A DNA stretch of 64,000 nt from Devosia beringensis (GTDB lineage Bacteria > Pseudomonadota > Alphaproteobacteria > Rhizobiales > Devosiaceae), in assembly GCF_014926585.1 (NCBI RefSeq), contig NZ_CP045422.1, positions 3,316,001 through 3,380,000 on the forward strand. The letters run 5' to 3'. A program made the translations under genes and the position numbers. Each line of letters opens with the position of its first letter. The first letter of the stretch is position 1. The notes beneath the pieces are model-generated. The model was not told the DNA's origin and ran no database searches. It saw nothing but the letters and a program-made list of their open reading frames with translations. Positions 1 to 64,000 of this stretch are shown piece by piece.

Positions 1-191
1 ATTGCGCCAAGCAGGGGAAACTGCCCGCCTGTTTGCCGCTTCTCTTAAATCGAGCAAGCATCCTCGAAGATAAAAGGAATTTTACGTCGTGCTCAACGAA
101 TGGCCGTCGAGCGCATTTGTTTACACTTCGCTCACATCGCCAAATTGGTGATCAGCTATATCAAACTGGTCGAGGATATGGTTGTCGACAT

Positions 192-1232
192 CTATGTCCA
201 AAGAAGGCGCTCTGACAGGGCACCGCTACCAATATGCCGTTCCAATACTTTGAGGCGTATGAGTTGTGAGTTGCGGAAGTCGGCGTCGGCGAACTGCATC
301 CGGTCCAGGCCGGCGACCAGTTGTTCGATCGACTGGGCTAAAGTGACCCGAGGTTGATGATCGGGCGCCAGTAGTGCGTATTTCCCAAAATCGACTTTGT
401 AGGAACGGCTGTCTGCCGGGGCGGTGGTGTCGATACTAACTTCAGTGCCAGGAACGGCTGCAGCAACGGCTTGCGCGAGATCGCGGACTTGGTAGTTCCG
501 GTCGTCTGATCCTGCATTGACGACCAGATTGCGACCGCCATTGGCCGGCTTGCGGTGGATGGCCCAATCTATCGCGAGCGCCATATCTGCGACGTCGATA
601 AGGGGACGCCATGGTGTGCCGTCGCTGAGCACTGTGATGCGCTTCTGGCTGATGGCACAGGCAACGAAGTCATTAAGCACTAGATCCAGCCGCAGGCGGT
701 CTGACATCCCGCAGGCCGTGGCAAAGCGCAGGCTGGTGATGGTCATGTCGGTGTCGAGGGCTTCCAATTCAATCTCGGTGCCGACTTTGGACTTGGCATA
801 AGCCGTTACCGGGTTGAGGGGATCGTTTTCCTTACGTGCAGGGCCCACCGCAACGCCGTAGACGCTGCAGCTCGACGCGAAGACGAAGTTGCTAACTCCG
901 GTCTTGGCAGCGGCTTGGGCGATCGACATAGTCGCCTTCTGATTGATCGCCTCGGTAACTTCAGCGTAGCGATTGCCCATTGGGTCATTTGAAATGGCGG
1001 CGAGTTCGACCACAGCGTCGTAGCCCTGAAGCATTTCTGGCAACATATCGCGGACATCGCCAAAGAACTGGTTATCGAGATTGCGCTCGGGCACCTGGGA
1101 GACGCCCGTCAGGCAATGGGCGAAAAACGCCGTATCGAAACCGTCGATCACGTAGTCCGGATGGGTTTTGCGCAGATGACGCACCACGATCGGACCGACA
1201 TATCCCATGTTACCTGCAATCAATATCCGCAT
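192..1232 (-). CDS. NAD-dependent epimerase/dehydratase (extended SDR)
   Basis: 346 residues, the usual size for extended short-chain dehydrogenases acting on nucleotide sugars. The N-terminus has the Rossmann glycine motif GNMGYVG (residues 7-13), and the catalytic Tyr/Lys pair is in YAKSK (Y145, K149) after an SSCSVYG strand. It is the last gene of a minus-strand run that includes a cytidylyltransferase and a 3,5-epimerase-like protein, so a CDP- or dTDP-activated sugar is the likely substrate. It does not look like a canonical CDP-glucose 4,6-dehydratase, and the exact reaction (4-epimerase, dehydratase or reductase) cannot be told from motifs. The gene starts 111 bp downstream of the FAD oxidoreductase gene. 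Confidence 0.85.
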   Translation of the reverse strand: MRILIAGNMGYVGPIVVRHLRKTHPDYVIDGFDTAFFAHCLTGVSQVPERNLDNQFFGDVRDMLPEMLQGYDAVVELAAISNDPMGNRYAEVTEAINQKATMSIAQAAAKTGVSNFVFASSCSVYGVAVGPARKENDPLNPVTAYAKSKVGTEIELEALDTDMTITSLRFATACGMSDRLRLDLVLNDFVACAISQKRITVLSDGTPWRPLIDVADMALAIDWAIHRKPANGGRNLVVNAGSDDRNYQVRDLAQAVAAAVPGTEVSIDTTAPADSRSYKVDFGKYALLAPDHQPRVTLAQSIEQLVAGLDRMQFADADFRNSQLIRLKVLERHIGSGALSERLLWT

Positions 1233-1343
1233 CGTCTACTCCGTGCCCCTTGGGCCTCTTGCTTGGTAGATGTTCGCATAATGGCGTGAGTTTCTCCGCA
1301 ACCTTATGAGAATACTGTTAATGACGGTCCTAGACCCGCACCA

Positions 1344-2441
1344 CTAATCTGTGGCCACCTTGTGCAAGACCAAGTCGGCAATGGCGAGGGAGGCGGTCAA
1401 ACCGGGGGACTCTATGCCGAAAAGGCACACGAGGCCGGGGGATCCATGGTCAGCAGGACCAAGAACGGCGAAGTCGGCGGCAGGTTCGCCGGGGCCAGAG
1501 AGCTTGGGACGAATACCGGCGAAAGCAGGTCGCAATTTGGTTGGATCGATGTCGGCCCATATCTGGCGAGCACCCGCAACGAATTTGGCGTGCCTGCTCG
1601 GATCGACGCGGTAGTCTATCTCGCTGATCCACTCCACATCTGGGCCGAAGCGGCTCCGGCCGGCGAGATCGAGGGTAAGATGTGTCCCAAGTCCACCTTG
1701 TTCGGGGATCGGGTAGATCAAGTGGTGGAATGGCAAGACGCTGGAATAACTGAAATAGACGCCGCGGGCGAGGTAGAGGGGCGGGACCGTCGCGGGGTCG
1801 AGCCCTTCTGTGTTGGCCGCAATATTCTGGGCGGCGAGGCCGCCGGAATTGATGACGATGTCTGCCGTGGCGGCTACTTCCGCGCTGCCGTCAACATAGA
1901 TGGCCCATTGGCCATTCTTGCGGACAACCCGGGTAACTTTGGTGTTGCAGACCAGCTGAGCGCCATGGGCTTCGGCATCGGCCAGCAAAGCCATCATAAA
2001 GGCGTGAGAGTCTATGATGCCCGTCGAGGGCGAAAGCAGAGCCTCTTCGCACCGCAGGGCCGGTTCGATTTTACGGACCTCGTTAGCGCTGAGCCGCACC
2101 AGATCGGTGACACCGGCGCCCAAAGCGCTGGCGAGAATGCCATCGAGCTTGGGCGACTGGCTAGCATCGGCCGCAAAAATCAGCTTCTTGCAGTTGCTAT
2201 GGGGCACATCACGGGTGGCGCAATAGGCGTAGAGCATTTCCTTGCCGACGACGCAGAGACGGGCCTTGAGGGAGCCTTGAGGATAGTAGATGCCAGCATG
2301 GATGACCTCGCTGTTGCGGGCGCTGGTCCAGGTGCCGAACGCGGGCTCGCCATCAAGGATGAACGTGTCGTGCCCGGCCATGGCCAGGGCGCGAGCCACG
2401 GCCAATCCGACGACGCCTGCGCCAATGACGATAGCGTTCAC
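1344..2441 (-). CDS. FAD-dependent oxidoreductase, LhgO-like (DAO fold)
   Basis: 365 residues with an N-terminal FAD dinucleotide motif GAGVVG (7-12) and the segment ARNSEVIHAGIYYP, typical of the L-2-hydroxyglutarate oxidase branch of the D-amino-acid-oxidase family. The C-terminus keeps the usual PAFAGIRPKLSGPG and FGIESPGLTASLAIA motifs. It starts 5 bp after the GT2 gene, so it is translated in the same operon. LhgO itself oxidises L-2-hydroxyglutarate; inside a sugar-nucleotide operon a relative could oxidise a hydroxy-acid or a sugar-acid intermediate. Family confidence is high, substrate confidence low. Confidence 0.8.
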   Translation of the reverse strand: MNAIVIGAGVVGLAVARALAMAGHDTFILDGEPAFGTWTSARNSEVIHAGIYYPQGSLKARLCVVGKEMLYAYCATRDVPHSNCKKLIFAADASQSPKLDGILASALGAGVTDLVRLSANEVRKIEPALRCEEALLSPSTGIIDSHAFMMALLADAEAHGAQLVCNTKVTRVVRKNGQWAIYVDGSAEVAATADIVINSGGLAAQNIAANTEGLDPATVPPLYLARGVYFSYSSVLPFHHLIYPIPEQGGLGTHLTLDLAGRSRFGPDVEWISEIDYRVDPSRHAKFVAGARQIWADIDPTKLRPAFAGIRPKLSGPGEPAADFAVLGPADHGSPGLVCLFGIESPGLTASLAIADLVLHKVATD

Positions 2442-2446
2442 TGCCC

Positions 2447-3490
2447 TCAGCCTCCCCGCTTGCGCAGCTTGAGTGTGCGTAGGAGGTCCATTGCGACCGA
2501 ACGGACACTGAACGGCAGGTTCATAGCGAGTTCATAGATGTGGAGCGTTGGGAATGTCGGCACCTCATTCTCATTCAGCACGGCCTTGGCCTCACCAAAG
2601 TCGTGGCGAACCGAACCGCGCTTGGTCTTGAGCAGGGCTAGCAGGCCATTGTCGATGGCGCGCTGGATGGAACGGCGGAAATAGCCATTGAACTGGGTCA
2701 CTCCATCGGCAATGGTGGCTCGCTCCTCCGGGACTTGGGCGCGCTCGCGCAAGGTGGCGAAGACTCTGTCCATGACACGCTTGAGCGCTAATGCTTCGTC
2801 GACAGCGACGCGGAAATCCGGGTCCAGTTTGCCGGAAATAGAGCCGCCATGGACGCGCAGTTTCACCAGCACATTCTCATCGCAGATCACGCTGCCCCCG
2901 AGCGCTGTGATGGCATAGAGCACCCGGTCGGAGTGTCGCATATTGAAGATATCCTTGCCCACCGCCTGCAGGGCGACGGTGCGGAAGGCGACGCCTGTAA
3001 GGTTGGTGCGGAATGTCTTGGCGTCGGGCTTGAACATTTGCACCATGAACTCGGCCGCCGTGCTTCGATAGGGGGTGAGCGCGTCTAGCCGCAAGGGTTG
3101 GCCTTCTTGTGTGATCAGCTGGTGGCGTGAGCGGATGAGGGCCGCATCGGGGTTGGCGGCAATGTGGCGCGCTACGCTTGCGATATAATCTGGCTCAAGC
3201 AGGTCATCGTCGCAGAGATAGACCATCCACTCTGTGCGCACACGAGTCTGGAAGTCGGCGACCTTTTCGAGCATGCCGAGGGCAGGATTGTTGTGGATGT
3301 ACCTGATCTTGGGCGAAGCGAAGGATTCGACAATTTTTCGGACAGAGTCATTCTCGGTGTCATCGTGAACGATCACCTCGAAATCCTGGTTGCTTTGAGC
3401 AAAGCAGGACGCTAGAGCGCCGCCGATATAGGCGGTGCGCCGATAGATCGGCATGCAGATGGTGATCAGCGGCGGGGCATTATCTCGCAT
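2447..3490 (-). CDS. Family 2 glycosyltransferase
   Basis: 347 residues. The N-terminal GT-A domain begins with LITICMPIYRRTAYI and has an HDD motif near residues 42-44 and a CDDD (DXD-type) motif near residues 95-98, which bind nucleotide-sugar and metal. No obvious membrane segments, so a cytoplasmic or peripheral inverting transferase that adds a sugar to a glycan under construction is likely. It lies between the RfbC-like gene (15 bp upstream) and the FAD oxidoreductase (5 bp downstream), consistent with one operon. Donor and acceptor are unknown. Confidence 0.87.
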   Translation of the reverse strand: MRDNAPPLITICMPIYRRTAYIGGALASCFAQSNQDFEVIVHDDTENDSVRKIVESFASPKIRYIHNNPALGMLEKVADFQTRVRTEWMVYLCDDDLLEPDYIASVARHIAANPDAALIRSRHQLITQEGQPLRLDALTPYRSTAAEFMVQMFKPDAKTFRTNLTGVAFRTVALQAVGKDIFNMRHSDRVLYAITALGGSVICDENVLVKLRVHGGSISGKLDPDFRVAVDEALALKRVMDRVFATLRERAQVPEERATIADGVTQFNGYFRRSIQRAIDNGLLALLKTKRGSVRHDFGEAKAVLNENEVPTFPTLHIYELAMNLPFSVRSVAMDLLRTLKLRKRGG

Positions 3491-3505
3491 GTGTCCTCGG
3501 AAAGC

Positions 3506-4051
3506 CTACATGACCGGCTCGGACGCAGCCAACAAGGGCCAGCTCCGATCCTTGTCCGAAATGGTACTGATCGGTGCCGGCCAGTGGAGGGCGAGGGCAG
3601 GGTCGTCATAACGCAACCCAATTTCGGCGCCGGGATGATATGGACTTGAGACGAGGTAGGAGACTTCGGCATCGTCCGACAAAGTCAGAAAGCCGTGTGC
3701 AAATCCGCGCGGCACAAACAATTCGCGAAAGTTGCGGGCGGTCAGTTCGAACCCTTCATGGCGCCGATACGTCGGAGAGTGAGGCCGCATGTCGATGATT
3801 ATGTCGTGGATGGCGCCCTTGACGCATCGTATGAACTTATCCTCACCGTAGGGTTCCAGCTGCAAATGCATGCCGCGCAAAGTACCCTTTTTGGCGGAGA
3901 TGGACATATTTTGCTGGACGAACGTGACGTCAATGCCGTGTGCCAGGAACTCGTCGCGACACATGGTGCGGGCAAACATTCCGCGGTCGTCAGCGCGTGG
4001 TTCGATGTCGATCAGCTTCGCGTCCTGCAGAGTGGTTTCATGAAAAATCAT
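3506..4051 (-). CDS. dTDP-4-dehydrorhamnose 3,5-epimerase family protein
   Basis: 181 residues, the standard RfbC cupin length. The strand KGTLRGMHLQ holds the expected catalytic His (H62), FAHGF (117-121) is the conserved turn, and Y132 in VSYLVSS matches the catalytic Tyr position. The C-terminal RYDDPALALHWP is the usual family ending. The stop codon abuts within one base the start region of the SAF-domain gene upstream in the transcript, showing tight coupling. Partnered with a cytidylyltransferase and not a thymidylyltransferase, it may epimerise a CDP-4-keto-sugar instead of dTDP-4-keto-6-deoxyglucose (inference). Confidence 0.85.
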   Translation of the reverse strand: MIFHETTLQDAKLIDIEPRADDRGMFARTMCRDEFLAHGIDVTFVQQNMSISAKKGTLRGMHLQLEPYGEDKFIRCVKGAIHDIIIDMRPHSPTYRRHEGFELTARNFRELFVPRGFAHGFLTLSDDAEVSYLVSSPYHPGAEIGLRYDDPALALHWPAPISTISDKDRSWPLLAASEPVM

Positions 4052-5368
4052 TTAAGCGAAAAACCGTTCCTGTTCGGCATACAGGGTGTCCACCAGGCGA
4101 CCCTCGGGAAAGATGACATCTGAACGCCGGAGAGGTGCGTCACGCTCAAGTGGGCGGACGACGCGGCAACCCACTGCCAGACCGATCGGCAGCAGATCTT
4201 CGTTGCGAATAACCTCGATATTCTCGCATTCGCCATAGACGTGGTAGCCGCCCAGCTCGACTATTTCGTCTCCCGGATTGAGTGGTATCTTTGCCATTGC
4301 GATGACGCCAACTTCCGGGCGGACTGGCGCTAGCACCGCATCATTGAACAATACGGCGCGGGCGATCGAATAGGGCATCTCGAAGCTGCACAGATGGTAG
4401 GGCGTGTAGAAGCAATAGTAGGGGCCGGTACCCATCTTGTAGAGGTTCAGGCGATGGGTTTGAATGGGATCGTCGGCAGTGCCAATAACAAATATACCGG
4501 GGCCAGGTCGGGCGCCTACGACGTAGTCGACCAACCCCGGACCACCAGCTGCCAGATGCGCGTCAAGATACGGTGCGAAGGCCGCGATCGTGTCTTCGAT
4601 TGGGACCAGTGGGGCGTAGGGATCGCCACCGGAGAAGTCGGGGCCCAGCATGCCGCGCTTGGCGACGCGCATGCCCGTGCCATTGGCCACAATGGCCTGT
4701 TCGAAGGAGACTTTGGTGCCATCCGCGAAGTTGGTAACCATCGCGGCCTTCTGGCCCCACTTTTTTGCATAGCCTTCTTGGGTGGTTGGGTTGCGGTATC
4801 GGTCGTGTAGACCCTTGATATTGCCGCACAGCACAGGTCTTACGCCCATGCCCTCAAGAAAGCGGTACATGTTCATCTCGACGCCGGGCTGGTCACCGTC
4901 CGAGAACGAATAAACCACGCCAGCCTTGTCTGCCTTTTGTTTCAGAATCGGGCCGACTGTGCCATCAGCTTCGGCATTCATGTGCACGATATGTTTGCCC
5001 GCCTCGATAGCGGCCAGCATGACCGCACTAGCATGCTCGATTGAGCCCGTGACTTCGCACAGCACATCGATGCCTTCGGCGCGCGCCATGGCAAAGGCGT
5101 CCTCGGTTACAACCGGAACGCCTTCGGCGATCGCGACCTCGATCTCGGACTGGCTATTGCACACCCGCGGCTCGCGACCAGCACTGCGATAAAGCTCCAA
5201 AGCAGGGTCGGCGCGGCGGCTCGCGATGACGCTGAGCTCCATGCCCGTGGTGAAGCTGAGCAACTGGCGAGCAACACCCGCAGCGATGAACCCTGCGCCG
5301 ACCATACCGATGCGGATCGGGCGGCCCTCGGCTTGGCGCTTCTTTAGGGCTGTATCGACGATTATCAT
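4052..5368 (-). CDS. NAD(P)-binding oxidoreductase with C-terminal SAF domain
   Basis: 438 residues. The N-terminal Rossmann part has RIGMVGAGFIAAGVA and, further on, a homoserine-dehydrogenase-like core (HIVHMNAEADGTVGPIL). The C-terminal part (from about residue 360) has PLNPGDEIVELGGYHVYG and LPIGLAVGCRVVRPLERD, which read as a SAF (antifreeze-like) domain. The family recurs in nucleotide-sugar clusters with RfbF and RfbC-like genes, but its reaction is not established to my knowledge. It abuts the RfbC-like gene and follows the cytidylyltransferase gene by 48 bp. An attractive candidate for an uncharacterised sugar-branching or oxidation step. Confidence 0.7.
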   Translation of the reverse strand: MIIVDTALKKRQAEGRPIRIGMVGAGFIAAGVARQLLSFTTGMELSVIASRRADPALELYRSAGREPRVCNSQSEIEVAIAEGVPVVTEDAFAMARAEGIDVLCEVTGSIEHASAVMLAAIEAGKHIVHMNAEADGTVGPILKQKADKAGVVYSFSDGDQPGVEMNMYRFLEGMGVRPVLCGNIKGLHDRYRNPTTQEGYAKKWGQKAAMVTNFADGTKVSFEQAIVANGTGMRVAKRGMLGPDFSGGDPYAPLVPIEDTIAAFAPYLDAHLAAGGPGLVDYVVGARPGPGIFVIGTADDPIQTHRLNLYKMGTGPYYCFYTPYHLCSFEMPYSIARAVLFNDAVLAPVRPEVGVIAMAKIPLNPGDEIVELGGYHVYGECENIEVIRNEDLLPIGLAVGCRVVRPLERDAPLRRSDVIFPEGRLVDTLYAEQERFFA

Positions 5369-5416
5369 GGCATCACCATTCCTAATTAAAAATTCCGCTG
5401 AATCCAGAACGCTTGA

Positions 5417-6193
5417 TCAGTCTGACCAGACTTTCCACGGAGCGCCCTTGGCCCAAGCGGCCTCGAGCACCTGGCGGTCCCGCAGCGAATCCATGCTCTG
5501 CCAGTAGCCGGCATGGTGGTAACTACGTAGCTTACCGCGATCGATCATGCGGTCCATGGGCTCTGCTTCCCAAGTCGTGGTGTCGCCATCAATCAGGTCA
5601 AACACCTCGGGCTCGCAAACGAAAAAACCGCCGTTGATGAGGCCGCCGTCAGCTGCGCCCTTCTCCCGGAAACCCTCGATGCGTGTCAGACTCAGATCAA
5701 GCTTAAGGGCTCCATAGCGGCCCGGCTGCGTCACAGCGGTCATAGTGCACCAGCCGTCGGACGCCTTGTGGGCGGCAATGAGCTTGGGGATGTCGACGTC
5801 GCTCAATCCATCGCCATAGGTGAGGCAAAAAGTTTCGCCATCAAGGTACTTGCGGGCCCTCTTGATGCGGCCGCCGGTCAGTGAATCGGCGCCAGTGTCA
5901 AGCACGGTAACGCGCCAGTCCTCGGTGCTGGCCTGAAGCCAATCAACGTGCCCGCTGCCCAGGTCGATAGTGAAATCGCTGCGACGGGAGCGCAGATTGA
6001 GAAAATACTCTCGGAGGAAATCGACCTTGTAGCCACCCAGGACGACGAAATCCTTGAGCCCGTAGTGGGCATACATCTTCATGATGTGCCACATGATCGG
6101 CATGCCGCCGATCTCGACCATGGGTTTGGGCCGGACCGCAGTTTCCTCGCTCAAGCGTGTGCCGTATCCTCCAGCAAGCAATGCAACTTTCAT
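5417..6193 (-). CDS. rfbF: Glucose-1-phosphate cytidylyltransferase
   Basis: 258 residues from the ATG at 6193, which has a GGAG ribosome site about 9 nt upstream. The frame stays open for 40 more codons upstream, but those residues are not family-like. The N-terminus MKVALLAGGYGTRLSEET is the nucleotidyltransferase signature (GGxGTRL), with RPKPMVEIGG following, and WHIMKMYAHYGLKDFV is typical of RfbF. It makes CDP-glucose from CTP and glucose-1-phosphate. The expected next enzyme, CDP-glucose 4,6-dehydratase (RfbG), is not recognisable nearby; the SDR at the operon end or a distant gene may supply that step. Confidence 0.9.
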   Translation of the reverse strand: MKVALLAGGYGTRLSEETAVRPKPMVEIGGMPIMWHIMKMYAHYGLKDFVVLGGYKVDFLREYFLNLRSRRSDFTIDLGSGHVDWLQASTEDWRVTVLDTGADSLTGGRIKRARKYLDGETFCLTYGDGLSDVDIPKLIAAHKASDGWCTMTAVTQPGRYGALKLDLSLTRIEGFREKGAADGGLINGGFFVCEPEVFDLIDGDTTTWEAEPMDRMIDRGKLRSYHHAGYWQSMDSLRDRQVLEAAWAKGAPWKVWSD

Positions 6194-6337
6194 CGCCCGA
6201 TCTCCATTAGCAGCTATGCTGCTTTGTGCATTTATACTTGCCCATAGAACTATCACAAAACATCGAAAATCGAACGGTGCAAATGGCGACGATGCAATCG
6301 AAGTTAATTTCAACGGTCCATTCGCATGGCGTGCCTG

Positions 6338-7015
6338 TTATCGGTGCAGGATTGGGTAGAACACGGGGTCCTCAAAGCTCTGAAAGTCGGCATCGGGCCC
6401 CTTGCCACGGAGCAGAAAGCCTGTACCCGCTCGCCGCGCGACGGCGCCGTCACGATCAGCACGGTCGCCTATCATGATCGCTTCGTCCGGTTCGTATCCC
6501 GTGCGTTGAAGTATAGCTTTAAGGCCTTTGGGATCGGGCTTCTGCACGGAGATGTCGGGATCGACGGCAGATACCACAATGTCGGCGGCCAGCCCCAAAG
6601 CTGCGAGCTTTTCTGTGGCACGATGATCAGACAAGATGCCAATCCGAATGTCGTTTTGGCGTAGCGCGTTGAATAGTTCAGCCGCGCCTGGGACACGATA
6701 CCGGGCGATGAAGGGCAGGGGGCGGCTGTTGAACCAATCGTCCAGTAAAGCACGGATGGCTGCTTGGCTGCGATTGCTGGCGGCCGCCACGTCGGCAATG
6801 AGGGCGGACTCAAAATCGACCTGTTCGGCTTCGGCCAAACTCTCGCGGCGGCGGCGCAACCGAGAGATCACCTGTACCAACCCGAGATCGAGCCGCGTCG
6901 CCGCGTGCCAGCCGACCATCGTCGCCATACGCAAACGCATAGGAGCCGGGTCATAGAGGGTTCCGTCTATGTCAAAGACTGCGATACGGCAGTTGTCCCA
7001 GGGAGATGAATTCAC
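6338..7015 (-). CDS. HAD-family hydrolase / phosphatase
   Basis: 225 residues with all HAD motifs: FDIDGTLYD (14-22, nucleophile and acid Asp), a Ser in GILSDHRA, Lys in VQKPDPKGL, and GDRADRDGAVA with the metal-binding Asp residues. The cap is helical (residues 25-95). Its start overlaps the end of the upstream membrane-protein gene by 4 bp (ATGA), so the two are translationally coupled. Given the UbiA-type gene on the other side of the divergent promoter, whose own HAD domain has lost its aspartates, this protein could supply the missing phosphatase (inference). Soluble, cytoplasmic. Confidence 0.87.
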   Translation of the reverse strand: MNSSPWDNCRIAVFDIDGTLYDPAPMRLRMATMVGWHAATRLDLGLVQVISRLRRRRESLAEAEQVDFESALIADVAAASNRSQAAIRALLDDWFNSRPLPFIARYRVPGAAELFNALRQNDIRIGILSDHRATEKLAALGLAADIVVSAVDPDISVQKPDPKGLKAILQRTGYEPDEAIMIGDRADRDGAVARRAGTGFLLRGKGPDADFQSFEDPVFYPILHR

Positions 7016-8313
7016 GGCAGGGGGAGGTCCGGGAGGGTGTCGCGCACGAAGGCCGCAGCCTGTAGGAACGCCTGGTAGTTATTGTATCCAGCAAGGACAA
7101 TCAGCGTTGTGATGACAATTCGCGCAACGTTGCGGAATTTGCCGAGGAAGCCGATCGCAGCAATGGTGAGCACATAAGGCGCTGTGTGCGCCAGGTAGAG
7201 GAAGGCGACGAAGCCGTAGACGGTATGGATAAAAATGAAGGCCGCGAGGATTATGGCGGAGGCAAATATCAACCGCCGTAGAGACACGTTGGCGTCGGTT
7301 GGCTTAAGCAAGGCCGCGACCGAAGAAATCGTGCCAGATACGAGGAGCAAGATCCAAAGCCCCAGTGCCAAAATGCCCGGCCAGTTGGACGGTACGAAAT
7401 CGTCGGCAGTCATGCGCGTGCCATTCAGCCAAGTGTCGATCGTGCCCACGACAACGGGGCTGAACAACAGCACGAAGGGCCGCAGTATCATCGAGGAAAC
7501 CTTGTAGTCTCCGATGAACTCGCCCTCTTTCCAGATATAGAAAACGTTGAAGAACAGTGATGCCTCGCCAAAGATGAAGTCCTGCAAGAGCGCGAGCGCC
7601 ATTGCCGTCACAAGGACGGCCACGGAGATCAGAACTGGGACCTTGATATCTGACCAGATAGTGCGAAAATCCGATAGCCACCGCTTGAGCAGCGCAATCG
7701 GATGATCGAGCAGACCGTATACAATTGCCGTTGCAAGCAGGCCTGCAAACCAATTTGTGATGGTCATCGAAAGAGATGCAAGGCTTGCAAGACCGAGACC
7801 AAGATATCCGAGCCGTGTCTGCGGGCGACCAGAAATCGTGGCGTGAAGGGCGATCAGCAGCGTCGTCCCACCAAAGGTGAACGTCTCCGGCACAGTGTAC
7901 CAGAACAGCATGGTTCCAGACACGAGAAACAACAGACAGATCAAGCTGCGGTCCAGTAAGCCCAGACCGATGCGGCCCAGCAACGTGAATAGCAGCACCA
8001 CCGCAAATCCCGCATTGGATGCCTGAACCACGCGGACGGCTGTCATGGCATCGCCGACGAAGAGTCGGGCCAACGATGTCAACGGCCAAGTGATAAGTGA
8101 GAAAAGCGGATGCTTGTATAGGGTCCAGTGATGGTATTCACGGATCGTCATGTTCATAGCGACGATCCGCGTGTCCGAATCGAACCAAACGTCCTGGGAT
8201 TGATCGGCCATTGAAAACAGACTTTGGTCGATCATGCCCGACAACACGAACGAAACCGCAACGGCTGCCGCAAAAAGCGCGGCCAAAACTATAGGGGAGA
8301 GACGCGTTGTCAA
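7012..8313 (-). CDS. Multi-pass membrane protein, possible GT-C glycosyltransferase
   Basis: 433 residues with roughly ten hydrophobic segments. The first is residues 7-29, followed by an external loop with an acidic DSD motif (45-47) and HHWTLYKHPLFSLITWPL. This architecture (one helix, then an aspartate-bearing periplasmic loop, then many helices) resembles GT-C enzymes that use polyprenyl-phosphate sugars, but no family signature is decisive. It is the first gene of the minus-strand operon, 156 bp from the divergent UbiA-type gene, and overlaps the HAD gene by 4 bp. Function is inferred from architecture and context only. Confidence 0.6.
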   Translation of the reverse strand: MTTRLSPIVLAALFAAAVAVSFVLSGMIDQSLFSMADQSQDVWFDSDTRIVAMNMTIREYHHWTLYKHPLFSLITWPLTSLARLFVGDAMTAVRVVQASNAGFAVVLLFTLLGRIGLGLLDRSLICLLFLVSGTMLFWYTVPETFTFGGTTLLIALHATISGRPQTRLGYLGLGLASLASLSMTITNWFAGLLATAIVYGLLDHPIALLKRWLSDFRTIWSDIKVPVLISVAVLVTAMALALLQDFIFGEASLFFNVFYIWKEGEFIGDYKVSSMILRPFVLLFSPVVVGTIDTWLNGTRMTADDFVPSNWPGILALGLWILLLVSGTISSVAALLKPTDANVSLRRLIFASAIILAAFIFIHTVYGFVAFLYLAHTAPYVLTIAAIGFLGKFRNVARIVITTLIVLAGYNNYQAFLQAAAFVRDTLPDLPLP

Positions 8314-8469
8314 AATGGACCTCTAGCCGTGATGGGAGTGTTCGTGTTTCTAAGGAGAGAAAGTACGATTAAGGTTACTTGCACTTCGGGCAGGATTGAT
8401 ATGTCAGATAACGCTACTTCTGTTCCCACGCCACCTACAAACAAGAGCTAAGTTAACCGGGGTGTTGGC

Positions 8470-9765
8470 ATGGATACGCTTAGTGAAGGTCTCGCCATGA
8501 AGCCGCTAGATACACCACAGGTGCTGACAGTCTCGCTTGAGCGAGACCTGCTGCCCAACGGCTTAATCATAGAGTCGGTGCTCGCTGCAATAGGTGGGCG
8601 TCCCGCGCAAGCGCCGGCGTTGTTGAAAGCGATGGTTACGGGGCATTTGAGCAACGTCCTGCTGCGTCAGGGCGACATGGAATTTGCCACCTTGCCGTGG
8701 CGCCAAGAGGCGTTGGACGAGTTACGGCTACACCGAGCAGCCGGAACACGGTTGATTCTGCTAGCGCAATGCGGGGCTGAAATGGCGCGGCGTGCAGTGG
8801 CGCACCTGGAACTGTTCGACGAGGTGGTCGGTGACGGCCAGGCGGCTCCGGCGACCGAGAGCTCGATCCGACAGTTGTCCCGACCGGTGCGGCCGCCGCC
8901 AATTCGTGATGCAGTTCGGGCGTTGCGACCACACCAATGGGTAAAGAACGTGCTTGTGTTCGTGCCGCTCATTGTGTCGGGTCAGTTTGACGACGTTTCC
9001 GGCTGGATATATTCCGTTCTGGCATTCGTCGCGTTCTCTTTGACGGCTTCGGCCATCTACTTGCTCAACGATCTAGCCGACCTTGAAGCGGACCGGATAC
9101 ATGCGCGGAAGCGCTTGAGACCGTTCGCGTCGGGCGTCCTGCCGGTGATGTGGGGATTGTGGATGGCTCCTGCGCTTCTATTTGCAGGTATAGGCACAGC
9201 CATCATGGCCAACGGTCTGCCTTATTTGGCGCTTTATGCCGTGCTATCAATCAGCTATTCGCTCGACCTTAAAAAGCGATCGTTATTCGACGTGTTCGCC
9301 TTGGCTGCGCTGTATACCGTACGCCTCTATGGCGGCGGTGAGATGTCGGGTCATTCGCCATCTGTTTGGCTGTTGGGTTTTTCAGTGTTTTTGTTCCTGG
9401 GTTTGGCGCTAATGAAGCGCATGGCCGAATTGGTGGGCACAAAGGCCGACAAATTGAAGCGTCGCGGCTACAAGCAAGCGGATCAACCACTGTTGATGGC
9501 GGCCGGCGTCGCCAGCAGCTTCTGTGCCTCGCTGGTGCTGGCGCTATACCTCGACAGTGACCAGGTTCAACTGATCTATTCCGTACCGTTCCGGCTGTGG
9601 CCCATCGTGCCACTAATGCTGTTCTGGCAATTGAAACTGTGGCACAAGACGCTACATGGGCGCATGACGGACGATCCGATCGTCTTTGCCGCCAAGGATC
9701 GCGTGTCTTGGATAGTTGGCGGTCTGATACTTGCCTGTTCCGTTTTCGCAGGTCTCCACTCCTAA
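8470..9765 (+). CDS. UbiA-family prenyltransferase with degenerate HAD domain
   Basis: 431 residues. Residues about 150-431 form an integral-membrane UbiA domain related to decaprenyl-phosphate phosphoribosyltransferase: ALRPHQWVKNVLVF, then the aspartate motif NDLADLEADR and KRLRPFASG, and later SYSLDLKKRSLFDVF. The first 130 residues align in layout with the HAD domain often fused to this family, but the nucleophile motif is VSLERDL where VDLDGTL is expected, and the C-terminal Asp motif is missing. It probably transfers a phosphopentose to a polyprenyl phosphate in the inner membrane. The small transporter gene follows 12 bp later. The start at 8470 is the first ATG after the intergenic region. 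Confidence 0.82.
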   Translation: MDTLSEGLAMKPLDTPQVLTVSLERDLLPNGLIIESVLAAIGGRPAQAPALLKAMVTGHLSNVLLRQGDMEFATLPWRQEALDELRLHRAAGTRLILLAQCGAEMARRAVAHLELFDEVVGDGQAAPATESSIRQLSRPVRPPPIRDAVRALRPHQWVKNVLVFVPLIVSGQFDDVSGWIYSVLAFVAFSLTASAIYLLNDLADLEADRIHARKRLRPFASGVLPVMWGLWMAPALLFAGIGTAIMANGLPYLALYAVLSISYSLDLKKRSLFDVFALAALYTVRLYGGGEMSGHSPSVWLLGFSVFLFLGLALMKRMAELVGTKADKLKRRGYKQADQPLLMAAGVASSFCASLVLALYLDSDQVQLIYSVPFRLWPIVPLMLFWQLKLWHKTLHGRMTDDPIVFAAKDRVSWIVGGLILACSVFAGLHS

Positions 9766-9777
9766 CTGGCAGTCAAC

Positions 9778-10152
9778 ATGACAATTCGTATATTTCTGCT
9801 GGTTCTGCTTAGCGTGACCATCAGCGCAGTCGCTCAAGTAGCCTTGAAACGTGGCATGAGTGGCCCGATCGTACAGCGGGCGCTGGACGGCAGTGAGCTC
9901 GTGCCAAAACTGATTGCAGTCGGCATGTCCCCAATGGTTTTCTTAGGGCTGGCGCTATACGCGGTTGGAGCAGTGGTGTGGCTACTGGTTCTAGCGAAAA
10001 TCGACGTCAGTCAGGCCTACCCGTTTGTAGGCATCGGGTTTCTGATCACGTTGGGTTTTGGTGTTCTTCTACTTGGAGAAACCGTGACATTGGCCCGTAT
10101 CATCGGCATTGCTTTCGTTTCAGTAGGTATCGTAGTGCTCAGCAGAAGCTGA
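9778..10152 (+). CDS. Small EamA/SMR-like membrane transporter
   Basis: 124 residues, four transmembrane helices (about 2-22, 47-70, 76-98, 102-122), with the conserved AQVALKRGM near the first helix and KIDVSQAYPFVGIGFLITLGFGVLLLGE, as in ArnE/ArnF-type half-flippases and other small multidrug-resistance-like proteins. It follows the UbiA-type gene by 12 bp and is presumably co-transcribed. By analogy with ArnE/F, it may flip the polyprenyl-phosphate sugar made by its neighbour across the inner membrane. Such proteins normally act as dimers or heterodimers; no partner gene is adjacent. Confidence 0.75.
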   Translation: MTIRIFLLVLLSVTISAVAQVALKRGMSGPIVQRALDGSELVPKLIAVGMSPMVFLGLALYAVGAVVWLLVLAKIDVSQAYPFVGIGFLITLGFGVLLLGETVTLARIIGIAFVSVGIVVLSRS

Positions 10153-10247
10153 CATCGACGCCAATGCGCAATATTCTGTACCAGTTAAACTATTCATAGA
10201 TATCTCCAGTCTAATTTTGGATCACCGACGTTTTGAGGTGGTTCCAA

Positions 10248-10802
10248 ATGCAGCGCATACTGACTTTCCTGGCGGTTCTGACGCTGCTTTTTCCGGCAAC
10301 CTTGCCCTCCTATGGTAGTGTAGGGCGCCTAGGGGCCACGCGGATGGTGCTCGAGGGGAGCTTCGATGCGCCCCTAGGCTATCAGCTGTTCTGCCTTACT
10401 AATCCGCGCCATTGCCGTGGTGGAGGAGCCAGTGAGGTCAACTACACTGATCGACTTGGCGAAATGCTCCAGCGGGTTAATTCCACCATCAATGGGGTAA
10501 TACGTCCGCGCAACGAAGCTAAGGATGTTTGGTCGATCGGCGTCAGCCAGGGCGACTGTGAAGAATACGCGCTGGCCAAGCGCGCCGAACTTGTTCGGCT
10601 TGGCTTGCCTGCCAGTGCCGTGCGGATCGCAATGGCCAAAACCCGCAGCGGCCAGGGCCATGCGGTTGTTGTGGTTCGGACCAATGCGGGTGACCTCGTC
10701 CTGGACAATCTCAGAGCGCAAGTCAGCAACTGGGATGAAACTGACCTGCGCTGGGTAGCCATGGCTAGTTCCAACGGGCGGGCCTGGCAGCACATTCTCT
10801 GA
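10248..10802 (+). CDS. Transglutaminase-like cysteine peptidase (BTLCP)
   Basis: 184 residues from the ATG at 10248, which has GAGG about 9 nt upstream; a TTG five codons earlier is the alternative. An N-terminal signal peptide (MQRILTFLAVLTLLFPATLP) is followed by a periplasmic domain with the family Cys-His-Asp triad: GDCEEYA, GHAVVVV and LVLDN. Bacterial transglutaminase-like cysteine peptidases such as LapG cleave surface adhesins under c-di-GMP control, but many alphaproteobacterial members lack known targets. No adhesin, LapD-like receptor or type I secretion gene is adjacent, so the target is unknown. The gene lies 80 bp after the small transporter. Confidence 0.85.
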   Translation: MQRILTFLAVLTLLFPATLPSYGSVGRLGATRMVLEGSFDAPLGYQLFCLTNPRHCRGGGASEVNYTDRLGEMLQRVNSTINGVIRPRNEAKDVWSIGVSQGDCEEYALAKRAELVRLGLPASAVRIAMAKTRSGQGHAVVVVRTNAGDLVLDNLRAQVSNWDETDLRWVAMASSNGRAWQHIL

Positions 10803-11336
10803 TTGTCGAATTCAAGCCAAGACGAGTACGTGCGTTTCTTGAGGTTTGATTGAACGGCAGCGCTATAGTGCCCCGGTTCCGCGGGCGTCCAGGCCGCTTG
10901 AGCGTGCTTGCCGCCTGCATCATCTAGAGCATGAAGTCTGGACTTGGGACGACCGGCTGACGCCAATATGCGCGACGTCTGCGGCGCCATTCCATTACCA
11001 TCGGGTGATGGCGCCCCCTCGAAATCGCAAGGGCAAGACACGACAGCTTTGGACACCATCTGAACTCGGCCGATACCTGACATTGCATCAGCGGCCCCGA
11101 CGTCCTATCCCTTGAGTGGATAACACTCGACGAGTCCAATTTAACGCGCTGATGCCAAGTCCCGAAGCGATATGACGACGACTGAAACTTCAAGGAGTTG
11201 CAGGCACGAAAAGCCCGTTGGACAGACCGATCCGGCGGTCATCGACCCTCAATTGGTTATCGTGCTTAGCGAGTACGGATATTCCCGGAGGACGTGCGCA
11301 ATTCACCGCTGGACAATATAGTAGCCGTGTTCGATG
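10803..11336. other. Non-coding stretch upstream of octanucleotide array
   Basis: No frame with convincing ribosome site, codon pattern or family motif was found on either strand. The only local structure noticed is an inverted repeat GGCGCCAT ... ATGGCGCC between about 10982 and 11016. The stretch ends in a TAG stop (11322-11324) and an ATG (11334) that sits directly against the tandem array. Confidence 0.5.
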
Positions 11337-11464
11337 CTGGCCGTCTGGCCGTCTGGCCGTCTGGCCGTCTGGCCGTCTGGCCGTCTGGCCGTCTGGCCGT
11401 CTGGCCGTCTGACCGTCTGGCCGTCTGGCCGTCTGGCCGTCTGGTCGTCTGGCCGTCTGGTCGC
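11337..11464 (+). repeat. Octanucleotide tandem array, 16 units of CTGGCCGT
   Basis: Sixteen consecutive 8-bp units. Thirteen match CTGGCCGT exactly; units starting at 11409 (G to A), 11441 (C to T) and 11457 (two changes) vary. The unit has no stop codon in any frame on either strand, so open frames run through it. An ATG at 11334 abuts the array, and with the present copy number its frame continues without a stop into the glycosyltransferase gene downstream. As 8 is not a multiple of 3, gain or loss of one unit would break that continuity. Confidence 0.95.
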
Positions 11465-11576
11465 TAAGCATGAGGCCTTTGACGGCTGTGTAACAGGCCC
11501 GTTCCAAATTCTGTGCCGTCGGTGCCTGCAGTATTGTCATGTTGTGGAATGCGTACATGGGTCGCGTAGGTTTCGT

Positions 11577-12746
11577 ATGGGTCGCGTAGGTGAAGCGGGT
11601 CCGGTAACAACCGACCGACGCAAAACTGATGTTTTGATGTTCGGATTGCGGACCGTTGGCAGCGGGCAGGGTGGTGTTGAAAACCATGTTGACAACCTCG
11701 TACGTGAGCTCGATGAGCTTGGTCTTTCTGTCCTGGTAGTCATCCGATCAAGTTATGGCAGTGAGCCCTGGGTTCGCGGGCGGGCTACCAGATTTGTACC
11801 CATTTGGTCCCCCCGTGGCGAGTATCTGGAGGCAGTGGTTCATAGCCTGCTGGCCAGTCTCTATGCCATCATCGTGCGTCCGAGGATTGTGCATGTGCAT
11901 GCCATCGGGCCCAGCTTGATGGTGCCGCTGCTGAGACTTGCGGGCCTCAAGGTAGTCACGACGCACCATGGTGAGGATTACAATCGTGAAAAATGGGGTC
12001 TGGTGGCCTCTGCCGCACTTCGGCTCGGCGAATATTGCCAAGCTCGTTTCGCCAATGCGCGCCTTTGCGTATCCCGTAGCCTGGCGAAACGACTACAAAG
12101 CAAGTTTGATAGCCCGTTTGCCTATGTACCAAATGGCGTTCGGCCGATGCAGCCGGTTCCCGATACAGATCAATTGGCACGATTTGGCCTCCTGCCCGGC
12201 GAGTATGTGCTGACGGTAAGTCGGCTCGTGCCGGAGAAGCGGCACCTTGACCTGATCGCCGCGTTTGACGGTCTGCAGCGACCGGACCTGCGACTGGCAA
12301 TTGTCGGCGGTGCTGACTACGAAACCCCATATTCCAGATCCGTTCAGGAACATGCAAGCGCAGTGCCAAATGTCATCATGACAGGGCTATTAACCGGGAC
12401 GGCGCTGCAGCAGATGTTCAGTCATGCCGGGGTATTTGCCTTGCCGTCGACGCATGAGGGCCTTCCCATTGCCTTGCTTGAGGCCATGGCCTTCCATCGC
12501 AACGTCGTTGCCAGCGACATAGCGCCGAACCTGGATATTGGTCTGCCGATCGAATGCTATCACAAAGTGGGGGATATCGAGGATCTTCGTTGCAAGCTTG
12601 AAGCAGCGCTGTTGAACGACAGCTATGCCCATGTAGGCAGGGACTGGTCTTCGTTGCTGGCAGACTTTGATTGGACCGCCATCGCCCGCAAAACCATGGA
12701 GTTCTACGTCAACGTCAGCCCGGCGATTAAATCCGTAATTCAGTAG
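11577..12746 (+). CDS. Family 4 glycosyltransferase
   Basis: 389 residues from the ATG at 11577. The GT-B N-terminal domain opens with DVLMFGLRTVGSGQGGVENH, and the C-terminal domain has LTVSRLVPEKRHLDLIAAF, the nucleotide-binding loops, and the retaining-enzyme EX7E-type motif ALPSTHEGLPIALLEAMA. The frame is open back to 11334 through the tandem array, but the extra 81 residues are repeat-derived and low complexity. A 15-bp direct duplication (ATGGGTCGCGTAGGT at 11557 and 11577) covers the proposed start. An ATG at 11637 is the other possible start. Likely role: sugar transfer during surface-polysaccharide assembly. Confidence 0.85.
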   Translation: MGRVGEAGPVTTDRRKTDVLMFGLRTVGSGQGGVENHVDNLVRELDELGLSVLVVIRSSYGSEPWVRGRATRFVPIWSPRGEYLEAVVHSLLASLYAIIVRPRIVHVHAIGPSLMVPLLRLAGLKVVTTHHGEDYNREKWGLVASAALRLGEYCQARFANARLCVSRSLAKRLQSKFDSPFAYVPNGVRPMQPVPDTDQLARFGLLPGEYVLTVSRLVPEKRHLDLIAAFDGLQRPDLRLAIVGGADYETPYSRSVQEHASAVPNVIMTGLLTGTALQQMFSHAGVFALPSTHEGLPIALLEAMAFHRNVVASDIAPNLDIGLPIECYHKVGDIEDLRCKLEAALLNDSYAHVGRDWSSLLADFDWTAIARKTMEFYVNVSPAIKSVIQ

Positions 12747-13336
12747 GACCAGGGCCAAAGAGACAGCCTGAGAAGTGCCGTGTACCGTACTTGGTGGAGA
12801 TGACCAGAGTGAGATGGTCCGGAACCAGTTGGAGCGCTCTTCCAATCTTTGTCAGTCCCGCAGCATTACGCGCTTGCTCTTGCCCAAGTTCCCGTTACGC
12901 GACGGAGGGGCGTATTGTACTGCTGAACGACCGTGAAAACGGTGCCGGCAAGATCGTTGGTCAGTCTATATGTTCAGTGGGGCCCGAAAATGCGCAGGTT
13001 AAGGTCGGCGGACGTGGCGGCAAGACCACGGATATGTGCGACAAGCCAAAGACTTTGGCACTAAATAACAGGCGACTCCGGTTGGCATCACGTTGGAATC
13101 GGCACCTTATCGAGCGATGGTACACTTGCCACCTTATCGGTGGTGCCCGGCCGAGGCGGAAATGTCTGGAAGCTATGTTAAGTGACACGCGCCAAAGCGT
13201 AATCATGCGTTTCAATATGCATGAAAAGACTACTTCCAAGACCTACCAATGCAATGTACCTGGGTCGAAATGAAGGTTATACTGGTCTTGTTGGGTATAT
13301 CCGGCGTACCCTAACTGCGAGCGGTTGGGCAACCTT
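12747..13336. other. Intergenic stretch without recognisable gene
   Basis: 590 bp between the GT4 gene and the GMC oxidoreductase. One open frame of about 160 codons exists on the plus strand (from 12791), but its translation is arginine/cysteine-rich and low in structure, has no ribosome site, and resembles no family I know. No tRNA, repeat array or strong terminator hairpin was noticed. It presumably holds the promoter of the oxidoreductase gene. Confidence 0.5.
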
Positions 13337-15007
13337 ATGATAGTTGACTCAAGACGAATCGATCAGGGGCAGCACATCTTGACGGATGTCTGTATCGTTG
13401 GAGGCGGTGCTGCGGGCATTACCCTGGCGCTGACTTTGGCAGAGCGCGGCACCAACGTCGTGCTGCTGGAAGGGGGGGGACTCACTCCAGATCCGCTGAC
13501 CCAACGGCTCTATGGCGGCGAAAATCGCGGCCTGGTAAGAGAAGAGCCCGACGAAACTCGCAGTCGTTACTTGGGCGGGAGCACCAATTGCTGGGGCGGA
13601 TGGTGCAGGCCGCTGGATGAAATCGACTTTGAGTATCGTGACTGGATACCCAATAGTGGTTGGCCCATGTCCAAAGCCATGCTTGCACCATACTACTTGC
13701 GTAGCCAGGAATGGCTGCAGCTTGCCGCTGTCGGCTACAGGCTGGACGAATGGGTAGAGGAAATTGCAAAACGCGACGCGGCGCTGTTGCCTATCGAGAA
13801 GACCGGTTTGCAGAATGTTCTCAGCCAACTCAGTCCCCCCACGCGGTTTGGTGCGCAATATCGGGATCGACTGAGTGCATTGCCAAATCTGCGGGTATTT
13901 CTGTTTGCCAACGCCACACAAATTGTAACTGACGAGACAGCCTCAACCGTCGACTCGATCAAGGTCGCGACGCTGAACGGCAAGCGATTTACCGTATCGG
14001 GGAAGTATTTCACCTTGGCTTCTGGCGGCATCGAGAACCCGCGGTTGTTGCTGATGTCTAACCAGGTTCAGTCGGTTGGGCTAGGCAACGGGCGCGACGT
14101 TGTCGGGCGCTATTACATGGACCACCCACGGATCAAATCGCACTTGCTCCGAGTGGCCGACGCCGATCGTTACAGGGCTCTCTATGACGCCACATTGCAT
14201 CGCATCCATACTGGGCGCGGCCATGTTAGCCGCGACATCGAAGTGCACGTGGCGCCGACCTTCGACGTTCAGCGAGCGCATAAATTGTCGAACTCGCGGA
14301 CCTACCTAGTCGCGCGACACAGCAATGACCTTACGAAGTCCTTCTTCGCGCTGAAGGAGATGCAACGGGCGTTATCCGGTCGAACCCACTTTGGCTATCC
14401 GCGATCGCGGGTGTTGCGCGACGTCCTGCGACAGTTGCCGACGCTACTAATAAACGCGCCGACCACCGCGATGACAATCGCGGACGTGCGTTTCAACTCG
14501 GTAAGGGCGCGGCAGGAATACTCCCTTGAAACCGTTTTCGAGCCAATTCCCAATCGAGACAGCAAAGTCAGCCTGTCTCAACAGCGCGACGCGCTAGACT
14601 TGCCGCAGGTTGTTGTCGATTGGCGGTTGACGGAGCAGGACCGTGATAACTACGCACGTCAGACCAGCCTCGTCCTGGAGGGGCTCTCTAAAGCAGGGGT
14701 GATCGAAACCCAGGGGAGCACGAAAGCGGGCGCCATCTCTTGGCCCGATGACGTCATGGGGTGCTGGCACCACATGGGCACGACGCGCATGAGTGAAGAT
14801 CCAAACAAGGGCGTCGTCAATGCTGACTGTCAGGTGCACGGGATAAACAACCTGTTTATTGCAGGTAGCTCGGTCTTCCCGACGGTTGGAAGTGACTCGC
14901 CAACCATTACACTTGTGGTTCTAGCCTTGCGGCTCGCTGACCATCTGCAAGCCAACCTGGCGGACAATGTGTTGGTTCGGGGTGAGGCGAAGATGGCCGG
15001 TGCTTAG
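13337..15007 (+). CDS. GMC-type FAD oxidoreductase
   Basis: 556 residues from the ATG at 13337; a TTG four codons upstream is possible, and neither has a strong ribosome site. The N-terminus has the FAD motif VGGGAAGITLALTLAERG, followed by GGSTNCWGGWCRPLDEIDF. The C-terminal domain has WHHMGTTRM and LFIAGSSVFPTVGSDSPTITLV, where family members usually show an Asn-Pro in place of Ser-Pro. GMC enzymes oxidise alcohols or sugars using FAD. The position between glycosyltransferase and membrane-protein genes suggests a role with glycans or lipids, but the substrate is unknown. The stop overlaps by 4 bp the convergent gene. Confidence 0.83.
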   Translation: MIVDSRRIDQGQHILTDVCIVGGGAAGITLALTLAERGTNVVLLEGGGLTPDPLTQRLYGGENRGLVREEPDETRSRYLGGSTNCWGGWCRPLDEIDFEYRDWIPNSGWPMSKAMLAPYYLRSQEWLQLAAVGYRLDEWVEEIAKRDAALLPIEKTGLQNVLSQLSPPTRFGAQYRDRLSALPNLRVFLFANATQIVTDETASTVDSIKVATLNGKRFTVSGKYFTLASGGIENPRLLLMSNQVQSVGLGNGRDVVGRYYMDHPRIKSHLLRVADADRYRALYDATLHRIHTGRGHVSRDIEVHVAPTFDVQRAHKLSNSRTYLVARHSNDLTKSFFALKEMQRALSGRTHFGYPRSRVLRDVLRQLPTLLINAPTTAMTIADVRFNSVRARQEYSLETVFEPIPNRDSKVSLSQQRDALDLPQVVVDWRLTEQDRDNYARQTSLVLEGLSKAGVIETQGSTKAGAISWPDDVMGCWHHMGTTRMSEDPNKGVVNADCQVHGINNLFIAGSSVFPTVGSDSPTITLVVLALRLADHLQANLADNVLVRGEAKMAGA

Positions 15008-15942
15008 CCAGGAAGGCCGACCTCAGCCAACAGTCCTCGATGGTTGGATCCAATGGGGTCCGGCATCGCCTTGATCGTTTGGATCAGCGCGCCCCCTTGG
15101 GTAAACATATTGTCGATGGGTACCCCAAGCGCGCCTGCCTCTATCGGCCAGGTTGCTGGGTAGAACGGTGGTGGTACCAAGCCCGACCGCTCAACGAACC
15201 AACGTACGTCTGGTGACCAGGCGGCCGCGTTAAAGTCTCCCGCCAAGACGACCGGGCCGCTCAACCCGCGCAAAGTATGGGTAATCTTCCACATTTCCGC
15301 CCAGGCCGCCGTGTCGAAATAGGGTTTGGAAAGATGAACTCCAACGACGGTTATGCTCTTTCCGTTGATCGTCGTTTTGACGGTGATAAGTCGTTCTCGT
15401 TCAAATTCCAGGTTCTGTACTCGCACACTTTCCAGCGGTGTCCGGGACACGATGGACAAATCGCAAGTTGAGGCATCGTTGCATCCGGCCCTGTAGGGAA
15501 AAACGGTCGCGAGCCTGTCAAGTGACGCACTGATACCCGGTGTCTCCATTATGACGGCAATGTCGGGGAGGGTGGCTATGATATCATCGACAACCTGTTC
15601 GCCTTGCGGATTGTCGGCAAGCACGTTGAAGCTGAGGATCTTGACCGGATTGGGATCGAAGACACCATCGACTGTCCAGCGTGCCTTCTGTTGGTAGTAG
15701 ATATCCAAAACTCCCTCTGCGATGCTAAGGAAGGTCAGGCCCGCCAAAAGCATCGCGCGAAGGCGGGCGCCGCTCATGTACAATACAGGTGGCAGTGCAA
15801 GAATGGCCAGCGCTATGTGAAAGCGTAGTGTTTGTAGGATGGAAATACCCGGAATGGGGATTTGGAAGCTGATTAGTAACAACCCGGCTATTGCGACGAC
15901 AGCCAGGCCTGTCAGTAGCCCACGAAACTCAGTTATCTGCAT
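15004..15942 (-). CDS. Endonuclease/exonuclease/phosphatase (EEP) family membrane protein
   Basis: 312 residues from the ATG at 15942; the frame extends 18 codons upstream to a TTG. The N-terminal 100 residues hold three hydrophobic segments, followed by an EEP domain: ILSFNVLADN, catalytic Glu in METPG, GVHLSKPYF, GDFNAAAWSP, IDNMFTQG and SNHRGLLAEV at the end, so the metal and catalytic residues look complete. Proteins with this layout (membrane anchor plus periplasmic EEP domain) probably hydrolyse phosphodiesters outside the cytoplasm, perhaps in lipids or glycans; the substrate is unknown. It is convergent with the GMC oxidoreductase gene. Confidence 0.82.
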   Translation of the reverse strand: MQITEFRGLLTGLAVVAIAGLLLISFQIPIPGISILQTLRFHIALAILALPPVLYMSGARLRAMLLAGLTFLSIAEGVLDIYYQQKARWTVDGVFDPNPVKILSFNVLADNPQGEQVVDDIIATLPDIAVIMETPGISASLDRLATVFPYRAGCNDASTCDLSIVSRTPLESVRVQNLEFERERLITVKTTINGKSITVVGVHLSKPYFDTAAWAEMWKITHTLRGLSGPVVLAGDFNAAAWSPDVRWFVERSGLVPPPFYPATWPIEAGALGVPIDNMFTQGGALIQTIKAMPDPIGSNHRGLLAEVGLPG

Positions 15943-16046
15943 AATCGGATCGTTCTTCAAAGCTGTTGTTCGCAAAAGGGAGGGGCGTTTTGGCAATCGG
16001 CGAAGCGGCAGTTGCGTTCGTTCAAGTGGTGGTGTCGACCTTGGCG

Positions 16047-16391
16047 CTATTTCTCACGACGGTCCCGAGATTGGCGGAGCAACATCAGGCAGAGCTCAAG
16101 CGCCACCCCCACAAGCGTGGCGACCCATTTCCCGAGGACTTCGATGCCCCTGACATCACGGAACGGAACCACAGACTGTGTGAGCTCAAGGCCGATCGCA
16201 ACCACAATGGCCACGAGGATACCGATCCACGCGCGTTTCGGAAAAGCTGCCGTGCAGACAAATCCGAGCAGGAAATGCGATCCCAGCACAAATACCTGCG
16301 GTGGTACATGGGCTGGATTGAGCGCACCCCAGGCCAACGCAAAGATCAGCAGGACGGTGGCAATGCGCCATCCAGTAGCGTGTACAGGCAT
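16047..16391 (-). CDS. VanZ-like membrane protein
   Basis: 114 residues from the ATG at 16391, chosen because GGGGAGAGG lies just upstream; 32 more in-frame codons upstream lack family character. Four hydrophobic segments are visible. HVPPQVFVLGSHFLLGFVCTAAFPKR and GLELTQSVVPFRDVRGIEVLGKWVATLVG match the VanZ pattern (conserved acidic residue in the third helix, then Q and R/D motif). VanZ proteins confer low-level teicoplanin resistance in enterococci; the role of proteobacterial members is unknown, and surface-polysaccharide loci are a common setting. A 7-bp inverted repeat (AGCACCA at 16431-16437, TGGTGCT at 16452-16458) lies upstream. Confidence 0.75.
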   Translation of the reverse strand: MPVHATGWRIATVLLIFALAWGALNPAHVPPQVFVLGSHFLLGFVCTAAFPKRAWIGILVAIVVAIGLELTQSVVPFRDVRGIEVLGKWVATLVGVALELCLMLLRQSRDRREK

Positions 16392-16683
16392 CGCCTCTCC
16401 CCTCTTCACACTAAGTACTCTAAATGCACCAGCACCAGGCAAACGTGAGCATGGTGCTTGGACGTTGGGCGGGGAGTGGAGAACCAAAACTTGCTGGTTT
16501 CGACAGACAGCCCACCGACGCTCACACTTCCATGATCTCAGTTCTTGCTGATTTCCAAGTTAATATTCTTCGCACACCACGGCGTTCCCTAGACGGATTG
16601 GTCAACCCAATCCTAGCGTCTCTGTGCGTGAGCTGCTCCGCGATCTTGGACCACCCGGCTGGGGATTTTCCGGTGGTAGACGC

Positions 16684-17484
16684 TCAGGGGCGGCCGTATG
16701 ACCCCGAAGCGTTCATCAGCGATATCGGGGGTTTGTTCCCGATAGCGCTATGTGGGCGGACCTCGTTGTAGTCTCTACGCCATTCCTCCATCTTCATCCG
16801 GGCGTCGTCAAGGCTGAGGAACCAGTGGGCGTTCAGGCACTCAGCTCGGAATTTGCCGTTGAAGGACTCGATAAAGGCATTGTCAGTGGGCTTGCCCGGC
16901 CGGCTGAAGTCGAGCACGACGCCCTTTTGGTAGGCCCATAAGTCGAGGTCACGCGAGATGAACTCGGAGCCCTGATCGACCCGTATCGATTGGGGATAGC
17001 CAACCTCGCGGCAGATCCTTTCCAAAGCCAGAACTACGTCCTCACCGCGATAGCTGAACCGAGGATCAGTCGCCGGCGAGAACCGCGAGAAGGTATCCAC
17101 GATTGTCAGGATGCGCAGCTTTCGCCCCGTCGCCAGCTGGTCGTGAACGAAGTCCATGGCCCAGATCTGGTTGGTCATTGTTGCTATGGTCCGGTCGTCG
17201 CGGAGCTTGGCTTTAACCCGTCGCTTGGGCACCTTGTTCCGCAACTGCAGACCCATCTCCTTGTACAGACGATAGATTCTTTTGGGGTTCACGTCCCAGC
17301 CCTCCCGCCGCAGCAGCACGTGCACCCGCCGATACCCATAGCGGACGCGGGTCTCGCAGATCTGCTTAATGCGCAGCTTCAGATCGGCCTGCTCGCTGCG
17401 CTTGCCCTTGTAATGGTAAAGCGACCTGTCAACGCTGAGCGCACTACAAGCCTTGCGGATCGAGACATTCCAGGCCTGCCGCAC
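16684..17484 (-). CDS. IS3-family transposase OrfB (DDE integrase domain)
   Basis: 266 residues from a GTG at 17484, but the natural product is most likely the OrfAB fusion made by a -1 frameshift, because the frame is open back to the end of orfA. It has a helix-turn-helix-like HTH_21 region (CSALSVDRSLYHYKGKRS), RVRYGYRRVHVLLRREGW, and the rve DDE core: WAMDFVHDQ (first Asp), RVDQGSEFISRD (second Asp) and FIESFNGKFRAECLN (Glu). All catalytic residues are present, so the enzyme looks active. It ends 55 bp inside the element's right end. Confidence 0.9.
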   Translation of the reverse strand: MRQAWNVSIRKACSALSVDRSLYHYKGKRSEQADLKLRIKQICETRVRYGYRRVHVLLRREGWDVNPKRIYRLYKEMGLQLRNKVPKRRVKAKLRDDRTIATMTNQIWAMDFVHDQLATGRKLRILTIVDTFSRFSPATDPRFSYRGEDVVLALERICREVGYPQSIRVDQGSEFISRDLDLWAYQKGVVLDFSRPGKPTDNAFIESFNGKFRAECLNAHWFLSLDDARMKMEEWRRDYNEVRPHSAIGNKPPISLMNASGSYGRP

Positions 17485-17516
17485 CTCATCGACAAGGGAC
17501 CGCTTGCGGGCAGGCC

Positions 17517-17783
17517 TCAGAGCTTTTTTGACAGCACATCCTGCAGCATGGCCTTATCCAGCGACAGGTCCGCGACGATGCGCTTGAGCTTGCTGTTCTC
17601 CTCCTCGAGCTGGCGCAGGCGCTTGACCTCCGAAGGCATCAGCCCGGCATAGCGTTTGCGCCAGTTGTAAAAGGTTGCCTCCGCCACCCCAGCCTTGCGA
17701 CAGACCTCCGCCACTGGCGTGCCATCCTCAGCCTGCTTCAACACAAAGGCGATCTGCGCTTCGGTGAACTGCGATTTTCTCAT
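17517..17783 (-). CDS. IS3-family transposase OrfA (DNA-binding, HTH_Tnp_1)
   Basis: 88 residues from the ATG at 17783, which has GGAG about 8 nt upstream; an in-frame ATG four codons earlier lacks one. The protein is a helix-turn-helix domain (MRKSQFTEAQIAFVLKQAED, then VCRKAGVAEATFYNWRKRY) followed by a leucine-zipper-like segment (LRQLEEENSKLKRIVADLSL). Near the 3' end the coding strand has AAAAAAG (17523-17529), the usual slippery heptamer for -1 frameshifting into orfB, giving a junction reading LSKKALRPARKR. Confidence 0.9.
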   Translation of the reverse strand: MRKSQFTEAQIAFVLKQAEDGTPVAEVCRKAGVAEATFYNWRKRYAGLMPSEVKRLRQLEEENSKLKRIVADLSLDKAMLQDVLSKKL

Positions 17784-17944
17784 CGAACTCTCCACTTCCC
17801 GGCCAGGGGATCATAAATGGAAAATTCCAGCTCAGAATGGTCAAATTTGTTGGAGGCAGGTCAGGTCATGGGCTTGCCTGGCAACGGGGTTTTCTACTCG
17901 GTCGCCGCCAGGCGCAACATATTTGCGTTCAGGGTCGAGTTGAT

Positions 17945-18085
17945 TGAGGTGGTGCGTGCGGTGATAGCCGCAGTCCACTGAAATCCCTTGCTCCGTTGAG
18001 CGATGATCCCCTCGGCCCGCCGGCAGTCCCCACGCTGACAAGTCCCGTCAGGCCAAAAATGGGTGGAGCCCATGCAAGCCACACC
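17945..18085 (+). mobile_element. 3'-end fragment of an IS256-type element (plus orientation)
   Basis: Read on the minus strand, this stretch matches the 3' terminal region of the IS256-type remnant at 18905-19483. Shared blocks include GACTGCCGGC, CATCGCTCAACGG and a looser GGCTCCAC.CATTT.TGGC. On the plus strand it still encodes LSDDPL, the end of the transposase as seen in the remnant at 46205-46775. Only the terminal ~140 bp remain. Its orientation is opposite to the remnant at 18905, so the two 3' ends face each other across the tiny-gene cluster. Confidence 0.7.
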
Positions 18086-18235
18086 AATCTGAATGACCTG
18101 ATCGACTTAGGTGAAACGTTCGACCCCATTTGCGTACCTGACAAACAGACTCACACTGTCCCTACCAGTAGCAATTTTAGACACATCCAACACTGCTCTG
18201 CAACGAATTCGCCCTACTAAACCCAGCAACCCATT

Positions 18236-18406
18236 ATGAGGCAACGCGTGGACCGAATATACCAACTGCTTCTGGCAGCGGGATACCCGCCTGCTGCCGT
18301 TGATTGGCTGAAGCGCAGGCGGCTTGCAGCTATTATCATCCTGGCTATTGCGGCCTGGGCGCTGGTCTTGGCATTAGGCTGGCTTTTTTGGTCGTTATTG
18401 GCTTAG
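18236..18406 (+). CDS. Tiny membrane protein, type B (copy 1)
   Basis: 56 residues. An amphipathic N-terminus with motif RIYQLLLAAGYPPAAVDWL, a basic patch KRRRL and one transmembrane helix (about 29-54, AIIILAIAAWALVLALGWL). The paralogue at 44842-45063 shares RIYxLLLxxGYPP, DWLxRxRLxAII, WALxL and GWLxW. That pattern of conservation between two diverged loci, with conservative replacements, argues for a real protein. No strong ribosome site precedes the ATG. The stop codon overlaps, on the opposite strand, the stop of the type A gene. I do not recognise the family; toxin-like, stress or membrane-adaptor roles are all possible. Confidence 0.6.
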   Translation: MRQRVDRIYQLLLAAGYPPAAVDWLKRRRLAAIIILAIAAWALVLALGWLFWSLLA

Positions 18407-18516
18407 GGCCAGCTGCGGCTCCGTCCGCTGGAGACAGCATCAACTGTTCCGAGAATGATGATCAGCGGCGCCAAGAAGACCCACATAGCGGCGATCTGCA
18501 AGAAACGAATATTCAT
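18403..18516 (-). CDS. Tiny membrane protein, type A (copy 1)
   Basis: 37 residues from the ATG at 18516, essentially one transmembrane helix (about 6-26) with a short basic tail: MNIRFLQIAAMWVFLAPLII, then ILGTVDAV and SGRSRSWP. The paralogue at 44509-44634 shares GMFVLLGPLLIIVGTVHAL at the same place and a basic RxRS tail. It is convergent with type B; the two stop codons overlap (TTA/TAG at 18403-18406). A 34-nt element 52 nt upstream of the start is conserved in the other copy. Function unknown. Confidence 0.5.
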   Translation of the reverse strand: MNIRFLQIAAMWVFLAPLIIILGTVDAVSSGRSRSWP

Positions 18517-18567
18517 GATTGAGCCTCGAATGCTATTCTGGAAACCGAGATCACGGCACACAGCAGC

Positions 18568-18601
18568 GATCTCGTGGGCGTTCCAGGCATTCGCCAGGCT
18601 C
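18568..18601 (-). repeat. 34-nt conserved element upstream of type A gene (copy 1)
   Basis: 31 of 34 bases match 44674-44707. Read on the minus strand it begins GAGCCTGGCG and ends CCCACGAGATC, and contains GCCTGG twice. In both copies it lies 5' of the type A gene (52 nt and 40 nt from the ATG), so it may be a promoter, an untranslated-region element or an unannotated coding start: in both copies it can be read in the type A frame as SLAxAWNAHE, but without a standard start codon. Confidence 0.7.
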
Positions 18602-18774
18602 AGGTTTTAGGTAGCATCGGCGCTTGAAGTGAGCCAGCTAGCGTGTGTTGTTAACGTTACCGCGTAGCAAGCGAATTCAGATCTCGGTATCCTGCACAAG
18701 CCGCATTCTTACCGAATTGGAAAGGCATTCTGATATGCAGCTATCTGCAATTCTGGCTGCGGAAAAGACGCGCT

Positions 18775-18867
18775 ATGCCTCGCATCTACACGATCATCGT
18801 TCTCGCAGTGGCCGCTTGGCTGCTGTTCATTGGGCTAGGTCGGCTGATCTGGTTGGCGCTAGCCTGA
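18775..18867 (+). CDS. Tiny membrane protein, type B-like short form
   Basis: 30 residues, MPRIYTIIVLAVAAWLLFIG then LGRLIWLALA: one transmembrane helix ending in a short tail. It matches the C-terminal half of the type B protein 370 bp upstream (LAIAAWALVLALGWLFWSLLA against LAVAAWLLFIGLGRLIWLALA). A weak GGAAAAG ribosome site precedes the ATG. It could be a truncated relic or a functional short family member; the intact frame and the kept Trp/Leu pattern favour some selection. Confidence 0.4.
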   Translation: MPRIYTIIVLAVAAWLLFIGLGRLIWLALA

Positions 18868-18904
18868 CATTTTGTGCGTCCTACATCGAGCATGCGCCTC
18901 TTAA

Positions 18905-19483
18905 GAGATTGTGCCCCGTGGCGTGGTGTAAATGAGGCCTGGCCTCCACGCATTTCTGGCTTGGCCGGGCTGATCAGCGTGCGGGGACTGCCGGCAGGCT
19001 GACGAGGGGACATCGCTCAACGGGACGACGGATTCAAGTGTCGAGAATCTGGCGCGCTGAACGGCGCACTCATCGGTCTGCTCGAGCAAGACGGCCCCAC
19101 CAGCCGGACGATGGCCTCCTCGTTTGGGAAGATGCCAACGACCTCGGTCTGACGCGTTACCTCGCCGTTGACGCGCTCGATCGGGTTGTTGCTGTGCAGC
19201 TTGGTTGGATGCTCCTTGGGATATTGGCCAGAACATCGTGCTCGGGTCCGTTCATGATGTTGGCGAGCTTGGGCACCCGGGGGCGAATCTGATGGGCGAC
19301 GGCCCGCCACTGGGTGCTGGCAGCCTCCGGAGTCTCCTGAGCGAAGGCCGCGGCGATGAAGGCGCGGGCCACCCGGCGGCAGCTTTTTCCGACATGAGCA
19401 AGCACACTGCGCATGAAGTGGACTCGTTAGCGCTGCAAAGTAGCGCACAGCACCTTTGTGACGGCAGCCTTGATGCCCTCAAC
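18905..19483 (-). pseudogene. IS256-type transposase remnant (C-terminal part, frameshifted)
   Basis: The minus strand encodes pieces of an IS256-family Mutator-like transposase in more than one frame: GIKAAVTKVLCATLQR, then FMRSVLAHVGKSCRRVARAF, QWRAVAHQIRPRVPKLANIM, and [20 protein letters not shown] with IFPNEEAIVRLVG. At least one internal stop and a frameshift separate them, and the N-terminal half is absent, so it is inactive. Its 5' side joins the integrase fragment directly. The 3' end region (18905-19020) matches 46205-46320. Confidence 0.85.
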
Positions 19484-19882
19484 CTACAGCGCCGCCTGAT
19501 GCTTTAGGCTGGTGGTCGTGTTGCGCAGACGCGCGACCTCGTCGCGGCTCAACACCACCGGCAGGTGCCGGGGGTGCTTCACCCGCACCAGCTTGCGCGC
19601 CAGATCAGGTCGGTCGAGGGTACTGGCGAAGAAAAACTGCGGCGCCGAGACCACGCAGTTCATGGTTGGCACCGGAACGCTGGCCTCGCTCTGGGCTAGC
19701 TGGAACTGGCCAACATCCTGGGAGGTCGCGGTATCGGGCGGACGTCGCAGGAAACTGGCAAAGCACCCTACATCGCGGATGTAGTTGCGCTGGGTCGCCA
19801 CCGAGAAATGCCGCATGGTCATATCGTCGATCAGCTTCTGGCGCAGTGGACTGACAGAGGTGTTGGGAAGGATCGTGGACAT
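19484..19882 (-). pseudogene. Tyrosine-recombinase fragment (N-terminal SAM-like domain)
   Basis: 132 residues: NTSVSPLRQKLIDDMTMRHF, YIRDVGCFASFL, DVGQFQLAQ and ASTLDRPDLARKLVRVKHPR with LPVVLSRDEVARL. This is the start of a phage-type integrase of the kind that travels with transposon genes. It stops at LKHQAAL, just where the catalytic domain should begin, and the next codons belong to the IS256-type remnant. The Arg/His/Arg/Tyr catalytic residues are all missing. Truncation by insertion or deletion at about 19484 is the simplest reading. Confidence 0.75.
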
Positions 19883-20194
19883 CGTCGGGCTCTTGGAAAT
19901 GAAGGAGCCGAACGGACGCCTGATCGCGGGGATGCTCTATTAGACCAGGGCATCAGGGCCCGCCACCATCCCACAGCCGCCGCCCTCCCGCGTCAGCGGG
20001 TTCGTTCTTCCACCCCTATTGAGACAGCGCGGCAGAGAGGCCGACCGGCACGGTAGGTGCCGGTAGCAATGTGGACAGCGGCCCTCCCGACCCAAAGCAA
20101 AGCGGTCCATCCGACATATTGGGTTGAGAGGTGGGCCGCATGCCCAAGACACCAGCACAACCATGACATCGGTCGCAGCCTGGCAGGCTAATCG
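19883..20194. other. Intergenic stretch without recognisable gene
   Basis: About 310 bp between the integrase fragment and the MarR-type gene. Short open frames are present on both strands but none has a ribosome site or family motif. No terminator or repeat of note was seen; it marks the edge between the mobile-element island and the ectoine locus. Confidence 0.5.
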
Positions 20195-20695
20195 TCACCG
20201 CTCCGACAGTACGTCCACGCAATCTAGCACCGCAGCCACGCCCTCATCGTGATTGCCCAGCATGGCGGCGACGCGTTCAAGCGAGGCGATCAGCATGGCC
20301 TGTTCCCAATCCTGCAGGGCCATGAACTCGCTGTGAAACTGCGCATGCGCCCCGTCGGGTGCAATGGCAAGTGCCTTGCGCCCTTCCGGGGTCAGCGAGA
20401 GCCAGACCTGGCGTCGGTCCTGTTCCCCCTTGCGGCGCTGCACCATGCCCATGGTTTCGAGCTTTTGCAGCAGCGCCGTCGTGGTCGCCTGGGTTATCCC
20501 CATGCGCGCAGCGACGTGCCCGGCCGTCTGTTCCTGCTCATCAGCCAACATCTGCATGAAGATCAGCTGCGACGGTGTCAGGCCGGTCTCGCGCAGCACC
20601 TGCTTGCTGTTGAGTTCGGTGGTGCGCAGGATTTTGCGCATGGCAGTCAAAACGCGTTTCGTTCGGTCTTCCAACTCGGCACCCGTGTCGATCAT
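20195..20695 (-). CDS. ectR: MarR-family regulator, probable ectoine regulator EctR
   Basis: 166 residues with a winged-helix MarR core: LTPSQLIFMQMLADEQEQTA, then HVAARMGITQATTTALLQKL (recognition helix region) and the wing MVQRRKGEQDRRQVWLSLTPEG. It is divergent from ectA across 236 bp, the place where MarR-type EctR repressors of ectoine biosynthesis are found in several bacteria. The intergenic region has a perfect 8-bp inverted repeat (20748-20773) and a TTAGT/ACTAA dyad over the ectA start. The osmotic signal such proteins sense is not known; direct regulation of ectABCD is inference from position. Confidence 0.8.
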   Translation of the reverse strand: MIDTGAELEDRTKRVLTAMRKILRTTELNSKQVLRETGLTPSQLIFMQMLADEQEQTAGHVAARMGITQATTTALLQKLETMGMVQRRKGEQDRRQVWLSLTPEGRKALAIAPDGAHAQFHSEFMALQDWEQAMLIASLERVAAMLGNHDEGVAAVLDCVDVLSER

Positions 20696-20747
20696 CGAGT
20701 GATCTTAGCCGCGACCGTGGCTCTTCCCAAGCATAAACCGCAGACTC

Positions 20748-20773
20748 ACGACGCATAGTTTAGTTTGCGTCGT
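20748..20773. promoter_or_regulatory. Perfect inverted repeat, candidate EctR operator
   Basis: ACGACGCA (20748-20755) and TGCGTCGT (20766-20773) form an exact 8-bp dyad around a 10-bp AT-rich centre TAGTTTAGTT. It lies 53 bp from the ectR start, so binding could give autoregulation. The centre includes part of TTAGTTTG (20760-20767), which recurs at 20922-20929 next to ectA. Confidence 0.5.
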
Positions 20774-20914
20774 CTAATTATATTTTGATAATTGTCGGAA
20801 TCGCGGCTTTTTTGGGACGTGGGAAGCTGCCTGAATCAACACCAATCCGGCGCTTTTGTGGGATAGGGTGGCCAGTATGGAGGTGGAATTGAGTGACTTG
20901 CCACAATGCGCGGG

Positions 20915-20939
20915 TTGACAATTAGTTTGATATGACTAA
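20915..20939 (+). promoter_or_regulatory. TTGACA box and TTAGT/ACTAA dyad overlapping ectA start
   Basis: TTGACA at 20915-20920 is followed by TTAGT (20922-20926) and ACTAA (20935-20939), a dyad that includes the ATG at 20932. If TTGACA is a -35 box, the transcript would start within the annotated first codons and the ATG at 20950 would be used instead. If the ATG at 20932 is used, the dyad is an operator in the leader. Confidence 0.35.
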
Positions 20940-21510
20940 ATTTCCGCCCATGATTTATGGCACTACCGTTCTTTCGGACGCCGCATCGTTGCGGCGCGAG
21001 GCGCAATCCGACATCCGCATGCCCATCGCGGCGGATGGACCTGCCGTCTGGAAACTGATCGCGGCAACGCCGTCGCTGGACAAGAACTCGCTCTATTGCA
21101 ACCTGCTGCAGTGCAGCCATTTCGCCGCCACCTGCGCCCTTGCCGAAGGCGACGGCGCCGTCGTGGGCTGGCTGTCCGGCTATGTCCCACCCGAGCAGGC
21201 CGATACGCTGTTCGTCTGGCAGGTCTGCGTGGCGGAGGCGGCGCGCGGCCAAGGACTGGCGCGGCGGATGATCGGGAATGTGCTGGCGCGCCCTGGCGCC
21301 CAATCCATTGAGCGCATTGCCTGCACCATCACGGCGGACAATGCGCCTTCCTGGGCGCTGTTCGGCTCGATTGCCCAGGCGCTCAAGGCAGAGCTGGCGC
21401 AGGAAGAGCATTTTACCCGCGCCGTGCATTTCGACGGCAGCCATGACAGCGAACTGGCCGTCTCCATCGGGCCGTTCGATCGGCGCCACCTGGCTGCCCT
21501 GGCCGCCTAA
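20932..21510 (+). CDS. ectA: L-2,4-diaminobutyrate N-gamma-acetyltransferase
   Basis: 192 residues, GNAT fold. Family landmarks are IRMPIAADGPAVWKLIAAT, LDKNSLYCNLLQCSHFAATC, WLSGYVPPEQADTLFVWQV and the acetyl-CoA loop VAEAARGQGLARRMIGNVL, then ITADNAPSWALF. It acetylates L-2,4-diaminobutyrate with acetyl-CoA, the second step of ectoine synthesis. First gene of ectABCD-ask. There is no good ribosome site before the ATG at 20932; the ATG at 20950 (MIYGTTVLSD) is an alternative. Expression is probably controlled by the divergent MarR-type regulator. Confidence 0.95.
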   Translation: MTKFPPMIYGTTVLSDAASLRREAQSDIRMPIAADGPAVWKLIAATPSLDKNSLYCNLLQCSHFAATCALAEGDGAVVGWLSGYVPPEQADTLFVWQVCVAEAARGQGLARRMIGNVLARPGAQSIERIACTITADNAPSWALFGSIAQALKAELAQEEHFTRAVHFDGSHDSELAVSIGPFDRRHLAALAA

Positions 21511-21551
21511 ACCCGCTATTTCCGATAATTTCGTCTCAGGAGACGCGTCTC

Positions 21552-22841
21552 ATGACCTTGACCAAAACCATTTCACCCCTGGCCACCTTTGATCGTGTCG
21601 AAAGCCGCGTGCGCTCCTATTCGCGCAGCTTCCCCAAGATGTTCAACAAGGCGGTCGGCGCCACGATCTACGACACCAATGGCCGCGCCTATACCGATTT
21701 CCTCGCCGGCTGCTCGACGCTCAACTACGGCCACAACGATCCCGACCTCAAGGCAGCACTGATCGACTATGTCTCGGCCGACGGCATCGCCCATGGCCTC
21801 GACATGTTCACCCATGCCAAGGAACATTTTCTGGCCGCCTTCGAGCAGCACATCCTCAAGCCGCGCCACATGGATTATCGCGTCCAGTTTACCGGCCCCA
21901 CCGGCGCCAATGCCGTGGAAGCCGCGCTCAAGCTGGCCCGCAAGGTTACCGGCCGCACCAATGTCATCTCCTTCACCAATGGCTTTCATGGCGTGACGCT
22001 GGGCGCCCTGGCCGCCACCGGAAATGGCAAGCACCGCAACGGCGCCGCCACCCCGCTATCGGGCGTGACCCGCGCCGCATTTGACGGCTATTATGGTCCC
22101 GACATCAACACCGCCGACCTGCTCGAGCGCCAGCTCTCCGATCCCTCGAGCGGCGTTGACGCGCCCGCCGCCATCATCGTCGAGACGGTGCAGGGCGAGG
22201 GCGGCCTCAACGCGGCGTCCAAACCGTGGCTGCAGCAGATCGAAAAGATCGCCCGCAAGCATGGCGCGCTGTTCATCATCGATGACATCCAGGCTGGTTG
22301 CGGCCGTACCGGCGGTTTCTTCTCGTTCGACGGCATGGGCCTGTCGCCCGACCTGATCACCATGGCCAAGTCGCTGTCAGGCATGGGCCTGCCTTTGGCG
22401 GTGACGCTGATCAAGCCGCAGCACGATATCTGGAAGCCGGCCGAGCATAACGGCACCTTCCGCGGCAATAACCACGCCTTCATCACCGCCGCCGCCGCCA
22501 TCGAGAAATTCTGGGCCGATGACAGCTTCGCCACCGAAGTCGCCGCCAAGGCCGACTACCTGGCCGATCGCCTGAGCGCCATCGCCGAAGCCCATGACCT
22601 CTCGGTCAAGGGCCGCGGCATGATGATCGGCGTCAATGCCGGCAGCACCGAACATGCCGCCGCCATCTGCAAATCCTGCTTTGCCAATGGCCTGATCATC
22701 GAAACCTCGGGCAGCTTTGACGAAATCGTCAAGATTCTCGCCCCCCTCACCATCTCCAAGGCGCAGCTCGCCGCGGGTCTGGATACGCTCGAAACCGCCT
22801 TCGAGGCGGTTATGGGCAGCCACCGCGCTGCTGCCGAATAG
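21552..22841 (+). CDS. ectB: Diaminobutyrate-2-oxoglutarate transaminase
   Basis: 429 residues, class III PLP aminotransferase of normal EctB length. It has [56 protein letters not shown] and the PLP-lysine region [16 protein letters not shown] following [16 protein letters not shown]. It makes L-2,4-diaminobutyrate from aspartate semialdehyde using glutamate as amino donor, the first committed step of ectoine synthesis. It starts 41 bp after ectA and is followed by ectC 13 bp later. Confidence 0.96.
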
Positions 22842-22854
22842 TAAGGAAATCACC

Positions 22855-23247
22855 ATGATCGTCAGAGATCTGCAAACCGCCCGCACCGGCGACCGCCTCG
22901 TCAAAGCCGATGGCTGGGACAGTACGCGCCTGCTGCTGGCCGGCGATGATATGGGCTTCAGCTTCCACATCACCCGCATCCACGAAAACACCAGTCACGT
23001 CTTTCACTACAAGCACCATTTCGAGAGCGTCTACTGCGTCTCCGGCGAGGGCAGTATCGAAGATCTCGCCACCGGCACGGTGCACCAGATCCGCCCCGGC
23101 GTGATGTACGCCCTCGACCAGCACGACCAGCACCGCCTGACCGCCAAATCCGAGCTGGTCATGGCCTGCTGTTTCAACCCGCCCGTCACCGGCACCGAAG
23201 TCCATCGCGAAGATGGCTCCTACGCGCCCGTGACCGAAGACGCTTAG
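22855..23247 (+). CDS. ectC: L-ectoine synthase
   Basis: 130 residues, a small cupin. The start at 22855 has a TAAGGAAA ribosome site. Conserved stretches are [39 protein letters not shown] (metal-binding cupin motif), [17 protein letters not shown] and [20 protein letters not shown]. It closes N-gamma-acetyl-diaminobutyrate to ectoine by water elimination. Third gene of the operon; ectD follows by 38 bp. Confidence 0.97.
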
Positions 23248-23285
23248 TCGCGTCCTTTCCCGTCTCAAAAACGAAAGGTCAAGAC

Positions 23286-24215
23286 ATGACAATGCCCGCC
23301 ACCAAAGCCACCCATCAGGACGATTATCCCACCCGCTTGCCACAGGAACAGTGGCTCGAGCGCAAGGACCCCACCGTCTGGGGCAAGTGGAGCCCTGAAG
23401 CCCCGCTCACCCGTGCCGAGACCCAGTCCTTCGAGAAGAACGGCTATCTCGTGCTCAAGGGCGTCTTTTCCGCCAGCGAGGTCGAAGCGCTGCAGGCGGA
23501 ATCCACGCGCATGCGCTCGGGCGAAGCCAAGCTGGCGCCGGAAAACATCATCACCGAGCCCAATTCGAGCGAAGTGCGCACCGTGTTCCGCCTCGACGAA
23601 CAGAATGCGCTGTTCGATCGCTTGGCGCGCGACAAGCGCGTGGCCGGCCGCGTCAGCTATCTGCTGGGCGATGATGTCTATCTCCATCAGTCGCGCCTGA
23701 ACTACAAGCCGGGCTTTACCGGCAAGGAATTCTACTGGCATTCCGATTTCGAAACTTGGCACGCCGAAGACGGCATGCCGCGCATGCGCGCCATTTCCGC
23801 CTCGGTGCTGCTGACCGACAATGACGCGCTCAATGGCCCGCTGATGCTGATGCCCGGCTCGCACCAGACCTTTGTTTCCTGTGCCGGCGAGACGCCGGAG
23901 GACAATCACAAATCCTCGCTCAAGAAGCAGGAAATCGGTGTGCCCTCGCAGGACAGCCTGTCCAAGCTGGCGGAAAAATTCGGTGTTGACTATGCCGCCG
24001 GCCGCGCCGGCACGGTGATCCTGTTCGACTGCAACACCATTCACGGCTCGAACGGCAATATCACCCCGTTTCCGCGCTCGAACGCCTTCTTCGTCTACAA
24101 TGCCTGGTCCAACAGGGTGGTGACGCCCTTTGCCGCCAAGGCGCCGCGTCCGGCTTTTCTGAGTTCGCGCGATCCGCAAGCCCCGATCCAGATCGAGAGC
24201 GGCAAGCTGGCCTAG
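23286..24215 (+). CDS. ectD: Ectoine 5-hydroxylase
   Basis: 309 residues, Fe(II)/2-oxoglutarate dioxygenase. It carries the complete EctD signature FYWHSDFETWHAEDGMP, whose H and D are two of the iron ligands; the third is the His of DCNTIHGSNGN, and FPRSNAFFVYN holds the 2-oxoglutarate Arg. It hydroxylates ectoine to 5-hydroxyectoine. Its presence means the strain should make hydroxyectoine, usually linked with heat or desiccation tolerance. An ATG two codons downstream (23292) is an alternative start. Confidence 0.96.
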   Translation: MTMPATKATHQDDYPTRLPQEQWLERKDPTVWGKWSPEAPLTRAETQSFEKNGYLVLKGVFSASEVEALQAESTRMRSGEAKLAPENIITEPNSSEVRTVFRLDEQNALFDRLARDKRVAGRVSYLLGDDVYLHQSRLNYKPGFTGKEFYWHSDFETWHAEDGMPRMRAISASVLLTDNDALNGPLMLMPGSHQTFVSCAGETPEDNHKSSLKKQEIGVPSQDSLSKLAEKFGVDYAAGRAGTVILFDCNTIHGSNGNITPFPRSNAFFVYNAWSNRVVTPFAAKAPRPAFLSSRDPQAPIQIESGKLA

Positions 24216-24284
24216 GCCAGCCGTTCTCATTCTGCACTCAAGGCATCGCGGTGCTGGCCCAGCCAGCATCGCGTCGGAGACGAC

Positions 24285-25742
24285 ATGACTGAACAGTCCA
24301 CCGGCCATACGGTCGAAAAAATCGGCGGCACCTCAATGTCGCGCACGGCAGAACTGCTCGATACGGTCCTCATCGGCCCGCGTAGCGGCGCGGCGCTCTA
24401 TAACCGCATCTTTGTCGTGTCGGCCTATGCCGGCATGACCGACAGCCTGCTCGAGCACAAGAAATCCGGCGAGCCGGGCGTCTATGGCCTGTTTTCCAGC
24501 GCCGAGGGCGGCTGGACCTGGGGCGATGCGCTCAATGCCGTGGCCGATCGCATGTATGCGCAAAATGCCACCATCTTTGCCGATGAAGGCGCCCGCCAGA
24601 CGGCCAACCGCTTTGCCCAGGAGCGCGTCGAAGGCGTGCGCTCCTGCCTCATCGATCTGTCGCGGCTCTGCTCCTTCGGCCATTTCCAGTTGCAGCAGCA
24701 CCTGCTGACGGTGCGCGAAATGCTGGCCTCGCTGGGCGAAGCCCAGTCGGCCTTCAACACCGCCATGCTGCTCACCATGGCCGGCGTCAATGCGCGCTTC
24801 GTCGATCTGACCGGCTGGCGCGAAGATGGCCAGCGCGGCCTCGACGAGGCCATTGCCCGCGCCTTTGCCGATATCGACCTCAGTTGCGAACTGCCCATTG
24901 TCACCGGCTATGCCCAGTGCAGCGAAGTGCTGATGGGCACCTATGATCGCGGCTATAGCGAGGTGACCCTGTCGCGCGTCGCCGTGGTCACCGGCGCCAG
25001 CGAGGCCATCATCCACAAGGAGTTTCACCTCTCCTCGTCCGATCCGCGCGTGGTCGGCGAAGACGTGGTGCGGGTCATCGGCGAAACCAATTACGACGTG
25101 GCCGACCAGCTCTCCAATATGGGCATGGAGGCCATCCATCCGCGCGCCGCCAAGAGCCTGCGCCAGGCCGGCATCCCGCTGCGCGTCAAGAACGCCTTCG
25201 AGCCAAACCATGACGGCACGCTGATCCGCTCGGATCTGCATGCCCGCGCTCCCCAGGTCGAGATCGTCACCGGCCTGCGCAACGTCTTTGCCTTTGAATT
25301 CTACGATCAGGACATGGTCGGGGTGAAGGGTTATGACGCCGGCATTCTCGAGGCGCTCAAGCGCCACAGCGTCTGGATCATCTCCAAGACCTCCAACGCC
25401 AATACCATCACCCATTTTCTCAAGGGGTCGATGAAGGCCATCCGCCGCGTCGAGGCCGATCTCAGCGCCGCCTTTCCCAATGCCGAAATCAGCCTTCGCA
25501 AAGTATCCCTGGTCTCGGCCATCGGCCGCGACCTCGGCGGCACCGCCGTCCTGCTGCAGGCCATCCAGGCCCTGGCCGCTGCCGGCATCGAGCCGCTTGG
25601 CGTGCATGACCTGATCCGCAAGGTCGATCTGCAGGTCGTGGTCGAGCCGGCCGATTTCGAAGCCACCATCAAGGCCCTGCACAAGGGCCTGATCGAGAAC
25701 TGGGCCCCGGCACAGCGTCAGACGCTGCACGCCGTCGCCTGA
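24285..25742 (+). CDS. ask: Ectoine-type aspartokinase
   Basis: 485 residues. It has the kinase motif VEKIGGTSMSRTAELLDTV and C-terminal ACT-type regions; ISKTSNANTITHFLKGSMKA is typical of the Ask_Ect aspartokinases that accompany ect genes and are poorly inhibited by lysine and threonine. It phosphorylates aspartate, feeding aspartate semialdehyde to EctB. Located 69 bp after ectD in the same direction, as in other alphaproteobacterial ectABCD-ask operons. No aspartate-semialdehyde dehydrogenase gene is in the window. Confidence 0.93.
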   Translation: MTEQSTGHTVEKIGGTSMSRTAELLDTVLIGPRSGAALYNRIFVVSAYAGMTDSLLEHKKSGEPGVYGLFSSAEGGWTWGDALNAVADRMYAQNATIFADEGARQTANRFAQERVEGVRSCLIDLSRLCSFGHFQLQQHLLTVREMLASLGEAQSAFNTAMLLTMAGVNARFVDLTGWREDGQRGLDEAIARAFADIDLSCELPIVTGYAQCSEVLMGTYDRGYSEVTLSRVAVVTGASEAIIHKEFHLSSSDPRVVGEDVVRVIGETNYDVADQLSNMGMEAIHPRAAKSLRQAGIPLRVKNAFEPNHDGTLIRSDLHARAPQVEIVTGLRNVFAFEFYDQDMVGVKGYDAGILEALKRHSVWIISKTSNANTITHFLKGSMKAIRRVEADLSAAFPNAEISLRKVSLVSAIGRDLGGTAVLLQAIQALAAAGIEPLGVHDLIRKVDLQVVVEPADFEATIKALHKGLIENWAPAQRQTLHAVA

Positions 25743-25810
25743 TCCCATGCCGGCTGATTTTTCTGGGCTCCAGCCGGTAACCCCGCCCACCATCAAAGAG
25801 GAGCAACACC

Positions 25811-26674
25811 ATGACGAAATTCGGAACAACTGCACTGATCGGCCTGTCGGCCCTTGCCGTCTCCGCATTGGCCAGCACGGCCGTCAGCGCTGCCACGCTC
25901 GCCGAGATCCAGGAATCGGGCACTATCCGCATCGCGGTGGCCAATGAAATTCCCTATGGCTATGTCGACCCCACCGGCGCCGCGCTCGGCGCCGGTCCCG
26001 ACGTCGCCAAGGCGCTGATGGAACAGCTTGGCGTCGAGAACATCGAGTGGGTGACCACTAATTTCTCCTCGCTCATTCCCGGCCTGCGCGCCGATCGCTT
26101 CGACATGGTCGCCGCCGAAATGGCGATCCTGCCCGATCGCTGCGGCCAGGTCCTGTTCTCCGAGCCCAACTCTTCCTATGGCGAAGGCCTGCTGGTGGCC
26201 GAGGGCAATCCCAAGGACATCCACGCCTATAGCGATTTTGCCGATAATCCCGACTACAAGGTCGCCATCATGGCCGGCGCCGACCAGCTGGAAATGATGC
26301 AGAAGCTGGGCGTCTCGGAAGCCAATCTGGTGACCATTGCCTCCAATGCCGATGCCATTTCCACCGTTTCGACCGGCCGCGCCGATGCCTATGCCGCCAC
26401 CAGCCTCACCGCCAGCGGTTTGGCCGAGCAGGGCGACGGCGTCGAGGTTGCCGCCGAATTCACCGATCCGGTGATCGATGGCGAGGAAGTGCGCAGCTGG
26501 GGTGGCTTCACCTTTGCCAGCGGTAATGAGGAACTGCGCGATGCGGTAAACGAGGCCCTGGCCGAGTTCAAGCAGACCGATGAGTGGAGCGAGGTCCTGT
26601 CGGGTTACGGCTTTACCCAGTCCGATATCGATGGTTCGAGCAACCGCACGACCGAAGAGCTCTGCGCCGACTGA
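25811..26674 (+). CDS. ehuB: Ectoine/hydroxyectoine-binding periplasmic protein
   Basis: 287 residues with a signal peptide (MTKFGTTALIGLSALAVSAL ... AVSAAT) and an SBP_bac_3 fold: GTIRIAVANEIPYGYVDPTG, PDVAKALMEQLGV, WVTTNFSSLIPGLRADRFDM, and ADAYAATSLTASGL. A GAGGAG ribosome site precedes the ATG. With the permease and ATPase genes that follow it forms the EhuBCDA importer first described in Sinorhizobium meliloti, where it serves catabolism. Here it adjoins biosynthesis genes, so recapture of leaked or external ectoines is the more likely job. Confidence 0.9.
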   Translation: MTKFGTTALIGLSALAVSALASTAVSAATLAEIQESGTIRIAVANEIPYGYVDPTGAALGAGPDVAKALMEQLGVENIEWVTTNFSSLIPGLRADRFDMVAAEMAILPDRCGQVLFSEPNSSYGEGLLVAEGNPKDIHAYSDFADNPDYKVAIMAGADQLEMMQKLGVSEANLVTIASNADAISTVSTGRADAYAATSLTASGLAEQGDGVEVAAEFTDPVIDGEEVRSWGGFTFASGNEELRDAVNEALAEFKQTDEWSEVLSGYGFTQSDIDGSSNRTTEELCAD

Positions 26675-26680
26675 TCGGTG

Positions 26681-26722
26681 CCAAAACGCTGATGTTTTGG
26701 GCGGGTGCTGCGGCGCCCGCCC
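26681..26722 (+). terminator. Two stacked hairpins between ehuB and ehuC
   Basis: CCAAAAC/GTTTTGG (26681-26687 and 26694-26700) is followed at once by GGGCGGGTGC/GCGCCCGCCC (26699-26708 and 26713-26722, 4-nt loop). There is no T-run, so partial termination or 3'-end protection of the ehuB message is more likely than full termination. Confidence 0.6.
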
Positions 26723-26759
26723 AAAGCGCGTTGCAACCCCTGCGGGCAGGAAACCAACC

Positions 26760-27431
26760 ATGCAATGGACTGACTATATCACGCCGCTGATGGAGGGCGC
26801 CTGGGTCACCATCCAGCTGACCTTTTACTCAACCATACTCGGCGCCGTGCTGGCCTTTGCGGCCGGCATCGGCAAGCTGTCGCACAACTGGGCCATCAAG
26901 TCCGTCTCGGTAGGCTATATCGAGGTGTTCCGCGGCACCTCGCTGCTGGTCCAGCTGTTCTGGCTCTACTTCGCGCTGCCGATAGCCGGCACGGCGATGG
27001 GCATCGACCTGCGCTTGCCGCCGGTGCTCGCCGGCGTGCTGGCGCTGGGCCTCAATATTGGGGCCTATGGCGCCGAAGTGGTGCGTGGCGCCATCCAGGC
27101 CGTCCATACCGACCAGCACGAGGCGGCACGGGCGCTCAACTTCACCCCACGCCAGACCCTGTGGCGCGTCGTACTGCCCCAGGCCATACCCGAAATGATG
27201 CCGTCCTTCGGCAATCTGGCGGTGCAGAACCTCAAGGATACCGCCCTGGTCTCGCTGATCAGCCTGGGCGATCTGACCTTCCGCGCCGAGCAGATCCGCA
27301 ATTTCACCCAGGACAGCACCACCATCTATACCATGCTGCTGTTCACCTATTTCGGCATGGCGCTGGTGCTCACCGCCCTCATGCGCTGGCTCGAACACGC
27401 CGTCACGCGCTGGCGCACGGTAGGAGGCTAA
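26760..27431 (+). CDS. ehuC: Ectoine ABC transporter permease
   Basis: 223 residues from the ATG at 26760; the frame is open further upstream through the ehuB-ehuC hairpins, but GGCAGGAA precedes this ATG and the protein then starts as family members do (MQWTDYITPLMEGAWVTIQL). Five hydrophobic segments and the BPD_transp_1 EAA loop ([33 protein letters not shown]). It belongs to the His/Glu/Gln/Arg/opine permease group and pairs with EhuD. The stop is 3 bp before ehuD. Confidence 0.9.
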   Translation: MQWTDYITPLMEGAWVTIQLTFYSTILGAVLAFAAGIGKLSHNWAIKSVSVGYIEVFRGTSLLVQLFWLYFALPIAGTAMGIDLRLPPVLAGVLALGLNIGAYGAEVVRGAIQAVHTDQHEAARALNFTPRQTLWRVVLPQAIPEMMPSFGNLAVQNLKDTALVSLISLGDLTFRAEQIRNFTQDSTTIYTMLLFTYFGMALVLTALMRWLEHAVTRWRTVGG

Positions 27432-27434
27432 CCC

Positions 27435-28127
27435 ATGCTGTTTGGATTTGAATGGGATCTCTCCAGTCCCCTGGCCTTTGCCATCTCCGTGCTGCCCATC
27501 GTCTTGGTCGGCATGTGGGTCACCATCCAGGCCGCCGTGCTCGGCTTTGCCGTCGCTCTGGTGCTCGGCCTCGTCTGGGCCGTGCTCAAGGCCGCGCCGT
27601 CGCGTTTCATCGCCTGGCCGGCCACGGTGATCACCGAGTTCATCCGCGATACGCCGCTGCTGGTGCAACTGTTCTTTCTCTATTACGTGCTGCCCGAATA
27701 CGGCATCGTCCTGCCCGCCTTCATGACCGGGGCCTTGGCTTTGGGCATCCAGTACAGCGCCTATACGTCCGAGGTCTATCGCGCTGGGCTCGAAGCGGTA
27801 TCGCGCGATCAGCACGAGGCGGCGCGCGCCCTCAACCTGTCGGCCACCCGCACTTTTACCCATATCGTGGTGCCCCAGGCGGTGCCGCGCATCATCCCGG
27901 CCATGGGCAATTACCTGGTCTCGATCATGAAGGACGTGCCGGTGCTCTCGGTGGTGACGGTGCTCGAAATGCTCAACGTCGCCAAGATCGTCGGCGACCG
28001 CACCTTCAACTATCTCATCCCGCTGTCGCTGGTCGGCGGCCTCTATCTCATCATGACGCTGGTCGCGTCGACAGGCGTGCGCCTGCTCGATGCCTGGCTG
28101 CCCAAACAGGGGATCCCCTTGAAATGA
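27435..28127 (+). CDS. ehuD: Ectoine ABC transporter permease
   Basis: 230 residues with five hydrophobic segments and the EAA loop ([33 protein letters not shown]). [22 protein letters not shown] is typical of polar-amino-acid permeases. It begins 3 bp after ehuC and its stop overlaps the ehuA start by 4 bp (ATGA), so the three genes are translationally coupled. Confidence 0.9.
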
Positions 28128-28894
28128 CCGATCCGATCATCAAATTCGACAAGGTCGTCAAACGCTTCGGCGATCTCACTGTGCTCAATGAACTCGACTT
28201 CGAGGTCAAGCGCGGCGAAAAGGTCTCCATCATCGGACCCTCCGGCTCGGGCAAATCCACCGTGTTGCGTATCCTGATGACGCTTGAGGGCATTGAGGGC
28301 GGCATGGTGACCGTGGCCGGCGAACCGCTCTGGCACGAGCCGGGTTCGGACGGCCAAAAGCCGGCCAGCGAGGCGCATCTGCGCAAGATGCGTGCCCAGC
28401 TCGGCATGGTGTTCCAGCAGTTCAACCTGTTCCCGCACATGACCGTTTTGCGCAATATCACCGAGGCGCCGGTCAGGGTCTTGGGCCTGTCGAAGCAGGA
28501 AGCCCGCACCCGCGGCAAGGAACTGCTCGACATGGTGGGCCTGGCCGATCAGGCCGACAAATATCCGCACCAGCTCTCGGGCGGCCAGCAGCAGCGCGTC
28601 GGCATTGCCCGGGCGCTGGCCATGCGCCCCAATATCCTGCTGTTTGACGAGCCTACCTCGGCGCTCGATCCCGAACTGGTCGGCGAAGTGCTCACCGTCA
28701 TCGCCGCCCTGGCCGAGGAGCATGACCTGACCATGCTGCTGGTGACGCACGAAATGCGCTTTGCGCGGGAAATCTCCGACCGGGTCTGCTTTTTCGATCA
28801 GGGCCGGATCCGTGAGGAGGGTACCCCCGAGCAGTTGTTCACCGATCCCAACGAAGCCCGCACCCGCGAATTCCTGCAGGCCGTGCTCGACTGA
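28124..28894 (+). CDS. ehuA: Ectoine ABC transporter ATPase
   Basis: 256 residues from the ATG at 28124, chosen because it overlaps the ehuD stop and gives the standard N-terminus; the frame is open much further upstream inside ehuD. It has Walker [11 protein letters not shown]-loop [11 protein letters not shown], signature [15 protein letters not shown], Walker [14 protein letters not shown] and the switch His in LVTHEMRFA. It powers EhuCD. Gene order B-C-D-A differs from the A-B-C-D order known in S. meliloti. Confidence 0.9.
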
Positions 28895-28910
28895 CCACAC
28901 CATATTGGCG

Positions 28911-28939
28911 CCAGGGGACTATAAAGCCCAGTCCCTTGG
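28911..28939. terminator. Hairpin between convergent ehuA and TSUP genes
   Basis: CCAGGGGACT (28911-28920) pairs with AGTCCCTTGG (28930-28939) across a 9-nt loop, with one G-T pair. It lies between two convergent genes and could stop both transcripts, but no T-run follows on either strand. Confidence 0.5.
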
Positions 28940-28987
28940 CCTCAACCCGTGCGGACTTGCCTTGACCAAACACGGCAGTCGGTGACG

Positions 28988-29764
28988 TCAACCCAGGACG
29001 TCGAGCAGGCCGCGCAGGCCGCTGCTGAGCGCCATGACAATCAGCACGGCGAGGGCCACGGGCTTGTAGGCAGCGTTCGGTGCGCGCGCGAAAATGGCGC
29101 CGCCCAGCGCCGTGCCGCCCAGCATAAGGGGGATGGCAAGCAATGAGAGTAGCAGCGTCTGCCCATCGATCAGGCCGCCCAGCGCCAAGCCCGGCAGCGC
29201 CAGCAGCGAGGTGAAGAAGAAGAACACCATCATGGTGGCGCGGATGACCTTGGATGGGGTGGATCCGGAGAGATAGTAGGCGACCACCGGTGGGCCGGGC
29301 ATGGCGGCGAGCCCCCCGAACAGGCCTGCCAGAACCCCGGTCGGCGCCGCCAGTCCCAGCCGGACCGGCGCGTCCGGATGCGCCTTGGGCAGCAGCAGCA
29401 GCACGCCGACCACCACGATGGCCGCAATGGCCAGCCGGATCAGGCCGGCATCGAGATAGACGAGACCGAAGAGTCCGATGGGCGTGCCGATCAGCGCGCC
29501 GAGCGACAGGCGCTTGAGGCCGGGCCAGTCCAGCACGCCGCGGCTCTTGGCCACGTCGCGCAGCCCGACGGTCGTCTGCAGCAGCACCGCAATGGCCACT
29601 GCCTTGGTCGGCGCGACGATCATTGAGGCCAGCGGCACGGCCGCCAGGGCAAAGCCGAAGCCCGAGAAGCCCCGCAGCACGGCAGCACCTAGCACGGCGA
29701 GACAAAATAGCATGAGCGAGAGCCAGGAGAGCTCGAGCAGGTCGACCAGGGGCAGCAGGCTCAT
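28988..29764 (-). CDS. TSUP-family (TauE/SafE) anion exporter
   Basis: 258 residues, about eight hydrophobic segments. It has the TSUP repeat pattern: GFSGFGFALAAVPLASMIVA near the N-terminus and, in the second half, GVLAGLFGGLAAMPGPPVVA. TauE/SafE proteins are thought to export sulfite, sulfoacetate or related sulfur anions. It lies on the same strand as, and 126 bp downstream of, a taurine-type aminotransferase and a MocR regulator, so export of sulfite released from an amino-sulfonate is a reasonable reading (inference). Confidence 0.82.
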   Translation of the reverse strand: MSLLPLVDLLELSWLSLMLFCLAVLGAAVLRGFSGFGFALAAVPLASMIVAPTKAVAIAVLLQTTVGLRDVAKSRGVLDWPGLKRLSLGALIGTPIGLFGLVYLDAGLIRLAIAAIVVVGVLLLLPKAHPDAPVRLGLAAPTGVLAGLFGGLAAMPGPPVVAYYLSGSTPSKVIRATMMVFFFFTSLLALPGLALGGLIDGQTLLLSLLAIPLMLGGTALGGAIFARAPNAAYKPVALAVLIVMALSSGLRGLLDVLG

Positions 29765-29890
29765 CGGTTTCTTTCGTAGCTCAGCGGACAGCGACGGACA
29801 TGGAGAGGCCCTGGGCGGCAGCAGGCCGCCACGATCGTGGTGGGCGGCCTGCGGCCCGGTCTTACGGCAGGTGCAGGCCCCGCGCCAGTG

Positions 29891-31267
29891 TCAGCCGAAG
29901 ACGGCCGTGAGCGCCTCGTCGATGGCCGCGGTGATCGCGTCAATATCGGCCGCCGTGGCAATCAAAGCAGGCGCCAGGCAAATGACATTGTTGAGCCCGG
30001 GCACCGAGCGGTTGGAGGCGCCGATCAGCACGCCGCGCGCGGCGGCCTGGGCCACCACCTGGCCGATGGCCTTTTCGCTGACCGGCTCCTTGGACTGCCG
30101 GTCGCTCACCAGCTCCATGCCGCGAAACAGGCCCATGCCGCGTACGTCGCCAATCACTGCGTGCTTGTCCTGCAGCGCCAGAAAGTTCTGCTCGAGCCGG
30201 GCACCCATGGCGAGGCAGTTTTCCAGCAGGCCCTCTTCCTCGATGATGCGCAGGTTTTCCAGCGCGGCGGCCGGCCCGCCGGCACAGCCGCCAAAGGTCG
30301 AGATATCCCGGAAATGCGCCATGGGATCGGCGGCATCCTTGAACAGGTCGAAGATCGCTTCGGTAGTCACCGTGCAGGAAATGGCGGCATAGCCCGAGGC
30401 GACGCCCTTGGCCATGGTGACGAAATCGGGCTGGATGCCGAAATTCTGATAACCAAACCAGCTTCCGGTGCGGCCCAGGCCGCAGACCACCTCGTCGATA
30501 TGCAGCAGGATGTCATACTTGCGGCAGATTGCCTGCACGCGCTCCCAATAGCCCTTGGGCGGCACGATGACGCCGCCGCCCGCCGTGATCGGCTCGAGGC
30601 AGAGCAGGCCGATACTGTCCGGCCCTTCGCGCAGGATCACCTCCTCGATGGCGTCGGCGGCGCGCTCGCCATAGTTTTCGACGTCCCACTGCTTCCGGTA
30701 TTCCAGGCAATGCGGCACCATGACAAAGCCATCAGGGTAGGGGCCATACATGGCCGCGCGCTCGGGCTGTCCGCCCGCGGCCAGGGTGGCGATGGTGGTG
30801 CCGTGATAGTCCCGCTCGCGATAAAGGATCTTCCACTTGCGGCCGCCATGATGGCGCTGCGCGATCTGGCGCACCATCTTGAAGACCTTCTCATTGGCCT
30901 CCGAGCCCGAATTGCCGAAATAGACCCGCGATAGGCCGGGCATTTTCTTGAGCAGCGCCTCGGCAAAGCGCGCCGCCGGAATGGAGCCGGCGGATTGAGC
31001 GAAATAGTTCATGCGCACCAGCTGGTCGCGCACAGCATCAGCAATCGAGGTTCGGCCATAGCCGACATTGACCGTCCAGACGCCGCCGGATAGCGCATCG
31101 ATATATTCGCGCCCCATGGCATCCCAGACCCGCAGTCCCTTGCCCTCGACGATGATGCGCGGATCGCTGGTCTCGAGCGGCTTGTGCTGGAGCATATGGT
31201 GCCAGACATGGGTGCGGTCGGCCTCGATGACGGGGCGGAGATCATTGGTTTGCAGGGCGGCGGACAT
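29891..31267 (-). CDS. Class III aminotransferase, taurine:pyruvate type
   Basis: 458 residues, PLP fold type I. The N-terminal DRTHVWHHMLQHKPLETSDP, LSGGVWTVNVGYGRTSIADA, VYFGNSGSEANEKVFKMVRQ and the PLP-Lys region VTMAKGVASGYAAISC, together with DISTFGGCAGGPAAALEN, are as I remember for taurine-pyruvate aminotransferases (Tpa) and the related hypotaurine enzymes. It would convert the amine to sulfoacetaldehyde or sulfinoacetaldehyde with alanine formation. No sulfoacetaldehyde acetyltransferase (xsc) gene is in the window, which leaves hypotaurine (spontaneous desulfination) or a distant xsc as options. It follows the MocR gene by 66 bp. Confidence 0.78.
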   Translation of the reverse strand: MSAALQTNDLRPVIEADRTHVWHHMLQHKPLETSDPRIIVEGKGLRVWDAMGREYIDALSGGVWTVNVGYGRTSIADAVRDQLVRMNYFAQSAGSIPAARFAEALLKKMPGLSRVYFGNSGSEANEKVFKMVRQIAQRHHGGRKWKILYRERDYHGTTIATLAAGGQPERAAMYGPYPDGFVMVPHCLEYRKQWDVENYGERAADAIEEVILREGPDSIGLLCLEPITAGGGVIVPPKGYWERVQAICRKYDILLHIDEVVCGLGRTGSWFGYQNFGIQPDFVTMAKGVASGYAAISCTVTTEAIFDLFKDAADPMAHFRDISTFGGCAGGPAAALENLRIIEEEGLLENCLAMGARLEQNFLALQDKHAVIGDVRGMGLFRGMELVSDRQSKEPVSEKAIGQVVAQAAARGVLIGASNRSVPGLNNVICLAPALIATAADIDAITAAIDEALTAVFG

Positions 31268-31333
31268 GGCAGAACTCTCCGGTGTGCACGTCAGGAGACG
31301 GCGTGGGTCAGGTGGATATTGAAACGCCTCGCT

Positions 31334-32812
31334 TCAGAGGCGGTCCATGACGTCGGCCAGAATGCCCACGCCGGTGCCGATGCGATCGGCCTCGATGGCG
31401 TTGAAGCCAAGCCGCATGAAATTGGACGGAGCGGTGCCGCCGAGAAAGAACTGCTCACCGTGTTCGACGATCACGCCCTTTTTCGCGGCGGCCCAGGCGA
31501 GTTTGCGGGTATCCACCGCGCTGGGGGCCGCCAGCCAGAAGGCACTGGCACTGCTCGAGCCGATGCGGCTGCAGGCATCCAGATCGCTGCGCAGCGCCTT
31601 TTCCAGCACGTCACGTCGACGGGCATGTTCGGCGCGGAAGCCACGCAGGTGCACGTCGTAATAGCCTTGCGCCAGAAACTCGGCGAGCATGCGCTGATTG
31701 TTGAGGGGCGGATGGCGATACATCAGGCGCCGTAGCGCCCGCAATTCGTCCACGAGATCGGCATCAGCGACCAGATAGCCCAGGCGGAGCCCCGGCGAGA
31801 ACGGCTTGGAGAGGCTGCTGACATAGATCACCCGTCCGGCCGTGTCGTCCGACTTGAGGGCGGGCAGCGCGTCACGATCGAGGTTGAGTTCGGCATCATA
31901 GTCATCTTCGATGATGATCTGGTCGTTGCGCGCGGCCATCTCCATCAGCTGCGCGCGTCGGCCGGCACTCATCGATATGCCGGTGGGCACCTGGTGGCTG
32001 GGCGTCAGATAGACGTAGTCACTGCCGGCCAGGTCAGGACCGATGGTCATGCCCTCGGCGTCAAGGCCATGCAGCTGGATGCGCGCGCCATGCAACTCGA
32101 AAATCGACAGTGCGTCCCGATAGCCTGGGGTTTCCAGTGCGACCGTGGTGTTGCGGCCCATCAGCAGGGCGGCCAGCAGGTAAAGCGCGTTCTGCGAGCC
32201 GATGGTGATGAGGATTTCGTTGGGCTGGGCCCAGATGCCGCGCTTGGGCAGGACCCGGCTGCGCAGCTGCTCGATGAGCATCTCGTCGTCGCGATCGAAA
32301 CGGTCGTTCAGCCAGCTGTCGGCGCTCTCGGCTTTGAGCGCCCTGCGCGAGGATTGCCGCCAGCGCTCAAGCGGAAAAAGGTCGCGCATAGGCTGGCCGT
32401 AGACGAAAGGGTAGGGATAGCTGGCCCAGTCCTGTGGCTTGGCAACGCTGGACATCAGCCCCGGGCGGAGCTGGAAGCGGTTTTCCCAATCGGGGCCCGA
32501 GCCGGAGGGATTTTCACTCTGGGTGTTCTTTACTGGTGCCTCGAGGCGCTCACCCGAGCCCGCATAGGCATCGTCGAGGAAAAAGCCCTTCTTGGGCCGG
32601 CTACGGATATAGCCGCTGTCGACCAGGCCTTCGTAGACGGCGTTGACGGTGTTTCGCGACACCGACAGTTGCTCGGCCAACTTGCGGCAGGATGGCAAAG
32701 GCTTATCGGCGGCGAAGTGGCCCGCCAGAATAGCCGACACCATGGATTCACGCAGTTGCTCCTGCAGGCTTCGTTCCGCAACGAACCGCATGGGAAAAAA
32801 GTGGTCGTGCAT
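31334..32812 (-). CDS. MocR-type (GntR-HTH/aminotransferase) regulator, TauR-like
   Basis: 492 residues from the ATG at 32812, which has GCGGAGCGG upstream; the frame is open for 47 more codons without a better start. An N-terminal GntR winged helix (QLRESMVSAILAGHF, LPSCRKLAEQLSVSRNTVNA, VYEGLVDSGYIRSRPKKGFF) is followed by a fold-I aminotransferase domain with the PLP-Lys in SSLSKPFSPGLRLGY. MocR proteins sense amines through PLP; TauR (taurine), GabR and EnuR (ectoine catabolism) are known examples. The adjacent aminotransferase points to TauR, but EnuR-like control of the nearby ectoine genes cannot be excluded. Confidence 0.85.
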   Translation of the reverse strand: MHDHFFPMRFVAERSLQEQLRESMVSAILAGHFAADKPLPSCRKLAEQLSVSRNTVNAVYEGLVDSGYIRSRPKKGFFLDDAYAGSGERLEAPVKNTQSENPSGSGPDWENRFQLRPGLMSSVAKPQDWASYPYPFVYGQPMRDLFPLERWRQSSRRALKAESADSWLNDRFDRDDEMLIEQLRSRVLPKRGIWAQPNEILITIGSQNALYLLAALLMGRNTTVALETPGYRDALSIFELHGARIQLHGLDAEGMTIGPDLAGSDYVYLTPSHQVPTGISMSAGRRAQLMEMAARNDQIIIEDDYDAELNLDRDALPALKSDDTAGRVIYVSSLSKPFSPGLRLGYLVADADLVDELRALRRLMYRHPPLNNQRMLAEFLAQGYYDVHLRGFRAEHARRRDVLEKALRSDLDACSRIGSSSASAFWLAAPSAVDTRKLAWAAAKKGVIVEHGEQFFLGGTAPSNFMRLGFNAIEADRIGTGVGILADVMDRL

Positions 32813-33213
32813 CTGCCGCTCCGCTGTCTGGTGCATGGCAGACGATGCAATTGTTGCGCCAACCGACCGAAAGTGGCGGCGGGAGGTCGGGTAGGGGGTC
32901 TGGTGCGGCCGTTCCATCCCGCGATCGGTAGCCCCATTGTGCATCGTCACCACTCCATTCCCGCAGGAGTCTAGGGGTGCAGCGCTTCCTGGGTTAGTGC
33001 CAGTTCGATGGCATTCCTTGGCCAGAGGATGCTTGCGGTGATGGTCCTGTAAAAAAACTGGGCGCTGGTCCTGGCTGGTTCATCTGACCCAAGACCGCGC
33101 AGAAACTGGCACTACCGCCTCTTGAATAGGCAATCCTATGCTCAGCCTACAAAGTCGGCAAACCTGAGCGACATGCCGGCACCCGATCGAACAAGCGACA
33201 GGAGCATAGAGTC
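32813..33213. promoter_or_regulatory. Divergent regulatory region with split 11-bp inverted repeat
   Basis: 400 bp between the mocR gene (minus) and the ABC importer (plus). TAGTGCCAGTT at 32995-33005 recurs as its exact reverse complement AACTGGCACTA at 33104-33114, 98 bp apart. Two identical sites in opposite orientation, one on each side, fit a regulator that controls both arms, with the MocR protein the obvious candidate. No promoter boxes can be assigned with certainty. Confidence 0.6.
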
Positions 33214-34101
33214 ATGCAGCATCAGAGAACGACGCCGGTCCTTTCGTCTCGCCTTCTGCGTCATCTGGTTATCGCGGGGGCGGTATTGGCCGGCACACTG
33301 TCAGCCCATGCCGACATGGCGGATATCAAAACCCGCGGCTACATGACGGTGGCTACCGAAGACGACTACGCACCGTTCAACTTTATCGTCGACGGCCAGC
33401 CGGAGGGCTTCCACAAGGAACTCCTCGTCGACATGCAGGCCTATGCCACCGAGCAAGGCATCGAGGTGCGCCAGGAAATCCTGCCCTGGACCGGGCTTCT
33501 GGCCTCGGTGTCGTCCGGGCAGTACGACCTGGCCTTTACCGGCGCGCTGGTCACCGATGAACGACTGCGGGTGTTCAACTTTGCCCCACCCTTTGCCTCT
33601 GCACAGCACTTCTATGTCAAGCGCCTGGGCGATGATCGCCTAAGCGACATTGCCAGCCTGTGCGGCAAGACCGTTGGCGTGCAGGCCGGCAGCGCTCTGC
33701 TGGCTCGCTTGCCCGAACTCGAAGCAATGATGGCCGAGGTCAATTGCGAGATGGGGGAGGTGGTCGAGTACCAGTCCTATCCCGAAGCCTATGCCGATCT
33801 GGCCAACCAGCGCCTCGACTATGTGATCAACGCCCTCATCTCGATCAATGATCTGGTCAAGAATCGCGGCGACGTCTTCGAGAAGGGCATCGCCGTCTCG
33901 GGTGATGGCTTTGCCGCCTGGCCGATCCCCAAGGAGAGCCCCGAACTGCTCGAATTTGCCAGCGGCTTCATGACCCTGATCCGCGACAATGGTCGATTGG
34001 CCGAGCTGCAGGAAAAATGGTTCGGCGAGACCTTTCCTACCCTGCCGATCGTGCCGATCCAGGAGGTCGATCAATTCCACGAACTGGCCGGCATGAACTG
34101 A
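33214..34101 (+). CDS. Polar-amino-acid-type ABC transporter binding protein
   Basis: 295 residues with a long signal region (LRHLVIAGAVLAGTLSAHAD) and an SBP_bac_3 fold: GYMTVATEDDYAPFNFIVDG, FHKELLVDMQAYATEQGIEV, ILPWTGLLASVSSGQYDLAF, GKTVGVQAGSALLARLPELE. It heads a four-gene importer divergent from the MocR/aminotransferase/TSUP arm. The family binds amino acids and opines; taurine is usually carried by a different (TauABC) family, so the ligand may be hypotaurine, cysteate or another zwitterion (inference). A 13-bp hairpin follows the stop. Confidence 0.82.
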   Translation: MQHQRTTPVLSSRLLRHLVIAGAVLAGTLSAHADMADIKTRGYMTVATEDDYAPFNFIVDGQPEGFHKELLVDMQAYATEQGIEVRQEILPWTGLLASVSSGQYDLAFTGALVTDERLRVFNFAPPFASAQHFYVKRLGDDRLSDIASLCGKTVGVQAGSALLARLPELEAMMAEVNCEMGEVVEYQSYPEAYADLANQRLDYVINALISINDLVKNRGDVFEKGIAVSGDGFAAWPIPKESPELLEFASGFMTLIRDNGRLAELQEKWFGETFPTLPIVPIQEVDQFHELAGMN

Positions 34102-34106
34102 TTTCG

Positions 34107-34136
34107 TCAGGCCCGGTGCGTCCGCACCGGGCCTGA
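34107..34136 (+). terminator. Perfect 13-bp hairpin after binding-protein gene
   Basis: TCAGGCCCGGTGC (34107-34119) pairs exactly with GCACCGGGCCTGA (34124-34136) over a 4-nt loop. A short CAGTTTG follows, without a full T-run. Placed between binding protein and permease, it probably gives partial termination or protects the upstream message. Confidence 0.75.
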
Positions 34137-34184
34137 CAGTTTGCGCCCTCCCTGCCTTTCCCGCTGGCAACAACGGAACCCCCT

Positions 34185-34826
34185 ATGACCGAACGAGCCT
34201 GGTTGCTGCTGCTGGAAGGGGCTTGGGTGACGCTATGGGTTTCGGGCGTTTCCATTGCGATGGGGCTGGTGATCGGCCTAGTCATTGCGCTTGTGCGATC
34301 CGCGCGTATTCCCGTCATCGACCAGATAATGGCCGTCTATGTGAGCCTGGCGCGCGCCACGCCGCTGGTAACGCTGGTGCTGTTTCTGTTTCTGGCCGCA
34401 CCCACATTGGGTCTCTCGCTGGATCGCTACACCGTTGCAATCATTGCGTTGACCTTGAATACCGCAGCCTTCAACGCCGAAATCTGGCGCACGGCCTTTC
34501 TCAACTTCTCGCCCGAGCAGAAGGAGGCGGCGCTCGCCTGCGGCATGACGCCGGCGATGATGTTCGGCAATATCATGCTGCCGCAGATGATCACCACCAG
34601 CCTGCCGGGCCTCGTCAACGAGATGACCGTCCTGATCAAGAGCAGCCCGGCCATCGCCATTATCGGGCTGGTCGATCTCACCCGCGTCACAAACCGCATC
34701 AGTGCCGTGACCTATGAGCCGCTGCCGCCCATCCTCGCCGCCGGCTTGCTCTACATGATCATCATCAGCGTGCTGCTCAAGCTGCAATCGCTCACCGAGA
34801 AACAGGCCAGCCGGCTGGCCATGTAG
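34185..34826 (+). CDS. Polar-amino-acid-type ABC transporter permease 1
   Basis: 213 residues, five hydrophobic segments. It has VSLARATPLVTLVLFLFLAA and the EAA loop region PEQKEAALACGMTPAMMFGN, IMLPQMITTSLPGL. It belongs to the His/Glu/Gln/Arg permease group and is 9 bp upstream of the second permease gene, with which it should form the heterodimeric channel. Confidence 0.87.
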   Translation: MTERAWLLLLEGAWVTLWVSGVSIAMGLVIGLVIALVRSARIPVIDQIMAVYVSLARATPLVTLVLFLFLAAPTLGLSLDRYTVAIIALTLNTAAFNAEIWRTAFLNFSPEQKEAALACGMTPAMMFGNIMLPQMITTSLPGLVNEMTVLIKSSPAIAIIGLVDLTRVTNRISAVTYEPLPPILAAGLLYMIIISVLLKLQSLTEKQASRLAM

Positions 34827-34834
34827 GAACGACC

Positions 34835-35497
34835 ATGATCGAATGGACCATTCTCTGGGAAGCGCGCGACACCATTCTGAGCGGATTGTGGCTCACCATC
34901 TGGCTGTTTTTGGTATCGATCGCAGGCGCCTTCGTGCTGGGGTGCCTCGTGCTATACGGCCTTGAGCGGGGCGGCGTGCTCGCCTGGCTTTTGCGCGCCT
35001 TTGTCAATGCGATGCGGGCGCTGCCCTTCCTGGTGTTGGCCTATCTGCTCTATTATGGCCTGCCGCAGCTGGGATTGCGCATGAACGCGGTCACAGCCGG
35101 TCTTGTCGCCATGATCGTCTATCACGGCGCCTATTTGGCCGAAATCCTGCGGGGGAGCCGAATGGTGCTGCCGCCCGGCACCATCGAGGCAGCGCAGGCC
35201 CATGGGTTGATGCCCAGGACGATCTTCACCCACATCATCCTGCCCCAGCTGCTGCTGCGGACGCGCCCCTTGATCGGCAACCAGCTGATTTATGCCATCA
35301 AGGATACATCATTCCTGGCCATCATCACCGTGCAGGAACTCACCGCCGCCGCCAATGCGGTCCAGGCCAGCTATTTCATCCCGATGCCAGCCTTCGTCGT
35401 CGTCATCCTGCTCTATTGGGCGATCAACGTCTGTATCGAGCTCGCCGTCAGCAAAGCCGGCATTTTCGGCGCAAAACGAGGTTTCGAAAATGTCTGA
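34835..35497 (+). CDS. Polar-amino-acid-type ABC transporter permease 2
   Basis: 220 residues with five hydrophobic segments, [20 protein letters not shown], and the EAA loop [33 protein letters not shown]. Its 3' end overlaps the ATPase gene start by 8 bp, so translation of the two is coupled. Confidence 0.87.
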
Positions 35498-36251
35498 TCT
35501 GCCCGCGGTCGAGATCCGCAAGCTGTCCAAGAGTTTTTCAAACATAGAGGTGCTGCGCGACGTGGATCTTGTCGTCCACAAGGGCGAGGTGGTCAGCATC
35601 CTGGGCTCGTCCGGCTCGGGCAAGTCGACCCTGCTTCGCTGCATCAACTGGCTGGAGCAGCCGGACAGCGGTTCGGTTTTCATTGCCGGCCAGCGCATGG
35701 GCTATAATGCCGAAAAACACCGGCCGATGACCAATCGTGAAATGGCCGCCACGCGCGCCCGCACCGGCATGGTATTCCAGAGCTTCAACCTCTGGCCGCA
35801 TCTCACCGTGGCCCAGAATGTCTCGATCTCCCCCATCAAGGTCAAGGGCATGGCCAAGGCCGAAGCGCGCGAACTGGCGCTGCAGCTGCTCGACAAGGTC
35901 GGTCTGGGCGACAAGGCCGAGGTCTATCCGTTCACGCTATCGGGCGGGCAAAAGCAGCGTGTCGCCATCGCGCGGGCCCTGGCGATGAGTCCGGAAGTGA
36001 TCCTGTTCGACGAGCCCACTTCTGCGCTCGACCCCGAGCGTGTGGGCGAGGTGTTGCAGGTCATGCGCGATCTGTCTGGGGAGGGCTACACGATGGTGGT
36101 GGTCACCCACGAGATGGAGTTCGCCCGCATGGTCTCGGACCAGGTGGTGTTCCTCGACAAGGGTCTGATCATCGAGAAGGCAACCCCAGAGGTCTTCTTC
36201 TCCAACCCGGCTTCAGAACGGGTTCGCCGATTTTTGGATCGGCAGGACTAG
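35490..36251 (+). CDS. Polar-amino-acid-type ABC transporter ATPase
   Basis: 253 residues from the ATG at 35490; the longer upstream frame lies inside the permease gene. It has Walker [11 protein letters not shown]-loop [11 protein letters not shown], signature [15 protein letters not shown], Walker [14 protein letters not shown] and switch VVTHEMEFA. Last gene of the importer; a long region without a recognised gene follows. Confidence 0.9.
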
Positions 36252-36753
36252 CTTTGTCGCCAGTTGCCCTTGCACAGGCAATGGCCCGCCGTCGATCGGA
36301 ACATGTCGATCGGGTACATTTGGCAGCGTTCTTGCGTCCGATTTCGGGGATGCAGGTTGAGGTCGCCAATAGGCTCTGGACGCTGGAAACAAACGGCCGA
36401 GAGCGCACCAATGCAGTAGCACAGTGTTGCTTGGACCAAGCACCAGCTGGCCGGAACAGATCAGGGTCTGAACTGGATCAATGCGGCCATCGATGAAACA
36501 GAGTTGGTGGCGATTGCCGCTGACGCTCTTGTCGAACAGCGCACGGGAACGCCGCCAACAGACTTCTGGTAATGAGCGAGCACGCAGCCCCACGATGCCG
36601 CTTCACCGCGGCATCGTAGATCCTGGAGATGACGTCGAGTGTGTCGGCGTCGCCCAGACCAGGGGGATATATGTGGTCGTCAACACTACCCACTTTATCC
36701 GGGCCGGGTCACATGCTGATCAGGTGACCGATCAAGGCGAGCTCCGCTTTCTG
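36252..36753. other. Stretch without a recognised gene; short protein-like fragment and hairpin
   Basis: No full gene is supported. On the plus strand, 36424-36572 reads as a protein-like tail (NAAIDETELVAIAADALVEQ, then RTGTPPTDFW and stop) but follows a stop codon without a start, so it may be the relic of a gene end. A perfect 9-bp hairpin (CGATGCCGC 36593-36601, GCGGCATCG 36608-36616) lies downstream of the DUF1127 gene and may end its transcript. Confidence 0.45.
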
Positions 36754-36915
36754 TCAGCGCCCGTGCCGATTGGGCAGGCCATTCGCGCCAATAGTGCGAA
36801 TGTCAGAACGGGCCAGACCAATATCGCTGAGGGTCCGGTCGCTGAGACTATAGAGTTCCTGGTGGGTGTTGCGAATGCGGCGCTTGGCGCGCCAGGTATC
36901 GAGAACGCTGATCAT
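36754..36915 (-). CDS. DUF1127 (YjiS-like) small basic protein
   Basis: 53 residues from the ATG at 36915, with GGAG 8 nt upstream. The sequence VLDTWRAKRRIRNTHQELYS, then LSDRTLSDIGLARSDIRTIG, matches the DUF1127 pattern (arginine-rich helix, then L-D-x-x-L-x-D-I-G-x-x-R-x-D-I). Small DUF1127 proteins of alphaproteobacteria have been linked to phosphate or stress responses and RNA turnover, but no general function is fixed. It is not co-transcribed with the next upstream gene, whose terminator intervenes at 37015-37051. Confidence 0.88.
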   Translation of the reverse strand: MISVLDTWRAKRRIRNTHQELYSLSDRTLSDIGLARSDIRTIGANGLPNRHGR

Positions 36916-37014
36916 TTTCTGCTCCGGTTGAGTTCGCGGTTTCTAGAGTTTTTTGGGGAACGCCGCCCCACCCGTTCGGGCGGGCCTTTGCGGCTTTGTT
37001 GCTGCCACCCTGCG

Positions 37015-37051
37015 AAAAAAAAAGCGCCGCCCGGCAGGACTGCGGGCGGCT
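37015..37051 (-). terminator. Rho-independent terminator
   Basis: On the minus strand GCCGCCCG (37050-37043) pairs with CGGGCGGC (37033-37026), followed by nine T residues (37023-37015). A textbook terminator for the small membrane-protein gene at 37110-37331. Confidence 0.9.
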
Positions 37052-37109
37052 AGTGTTTGGAAGTCGGACACCGGCCTGACGGCATCGGCGGCTTAGCGTT
37101 AGCGAAGTC

Positions 37110-37331
37110 TTAGCGACGCGGCCCCACCCATTTGTGTGGGTGCGGCACGGACCAACCCGTCTGCGCGAGGCAGGAAAGAAGCGCGGTGAAAAGTGACAAC
37201 GCGATGAGCACCGCCACAAAAGCAAGCGCGAGGAGCAGCGCTGGAACCAAGCCAAAAACATCTTGGCCCACAAATACCAATCCGATGAGGACATAGGCAG
37301 TCAGTGGCAGGTCGTGTTCAGTCCTTGGCAT
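37110..37331 (-). CDS. Small two-helix membrane protein
   Basis: 73 residues from the ATG at 37331, with GGAG about 9 nt upstream; seven in-frame codons further up lack a site. Two hydrophobic segments (about 9-25 and 28-52: AYVLIGLVFVGQDVFGLVPA, LLLALAFVAVLIALSLFTAL) and a basic, proline- and histidine-containing tail (VPHPHKWVGPRR). A strong terminator follows 59 bp downstream, so it is a single-gene unit. I do not recognise the family. Confidence 0.7.
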   Translation of the reverse strand: MPRTEHDLPLTAYVLIGLVFVGQDVFGLVPALLLALAFVAVLIALSLFTALLSCLAQTGWSVPHPHKWVGPRR

Positions 37332-37595
37332 GATTTTGGCTCCGCAATGCAATTGGTCAGCTCAAAGACCATGATTGCAGCGATGCCGTCGCCACCCAAA
37401 CGTGTGGTGATCTCCAGGCCTTGGATTGTCCGAATTGCAGGCGCCCTACTTGCTTGGATACAAGCAACGCGACAAAGACGAGATTCGATATTAGGTTGTT
37501 TTTTGCGCGACACCGCTCGACCAGATAATGGTGTGATCGCATGAAAGTTGTGACGTGAAGGTTTTCTTCAACATTGGGATGCAGGCGGCGACTTC

Positions 37596-38630
37596 ATGAG
37601 TGCCACGATACTTTGTGTCGAAGACGAGGCGGACCTTCGCAGCGATATCTGCGAGGAACTGGTTGCCGCCGGATATCAGGTCGAAGAAGCAGGTAATGGT
37701 CAGGAAGCCCTGGACCTGTTGCGCGAACGTTCCTTCGATCTCGTGCTATGCGACATCACCATGCCGCGCATATCTGGCCTCGACCTGTTGCAACGGGTCC
37801 GGCAGGCGCCCGATCTTGCCGATCTGCCATTCGTTTTTCTGACGGCATTGGCGGGGCGGCAGGACATCATCGCCGGCAAGGCAGCCGGCGTCGATGACTA
37901 TCTGACCAAGCCGATCGACTTCGACCTGATGCTGATTACGATCGCAGCGCGGCTCGACCAGGTTGCCCGCATAAAAGGAACGAGGCCGCCGACGGACGCC
38001 GCCGAGGGGCAAAGCCTGCGCGCCGCCCTCATGGGCGCGGATGAGGCGCTCAACCGGATCGCGGTGGGCGTTTTCCTGCTCGACAGCGACCACAGGGTAT
38101 TGTTCCGCAACCGGCGCGCGGACCAATTGTTGGAGGAGCGCGATGGCATCAGCCTTTCCCGCGACCTGCTGTTGCGTGGTGGCAGACCGCAACAGACCCA
38201 GGCCCTGCGCGACATCATCGACAGGGCCATAGCGAGCCTGGCAAATGGCGCCCGCCAAGGCAGTGAAGCGGTCGCCCTGGAACGCGACAGCGGCAAGCGG
38301 GCATTGGTTGCGGTCGCCTGTCCGCTCGGCAAGGGGGCGGCCGCCGTGGGTGAGCCGGTAGTGGGCCTGTTTGTCACCGATCCACAATGGCGCTCAAGCG
38401 ATGCCGCGCAGGCGGTGGCGCAGCTCTACGGACTGTCGCCAGCCGAGACCCGGCTGGCCCTGGCGCTGGTGCGCGGCCTGCGTCTGGATGAGATCGCCGA
38501 GGAGTTCGGGCTGTCGCGCAACACGGTGAGCTATACGCTCAAGAACCTGTTCCGCAAGACCGAGACCGATCGCCAGGCCGACCTCATCAGCCTCTTCATT
38601 GCCAGTCCGGTGGCCCTGGGGCCCAATTGA
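37596..38630 (+). CDS. Response regulator, REC - PAS-like - LuxR
   Basis: 344 residues. The REC domain (1-120) has the acidic pocket ED (9-10), phospho-acceptor D53 in LVLCDITMPRISG, T83 and K105 in YLTKPID. A middle segment (about 135-255) looks PAS-like (GVFLLDSDHRVLFRNRRADQ), and the C-terminus is a LuxR helix-turn-helix (LSPAETRLALALVRGLRLDE, IAEEFGLSRNTVSYTLKNLF). It likely pairs with the histidine kinase at 41266-42627, 2.6 kb away, since no other kinase is near. Targets are unknown; the FAD oxidase in between is a candidate. Confidence 0.87.
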   Translation: MSATILCVEDEADLRSDICEELVAAGYQVEEAGNGQEALDLLRERSFDLVLCDITMPRISGLDLLQRVRQAPDLADLPFVFLTALAGRQDIIAGKAAGVDDYLTKPIDFDLMLITIAARLDQVARIKGTRPPTDAAEGQSLRAALMGADEALNRIAVGVFLLDSDHRVLFRNRRADQLLEERDGISLSRDLLLRGGRPQQTQALRDIIDRAIASLANGARQGSEAVALERDSGKRALVAVACPLGKGAAAVGEPVVGLFVTDPQWRSSDAAQAVAQLYGLSPAETRLALALVRGLRLDEIAEEFGLSRNTVSYTLKNLFRKTETDRQADLISLFIASPVALGPN

Positions 38631-38864
38631 TATTCATGCGGCGGGCCGGCGCGTCACACGGCCACGCCGGTCTGAAAGGCCAGCTGTCTTGTTCGACGGA
38701 TGGTGGCGCCTGTGGACTGACTTTGGCCTGAATGCGGGGTCTGCCGCCACGATGGCGGCAATGCCAGCATCAATGCTGCGGAAGATACTGGAGAGCTCGG
38801 GATGGCGGGCAGTGTCAAAATCGGTATGCTGGGAAAGCCGGTGCATTTGAGGTCCTCATCTGGG

Positions 38865-38945
38865 TTAGGCGCCCAAGCCATAGGGCAGGGCTAAAAGGGT
38901 TAGGGCGAGCACGTAAAGGCCCGACAGCAGGAGCGTGCGGCGCAT
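38865..38945 (-). CDS. Possible tiny hydrophobic protein
   Basis: 26 codons, MRRTLLLSGLYVLALTLLAL then PYGLGA. A basic start and one hydrophobic helix resemble small membrane proteins, but no ribosome site is visible and no homologue is in the window. It could be chance in a 440-bp gap. Confidence 0.25.
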   Translation of the reverse strand: MRRTLLLSGLYVLALTLLALPYGLGA

Positions 38946-39072
38946 GATGGTGAAACCCGAAAAGCTTTGGACAGGTACCGCATCAGCGGGTTGTCACGAG
39001 GTTTAGGCTTGGCTGACAGGCGGCGCCGAGCCGAATGGGACCGGCGCCGTTGTGTGCCAAAAACGGTCGGCT

Positions 39073-40476
39073 TCAGGCCGGCGGAATGTTCTGGTTGAGG
39101 CGGAACAGGTTGGTTGGATCATAGCGGCTCTTGATCTCCCGCAGCCGCTGCCAGGTGGCGCCGGCATAGGACCGAGAGATAATGTCCGAGCCCTGTTCGC
39201 CCAGGAAGTTGACGTAGGTGCCACGCTGGGCGCCACCGAGCATCGCCGCGCAGCTTTCCGCCCATACATCGTGCCGAGCTGCCGCTTCGGCGCTGCCGTC
39301 CATGGCAAGGAAGGCGACAAGCATGGCAGCATCCCGATGGGCATAGGCCGTTGCATCAGCCGGAATGCGCGCTGCCGCACCGCCCAACACCCGGAACTGG
39401 GCCATGCGCATCGGCGCGTCGCAGCGCTCGAGCTGCCTCAGGATGATGTCGGCATCGTCCTGATCGAAATCATCCTTGAACAGCGTCCGTATCGACAGCG
39501 CTGGTACCATGGAAGGGTCTTCAGGCAGATACATCATGCTGTAGGGACCGGGGCGGACAAGATCGGCAACGGGTTCGGCCAGCGCCCGGAACGGCGCCAG
39601 CGCGCGCTGCGCGTCGTCGTCCGGACCGGCATAGGCCATCATGCCGATCAGCACGGTCGTGCCGATCACGTCGGGCGGCAGGAACGGCATTGGCGGGGCG
39701 GGCATGGCCAGCAGAATAGCGCTTAACTCATCGGGCGCGGCCTTGGCAGCTGCGATGAACCCGCTCAGCGCCGCCGGCGTCGCCGGGAGCACCAGGGGCC
39801 CGCCGGTGAACGCCGGCAAAGGATTGAGGCGATAGCAAAGGCGCGTCACCACGCCAAAATTGCCGCCGCCGCCCCTGATCGCCCAGAAGAGCTCGGGGCT
39901 GTGGCTCTCATCGACGGAGAGGATACTACCAGCGGCGGTGACAATCTCGGCAGCGATCAGCGAGTCAAGGGTGAGGCCGAATTTTCGCGTCAGATAGCCG
40001 ACGCCGCCACCAAGCGTAATGCCGCCAATGCCGACGCTGGCGGAATCGCCGAAACCGACCGCCACGCCATGCGGGTCGAGGGCCCTCGTCAAGTCTCCGG
40101 CGGTCAATCCGCTGCCCGCCCAGGCGGTCATGTTGTGCAGGTCGATATCGAGGGAATTCAGCTCGCGCAGGTCGATGACGACACCGTCCTGGCTGCCGCT
40201 GTGGCCGCAAACGGAGTGGCCGCCGCTGCGTACGGCTAGCTCGAGATTGTGCCGGCGGGCGAAATCTACCATGTCGGCCACGTCGCGCGCGCTGGCGACC
40301 CGAGCGACAAATAGAGGGCGATGATCCCAGTTGCTGTGGGCGATGGCGCGCAACGGATCGTAGTCGACGGCGTCGGCCGTAACGATCCGGCCTTCCATGC
40401 GCGCTGCGAGCTTTTCGATGGCGATGGCAAGAAGGGGCGCAATCATGGGGGCGCTGACCCGTGCGTGGACGTTCAT
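39073..40476 (-). CDS. FAD-linked oxidase, berberine-bridge type
   Basis: 467 residues from the ATG at 40476, which has GGAG about 9 nt upstream; the frame stays open for 49 codons upstream without family character. FAD_binding_4 domain with AVRSGGHSVCGHS (the His expected to carry 8-alpha FAD), GGITLGGGVGYLTRKFGL and SPELFWAIRGGGGNFGVVTR. The C-terminal BBE motif is TYVNFLGEQG ... RYDPTNLFRLNQNIPP. The Cys used for bicovalent attachment is not at its usual place before GYLTRKFGL, suggesting a single covalent link. Probably oxidises a sugar, alcohol or secondary metabolite. Flanked by the two-component genes. Confidence 0.87.
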   Translation of the reverse strand: MNVHARVSAPMIAPLLAIAIEKLAARMEGRIVTADAVDYDPLRAIAHSNWDHRPLFVARVASARDVADMVDFARRHNLELAVRSGGHSVCGHSGSQDGVVIDLRELNSLDIDLHNMTAWAGSGLTAGDLTRALDPHGVAVGFGDSASVGIGGITLGGGVGYLTRKFGLTLDSLIAAEIVTAAGSILSVDESHSPELFWAIRGGGGNFGVVTRLCYRLNPLPAFTGGPLVLPATPAALSGFIAAAKAAPDELSAILLAMPAPPMPFLPPDVIGTTVLIGMMAYAGPDDDAQRALAPFRALAEPVADLVRPGPYSMMYLPEDPSMVPALSIRTLFKDDFDQDDADIILRQLERCDAPMRMAQFRVLGGAAARIPADATAYAHRDAAMLVAFLAMDGSAEAAARHDVWAESCAAMLGGAQRGTYVNFLGEQGSDIISRSYAGATWQRLREIKSRYDPTNLFRLNQNIPPA

Positions 40477-40717
40477 GTTCTCTGCTCCATTTGGCGCCGA
40501 TGGCGCTGCATGAGCGGCGGAATAGAGCAAAGGATGTCTGGCATCCCCACCCGTTTGCGGGGGATGCTTGGGCAAATCGCAATTTATCCCACCCCATCTT
40601 GGAACAGGGTTGGATGGACACACTTATAGTTGCGCCAATCGAAAGATTCTTCGTGCATGCAGTGTCTCCAGGACGTAGTTGTTATGCGTGGTTCTGTAAT
40701 TTCACGAGGCATTGGGC

Positions 40718-41269
40718 ATGTCTTTGAACATCTGGACGTCTGGTCGGACTTTTCGCACTGGTTGGCAGATCCTTGTGGGTCTGGCGGCGACTACCCTGTT
40801 TGTCGTGTCCGCCTTCGGGCAGACCTTGGAGCCGCTCCCCGCGCCAGCCGGTCCGGTTATCCTGACGGTTGCTGGCAGTATCGAAGTGACCAATGGTAAC
40901 GCTGGTGCCGCGTTTGATCGCGACATGCTCTACGCACTTGGCATTTCCGAGCTCACGACATCGACGCCATGGACCGATGGTACCAGGGTGTTTTGGGGCG
41001 TTCTTGCGCGGGCCGTGCTGGACCGCGTGGGAGCGACAGGGGCGACTGTCCTGGCCTCCGCACTGAACGACTATACGGTTGAAATCCCCATGGAGGATTT
41101 TGAGACATACGATGTGCTCCTCGCCACCGAAATGGACGGCGAGGAAATGCTGGTCAGCGACAAGGGTCCGATTTGGATCGTCTATCCGCGCGACAGCGAC
41201 TCGGCATTGCAGGACCGGCGATTGCATGACCGCTGGGTCTGGCAACTCAAGGCCTTGCAGGTGCGATGA
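40718..41269 (+). CDS. Molybdopterin-oxidoreductase-like secreted protein without Cys
   Basis: 183 residues from the ATG at 40718 (a TTG two codons earlier is possible). An N-terminal hydrophobic segment (QILVGLAATTLFVVSAF) serves as signal or anchor, followed by a small sulfite-oxidase-like domain: ILTVAGSIEVTNG, AFDRDMLYALG, TSTPWTDGTRVFWGVLARAV, SALNDYTVEIPMED and SDKGPIWIVYPRDSD ... DRWVWQLKALQV. The protein contains no cysteine at all, so the usual Mo ligand is missing and catalysis by molybdopterin is unlikely. It overlaps the histidine-kinase gene by 4 bp, suggesting a sensory partner. Confidence 0.75.
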   Translation: MSLNIWTSGRTFRTGWQILVGLAATTLFVVSAFGQTLEPLPAPAGPVILTVAGSIEVTNGNAGAAFDRDMLYALGISELTTSTPWTDGTRVFWGVLARAVLDRVGATGATVLASALNDYTVEIPMEDFETYDVLLATEMDGEEMLVSDKGPIWIVYPRDSDSALQDRRLHDRWVWQLKALQVR

Positions 41270-42627
41270 TAATACGGCCGTGGATGTCGCGGCCGTTCAT
41301 GGCCGCAGCGCTGGCGCTGACCGTTCTGTTCGTCATCTTGCTGGCGGCGGTCATCCGGCTGGCCGTCAACGAAAATCGCCTGGCGGGTGAACCGGCCGAG
41401 GGCGTCGTCTGGTTTTCAAGTCAGGCGCAGTTCGAAGCCATGCGCCTGGCAGATTCTGTGCTGCTGTTCGAGATGGGGCGGGTGGCGCGCGACGAAGTCA
41501 TCTTGCGCTTCGACCTGCTCGACAGCAGGCTCCGTCTGTTCGAGGAGGGCCAGATGACCGAGCGGGTCGCTGGCATGAGCTATCAGAACGAGATTGCGGG
41601 CGTGCGCAAAATCCTTGATGGCCAGCGGGGACAACTGACAGGTCTGGATCGCGCAGACGCCGAAGGCCTGAACGCGCTGCACGACGATGCCCATGCGGTC
41701 TCTCTGACCATGCGAGACTTTGCCAATGCCGGTATGCTGGACGGCCGGGACCGGCAGGAGGCTTCGCGCGCCAGTCGCCGTCAGATCCTGCTCGAAATCT
41801 TCGGCTATCTGCTGGCTACCCTGGCGGCGGGTGTGCTGGTGAGCATCATTGTGGTCCGCAATTACCGGACCATGGCGCAAGCCGAAGCCGCATTGGCGCA
41901 GGAACGGGAGGTGTCGCGCCTGCACCGTGCCTTCACCTCGGTGGTGTCGCATCAGTTCCGCACGCCACTCTCGATCATCGATGCCAGTTCGCAGCGCATG
42001 TTGCGCCGCGCCACGGTAATGACAGCGGACGAAATCGTCACCAGGGTCAGCAAGATCCGCAATGCCTGCCAGCGCCTCACGAGGCTGATGGAGAGCACGC
42101 TCAATGCCGCCCGGCTTGAGCAAGGCGAGATAGCCTTTCATGCGCGTAGCTGTAACCTGCATCATCTGATCGCGGCCGCTTGCGACAACCAGCCCGAACA
42201 GGACCAAAGCCGCATCGATTGCGCCCTGGAGAGGCTCCCGCAACTGGTCATCGCCGACAGCACGCTTCTGGAGCAGGCCATCCAGAACCTGCTGTCGAAC
42301 GCCCTGAAATATTCGCCGCCCGATAGCCTTGTACTAGTCCGCGGCGCCCAGCAGGGCAACGATGTCCTTATCAGCGTGGCGGACCGTGGCGTCGGCATTC
42401 CGGCTGACGAGCTCAGGTTTATCAGTGAACGTTTCTTTCGCGCCCGCACCGCCGAGGGGATTCCGGGAACGGGGATTGGACTGAACTTCGTGTCGCAAAT
42501 CATGGTGCTACACAGGGGACGGATCGACGTGGATAGCGTCGAAGGCAAGGGCTCAACCTTTACCCTGATCTTTCCCTATAGCAGCCCATCAAAGCTTTAT
42601 GCTGCCTCGTCTGAGCAGGCCGGTTAA
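41266..42627 (+). CDS. Membrane sensor histidine kinase
   Basis: 453 residues. Two transmembrane helices (about 12-32 and 177-197) bracket a 145-residue periplasmic domain of no family I can name. Then comes HisKA with H229 in SVVSHQFRTPLSII and an HATPase_c domain: NLLSNALKYSPPDS (N box), VADRGVGIP (G1), RFFRARTAEGIPGTGIGLNF (F and G2). The start codon overlaps the stop of the molybdopterin-fold gene, so the two products are made together and probably interact in the periplasm. The REC-LuxR protein at 37596 is the likely partner. Confidence 0.88.
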   Translation: MIIRPWMSRPFMAAALALTVLFVILLAAVIRLAVNENRLAGEPAEGVVWFSSQAQFEAMRLADSVLLFEMGRVARDEVILRFDLLDSRLRLFEEGQMTERVAGMSYQNEIAGVRKILDGQRGQLTGLDRADAEGLNALHDDAHAVSLTMRDFANAGMLDGRDRQEASRASRRQILLEIFGYLLATLAAGVLVSIIVVRNYRTMAQAEAALAQEREVSRLHRAFTSVVSHQFRTPLSIIDASSQRMLRRATVMTADEIVTRVSKIRNACQRLTRLMESTLNAARLEQGEIAFHARSCNLHHLIAAACDNQPEQDQSRIDCALERLPQLVIADSTLLEQAIQNLLSNALKYSPPDSLVLVRGAQQGNDVLISVADRGVGIPADELRFISERFFRARTAEGIPGTGIGLNFVSQIMVLHRGRIDVDSVEGKGSTFTLIFPYSSPSKLYAASSEQAG

Positions 42628-42815
42628 GCTCGCCTGCGTCATTGACGGCCTGCCAATACGCCGCCACGGGTGTGACCATGGGCTGTGCCAGGGGCTCGCG
42701 ATCTGGTTTGCGGCCCAAAGTTGCCTCTAATCGGGCGGGGCCATGATAGTGACACGGTAGTAAACGGCAGTAAGCGGGCTCATTACATCAGAAGCGCTAC
42801 AAGGAATTATGTGCG
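42628..42815. other. Short non-coding gap before a pseudogene
   Basis: No gene seen between the kinase stop and the decayed acetyltransferase start. ACAAGGAATT at about 42800 may be the former ribosome site of the pseudogene. No terminator with a T-run was noticed after the kinase. Confidence 0.4.
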
Positions 42816-43120
42816 ATGGAATTTGACATCGCCGCCTATCTTGAACGGATTGGCCTTGCTACCCGCCCGCCATAGACGCTCGACGGCCGCCGCACCTGCA
42901 GGCTACACAGCTGAGCTCCATAGCAATCGAGAACATGGAGCCGATGCTGGGAGGTCCGCCAGACCTGTCGACCGCTGGGATCTCGGACAAGCTTGTCGTT
43001 GAAGGCCGCGACGGCACGGCGGCGGAAAGGGTGGAAAGCCGCCCGTCCGCGACTTCTCAGGCCAGCTACGGTTGCTGGTCAGTTGGTGTCGCCAGTTGCT
43101 GTGCAGGAATCCCCCGATAG
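42816..43120 (+). pseudogene. Decayed arylamine N-acetyltransferase
   Basis: The ATG at 42816 opens MEFDIAAYLERIGLATRPP, the typical start of arylamine N-acetyltransferases, then a TAG stop, then TLDGRRTCRLHS and a second stop. After a frameshift, AIENMEPMLGGPPDLSTAGI and SDKLVVEGRDG continue the family pattern (normally FENLDPLLGRPPDL and DKLV). The catalytic Cys region and the rest of the ~270-residue protein are absent. Two stops, one frameshift and loss of the 3' part make it non-functional. Confidence 0.8.
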
Positions 43121-43311
43121 CAGCCGGCTAGGTCTGAAACGAACGCCGTAGCGCTGAACTAGGTGGGCCAGTCTGTGGCTGCGACTCCCGTGGCTTTCGA
43201 GTGGAGCCGCTACATTGAGGCTTCTCGCAGCCTAAAAACCTTGAGGGATAGACCAGAGCCGGAAAATATGGCTTCATCGGGCTTCAAGCGCCAGAAACAG
43301 CACGTGGTCGA

Positions 43312-44439
43312 ATGAGACGTTTTGAAGCTCTTGATGCTTTTCGCGGCCTCGCAGCACTGGGTATTGTCGCTGTCCACGTCGATTTTACTGCCCGTCCTTG
43401 GTGGGTGCCCGAAAACGCACAGCTTTACCTCCTAGTCGACTTTTTCTTTGTGTTGAGTGGCTTTGTCATTAGCCACAGCTACTCGCGCCGGATCGAAAAC
43501 ACTGGCGATGTCGGCATTTTTATGTGGCGCCGGCTGGGACGGGTGTGGCCGCTGCACATGGTGATGCTGGCATGCCTGTTGATGTTCGAGGTACTTAAGG
43601 TGGCCTTGACTGCCACCGGCGCCCCTTCGATTGAACCTTTCACCGGCTTTGCCGCCCCAAACTCCATCACGCAGAATCTACTTTTGTTGAACAGCTTGGG
43701 GACCACCCCCGGACTGTCATGGAATGTGCCAAGTTGGAGCATCAGCGGGGAGCTGGTGGCCTACCTGGTCTTTAGTGGGGTCATATATTTCGCGGTACCA
43801 GTCCGCCTGGTGTCCATGGTGATTGTCATCAGCTGCCTCGCTGTGCTGATGAATTTCTCGCCCCGCGGGATGGACGCAACGTTCGATTTCGGCGCCATCA
43901 GGTGCATGGCGGGGTTCTTTGCTGGTTGCTTTGCATACTCACTCTATCGAGCACGGCCGGCAGCGAGCGATAGCAATGACTTCTTATGGACCATCGCCGA
44001 ACTGGTGACCTTGGTGGTGGTCCTGTCGTACTTGTCCATCGCGCGCACCACGTGGCTCAGCTTTGCTGCACCGCTGGTGTTTAGCGCCTGCGTCCTTGTG
44101 TTCAGTATGGATCGCGGGCTTGTTTCGAAAGCCCTGCAGGCGCCTTGGTTCGCCTTTCTGGGCCGGATTTCCTACTCGATCTACATGGTGCATTTCGTGC
44201 TGCTGGCGGTCGTGGTGCAATGCACAATGGTGGTCGCTCGCCTAGCTCCAGCGGTGTCTGCTTGGTTTCCGTTCAAGGACGACCTTTTCACGCTTGGTTT
44301 GCTCCTCCTCGTCATAGCGGGCTCCAGCGTCACCTATCGGTTCGTCGAGTTACCCGGCATGGCCTTCTTTCGTCAGTTGGAACGCCGAAGTGGCCGGCGG
44401 CAAGCTGAGTCAGAAGATCGCCCCCGCACCCCTTATTAA
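43312..44439 (+). CDS. Acyltransferase 3 family membrane protein (OafA-like)
   Basis: 375 residues with about ten hydrophobic segments. It opens with the family start RRFEALDAFRGLAALGIVAV, then H22 in VHVDF as the probable catalytic His, and VDFFFVLSGFVISHSYSRR. WNVPSWSISGELVAYLVF and RISYSIYMVHFVLLAVVVQ are also typical. Such proteins O-acylate surface polysaccharides or peptidoglycan. No SGNH domain is fused. The gene stands alone, about 3 kb from any other glycan gene, so its target is unknown. Confidence 0.85.
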   Translation: MRRFEALDAFRGLAALGIVAVHVDFTARPWWVPENAQLYLLVDFFFVLSGFVISHSYSRRIENTGDVGIFMWRRLGRVWPLHMVMLACLLMFEVLKVALTATGAPSIEPFTGFAAPNSITQNLLLLNSLGTTPGLSWNVPSWSISGELVAYLVFSGVIYFAVPVRLVSMVIVISCLAVLMNFSPRGMDATFDFGAIRCMAGFFAGCFAYSLYRARPAASDSNDFLWTIAELVTLVVVLSYLSIARTTWLSFAAPLVFSACVLVFSMDRGLVSKALQAPWFAFLGRISYSIYMVHFVLLAVVVQCTMVVARLAPAVSAWFPFKDDLFTLGLLLLVIAGSSVTYRFVELPGMAFFRQLERRSGRRQAESEDRPRTPY

Positions 44440-44508
44440 TGTGGGTCAGTTCACGGCGACGTTTCTAGGCCTTAGTAATCTCTAGAAGCGACGCCCACAG
44501 TCCCACAT

Positions 44509-44634
44509 CTAGCTACGGTTGCGGCGAGACAACAACGCGTGGACAGTCCCGACGATAATCAAAAGTGGGCCCAGCAGGACGAACATCCCGACGGTCCCAA
44601 GTCGCTGGACGACTGTTGCTGATTTTTGCCGCAT
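44509..44634 (-). CDS. Tiny membrane protein, type A (copy 2)
   Basis: 41 residues from the ATG at 44634: MRQKSATVVQRLGTVGMFVL, then LGPLLIIVGTVHALL and SRRNRS. One transmembrane helix (about 14-35) with a basic N-terminus and tail. It matches copy 1 (18403-18516) in the helix (G/A-M-x-V-x-L-x-P-L-x-I-I-x-G-T-V) and the R-x-R-S tail. The 34-nt element conserved with copy 1 lies 40 nt upstream. Here the type B gene is divergent, 207 bp away, while in copy 1 it is convergent. Confidence 0.5.
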   Translation of the reverse strand: MRQKSATVVQRLGTVGMFVLLGPLLIIVGTVHALLSRRNRS

Positions 44635-44673
44635 GCGAGCCTCGCGTGTTTGCGGGAACCGGACCGCGCTGGC

Positions 44674-44707
44674 GGTCTCGTGGGCGTTCCAGGCTTGCGC
44701 CAGGCTC
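44674..44707 (-). repeat. 34-nt conserved element upstream of type A gene (copy 2)
   Basis: 31 of 34 bases match 18568-18601, in the same orientation relative to the type A gene. The bases between it and the gene are not clearly conserved, so this block is conserved better than most of its surroundings. Confidence 0.7.
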
Positions 44708-44841
44708 GGGATGATTATGGCAAACGTGGTGTAAGATGTTCAGTAGAACCAGTGGATAAGGTTAACGCAGCGACGGCCAAACAGGGATCGGCGCATTGCT
44801 TGTGCCTTGTTAAGCTTGCGTTTACCACTCGGCATTGCCGG

Positions 44842-45063
44842 ATGGATATTCGTGCTCTGATCCGTGTTCAAGCACTGAGCATAGAGGTTGACGAAAGCTG
44901 GCTCGTGAAACGGATCTACGAACTTCTCTTGGAATTGGGATACCCACCCAGCGGCATCGATTGGCTTCGCAGGCACAGGCTGCCCGCGATCATAGTGATG
45001 GCTTTGCTTTCATGGGCTCTGTTCCTAATCGTCGGCTGGCTGATCTGGTGGGCGTTTACCTAG
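44842..45063 (+). CDS. Tiny membrane protein, type B (copy 2)
   Basis: 73 residues if the ATG at 44842 is used; a GTG at codon 22 (VKRIYELL) would give a 52-residue protein of the same length as copy 1. Core motif RIYELLLELGYPPSGIDWL, basic patch RRHRL, then a helix AIIVMALLSWALFLIVGWL and WWAFT. It is clearly related to the protein at 18236-18406 (about half of the shared 50 residues identical). No strong ribosome site is visible for either start. Unknown family. Confidence 0.6.
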   Translation: MDIRALIRVQALSIEVDESWLVKRIYELLLELGYPPSGIDWLRRHRLPAIIVMALLSWALFLIVGWLIWWAFT

Positions 45064-45251
45064 CTACCCCCACACCTACACTTCGCATATTGGGCTCAGA
45101 CCGGCTGAAACTCGCCCGTAGGAGGGCTCCATGGCCGGATATGGCGACGACGACAGCGGGGGTCACCACTTGGCTGACCGAGAACGGCTAGGGTTATCCA
45201 CTGCGGCTTGACGTTAAGTGCGTCCACAAATCCAATTTCCGGCGCGGCATA
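45064..45251. other. Gap without recognised gene
   Basis: No gene, repeat or RNA recognised. A GTAGGAGGGCTCC string at about 45118-45130 resembles a ribosome site but the frame after it (ATGGCCGGATATGG...) ends within 22 codons. Confidence 0.4.
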
Positions 45252-45539
45252 TCAGATGCATATCGGATCATCATGCGCGATGGCCCTCACGCGCTGATTG
45301 ATCTCGAGAAACGTCGGTAAAGATGACCGCGGGCATCCAGCAGCAGACCATGCTTCGGCAATAGTGGGGTCGAAATTCACGGCCTGGCGCGCCAAATCGT
45401 CGAGCCGGGCGTCATAGATCCGCGCCGGCAGCTTGACGCCATAGACCTGCAGTCCGCGCACTTCGTTCTTCAGGTCGATCAGCCGCCGGAGCCAAGCTTT
45501 GCATGCTGCTAAATGCAAGTTAATTGCCTTACTGGGCAT
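45252..45539 (-). pseudogene. Probable IS110-type transposase fragment
   Basis: The frame encodes AWLRRLIDLKNEVRGLQVYG and VKLPARIYDARLDDLARQAV, resembling the segment of IS110-family transposases that links the DEDD domain to the C-terminal domain (commonly ...LEN.IRGLL..FGV.LP). Neither end of the protein is present and no catalytic residues are kept. The family call is from memory of that motif only and could be wrong. Confidence 0.45.
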
Positions 45540-45640
45540 GGCCGAGCATATGACTACACTAATAGACCGGCGATTGCCGATTGCACAATGTCTAAAAGTA
45601 CAATCGGATCAGTGGGTTGTAGTCGTGCTATTTTCGGGAG

Positions 45641-45907
45641 CTACGCCGTTAAGCCATCCCTGGAAGTGCATAGCAAGATGTCCTTGCTGCCAGGGCTCTT
45701 CGACATGACGATGCAATGGTCGGCGAAGAAAGTGATGCCGAGATTGAGCGCTGTGCGCGCATTCATCCATGATGAGACTTCAAGGAACTTGTCCGAGCGG
45801 AAAGTCTCGTGGGTTCCGGTAGTCAACCAGCGGCCGTCGCTGTGCAGCGAGAATTCGTTTGCGATCGCAAAATACGGCTGCGGCTTGGTCTTCGTGGTCT
45901 TCTTCAT
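45641..45907 (-). CDS. Hypothetical 88-residue protein
   Basis: A strong AGGAGG ribosome site lies 8 nt before the ATG at 45907, which is why I treat it as real. The basic N-terminus MKKTTKTKPQPYFAIANEFS is followed by LHSDGRWLTTGTHETFRSDK, FLEVSSWMNARTALNLGITF and FADHCIVMSKSPGSKDILLC. No signal peptide or membrane helix. I do not recognise the family. It is isolated between insertion-sequence remnants, so it may be imported or orphaned. Confidence 0.6.
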   Translation of the reverse strand: MKKTTKTKPQPYFAIANEFSLHSDGRWLTTGTHETFRSDKFLEVSSWMNARTALNLGITFFADHCIVMSKSPGSKDILLCTSRDGLTA

Positions 45908-46204
45908 GGGCTAGGCCTCCTGTTGTGAAGGCCTTCCATTTATACCGCGATTAGTTTCACAAAAGTTGCACGTCGAGCATTTTGCCGGCCGGAGAGACCG
46001 AGAATTCGAATCAAATGGGATCGAAAAATCTCCAGGACACACATGCCATCCTGCCCTATACAACTGCCCATGGATCGCTTGGCGCATAAAGTCGGCGGTG
46101 CACCCCGAGCCGAAACCGATCATCCGTCGGACGGCTGCGTGGGCGTGGGTCGGAACCGGCCTAGACTACAATCACAATGAGATTGCAGGACACGAATACA
46201 GCTG

Positions 46205-46775
46205 GATCGTGCCCCATATCGTGGTGTAGCTCAGGCTGGGCCTCACCGCTTTTCCGGCATGGGCCGGGCTGATCAGCCAGCCACGGCTGGCAGGCTGACG
46301 AGAGGATCATCGCTCAATGGGGCGACGGATTCCAGTGTCATATATCGCGACCTCTGGACGGCCCACTCATCGTTTTGTTCGAGCAGGATGGCGCCGACCA
46401 GCCGGATGATGGCGTCGTCATTGGGGAAGATGCCGACGACCTCAGTGCGGCGCTTGATCTCGCCATTGACCCGTTCGATCGGGTTGGTGCTGTGGAGCTG
46501 GACGCGATGCTCCCAGGGGAAGGTCATGTAAGCCAGCACATTGGTCTCTGCCTCGTCCATAATTGCGGCGAGCTTGGGCACTTTGGGGCGAATCTGATCC
46601 GCAACAGCCCGCCATTGGCTACTGGCCGCCTCTGGCGTTTCCGAGCAAAGGCGGTTGTGATGAAGGCACCGGCGACGCGCCGCCCGCTCTTGCCGGCATG
46701 GGCCAGCACATTGCGCATGAAGTGGACGCGGCAGCGCTGCCAGGTGGCGCACAGCACCTTGCCTAGCGCATCATC
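46205..46775 (-). pseudogene. IS256-type transposase remnant (second copy)
   Basis: The minus strand reads [40 protein letters not shown], then after a frameshift [60 protein letters not shown] and [20 protein letters not shown]. It ends [15 protein letters not shown]. The N-terminal half with the first catalytic Asp is missing. It is homologous to 18905-19483 and less damaged. The 3' terminal region (46205-46320) is shared with that copy. Confidence 0.87.
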
Positions 46776-46944
46776 CGTGAGCTACCTGGCGAGCGGCGCG
46801 GATGAGGTGCTTGAAAAGCTCGAATTCGCTGGGTCGTAGGCCGCAAAATCGGGCGAACTGTAAACCAAGTCAAAAACTGTAAATTGACGGGCTGGACGAT
46901 CGAAAATGAAAATGGCTGAAGAGCGCACTAATGCTGGAGGTTTC

Positions 46945-47020
<76 letters not shown>

Positions 47021-47152
47021 ACACGCGCTGGCATTTAGCATCGAAGTGTTTGGCCTGCAATGGGCAAGGCGGGTGAGATTGTGACCCCCGCAACGCTGTC
47101 AATGCGGGGCAAAGAGCGGGCCTTGCCGGACTTAAGCGTCCAAGGCTTGGGG

Positions 47153-48370
47153 TCAGGCCAGGCCGGCAAAGTCGCTCTGGTCGATGTCGTTGAGCGCCTT
47201 CATCATCAGGCCCTTGAAGATGGGTTCCTTTTCGTCGCGATGGGCGACGATGGCGGGAAGGCCATTGATGCGGCAGACCAGGGCGCTGCTGAGGGCGGCG
47301 TGGATTTCGGCCCGCATCAGCGGGAAGGCGCGGGCGCCCGGGCCGACGATCAGGATATGGGTGGGATCGAATACTGCCATCATCCGGCTCAGGCCGAAGC
47401 CGATGGCGCGGCCGGCCTGATTGAAGGCATGGGTGGCACTGCGGTCGCCCGCCGGGGCGCGGGCCATCAGGTCGTCATAGGCCTGGGCCGGAACGGCAGG
47501 GGCGGGGGGCGTGGTGTCGGGCACCGAATAGGCGCTGCGCAGCACGCCATAATCGGCCGCATAGGCCTCGATGCACCCGCGCATGCCGCAGCGGCATAGT
47601 GCCCCGTTCGGGATGTGGTTCATATGCCCGAATTCGGTGGCACCCTCGTCGCCGCGGCCCAGGATCTGGCCGCGAAAGGTCATGCCCATAGCCACGGTGG
47701 AGCCGACAAAGACGGTAGCGACGCTCGCATCGTGCAGCGCCGGATCGAGCCAGCGCGCACCTTCGGCCAGCAGGCGTCCACGCTTGTAGATGGTCACGGG
47801 CAGCGCCAGCGCTTCGGCCAACTGCTGGCCAAACGGCTTGCCGGCGAGATGGGCAATGGGTGACCATTTGAGGCCATGGCCGGGTCGGTCGAGAATGCCC
47901 TGCACGGAAATGGCAATGCGGCGCATGGGCGGACCATCGTCCTGATTGCGGCGCTGGAGATAGCCCAGCCGCTCGGCCAGGAAATCTGCCGGGGCGATCT
48001 CGGCAAAGAAGGTTGGGGTCAGCGGGGTCTCGATGCGGTCGACGAGCACGCCACCATAGTCGACCAGCGACAGGCGCGCGCGGTTGACGTCGATTTCCAC
48101 CAGTGCCGTGGCGGCGATGGCCCGGTTGAACCCGACCAGGGTCGCCGGTCGGCCGCGCGTCCGCGCATCGGTGGTTTCGGGCATGGCCAGTTCGACGATC
48201 ACGCCCTGGGCGAGCAGGTCCTGGGTGATGGCGGTGATGCTGGCATGGCTCAGCCCCGTGACCGCGGCCAGCGCCGTGCGCGAGAGCGGACCCTGCACGC
48301 GCAGGGCGCCAAGCACCAGGCCCCGGTTCTGTCGCCGGACGCTGTCGCTGTCGCTGACATTACGCGCCAA
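47153..48370 (-). CDS. ROK-family transcriptional regulator (XylR/NagC type)
   Basis: 405 residues from a TTG at 48370 that has GAGGAG 8 nt upstream; ATGs further up (48406, 48448) have weaker or no sites. An N-terminal winged helix ([40 protein letters not shown]) is followed by a ROK sugar-kinase-like domain with the zinc motif [13 protein letters not shown]. The kinase Asp is not clearly kept, as in regulators. It is divergent from an XylF-like operon, so it probably represses that operon and is released by its sugar (xylose or similar). Confidence 0.85.
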
Positions 48371-48444
48371 CCGGTATTCTCCTCGCCTCGAAGCGCAACA
48401 CACCATTGTCCGTGCCTTAGCGCAAACGGTATTATTTGGGGCTG

Positions 48445-48468
48445 CCAAATTGATGTTGACTCAATTGG
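48445..48468. promoter_or_regulatory. Dyad between ROK and xylF-like genes, candidate operator
   Basis: CCAAATTGA (48445-48453) and TCAATTGG (48461-48468) form a near-perfect dyad with one extra A. TTGACT (48456-48461) overlaps it and could be a -35 box for the transport operon, so a bound repressor would block the promoter. No convincing -10 box was found. Confidence 0.45.
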
Positions 48469-48596
48469 CGTGGCCGTGCGACTTCTTTTTTCGAGCAGCG
48501 AAATTAATGCTCAGGGCGCCGGTGGAGGGGGCCCGCTGGGGCTATGCCACCGGCACGAATGTGGGCAGGAGGACCGGCCCACGAGGGAGGACGAAC

Positions 48597-49640
48597 ATGA
48601 ACAAGTTTCTAGCGGTCTTGCTTTGCACGACTGTCATTTCCGGCACGGCCGGCGTTGTCTATGCGCAGGACGGCATCACCGTCGGCGTGTCCTGGAACAA
48701 CTTCCAGGAAGAACGCTGGAAGACTGACGAAGGCGCGATCAAGGCGGTGCTCGAAGCGGCCGGCGCGACCTATATCTCGGCTGACGCCCAGTCATCCGCA
48801 TCCAAGCAGCTGACCGACATCGAAAGCCTGATTTCTCAGGGCGCCGATGCCATCATCGTGCTGGCGCAGGACAGCGAAGCTGTCGGTCCGGCCGTGGCTG
48901 CTGCCGTCGCCGAGGGCATTCCGGTGGTCGGGTATGACCGCCTGATCGAAAACCCCGATGCCTTCTACCTCACCTTCGACAACAAGGAAGTCGGTCGCCT
49001 GCAGGCGCAGGGCGTCTTTGCCGTGCAGCCAACCGGCAACTATGTCTTCATCAAGGGCAATTCGGCTGATCCCAATGCGGACTTCCTGTTTGCCGGCCAG
49101 ATGGAAGTGCTGCAGGCCGCAGTCGACTCCGGCGACATCGTCAATGTCGGCGAAGCCTATACCGACAACTGGAACCCCGAAGTTGCCCAAGCGAACATGG
49201 AGCAGTTCCTGACCGCCAACAATAACGAGGTCGACGCTGTCGTCGCATCCAATGACGGCACCGCCGGTGGCGCCATTGCGGCGCTGACGGCGCAGGGTCT
49301 GGCCGGTTCGGTGCCGGTGTCGGGTCAGGACGGCGACCACGCCGCGCTGAACCGCATTGCTCTGGGCACGCAGACCGTATCGGTCTGGAAGGACGCCCGC
49401 GAACTGGGCAAGAAGGCTTCTGAAGTGGCCCTCGAGCTGGCCGGCGGCACGGCGCTCGATGCCGTGACCGGCGTGGTGCCGTTCTCGGGCGGACCAAAGG
49501 GCGTGGCGATGAATGCGTTCTTCATCGCGCCTGTCGCCGTCACCAAGGACAACCTCAACGTCGTCATCGACGCCGGCTGGGTTGCCAAGGATGTGGTGTG
49601 CCAGGGCGTGGCGGCCGGTTCGGTTGCCGCTTGCGACTAA
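48597..49640 (+). CDS. XylF-like sugar-binding periplasmic protein
   Basis: 347 residues with signal peptide [20 protein letters not shown] ... VYAQ and a Peripla_BP_4 fold: [60 protein letters not shown] and [19 protein letters not shown] with [12 protein letters not shown]. These segments resemble D-xylose-binding XylF closely. The ATG at 48597 has GGGAGG 7 nt upstream. First gene of an importer controlled by the divergent ROK protein; a strong hairpin follows the stop. Confidence 0.87.
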
Positions 49641-49676
49641 GCTCACCCTGATCCACAGCAATCTGTGAAAAAGATG

Positions 49677-49702
49677 GTGCCGCGGCGTTCGCGCTGCGGC
49701 AC
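49677..49702 (+). terminator. Hairpin between binding-protein and permease genes
   Basis: GTGCCGC (49677-49683) pairs with GCGGCAC (49696-49702), extended inward by GCG/CGC around a TTCG tetraloop, a very stable fold. No T-run follows. As at the other importers, it sits directly after the binding-protein gene and before the permease. Confidence 0.75.
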
Positions 49703-49764
49703 TGTCACAAAGGTTGGCGCCACCCATCAGCGGGTCAGGCGCCGCGCCTCCGGGGAGACTAGAC

Positions 49765-51084
49765 TTGGCTGACCAAAGCGCCATTCCAACCACCGTCCAT
49801 CCCAGCGTCTATGCGCGCAACCCGTTGCAGCGTTTCCTGGTGGCCACCGAACTCGATACGCGCCTATTGGGCATGGTCGGGGCGCTCGCCATCATCTGGA
49901 TCGGCTTTCACGTATTTTCCGGCGGCCTGTTCCTGACGCCACGCAATCTGTGGAACCTTTCGGTACAGACCTCGTCGGTCGCCGTCATGGTCACCGGCAT
50001 GGTGCTGGTTATCGTCACCCGCAATATCGACCTGTCGGTGGGCTCCATTCTCGGCCTCGTCGCCATGGTAATGGGCGTGATGCAGACCGACATCCTGCCC
50101 AACCAGCTCGGGCTGGGTCTGGGCCATCCGATGATCTGGGTGCTGTCGCTGGCCGTCGGCCTGCTGACCGGCATCGCCATCGGGGCGCTGCAGGGCTCCA
50201 TCATTGCCTATCTGCGGGTGCCGGCCTTCATCGTGACGCTGGGCGGCTATCTGGTGTGGCGCGGCGCTGCCTGGTGGGTCACCATGGGGCGCACCGTTGC
50301 GCCGATGGATCCGACCTTTCAGCTGATGGGCGGCGGGCCGACGGGGTCAGTCGGCGCCTTTTGGAGCTGGGTGGTGGGGATAATCGCCTGCGCCGCCATT
50401 CTGATCATGCTCTATGTCGGGCGCCGGCAGCGCCTGCGCTTCAATTTCCCGCTGCGTCCGATCTGGGCCGAGGCGACGCTGGCGTTGATCGGCTGTGCGC
50501 TGGTGATTGGTGCGGTCTCGGTCGCCAATGCCTATCCCTGGCCGGTGCGCATTGCCGCCAACTATGCCGAGGCCAATGGCCTGGTGGTGCCCGAAGGCGG
50601 GTTGTTCATCGCCCATGGCATTGCCATTCCAGTGCTGATTGCCCTGGGCGTCGGCGTCGTCATGACCTTCATATCCACCCGCACCCGTTTTGGCCGCTAT
50701 GTCTTTGCCATGGGTGGCAATCCCGAGGCTGCCGAACTGGCCGGCATCAATACGCGCTGGGTGACCGTCAAGATCTTCATGCTTATGGGGGCGCTCTGCG
50801 CCATTGCGGCGGCGATCTCCTCGGCCCGGCTCAATGCAGCAACCAACGCCATGGGCACGCTGGACGAGCTCTATGTCATCGCCGCGGCGGTGATCGGCGG
50901 CACGTCGCTGGCCGGCGGCGTCGGCACCATTGCCGGCGCGCTGCTGGGGGCGCTGGTCATGCAGTCGCTGCAGTCGGGCATGGTGCTGATGGGGCTCGAC
51001 AGCCCGCTGCAGTCCATCGTCGTCGGTGTGGTTCTCGTCTTTGCGGTATGGCTCGATACGCTCTACCGCCGTAACAAACACTAG
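49765..51084 (+). CDS. XylH-like sugar ABC transporter permease
   Basis: 439 residues from a TTG at 49765, which has GGGGAG 7 nt upstream; the next ATG lies well inside the first helix. Ten or more hydrophobic segments; [30 protein letters not shown]-like loop, [20 protein letters not shown] and GIN at about 330 are typical of the BPD_transp_2 (ribose/xylose) family, and the long central loop is as in XylH. It follows the binding-protein gene by 124 bp and precedes the ATPase gene by 11 bp. Confidence 0.87.
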
Positions 51085-51095
51085 GAGTCCTTGTG

Positions 51096-51878
51096 ATGCT
51101 GGACACCAGAACACCTCTCGTGGAAATGAATGACATTTCCATATCCTTCGGCGGGATCCGTGCCGTGGACCATGCCTCCATCGACCTGTTTCCGGGCGAA
51201 GTGGTGGGGCTGTTGGGCCACAATGGCGCGGGTAAGTCGACGCTGATCAAGATTCTGTCGGGCGCCTATCGGCGCGATGCCGGCTCTATCCGCATCAATG
51301 GCGAGGATGCGACAATCAACAATCCGCGCGATGCCAAGGGCTACGGCATCGAGACGATCTACCAGCAGCTGGCCGTGGCCGACAATGTCGATGCCGCCGC
51401 CAATCTGTTCCTGGGGCGCGAACTCACCACAGCGATCGGCACGCTGGACGATGCGGCCATGGAGTCCAAGGCGCGCGAGGTAATGGGGCGGCTGAACCCC
51501 AACTTCCACCGCTTCAAGGAGCCGGTAAAGGCCCTGTCGGGTGGCCAGCGGCAATCGGTGGCGATCGCCCGGGCGATCCTGTTCAATGCCCGTATCCTGA
51601 TCATGGACGAGCCGACGGCGGCGCTGGGGCCGCAGGAGACCACCCAGGTGGGCGACCTGATCAAGCAGCTCAAATCCGATGGTATCGGCATTTTCCTGAT
51701 CAGCCACGACATCCATGACGTGTTTGACCTGGCCGACCGGGTGGTGGTGATGAAAAACGGGCAGGTGGTGGGTAGCGCCCGCACCAGCGATGTCACCAAG
51801 GACGAAGTGCTGGGCATGATCATCCTGGGCAAGGTACCGCCTGGTGCCACGCCAGGGCCGGGAGCCATTCCGGGCTGA
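51096..51878 (+). CDS. Sugar ABC transporter ATPase, single domain
   Basis: 260 residues from the ATG at 51096 (AGGAG 8 nt upstream; a GTG one codon earlier is possible). Walker [10 protein letters not shown], signature [15 protein letters not shown], Walker [14 protein letters not shown], switch LISHDIHDV. It has one nucleotide-binding domain, whereas XylG/RbsA-type proteins carry two fused (about 500 residues). FrcA of rhizobial fructose importers is a known single-domain case, so the complex probably uses a homodimer. Substrate xylose, fructose or a similar sugar. Confidence 0.87.
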
Positions 51879-51923
51879 CCGCGTTAGGGTGAGGTCCGCA
51901 AGTGCCGTCACCCCTTGGTTCAC

Positions 51924-52619
51924 ATGTCAGCGCCCAAACAACCGCCAGCTTCATCTTCCCCGTCGGTGCTCGACCGGATCATGCCGCGGCACGCGCCGCT
52001 CTATTTCGGGCTCGCTATCGGGGGGCTCGCCTTTGCGATTTCGATGTTTGTGACCCCGAAATTCGCGGTTTCGATTGGCGCCAACGCCCTGTTCGTCGCC
52101 TATCTGGCGCTGGCGGCGATCAAGCTGCCGCGTCTCAGCGCCGACTATCTCAAGCATCATGCCCGCGACGAGGATACACCCTCAGGCGGGATCTTCCTCA
52201 TTGTCTTCATCGTGGTGCTGGCCTCGGTGGTGTCGCTGTTCCTGGCGCTCAATGGCGAGAAGCCCGATCCCGCCGAAATGGTGCTCAGCGTGAGCTCGGT
52301 GCTGCTGGGCTGGTTCACCGTGCAGGCGGTGGGTGCCTCGCACTATGCCTATGAGTATTATCAGGCACCCGAAGCGAGTGGCGACAAGAAGCAGGACATT
52401 GTGGGTGGGCTGGAGTTTCCGGGTGAGGAAGAACCCGACGGCACGGCCTTCGTGTATTTTTCCTACACCGTAGGCACGTCCGTGGCGACGTCAGACACCA
52501 AGGCGACCTCCAATGCCATGCGCCGCCGGCTGACCTATCACCTGGTCTTCTCCCATCTTTACAACACCATCATTCTCGCCGCCGCCGTGAACGTGATGAT
52601 GGCGGGGGGCGGCGGCTAG
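51924..52619 (+). CDS. DUF1345 membrane protein
   Basis: 231 residues from the ATG at 51924 (a TTG three codons earlier also fits). Four to five hydrophobic segments (about 25-45, 50-65, 95-115, 120-140, 205-228). The C-terminal stretch [20 protein letters not shown] and [20 protein letters not shown] matches DUF1345. No function is known for the family. The gene is oriented like its neighbours but not obviously linked to them. Confidence 0.8.
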
Positions 52620-52690
52620 GCTTGTCGGGTTGCCGCTCGGCGCCCCGCATGCCAAAGCTTGGCCACTTAGTGCCAAGGAGAATCTCGCTC

Positions 52691-53818
52691 ATGAAAACCC
52701 GCGCCGCCGTTGCCTTTGAAGCCGGCAAGCCCCTCGAAATCGTCGAGCTCGATCTCGACGGCCCCAAGGCCGGCGAAGTGCTGATCGAGATCAAGGCCAC
52801 CGGCATCTGCCATACTGACGATTTTACCTTGTCCGGCGCCGATCCCGAAGGGCTGTTCCCCGCCGTGCTGGGCCATGAGGGCGCGGGCGTCGTCATGGAG
52901 GTCGGCCCGGGCGTCACCAGTCTGAAAGTGGGTGACCACGTCATTCCGCTCTACACCCCTGAATGCCGGGAATGCTATTCCTGCCGCTCGGGCAAGACCA
53001 ACCTGTGCACCGCCATCCGCGCCACGCAGGGGCAGGGGCTGATGCCCGACGGCACCTCGCGCTTCTCGCTCAAGGGCAAGCCCATTTTCCACTATATGGG
53101 CTGTTCCACCTTCTCGAACTTCACCGTGCTGCCCGAGATCGCCGTGGCCAAGATCGATGCCGCCGCTGCCTTCGACAAGGTCTGCTATGTCGGCTGCGGC
53201 GTCACCACTGGCGTGGGCGCGGTGATCAATACCGCCAAGGTCGAGATCGGCGCCACGGCGGTGGTGTTCGGCCTGGGCGGCATTGGGCTCAACGTCATCC
53301 AGGGGCTGCGGCTGGCCGGTGCCGATATGATCATCGGCGTCGATCTCAACAATGACAAGAAGGCCTGGGGCGAGCGCTTCGGCATGACTCACTTCGTCAA
53401 TCCCAAGGAAATCGAGGGCGATATCGTCCCTTATCTGGTCAACCTGACCAAGCGCCGCGGCGATCTCATCGGCGGCGCCGACTACACCTTCGACTGCACC
53501 GGTAACACCACGGTTATGCGTCAGGCGCTCGAAGCCAGCCATCGCGGCTGGGGCAAGTCGGTGGTGATCGGCGTGGCCGGAGCCGGCCAGGAGATCGCCA
53601 CGCGCCCCTTCCAGCTGGTGACCGGCCGGACCTGGATGGGCACGGCCTTTGGCGGCGCCAAGGGGCGCACCGATGTGCCAAAAATTGTCGACTGGTATAT
53701 GAACGGCAAGATCGAGATCGATCCGATGATCACCCACACGCTGCGGCTGGAAGACATCAACAAGGGTTTTGAGCTGATGCGCGCCGGCGAAAGCATTCGC
53801 AGCGTCGTGGTCTACTAA
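52691..53818 (+). CDS. frmA: S-(hydroxymethyl)glutathione dehydrogenase (class III ADH)
   Basis: 375 residues from the ATG at 52691 (CCAAGGAGA upstream). Catalytic zinc ligands are in [12 protein letters not shown] and GHEGAGVV, the four structural-zinc cysteines in [15 protein letters not shown], and the NAD site in [15 protein letters not shown]. It oxidises S-hydroxymethylglutathione to S-formylglutathione, the main formaldehyde detoxification route, and can reduce S-nitrosoglutathione. The usual partner S-formylglutathione hydrolase (frmB) is not adjacent; yaiI follows after 10 bp. Confidence 0.93.
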
Positions 53819-53828
53819 GGACAGATAG

Positions 53829-54287
53829 GTGGCGCAGCCGACCATCTTCGTCGATGCGGACGCCTGTCCGGTCAAAGCCGAGGCCATGCGCGTGGCCGAG
53901 CGGCTGGGACTCGTCATTACCCTGGTAAGCAATGGCGGCGTGCGGCCATCGCGCGATCCGATGGTCAAAATCGTGGTGGTGGCGGCGGGCGCCGACGCTG
54001 CCGATGACTGGATCGTTGAACAGGCGGTAGCCAATGATATCGTGCTCACGGCCGATATCCCGCTGGCCAGCCGCGCCATCGACAAGGGCTGCCATGTGCT
54101 GGGTTTTACCGGCAAGCCGTTCACGCCGGCCTCCATTGGCATGGCGCTGGCGATGCGGGCACTCAACCAGCACCTGCGCGAGACCGGGGAAAGCAAGGGC
54201 TACAATGCCGGCTTTACCCCGGCCGACCGCTCGGCCTTTCTGAGTGCGCTCGATACGCTGGGGCGCAAGGCGAAAGCGAGCGCCTGA
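53829..54287 (+). CDS. yaiI: YaiI/YqxD (UPF0178) family protein
   Basis: 152 residues from a GTG at 53829, with AAGGA about 8 nt upstream. It opens with TIFVDADACPVKAEAMRVAE, and GADAADDWIVEQAVANDIVL, TADIPLASRAIDKGCHVLGF and LNQHLRETGE are the conserved blocks. The fold is PIN-like with acidic residues suggesting a nuclease, but no activity is established. Short spacing to frmA (10 bp) suggests co-transcription. Confidence 0.9.
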   Translation: MAQPTIFVDADACPVKAEAMRVAERLGLVITLVSNGGVRPSRDPMVKIVVVAAGADAADDWIVEQAVANDIVLTADIPLASRAIDKGCHVLGFTGKPFTPASIGMALAMRALNQHLRETGESKGYNAGFTPADRSAFLSALDTLGRKAKASA

Positions 54288-54455
54288 GCCTATCGGGCAG
54301 GAAAGTGATGGCAGGGGCTCAGTGTCGTACCCGCACAGTTACGGATGATCGGTGTCTCACCGGCGCCTTCACAACTGAGGAAATCGTGCCGCCCTGGGTG
54401 TGAGCCTGCGGCCAGTGCGACTATGGTCGCGCCAGCCCAACTACAAAGAAGCTTC

Positions 54456-56756
<2,301 letters not shown>

Positions 56757-56917
56757 GCACGCGACGATATGGCCGGTCTCGGGAGGCGGCGTGCTGGCAG
56801 CGGCGCCGGCCCTTGCCGCCCTGGCAGGCGCCAGGGGAGGGAGGTTGTCCCGGATCGATCTGGCGGCACGAGGCGCTGCGCCCTTGACTTCAGGGAGCCA
56901 GGCTGGCTTGTTGCGCC

Positions 56918-57112
56918 ATGTTGAAGGTTCCTTCGCGGCCTGCCGGCCAAAGGGGATTAAAAGGGAACACGGTGCGACGTACCCATCAGGGCGCAAAACC
57001 GTGGCTGCCCCCGCAACTGTAAGCGGTGAGTTCTGCTGGAATCGCCACTGATCCCAAGGGATCGGGAAGGCCCAGACAGCGCATAGACCCGTGAGCCAGG
57101 AGACCTGCCATC
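56918..57112 (+). promoter_or_regulatory. Cobalamin (B12) riboswitch
   Basis: It contains the ordered conserved parts: GTTGAAGGTTCC at the 5' end, AAAAGGGAACACGGTG, the B12 box GGCTGCCCCCGCAACTGTAA (57003-57022), GCCACTG, GGGAAGG and the closing GAGCCAGGAGACCTGCC. Adenosyl- or other cobalamins would repress the importer genes that start 295 bp downstream. The gap (57113-57407) may hold the expression platform; it includes a possible CGCCTG/CAGGCG stem around 57199-57247. Confidence 0.95.
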
Positions 57113-57407
57113 AACTTGTCTTCAACCCGGCCGGGGTGTGCCGCGGAGAACGATGATGGCGCATGACGACTTCACTGCTGGTCTATGCCTGATGGGTTCG
57201 CCTGGTCTGCCCCGCCTGTTAGCAGGGGGTTCCAGTGGGACAGGCGCGTCCATGCCACCACGATAGTTGCATCAGACAGCTTGGCCGATCGGCACAGCGC
57301 CAGCCTGTGGCCCAGATTTCACGTTGCAGATCAAAGATACGTAATGTAATAACATCACATTCGACGCGGCATTCGCGACGCGTGCTCAATCGTCTGCGGA
57401 GCCTGGC

Positions 57408-58211
57408 ATGATCGCACTGCAACCTGCCGTCCCTGCGCGGCCCGCCGGCCTCAATGTGGACCAGCTGAGCTGGGGCCCGAGCCCGCAGCGGGCCATCATT
57501 TCGGGACTGCATTTTTCCGTGCAGCCGGGGCAGATGCTGGCCGTGGTCGGCCCCAATGGCGCGGGCAAATCCAGCCTTCTGCGCTGTCTTTACCGCTACC
57601 ACCGGCCCACCGCAGGAATGGTGCGGCTTGACGGCGAGGACCTCTGGGCGCTCCGGCCCAAGGCTGTGGCGCGGCGGATCGCCACCGTGCTGCAGGAGCC
57701 GGCCAGTGACTTCGGGCTGACCGTGGCCGAAATCGTCGCCCTGGGGCTGGCGCCGCATCAGGGCCCTTTTGCCAGCGCCGATGAACAGCCGGTGCTTGAG
57801 GCGCTGGCTCTGCTCGATCTGACATCCCTGGCGCCGCGCAACTTTGCCAGCCTGTCGGGCGGCGAGAAGCAGCGCGTGCTGATCGCCCGCGCGCTGGTGC
57901 AAAAGCCCGACCTGCTGATCCTGGATGAACCGACCAACCACCTCGATATCCGCCACCAGCTCGAAGTGCTGGCCCTGCTGGCTGCCCTGCCGGCCACGGT
58001 CGTGGTGTCGCTGCACGATCTGGCCCTGGCATCCGCCCATGCGGATCAGGTTCTGGTGCTCGACCAGGGTCAGCAGGTCGATATCGGCCGTCCGCTGGAC
58101 GTGCTGACCCCAGCGGCGATCGACAGGACCTTTGGGGTATCCACTACCATCGACAGTCATCCCGCCACCGGCCGTCCTCGCTTTTCTTTTCACCTTCCCC
58201 TCAAAGCCTAA
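57408..58211 (+). CDS. btuD: Corrinoid ABC transporter ATPase
   Basis: 267 residues of the FepC/BtuD type: Walker A GPNGAGKSS, LQEPASDFGLTVAEIVALG, signature LSGGEKQRVLIARAL, Walker B LLILDEPTNHLD and switch VSLHDLALA. It is the first gene after the cobalamin riboswitch, so cobalamin or a precursor is the best substrate guess; by sequence alone iron-siderophore transport would also fit. The gene order ATPase, binding protein, permease is unusual. Confidence 0.82.
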   Translation: MIALQPAVPARPAGLNVDQLSWGPSPQRAIISGLHFSVQPGQMLAVVGPNGAGKSSLLRCLYRYHRPTAGMVRLDGEDLWALRPKAVARRIATVLQEPASDFGLTVAEIVALGLAPHQGPFASADEQPVLEALALLDLTSLAPRNFASLSGGEKQRVLIARALVQKPDLLILDEPTNHLDIRHQLEVLALLAALPATVVVSLHDLALASAHADQVLVLDQGQQVDIGRPLDVLTPAAIDRTFGVSTTIDSHPATGRPRFSFHLPLKA

Positions 58212-58222
58212 GGAGCTTCTAC

Positions 58223-59170
58223 GTGCGTTTCGTTCACACAATGCTGGCCACCGGCCTGCTCGTCGCCTCGGCGTCGGCAGCCCAAGCCTTTCCGGTCACC
58301 GTCAAGAGTTGCGACCGCGAGGTCACCTTCGCGGCGCCGCCGCAGCGCGCCGTCTCCAATGACGTCAACCTCACCGAAATGATGCTGGCGCTCGGCCTGA
58401 GCGACCGCATGGTGGGCTATACCGGCGTGTCGGCATGGAAGACGCTCGACGAAACCCTGCGCCAGGGCGTCGAGCAACTGCCCGAGCTGTCGCCCGACTA
58501 TCCAACCAAGGAAGTGCTGCTCGGCGCTGATGCCGATTTCTACTTTGCCGGCTGGAACTACGGCATGACGGTGGGTGGCGAGGTAACGCCGCAGACACTC
58601 GCCGCCTTCGACATCGCCGTCTACGAGCTCACCGAGAGCTGCATCCACATCATGGCCAAATCCAAGGCCTCGATGGACGATATGTATGTCGATCTGCTCA
58701 ATCTGGGCCGCATCTTTGGCGTCGAGGACCGCGCCCGTGCCCTGGTGGACGGCTACAGGCAGGAACTGGAGGCCTTCGCCGCCGCGCGTCCGGCGACCGC
58801 GGCGGCCCCGTCCGTCTTCGTCTATGACTCGGGGGAGGACATGCCCTTTACCGCCGGTCGCTATGCCATTCCCACGGCGCTGATCGAGGCAGCCGGCGGC
58901 CGCAATATCATGGACGATGTCGAGACCAGTTGGGTCGCGGTGGGCTGGGAGCCGGTCATCGAGCGCAATCCGGAGGTGATCGTGATCGTCAATTATGGGG
59001 ATGTGACAGCCGAGCAGAAGATTGCCTTCATGCAGAACAATCCTGCCTTCTCAGCCATTCCCGCGGTGCAGAACGATCGCTTCGTCGTGCTGGATTATGT
59101 CGAGGCGACGCCGGGCCCGCGCAATATCGCGGCCATCAAGCGGCTGTCCGCCGCCTTCTTTCCTTGCTGA
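58223..59170 (+). CDS. btuF: Corrinoid-binding periplasmic protein
   Basis: 315 residues from a GTG at 58223 with AAGGAG 7 nt upstream. Signal peptide MRFVHTMLATGLLVASASAA, then a helical-backbone (Peripla_BP_2) fold: VTFAAPPQRAVSNDVNLTEM, YPTKEVLLGADADFYFAGWN, ALIEAAGGRNIMDDV and RNPEVIVIVNYGD. The family binds cobalamin or ferric siderophores; the riboswitch points to corrinoids. Placed 11 bp after the ATPase gene. Confidence 0.8.
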   Translation: MRFVHTMLATGLLVASASAAQAFPVTVKSCDREVTFAAPPQRAVSNDVNLTEMMLALGLSDRMVGYTGVSAWKTLDETLRQGVEQLPELSPDYPTKEVLLGADADFYFAGWNYGMTVGGEVTPQTLAAFDIAVYELTESCIHIMAKSKASMDDMYVDLLNLGRIFGVEDRARALVDGYRQELEAFAAARPATAAAPSVFVYDSGEDMPFTAGRYAIPTALIEAAGGRNIMDDVETSWVAVGWEPVIERNPEVIVIVNYGDVTAEQKIAFMQNNPAFSAIPAVQNDRFVVLDYVEATPGPRNIAAIKRLSAAFFPC

Positions 59171-59220
59171 CCAGGGTGGCCGGCCCCCTGGGGTCGGCCT
59201 TTTTCCGAAGGCGACAGACT

Positions 59221-60285
59221 TTGAGCCACCACAATCTCGTTGCCGGTCCCCGGCATGCCATCCTGCATCACCTTCCCCTGCTGACAGCAGGGCTGGCCAT
59301 TGTCCTGGTTCTGGTAATGGTGGCCGGCGTCAGCGTCGGCGCCATTGCCATTCCGCTCGATACCGTCTGGGGCGTCATCGCCAGCCACCTGGCGCCCGGC
59401 AGTATGGATCCGACCTGGTCGGCCGGGCGGGACAATATCGTCTGGGAGGTGCGCTTGCCGCGCGTGGTGCTGGGCGCCACTGTCGGGGCCAGCCTGGCTC
59501 TGGTCGGCGCGGCTTTGCAGGCGGTGACGCGCAACCAGCTGGCCGATCCGCATCTGCTGGGCATTTCCTCGGGCGCCGCGCTCGGCGCCATCGTCGTGCT
59601 GCTGCATACCGGCATGTTTCTTGGCCTGGTGACCGTGCCGCTCTTCGCCTTTGCCGGCGCGCTGGCGACGACCGCCCTGGTGGTCGGTGTGGCCAGCTTT
59701 ACCGGTGCCACCAATGCCAGTCGCCTTGTCCTCACCGGTGTAGCGATTTCCTTTGTCGTGACCTCGCTGGGGAGCCTCGCCATCTTCCTGGGCGATCCGC
59801 GCGCTGCCCATACGGTGATCTTCTGGATGCTGGGCGGGCTTGGCCTGGCGCAATGGGCGCAGCTGCCCTATCCGCTGGCGGCCCTGGCGCTGTGCGGCGC
59901 CTATCTGGTGGTCAATGCCCGCAACCTCAATGCCATGACGCTGGGGGATGAATCGGCGACCACGTTGGGGCTGCCCGCGGGCCGCTTCCGCATGGTGGTC
60001 TTTATCGTCTGCGCGCTGCTGACCGGCGCCGCCGTGGCCTTTTCCGGCGTCATTTCCTTTGTCGGGCTGATGATCCCGCATCTGGTGCGGCTGGTCGTGG
60101 GCGGGGACTATCGCCGCGTACTGCCGCTCTCGGCGCTGAGCGGCGCCATCTTCCTCGTCCTCGCCGACATGCTGGCCCGCATCGTCATTCCGCCCCAGGA
60201 TGTGCCGCTGGGCATCATCACGGGCATCGTGGGCGGCATCTTCTTCCTGGCCCTGATGAAGCGCAACACCATGCCGGCGCAATAG
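59221..60285 (+). CDS. btuC: Corrinoid ABC transporter permease (FecCD/BtuC)
   Basis: 354 residues from a TTG at 59221, with GAAGG upstream; no ATG is suitably placed. About ten helices and FecCD landmarks: VRLPRVVLGATVGASLALVG, NQLADPHLLGISSGAALGAI, GDESATTLGLPAGRF (the L-loop contacting the ATPase) and SFVGLMIPHLVRLVVGGDYR. It dimerises to form the channel. Last gene of the riboswitch-controlled operon, convergent with the HlyD-type gene 9 bp away. Confidence 0.85.
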   Translation: MSHHNLVAGPRHAILHHLPLLTAGLAIVLVLVMVAGVSVGAIAIPLDTVWGVIASHLAPGSMDPTWSAGRDNIVWEVRLPRVVLGATVGASLALVGAALQAVTRNQLADPHLLGISSGAALGAIVVLLHTGMFLGLVTVPLFAFAGALATTALVVGVASFTGATNASRLVLTGVAISFVVTSLGSLAIFLGDPRAAHTVIFWMLGGLGLAQWAQLPYPLAALALCGAYLVVNARNLNAMTLGDESATTLGLPAGRFRMVVFIVCALLTGAAVAFSGVISFVGLMIPHLVRLVVGGDYRRVLPLSALSGAIFLVLADMLARIVIPPQDVPLGIITGIVGGIFFLALMKRNTMPAQ

Positions 60286-60294
60286 GCAGCGTCG

Positions 60295-61476
60295 CTATTG
60301 TTCCGCCACGACGCTGCCGCCATCGGCCAGGGTATCGCCGGGATGCATGATCACCGTCTCGCCTACGGCAAGGCCGTCTTTGACCTCGGCGCTTTCGCCA
60401 TTGCGCTGGCCCAGGCTCAAGGTCCGCAGCCGCGCCGTGCCGTCCTCGATGACAAAAACCGACCAGTCAGCATCGGTGCGGAACAGCGCGCCGAGGGGCA
60501 CCAGAACCACCTCTGCAGCCTCCCAGACCACGATCTGCGCGGTGACGCGGTAACCATGGCCGAGCCCGGTGCGGGTCTCGGGGCCATCGAGCAGGCGCAG
60601 CGTCACGCGCGTCCGCTGCTCATCGATACCCAGGGCACTGACCCTTGTGGTGGCGATCGGATCGATCTGGTCCACTTCCGCGCGAAACGGGGCACCGCCC
60701 CAATCCACAATACTGGCCCGGGCGCCCCGGACGATGCGCACGGCATCGCTGGAGAGCACGTCCACCTGGATTTCCAGCAGGTCGGGGTCGCCGATATCCA
60801 TCAGCGGCGCAGCGGCCTGCAGCACCTGTTCACTTTCAGAGAAGACGGCGAGCACCCGCCCGGTGACCGGCGCCATGACATTGACGCAGCAGGGACCGGC
60901 CGTGGGCGCGTCGCCCTGGATTAGTGCGGCCTGCGCACTTTGCAACTGCTGCCGGTGCATCTGCAGTGTCGCCTCGGCCGCGTCCATGGACTGCTGTGCG
61001 GTCTCGGCGGCGAGCCGCGCCCGCTGCAGCGCCTGCGTCGACACCAGACCGCGCTCCGAGAGCAAGATCGACCGTTCGAGGTCCTCTTGCGCGAAAGTGT
61101 CGGTGGCCCTGGCCTGGGCCAGGCCGGCTTCGGCCATGGTGACACCGGCGGCGGCAGCCTGAACAGCCGCTTCGGCAATGCGACGCGTCCGCTCGTCAAG
61201 AAGGCCTGGAGCGACCGGCTCCATGCTGGCCAGCGTCTGCCCCTGCGTCACGGCATCGCCGACATGCAGGCCAATGCGTTTCAGGCGACCCAGTATGGGT
61301 GCAGAAACATGGAATACCTCGCTGATGCGGCTGGTGCCATCTTCATCGACGGTGACCACCAGGCTGCCGGTGGCGATGCTGGCCGTCTCGACGCTGATGG
61401 GACGCGGCCACAGGGCCCAGGCCGCGGCGGCGACCAGCGAGAGGATTATGCACAGAGTCAGAAGGCGGCTCCACAT
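60295..61476 (-). CDS. HlyD-type periplasmic adaptor of an ABC exporter
   Basis: 393 residues. An N-terminal membrane anchor (LTLCIILSLVAAAAWALWP) precedes a barrel-sandwich hybrid region (LGRLKRIGLHVGDAVTQGQT) interrupted by a coiled-coil hairpin (about 90-190, many Ala, Glu and Gln), then beta-barrel and C-terminal domains (VGETVIMHPGDTLADGGSVV). It lies 4 bp after the FtsX-type permease gene, as in MacA-MacB pairs, and would link that permease to an outer-membrane TolC-type channel not found in the window. Confidence 0.87.
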   Translation of the reverse strand: MWSRLLTLCIILSLVAAAAWALWPRPISVETASIATGSLVVTVDEDGTSRISEVFHVSAPILGRLKRIGLHVGDAVTQGQTLASMEPVAPGLLDERTRRIAEAAVQAAAAGVTMAEAGLAQARATDTFAQEDLERSILLSERGLVSTQALQRARLAAETAQQSMDAAEATLQMHRQQLQSAQAALIQGDAPTAGPCCVNVMAPVTGRVLAVFSESEQVLQAAAPLMDIGDPDLLEIQVDVLSSDAVRIVRGARASIVDWGGAPFRAEVDQIDPIATTRVSALGIDEQRTRVTLRLLDGPETRTGLGHGYRVTAQIVVWEAAEVVLVPLGALFRTDADWSVFVIEDGTARLRTLSLGQRNGESAEVKDGLAVGETVIMHPGDTLADGGSVVAEQ

Positions 61477-61480
61477 TTGG

Positions 61481-63850
61481 CTACTCCCTGGTTTTGAGAA
61501 CGGCGATCAGGTCAAGGCGGTCAATCCGGCGACGGACCACCAGGCCCGACACGAGCGCCGCCGCGGCGACCGCCAGGCTGGCGGTGGCAAAGCCGTCGGG
61601 GCCGATAATCAGCGGCATGCTGAACAGTTCGCTGGCAAAGCCCTCGACCATGCCGCGGGCGATCAGCAGGCCGAGCAGCCAGCCCGGCGGTTGAGCGAGC
61701 AGCACGAGGATGGCTATCTCGGTCAGCAACAAGGACGAGACCTCGCTGCGGGTGAAGCCGAGCACGCGCAGGCTAGCCATTTCGCGTCCCTGTTCGGACA
61801 GCGATATCCGGGCGAAATTGTAGACCACGCCAAAGGCGATGAGGCTGGCCAGGCCGACCAGGACGGCGATCATGACATACATGTTCTGCGCCATGGTGGC
61901 GCGAAACTGCTTGAGCGCGGCGGCCTGCAGGGCGATATGGCCGAGCGATGGTGAGCGCTTGAGCGCGGCAAAGAGCTCGGCCTGGTGCAGCGTGTCGATA
62001 GTGATGTTGACGCCGGAAATGCGGTTGCCCTCGCCCATCAGCGCCTGCAGGGCGGCCATGTCCATATAGGCGCCGAGGCCGAGATAGCTTTCCACAACGG
62101 CCGCCACCTGCAGCTGGAATCGCTGCCGCTCGCCCTCGAGCAGGCGGATGTCGACGCTGTCGCCCGGGCCGACGCCCAGGATCCTGGCCAGGGACTGCGT
62201 CAGCAGCACGCCCTGTGGCGGCATCGGCACCGGCTGCAGATCGGCATCGAGCATGCGGGTCATGGAACCGTTGGCGGGTCGCCCCATCAGGGCTATCTGG
62301 CGCGTCACCTGGGCATGACCGATTTCGACGCCCACGGCACGGAAGGGCTCGGCTCCCAGCACACCGGGAAGGCGGGCGATCTCGGCCGTGGCGGCGAGGG
62401 GCTTGCTGGTGGCAAAATTGACGATGGCGTCCTGCCGCTCGGTGCGGTTGAACGAATAGTCGATCATGAACTCGACGCCGCCCACCGACCAGAGCGAGCC
62501 GACAAGCACGGCGACCGAGAGGGCAATGCCGACGATGCCACCGGCCGATCGCCAGGGTCGGTGCAGCAAGTGCCGCGTGACCATGACCCCGGTCTGGTGC
62601 AGGGGCAGGGCGAAACGCCGCCGGCCGCTGTGCCGCCGATAGGTCGGCGGTGGCGGCGGCGACATTGCCACCGCGGGGGGAAGCACGGCGGCAGCCCGCA
62701 CGGCGCGGATAGCGCCGGCCACCGCGGCTGCCAGCGTGATGCCGCCCGAAATGGCATAAAGGCTGGGTTCACGGCTGAAGACCAGGACGGGAAAGCTGTA
62801 GAACCGCGTGTACATTTCGGTGAGGCCGTTGCCGGCCCAGATCCCGAAACCGGTGCCGATGATGATGCCGATAATGGCGATCAGCAGTACGAATTCCACA
62901 TAGTGCCAGGCGATGGCCCGGCCGGAATAGCCAATGGCCTTGAGCAGGCCGATCTGCTCGCGCTCAAGCGCGATCAGGCGCGTCAGCGTCATGTTGACGA
63001 GAAAGGCCGCCACCAGCAGGAAAACCGGCGGCAATACCTCGCTCATCGAGCGCAACTGTTGCAGTTCGGCGTCCAGATAGGCATGGGAGGTCAGCTGGTC
63101 GCGGCCATGGGCGCCCTGCGCGCCATAGGGATCGAGCAGTTGATAGAGCCCGGTGATCACCGCCTCCTCGGAAGTGCCGGGCGCGAGCTGGACCGAGACG
63201 GCATTGAAGGCGCCGCCCAGGTCATAGGCCGCCGCCAGCGTCCGCTCGGGCACCCAGAGGATGCCGAAGCGCCCGCTATTGGGCGTCATCTCGCCGGGGG
63301 CGATGGCATAGAGATAGTCGGGTGCCAGGGCGATGCCGGTGATCGTCACCTCGCGCCGGGCGCCATTGACGACGACGCCAAACCGGGAGCCTTCGCGAAA
63401 GCCATGCGCCTGGGCAAAGATCTCGCTGACCACAGCCTCCATATGGTTGGCGGCTTCGGGCAGCCGCCCGCTGCGCAGATAGAGGCGGTTGAGCGTTCCT
63501 GCCTGTTGCGGGGGCAGCGAGATCAGGCGCACGGAGGCGGGTTGCTCCAGCCCCTCGATATCGGCCAGCGCCACCTTGGCGATGCGGCCGTCGACAGCCA
63601 GGACCCCGTCCATGGCACCGATCTTTGTCAGCATCGAGCGGGGCGCCCGGGTGACGGTGGCAAAGACATTGGCGAGGTGATGGCTCTGGTAATAGGCCTC
63701 GCGCGTGCGCTCCAGCGACTGATAGGTGCCGATGCCGATCAGCAGGGTTGCGACCCCGGCGGCCATGACCAGGGCGATGGCGAGCACCTGTGCCCACAGG
63801 CGCACGAGCTCGCGCAGCAGCTTGCGGTGCAGGGCATGCAGGCCGCTCAC
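61481..63850 (-). CDS. Large FtsX-domain ABC exporter permease
   Basis: 789 residues from a GTG at 63850 that overlaps the ATPase stop (GTGA). The layout is one N-terminal helix (17-40), a periplasmic domain, three helices (about 265-385, first FtsX domain), a central helix near 435, a second periplasmic domain and three final helices (about 660-780, second FtsX domain). The duplicated FtsX organisation distinguishes it from four-helix MacB. The second FtsX core has LRVLGFTRSEVSSLLLTEIA. Likely exports a lipid, peptide or antibiotic with its HlyD partner. Confidence 0.85.
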   Translation of the reverse strand: MSGLHALHRKLLRELVRLWAQVLAIALVMAAGVATLLIGIGTYQSLERTREAYYQSHHLANVFATVTRAPRSMLTKIGAMDGVLAVDGRIAKVALADIEGLEQPASVRLISLPPQQAGTLNRLYLRSGRLPEAANHMEAVVSEIFAQAHGFREGSRFGVVVNGARREVTITGIALAPDYLYAIAPGEMTPNSGRFGILWVPERTLAAAYDLGGAFNAVSVQLAPGTSEEAVITGLYQLLDPYGAQGAHGRDQLTSHAYLDAELQQLRSMSEVLPPVFLLVAAFLVNMTLTRLIALEREQIGLLKAIGYSGRAIAWHYVEFVLLIAIIGIIIGTGFGIWAGNGLTEMYTRFYSFPVLVFSREPSLYAISGGITLAAAVAGAIRAVRAAAVLPPAVAMSPPPPPTYRRHSGRRRFALPLHQTGVMVTRHLLHRPWRSAGGIVGIALSVAVLVGSLWSVGGVEFMIDYSFNRTERQDAIVNFATSKPLAATAEIARLPGVLGAEPFRAVGVEIGHAQVTRQIALMGRPANGSMTRMLDADLQPVPMPPQGVLLTQSLARILGVGPGDSVDIRLLEGERQRFQLQVAAVVESYLGLGAYMDMAALQALMGEGNRISGVNITIDTLHQAELFAALKRSPSLGHIALQAAALKQFRATMAQNMYVMIAVLVGLASLIAFGVVYNFARISLSEQGREMASLRVLGFTRSEVSSLLLTEIAILVLLAQPPGWLLGLLIARGMVEGFASELFSMPLIIGPDGFATASLAVAAAALVSGLVVRRRIDRLDLIAVLKTRE

Positions 63851-64000
63851 CAGCGCACCGAGGCGGCTGGCTGGCGCTCGGCATTGGTGTCGATGGCGGC
63901 GATCCGGCCGTCGGCAAAACTGACGACGCGATGGGCAATGGTGCGGATGGCCGCGTTATGGGTAATCACCAGGGTAGTGGTCCCCAGCTCGGCATTAATC
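63847..64000 (-). CDS. ABC exporter ATPase, C-terminal part (cut by window end)
   Basis: Only the last 50 codons are present: INAELGTTTLVITHNAAIRT, then IAHRVVSFADGRIAAIDTN. TLVITHN holds the switch His, as in LolD/MacB-type ATPases that serve FtsX permeases. It is the first gene of the minus-strand exporter seen here, overlapping the permease gene by 4 bp. The Walker motifs are outside the window. Confidence 0.85.
   Translation of the reverse strand, partial: INAELGTTTLVITHNAAIRTIAHRVVSFADGRIAAIDTNAERQPAASVRW

Follow-up and report, generated by a model that had tools for sequence, protein, structure and literature searches.

Results

An octanucleotide array lies before a GT4 glycosyltransferase gene

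The locus lies in a 64,000-nucleotide stretch of the Devosia beringensis genome (the window, meaning the whole stretch of DNA that was analysed), taken from an assembly that consists of a single 4.05 Mb contig and is 99.8% complete. Genes for a UbiA prenyltransferase, a small ArnF-like (EamA-like) transporter, a C93 (LapG-related) peptidase, a GT4 family glycosyltransferase and a GMC oxidoreductase follow one another in this order, and the features around the start of the GT4 gene are collected in Table 1. In a nucleotide match from D. faecipullorum the genes ArnF-like, C93, GT4 and GMC occupy corresponding positions, with an ORF of the size of the UbiA gene further upstream. On the minus strand, positions 192-8313 encode a sugar epimerase, a dTDP-sugar epimerase, a glucose-1-phosphate cytidylyltransferase (above the NCBIfam cut-off), a GT2 transferase and a DRL-type oxidoreductase, which probably make up a CDP-sugar surface-glycan cluster. 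Since these sugar-nucleotide and transferase genes lie nearby, it is reasonable to suppose that the GT4 enzyme acts in a surface or envelope glycan. An IS3 family transposase gene is located downstream of the cluster (16684-17484, minus strand), and a search for a plasmid origin of the locus gave no match.

The GT4 gene itself is intact and lies beside the surface-sugar gene cluster, which agrees with the initial description of the array, made from the sequence only, as one that precedes a GT4 glycosyltransferase gene and resembles the contingency loci of surface-glycan genes. Its Glyco_transf_4 and Glycos_transf_1 domains score 71.2 and 75.1 bits (cut-offs 28.5 and 26.4), and the E-x7-E motif of the GT4 family is present in the translation as EGLPIALLE. 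The gene is 63% identical to its D. faecipullorum orthologue, and the differences between the two genes are distributed over the codon positions as 113/80/232; the GT4 gene is under constraint.

The array was detected by Tandem Repeats Finder (period 8, 15.5 copies, 11337-11460, score 234), and this result and a reading by hand both bear out the sixteen octamer units that had been reported right after the ATG at 11334. Units 1-9, 11-13 and 15 are perfect, and the remaining ones read CTGACCGT (unit 10), CTGGTCGT (unit 14) and CTGGTCGC (unit 16); because of where these degenerate units fall, the 3' end of the array looks older than the 5' end. A short non-triplet unit in many near-perfect copies, as in frame-switch contingency loci, is thus what the array offers, and it is probably prone to slippage.

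Table 1. Features around the start of the GT4 gene (window coordinates).
Feature	Position	Strand	Remarks
Intergenic region, C93 peptidase gene to GT4	10803..11576	+	array apart, no notable match in genus
Possible N-terminal extension, 81 codons (ATG 11334, array, 112 nt)	11334..11576	+	open frame
Octanucleotide array, 16 units of CTGGCCGT	11337..11464	+	13 perfect; units 10, 14, 16 degenerate
Longest perfect run, 9 units (units 1-9)	11337..11408	+	part expected to be most prone to slippage
Tandem duplication around start codon, ATGGGTCGCGTAGGT	11557..11591	+	copies at 11557-11571 and 11577-11591, step 20 bp
GT4 family glycosyltransferase, 389 aa	11577..12746	+	most likely start ATG 11577; Pfam Glyco_transf_4 and Glycos_transf_1

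The gene probably starts beyond the array

In the D. faecipullorum orthologue the initiating ATG is placed 31 codons before a conserved GGVE motif, which is the exact position of ATG 11577 in the window, and it is preceded by GGAGG with a Shine-Dalgarno (SD) energy of -10.0. At the other homologous loci with the motif correctly placed, an ATG stands no more than 31 codons ahead of it, mostly 18, and extra N-terminal residues are common to none; this comparison omits L010, which holds the gene of L017 and in which the motif is misplaced, as well as L011, L014 and L015, in which the motif was not found. For the 40 residues encoded between the end of the array and 11577, a search of 75 genomes of the genus gave no match. 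Because the orthologue start with its strong SD sequence corresponds to 11577 and the extension is without a homologue, the array is best regarded as upstream or leader DNA: on this comparison of sequences it most likely lies outside the GT4 coding sequence, translation would with similar probability begin at ATG 11577 irrespective of unit number, and the extension is probably untranslated or dispensable. The proposal that the array forms part of the coding sequence is therefore not upheld. With the true start beyond the repeats, the gain or loss of units would at most tune the gene and would not switch its reading frame.

The ribosome-site scores of the in-frame starts are -4.1 at 11577 (the best), -1.9 at 11334 and -0.2 at 11637, so that ATG 11577, already noted as usable, has both the orthologue and the best score on its side. 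The site at 11577 is weak, a score of -4.1 or better being found at 35% of random positions. No sequence resembling a ribosome site was found before 11334, in agreement with what had been remarked of this ATG at the outset; the hybridisation energy there is -1.9, and the best starts of 211 long ORFs have a median of -5.8. ATG 11637, once put forward as an alternative start, is unlikely to serve as one because it sits inside the conserved first strand (VLMFGLR). The start codon at 11577 falls within a 20-bp tandem duplication; the ATG of its first copy is not in the frame of the gene and begins an ORF of 10 codons that runs across the true start. It is possible that the duplication pushed an earlier ribosome site out of place.

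A repeat that may tune expression from the leader

The array ends 112 nt upstream of ATG 11577, within the range of about 50-250 nt expected of upstream repeats of the hmw1A type. Its intergenic surroundings are wholly diverged, and the intergenic region has no Rfam match. No convincing sigma-70 promoter was found there, the scans performing no better than chance: the best match (10838-10868, CTTGAG-19-CTATAG, 10/12) is distant from the array, and the best match in shuffled sequences averages 8.8. In Sinorhizobium, conservation of the sigma-70 -10 region is poor (PMC3616915). A TATAGT at 11317-11322 lies just before ATG 11334 and has no -35 element at the right distance, and the leader RNA is no more structured than its shuffles (z -0.61). 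The array is also flanked by the arms of a 13-nt inverted repeat (11260-11272 and 11461-11473, 12/13 matching), the second of which overlaps the last unit; by our own estimate chance alone would produce about 0.25 pairs of this kind in 921 bp, which puts this one at about chance level.

We favour, at a probability of roughly 0.4, a reading in which the array is a slip-prone simple-sequence repeat upstream of the GT4 gene or in its 5' leader that tunes the amount of enzyme. Gain or loss of an 8-bp unit would lengthen or shorten the leader, or else shift upstream promoter elements in distance and helical phase, each step turning them through about three quarters of a turn of the helix, and the amount of glycosyltransferase would shift in small steps with the unit number, as it does before H. 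influenzae hmw1A. We infer both that the unit number changes and that the change matters. Expression tuning through leader or promoter length is plausible. The sequence-only reading had held altered promoter spacing in reserve; a change of promoter or leader spacing fits the anatomy better than a frame switch does, although the promoter scans remain at chance level. The wider claim of a contingency locus keeps its simple-sequence repeat before a glycan gene and most likely loses its frame switch.

The array stands alone in the sampled genome and its lineage

Tandem repeats were surveyed in 864 kb of the D. beringensis genome, made up of 40 stretches of 20 kb together with the window. The octamer array has the highest score in this sample and is its sole array with a unit of at most 12 bp that is not divisible by 3 and is present in at least 4 copies; such a repeat is far beyond chance. 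It occurs once in the 4.05 Mb genome, in which a search for further copies with up to 3 mismatches returned two scattered single matches, the level of the reversed control. The array is absent from all 200 relatives searched and from 384 other genomes spread over the class, about 580 genomes in all with the relatives, and it is missing from the gap before the D. faecipullorum orthologue. One three-unit match came from a viral contig, within an unrelated octamer-rich stretch; the viral contig IMGVR_UViG_3300012682_000757 (L061:3240-3360) carries several short octamer arrays, CGAGACGG and then TGGCCGTC x3, and is probably unrelated to the locus described here. As the array is found in none of the relatives, there is no sign of a conserved function, and since it is a single isolated array in the sampled genome, nothing points to a repertoire of contingency loci.

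For the same reason, namely that the array is alone in both the sampled genome and the lineage, it is almost as likely to be a neutral microsatellite, an octamer expanded by slippage in noncoding DNA and without effect on the glycosyltransferase. Its absence from the orthologous gap and from every other genome searched, the complete divergence of the intergenic surroundings, and scans of the intergenic region and leader that found neither promoter nor structure signals are all consistent with such an origin. Against it stand the great rarity of long perfect non-triplet arrays in this genome and the placement of this one just before a gene of the surface-glycan type.

The open frame through the array

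From ATG 11334 the frame is open through the array and into the GT4 gene as far as the stop at 12744-12746 (470 aa), and the observation that at this copy number it enters the gene without a stop thus holds. By arithmetic, 11334 shares the frame of the gene only when the array has 3k+1 units (10, 13, 16, 19, 22 and so on); at other numbers the frame stops inside the array or at 11467, since of the two alternative frames one acquires a stop through the G-to-A change of unit 10 and the other is closed by the TAA at 11465-11467. Were translation to start at 11334, a full-length, N-terminally extended enzyme would be made at those unit numbers only, and a switch of this kind would be open at the present 16 units and closed at the neighbouring numbers. 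An AUG a few bases past the TATAGT could serve a near-leaderless transcript, and leaderless mRNAs exist in Sinorhizobium, an alphaproteobacterium (PMC3616915). Codon scoring of the 37 codons that follow the array (11466-11576) is compatible with coding, slightly better in the frame of the gene (-0.18 per codon in frame 0) than in the other frames (-0.37 and -1.55), for what is a short stretch.

We nevertheless consider a frame switch unlikely, with the orthologue start and its ribosome site coinciding with 11577, a post-array peptide that is unique, no ribosome site before 11334 and a TATAGT that lacks a properly spaced -35 element. The openness of the frame is itself within chance expectation: when the 100 bases before the array and the 112 bases separating it from ATG 11577 were shuffled with their dinucleotides kept, 9.3% of the trials gave an ATG-led frame that stayed open across the array and into the gene, and 15.8% did so when ATG, GTG and TTG starts were allowed. 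Across the perfect array openness is uninformative, since a run of CTGGCCGT units is free of stops in all frames. Moreover, ATG 11577 would still permit initiation in every phase, the 'off' phases included, so the outcome would be a change in the form of the protein more than a clean switch. A minus-strand ORF that spans the array (11190-11687) was also considered and belongs to no Pfam family.

An arrangement in which the repeat number alternates between the extended enzyme (from 11334, on a near-leaderless transcript) and the ordinary one (from 11577), changing both form and amount of the protein and making this a stand-alone phase-variable surface-glycan gene in a genus of alphaproteobacteria from which phase variation is not known, appears more doubtful still. 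Least probable of all is a real array whose actual unit number is another one or is not uniform in the culture. Short-unit arrays of more than 100 bp are difficult for short reads; against this reading, the genome was assembled as one nearly complete contig and the degenerate units anchor the 3' part of the array.

Discussion

A repeat that tunes the GT4 gene from upstream has its closest parallel in H. influenzae, where hmw1A and hmw2A carry 7-, 8- and 9-bp repeats about 70 to 210 nt upstream (PMC2651432). The units there are of 7 bp, with an 8-bp unit, GCATCATC, in 12-15 copies and a 9-bp unit also described (PMC2651432, PMC8262952); at hmw1A the repeats lie in the 5' UTR of the transcript from promoter P2, and more units mean lower expression from it (PMC8262952). 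The Devosia array resembles these systems in the size of the unit (7-9 bp), the number of copies (11-38) and the distance (roughly 70-210 nt upstream) and, if 11577 is the start, in lying outside the coding sequence. In contrast, hmw1A and hmw2A are adhesin genes of a host-adapted pathogen with many such loci, in which copy variation and its effect have been measured, whereas the Devosia array precedes a glycosyltransferase gene, is isolated in the sampled genome and is known here from sequence alone.

In the LPS genes of H. influenzae, tetranucleotide repeats are intragenic and act by a mechanism of the frame-switch type. These repeats (PMC2651432) share with the Devosia array a non-triplet unit, a position at the 5' end of a possible frame and a gene of the surface-glycan type; they differ in that the orthologue comparison places the Devosia array upstream of the coding sequence. 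A further parallel is the LPS gene tlpB-hp0102 of Helicobacter pylori, for which PMC8295292 describes a variable G-repeat in the mRNA leader that is read by the sRNA RepG and controls the gene through it. The two would be alike in having a repeat in the mRNA leader before a surface-glycan gene, and the H. pylori system differs in its mononucleotide repeat and trans-acting sRNA.

Our literature search returned no report of phase variation in Devosia, the two terms occurring together only in a general review. Should the array have no such role, it would be an isolated microsatellite, mainly useful as a strain-typing marker. If instead the unit number varies and changes the output of the glycosyltransferase, Devosia would have a phase-variable surface-glycan locus, and the array would serve as a simple model for expression tuned by repeats in bacteria other than host-adapted pathogens.
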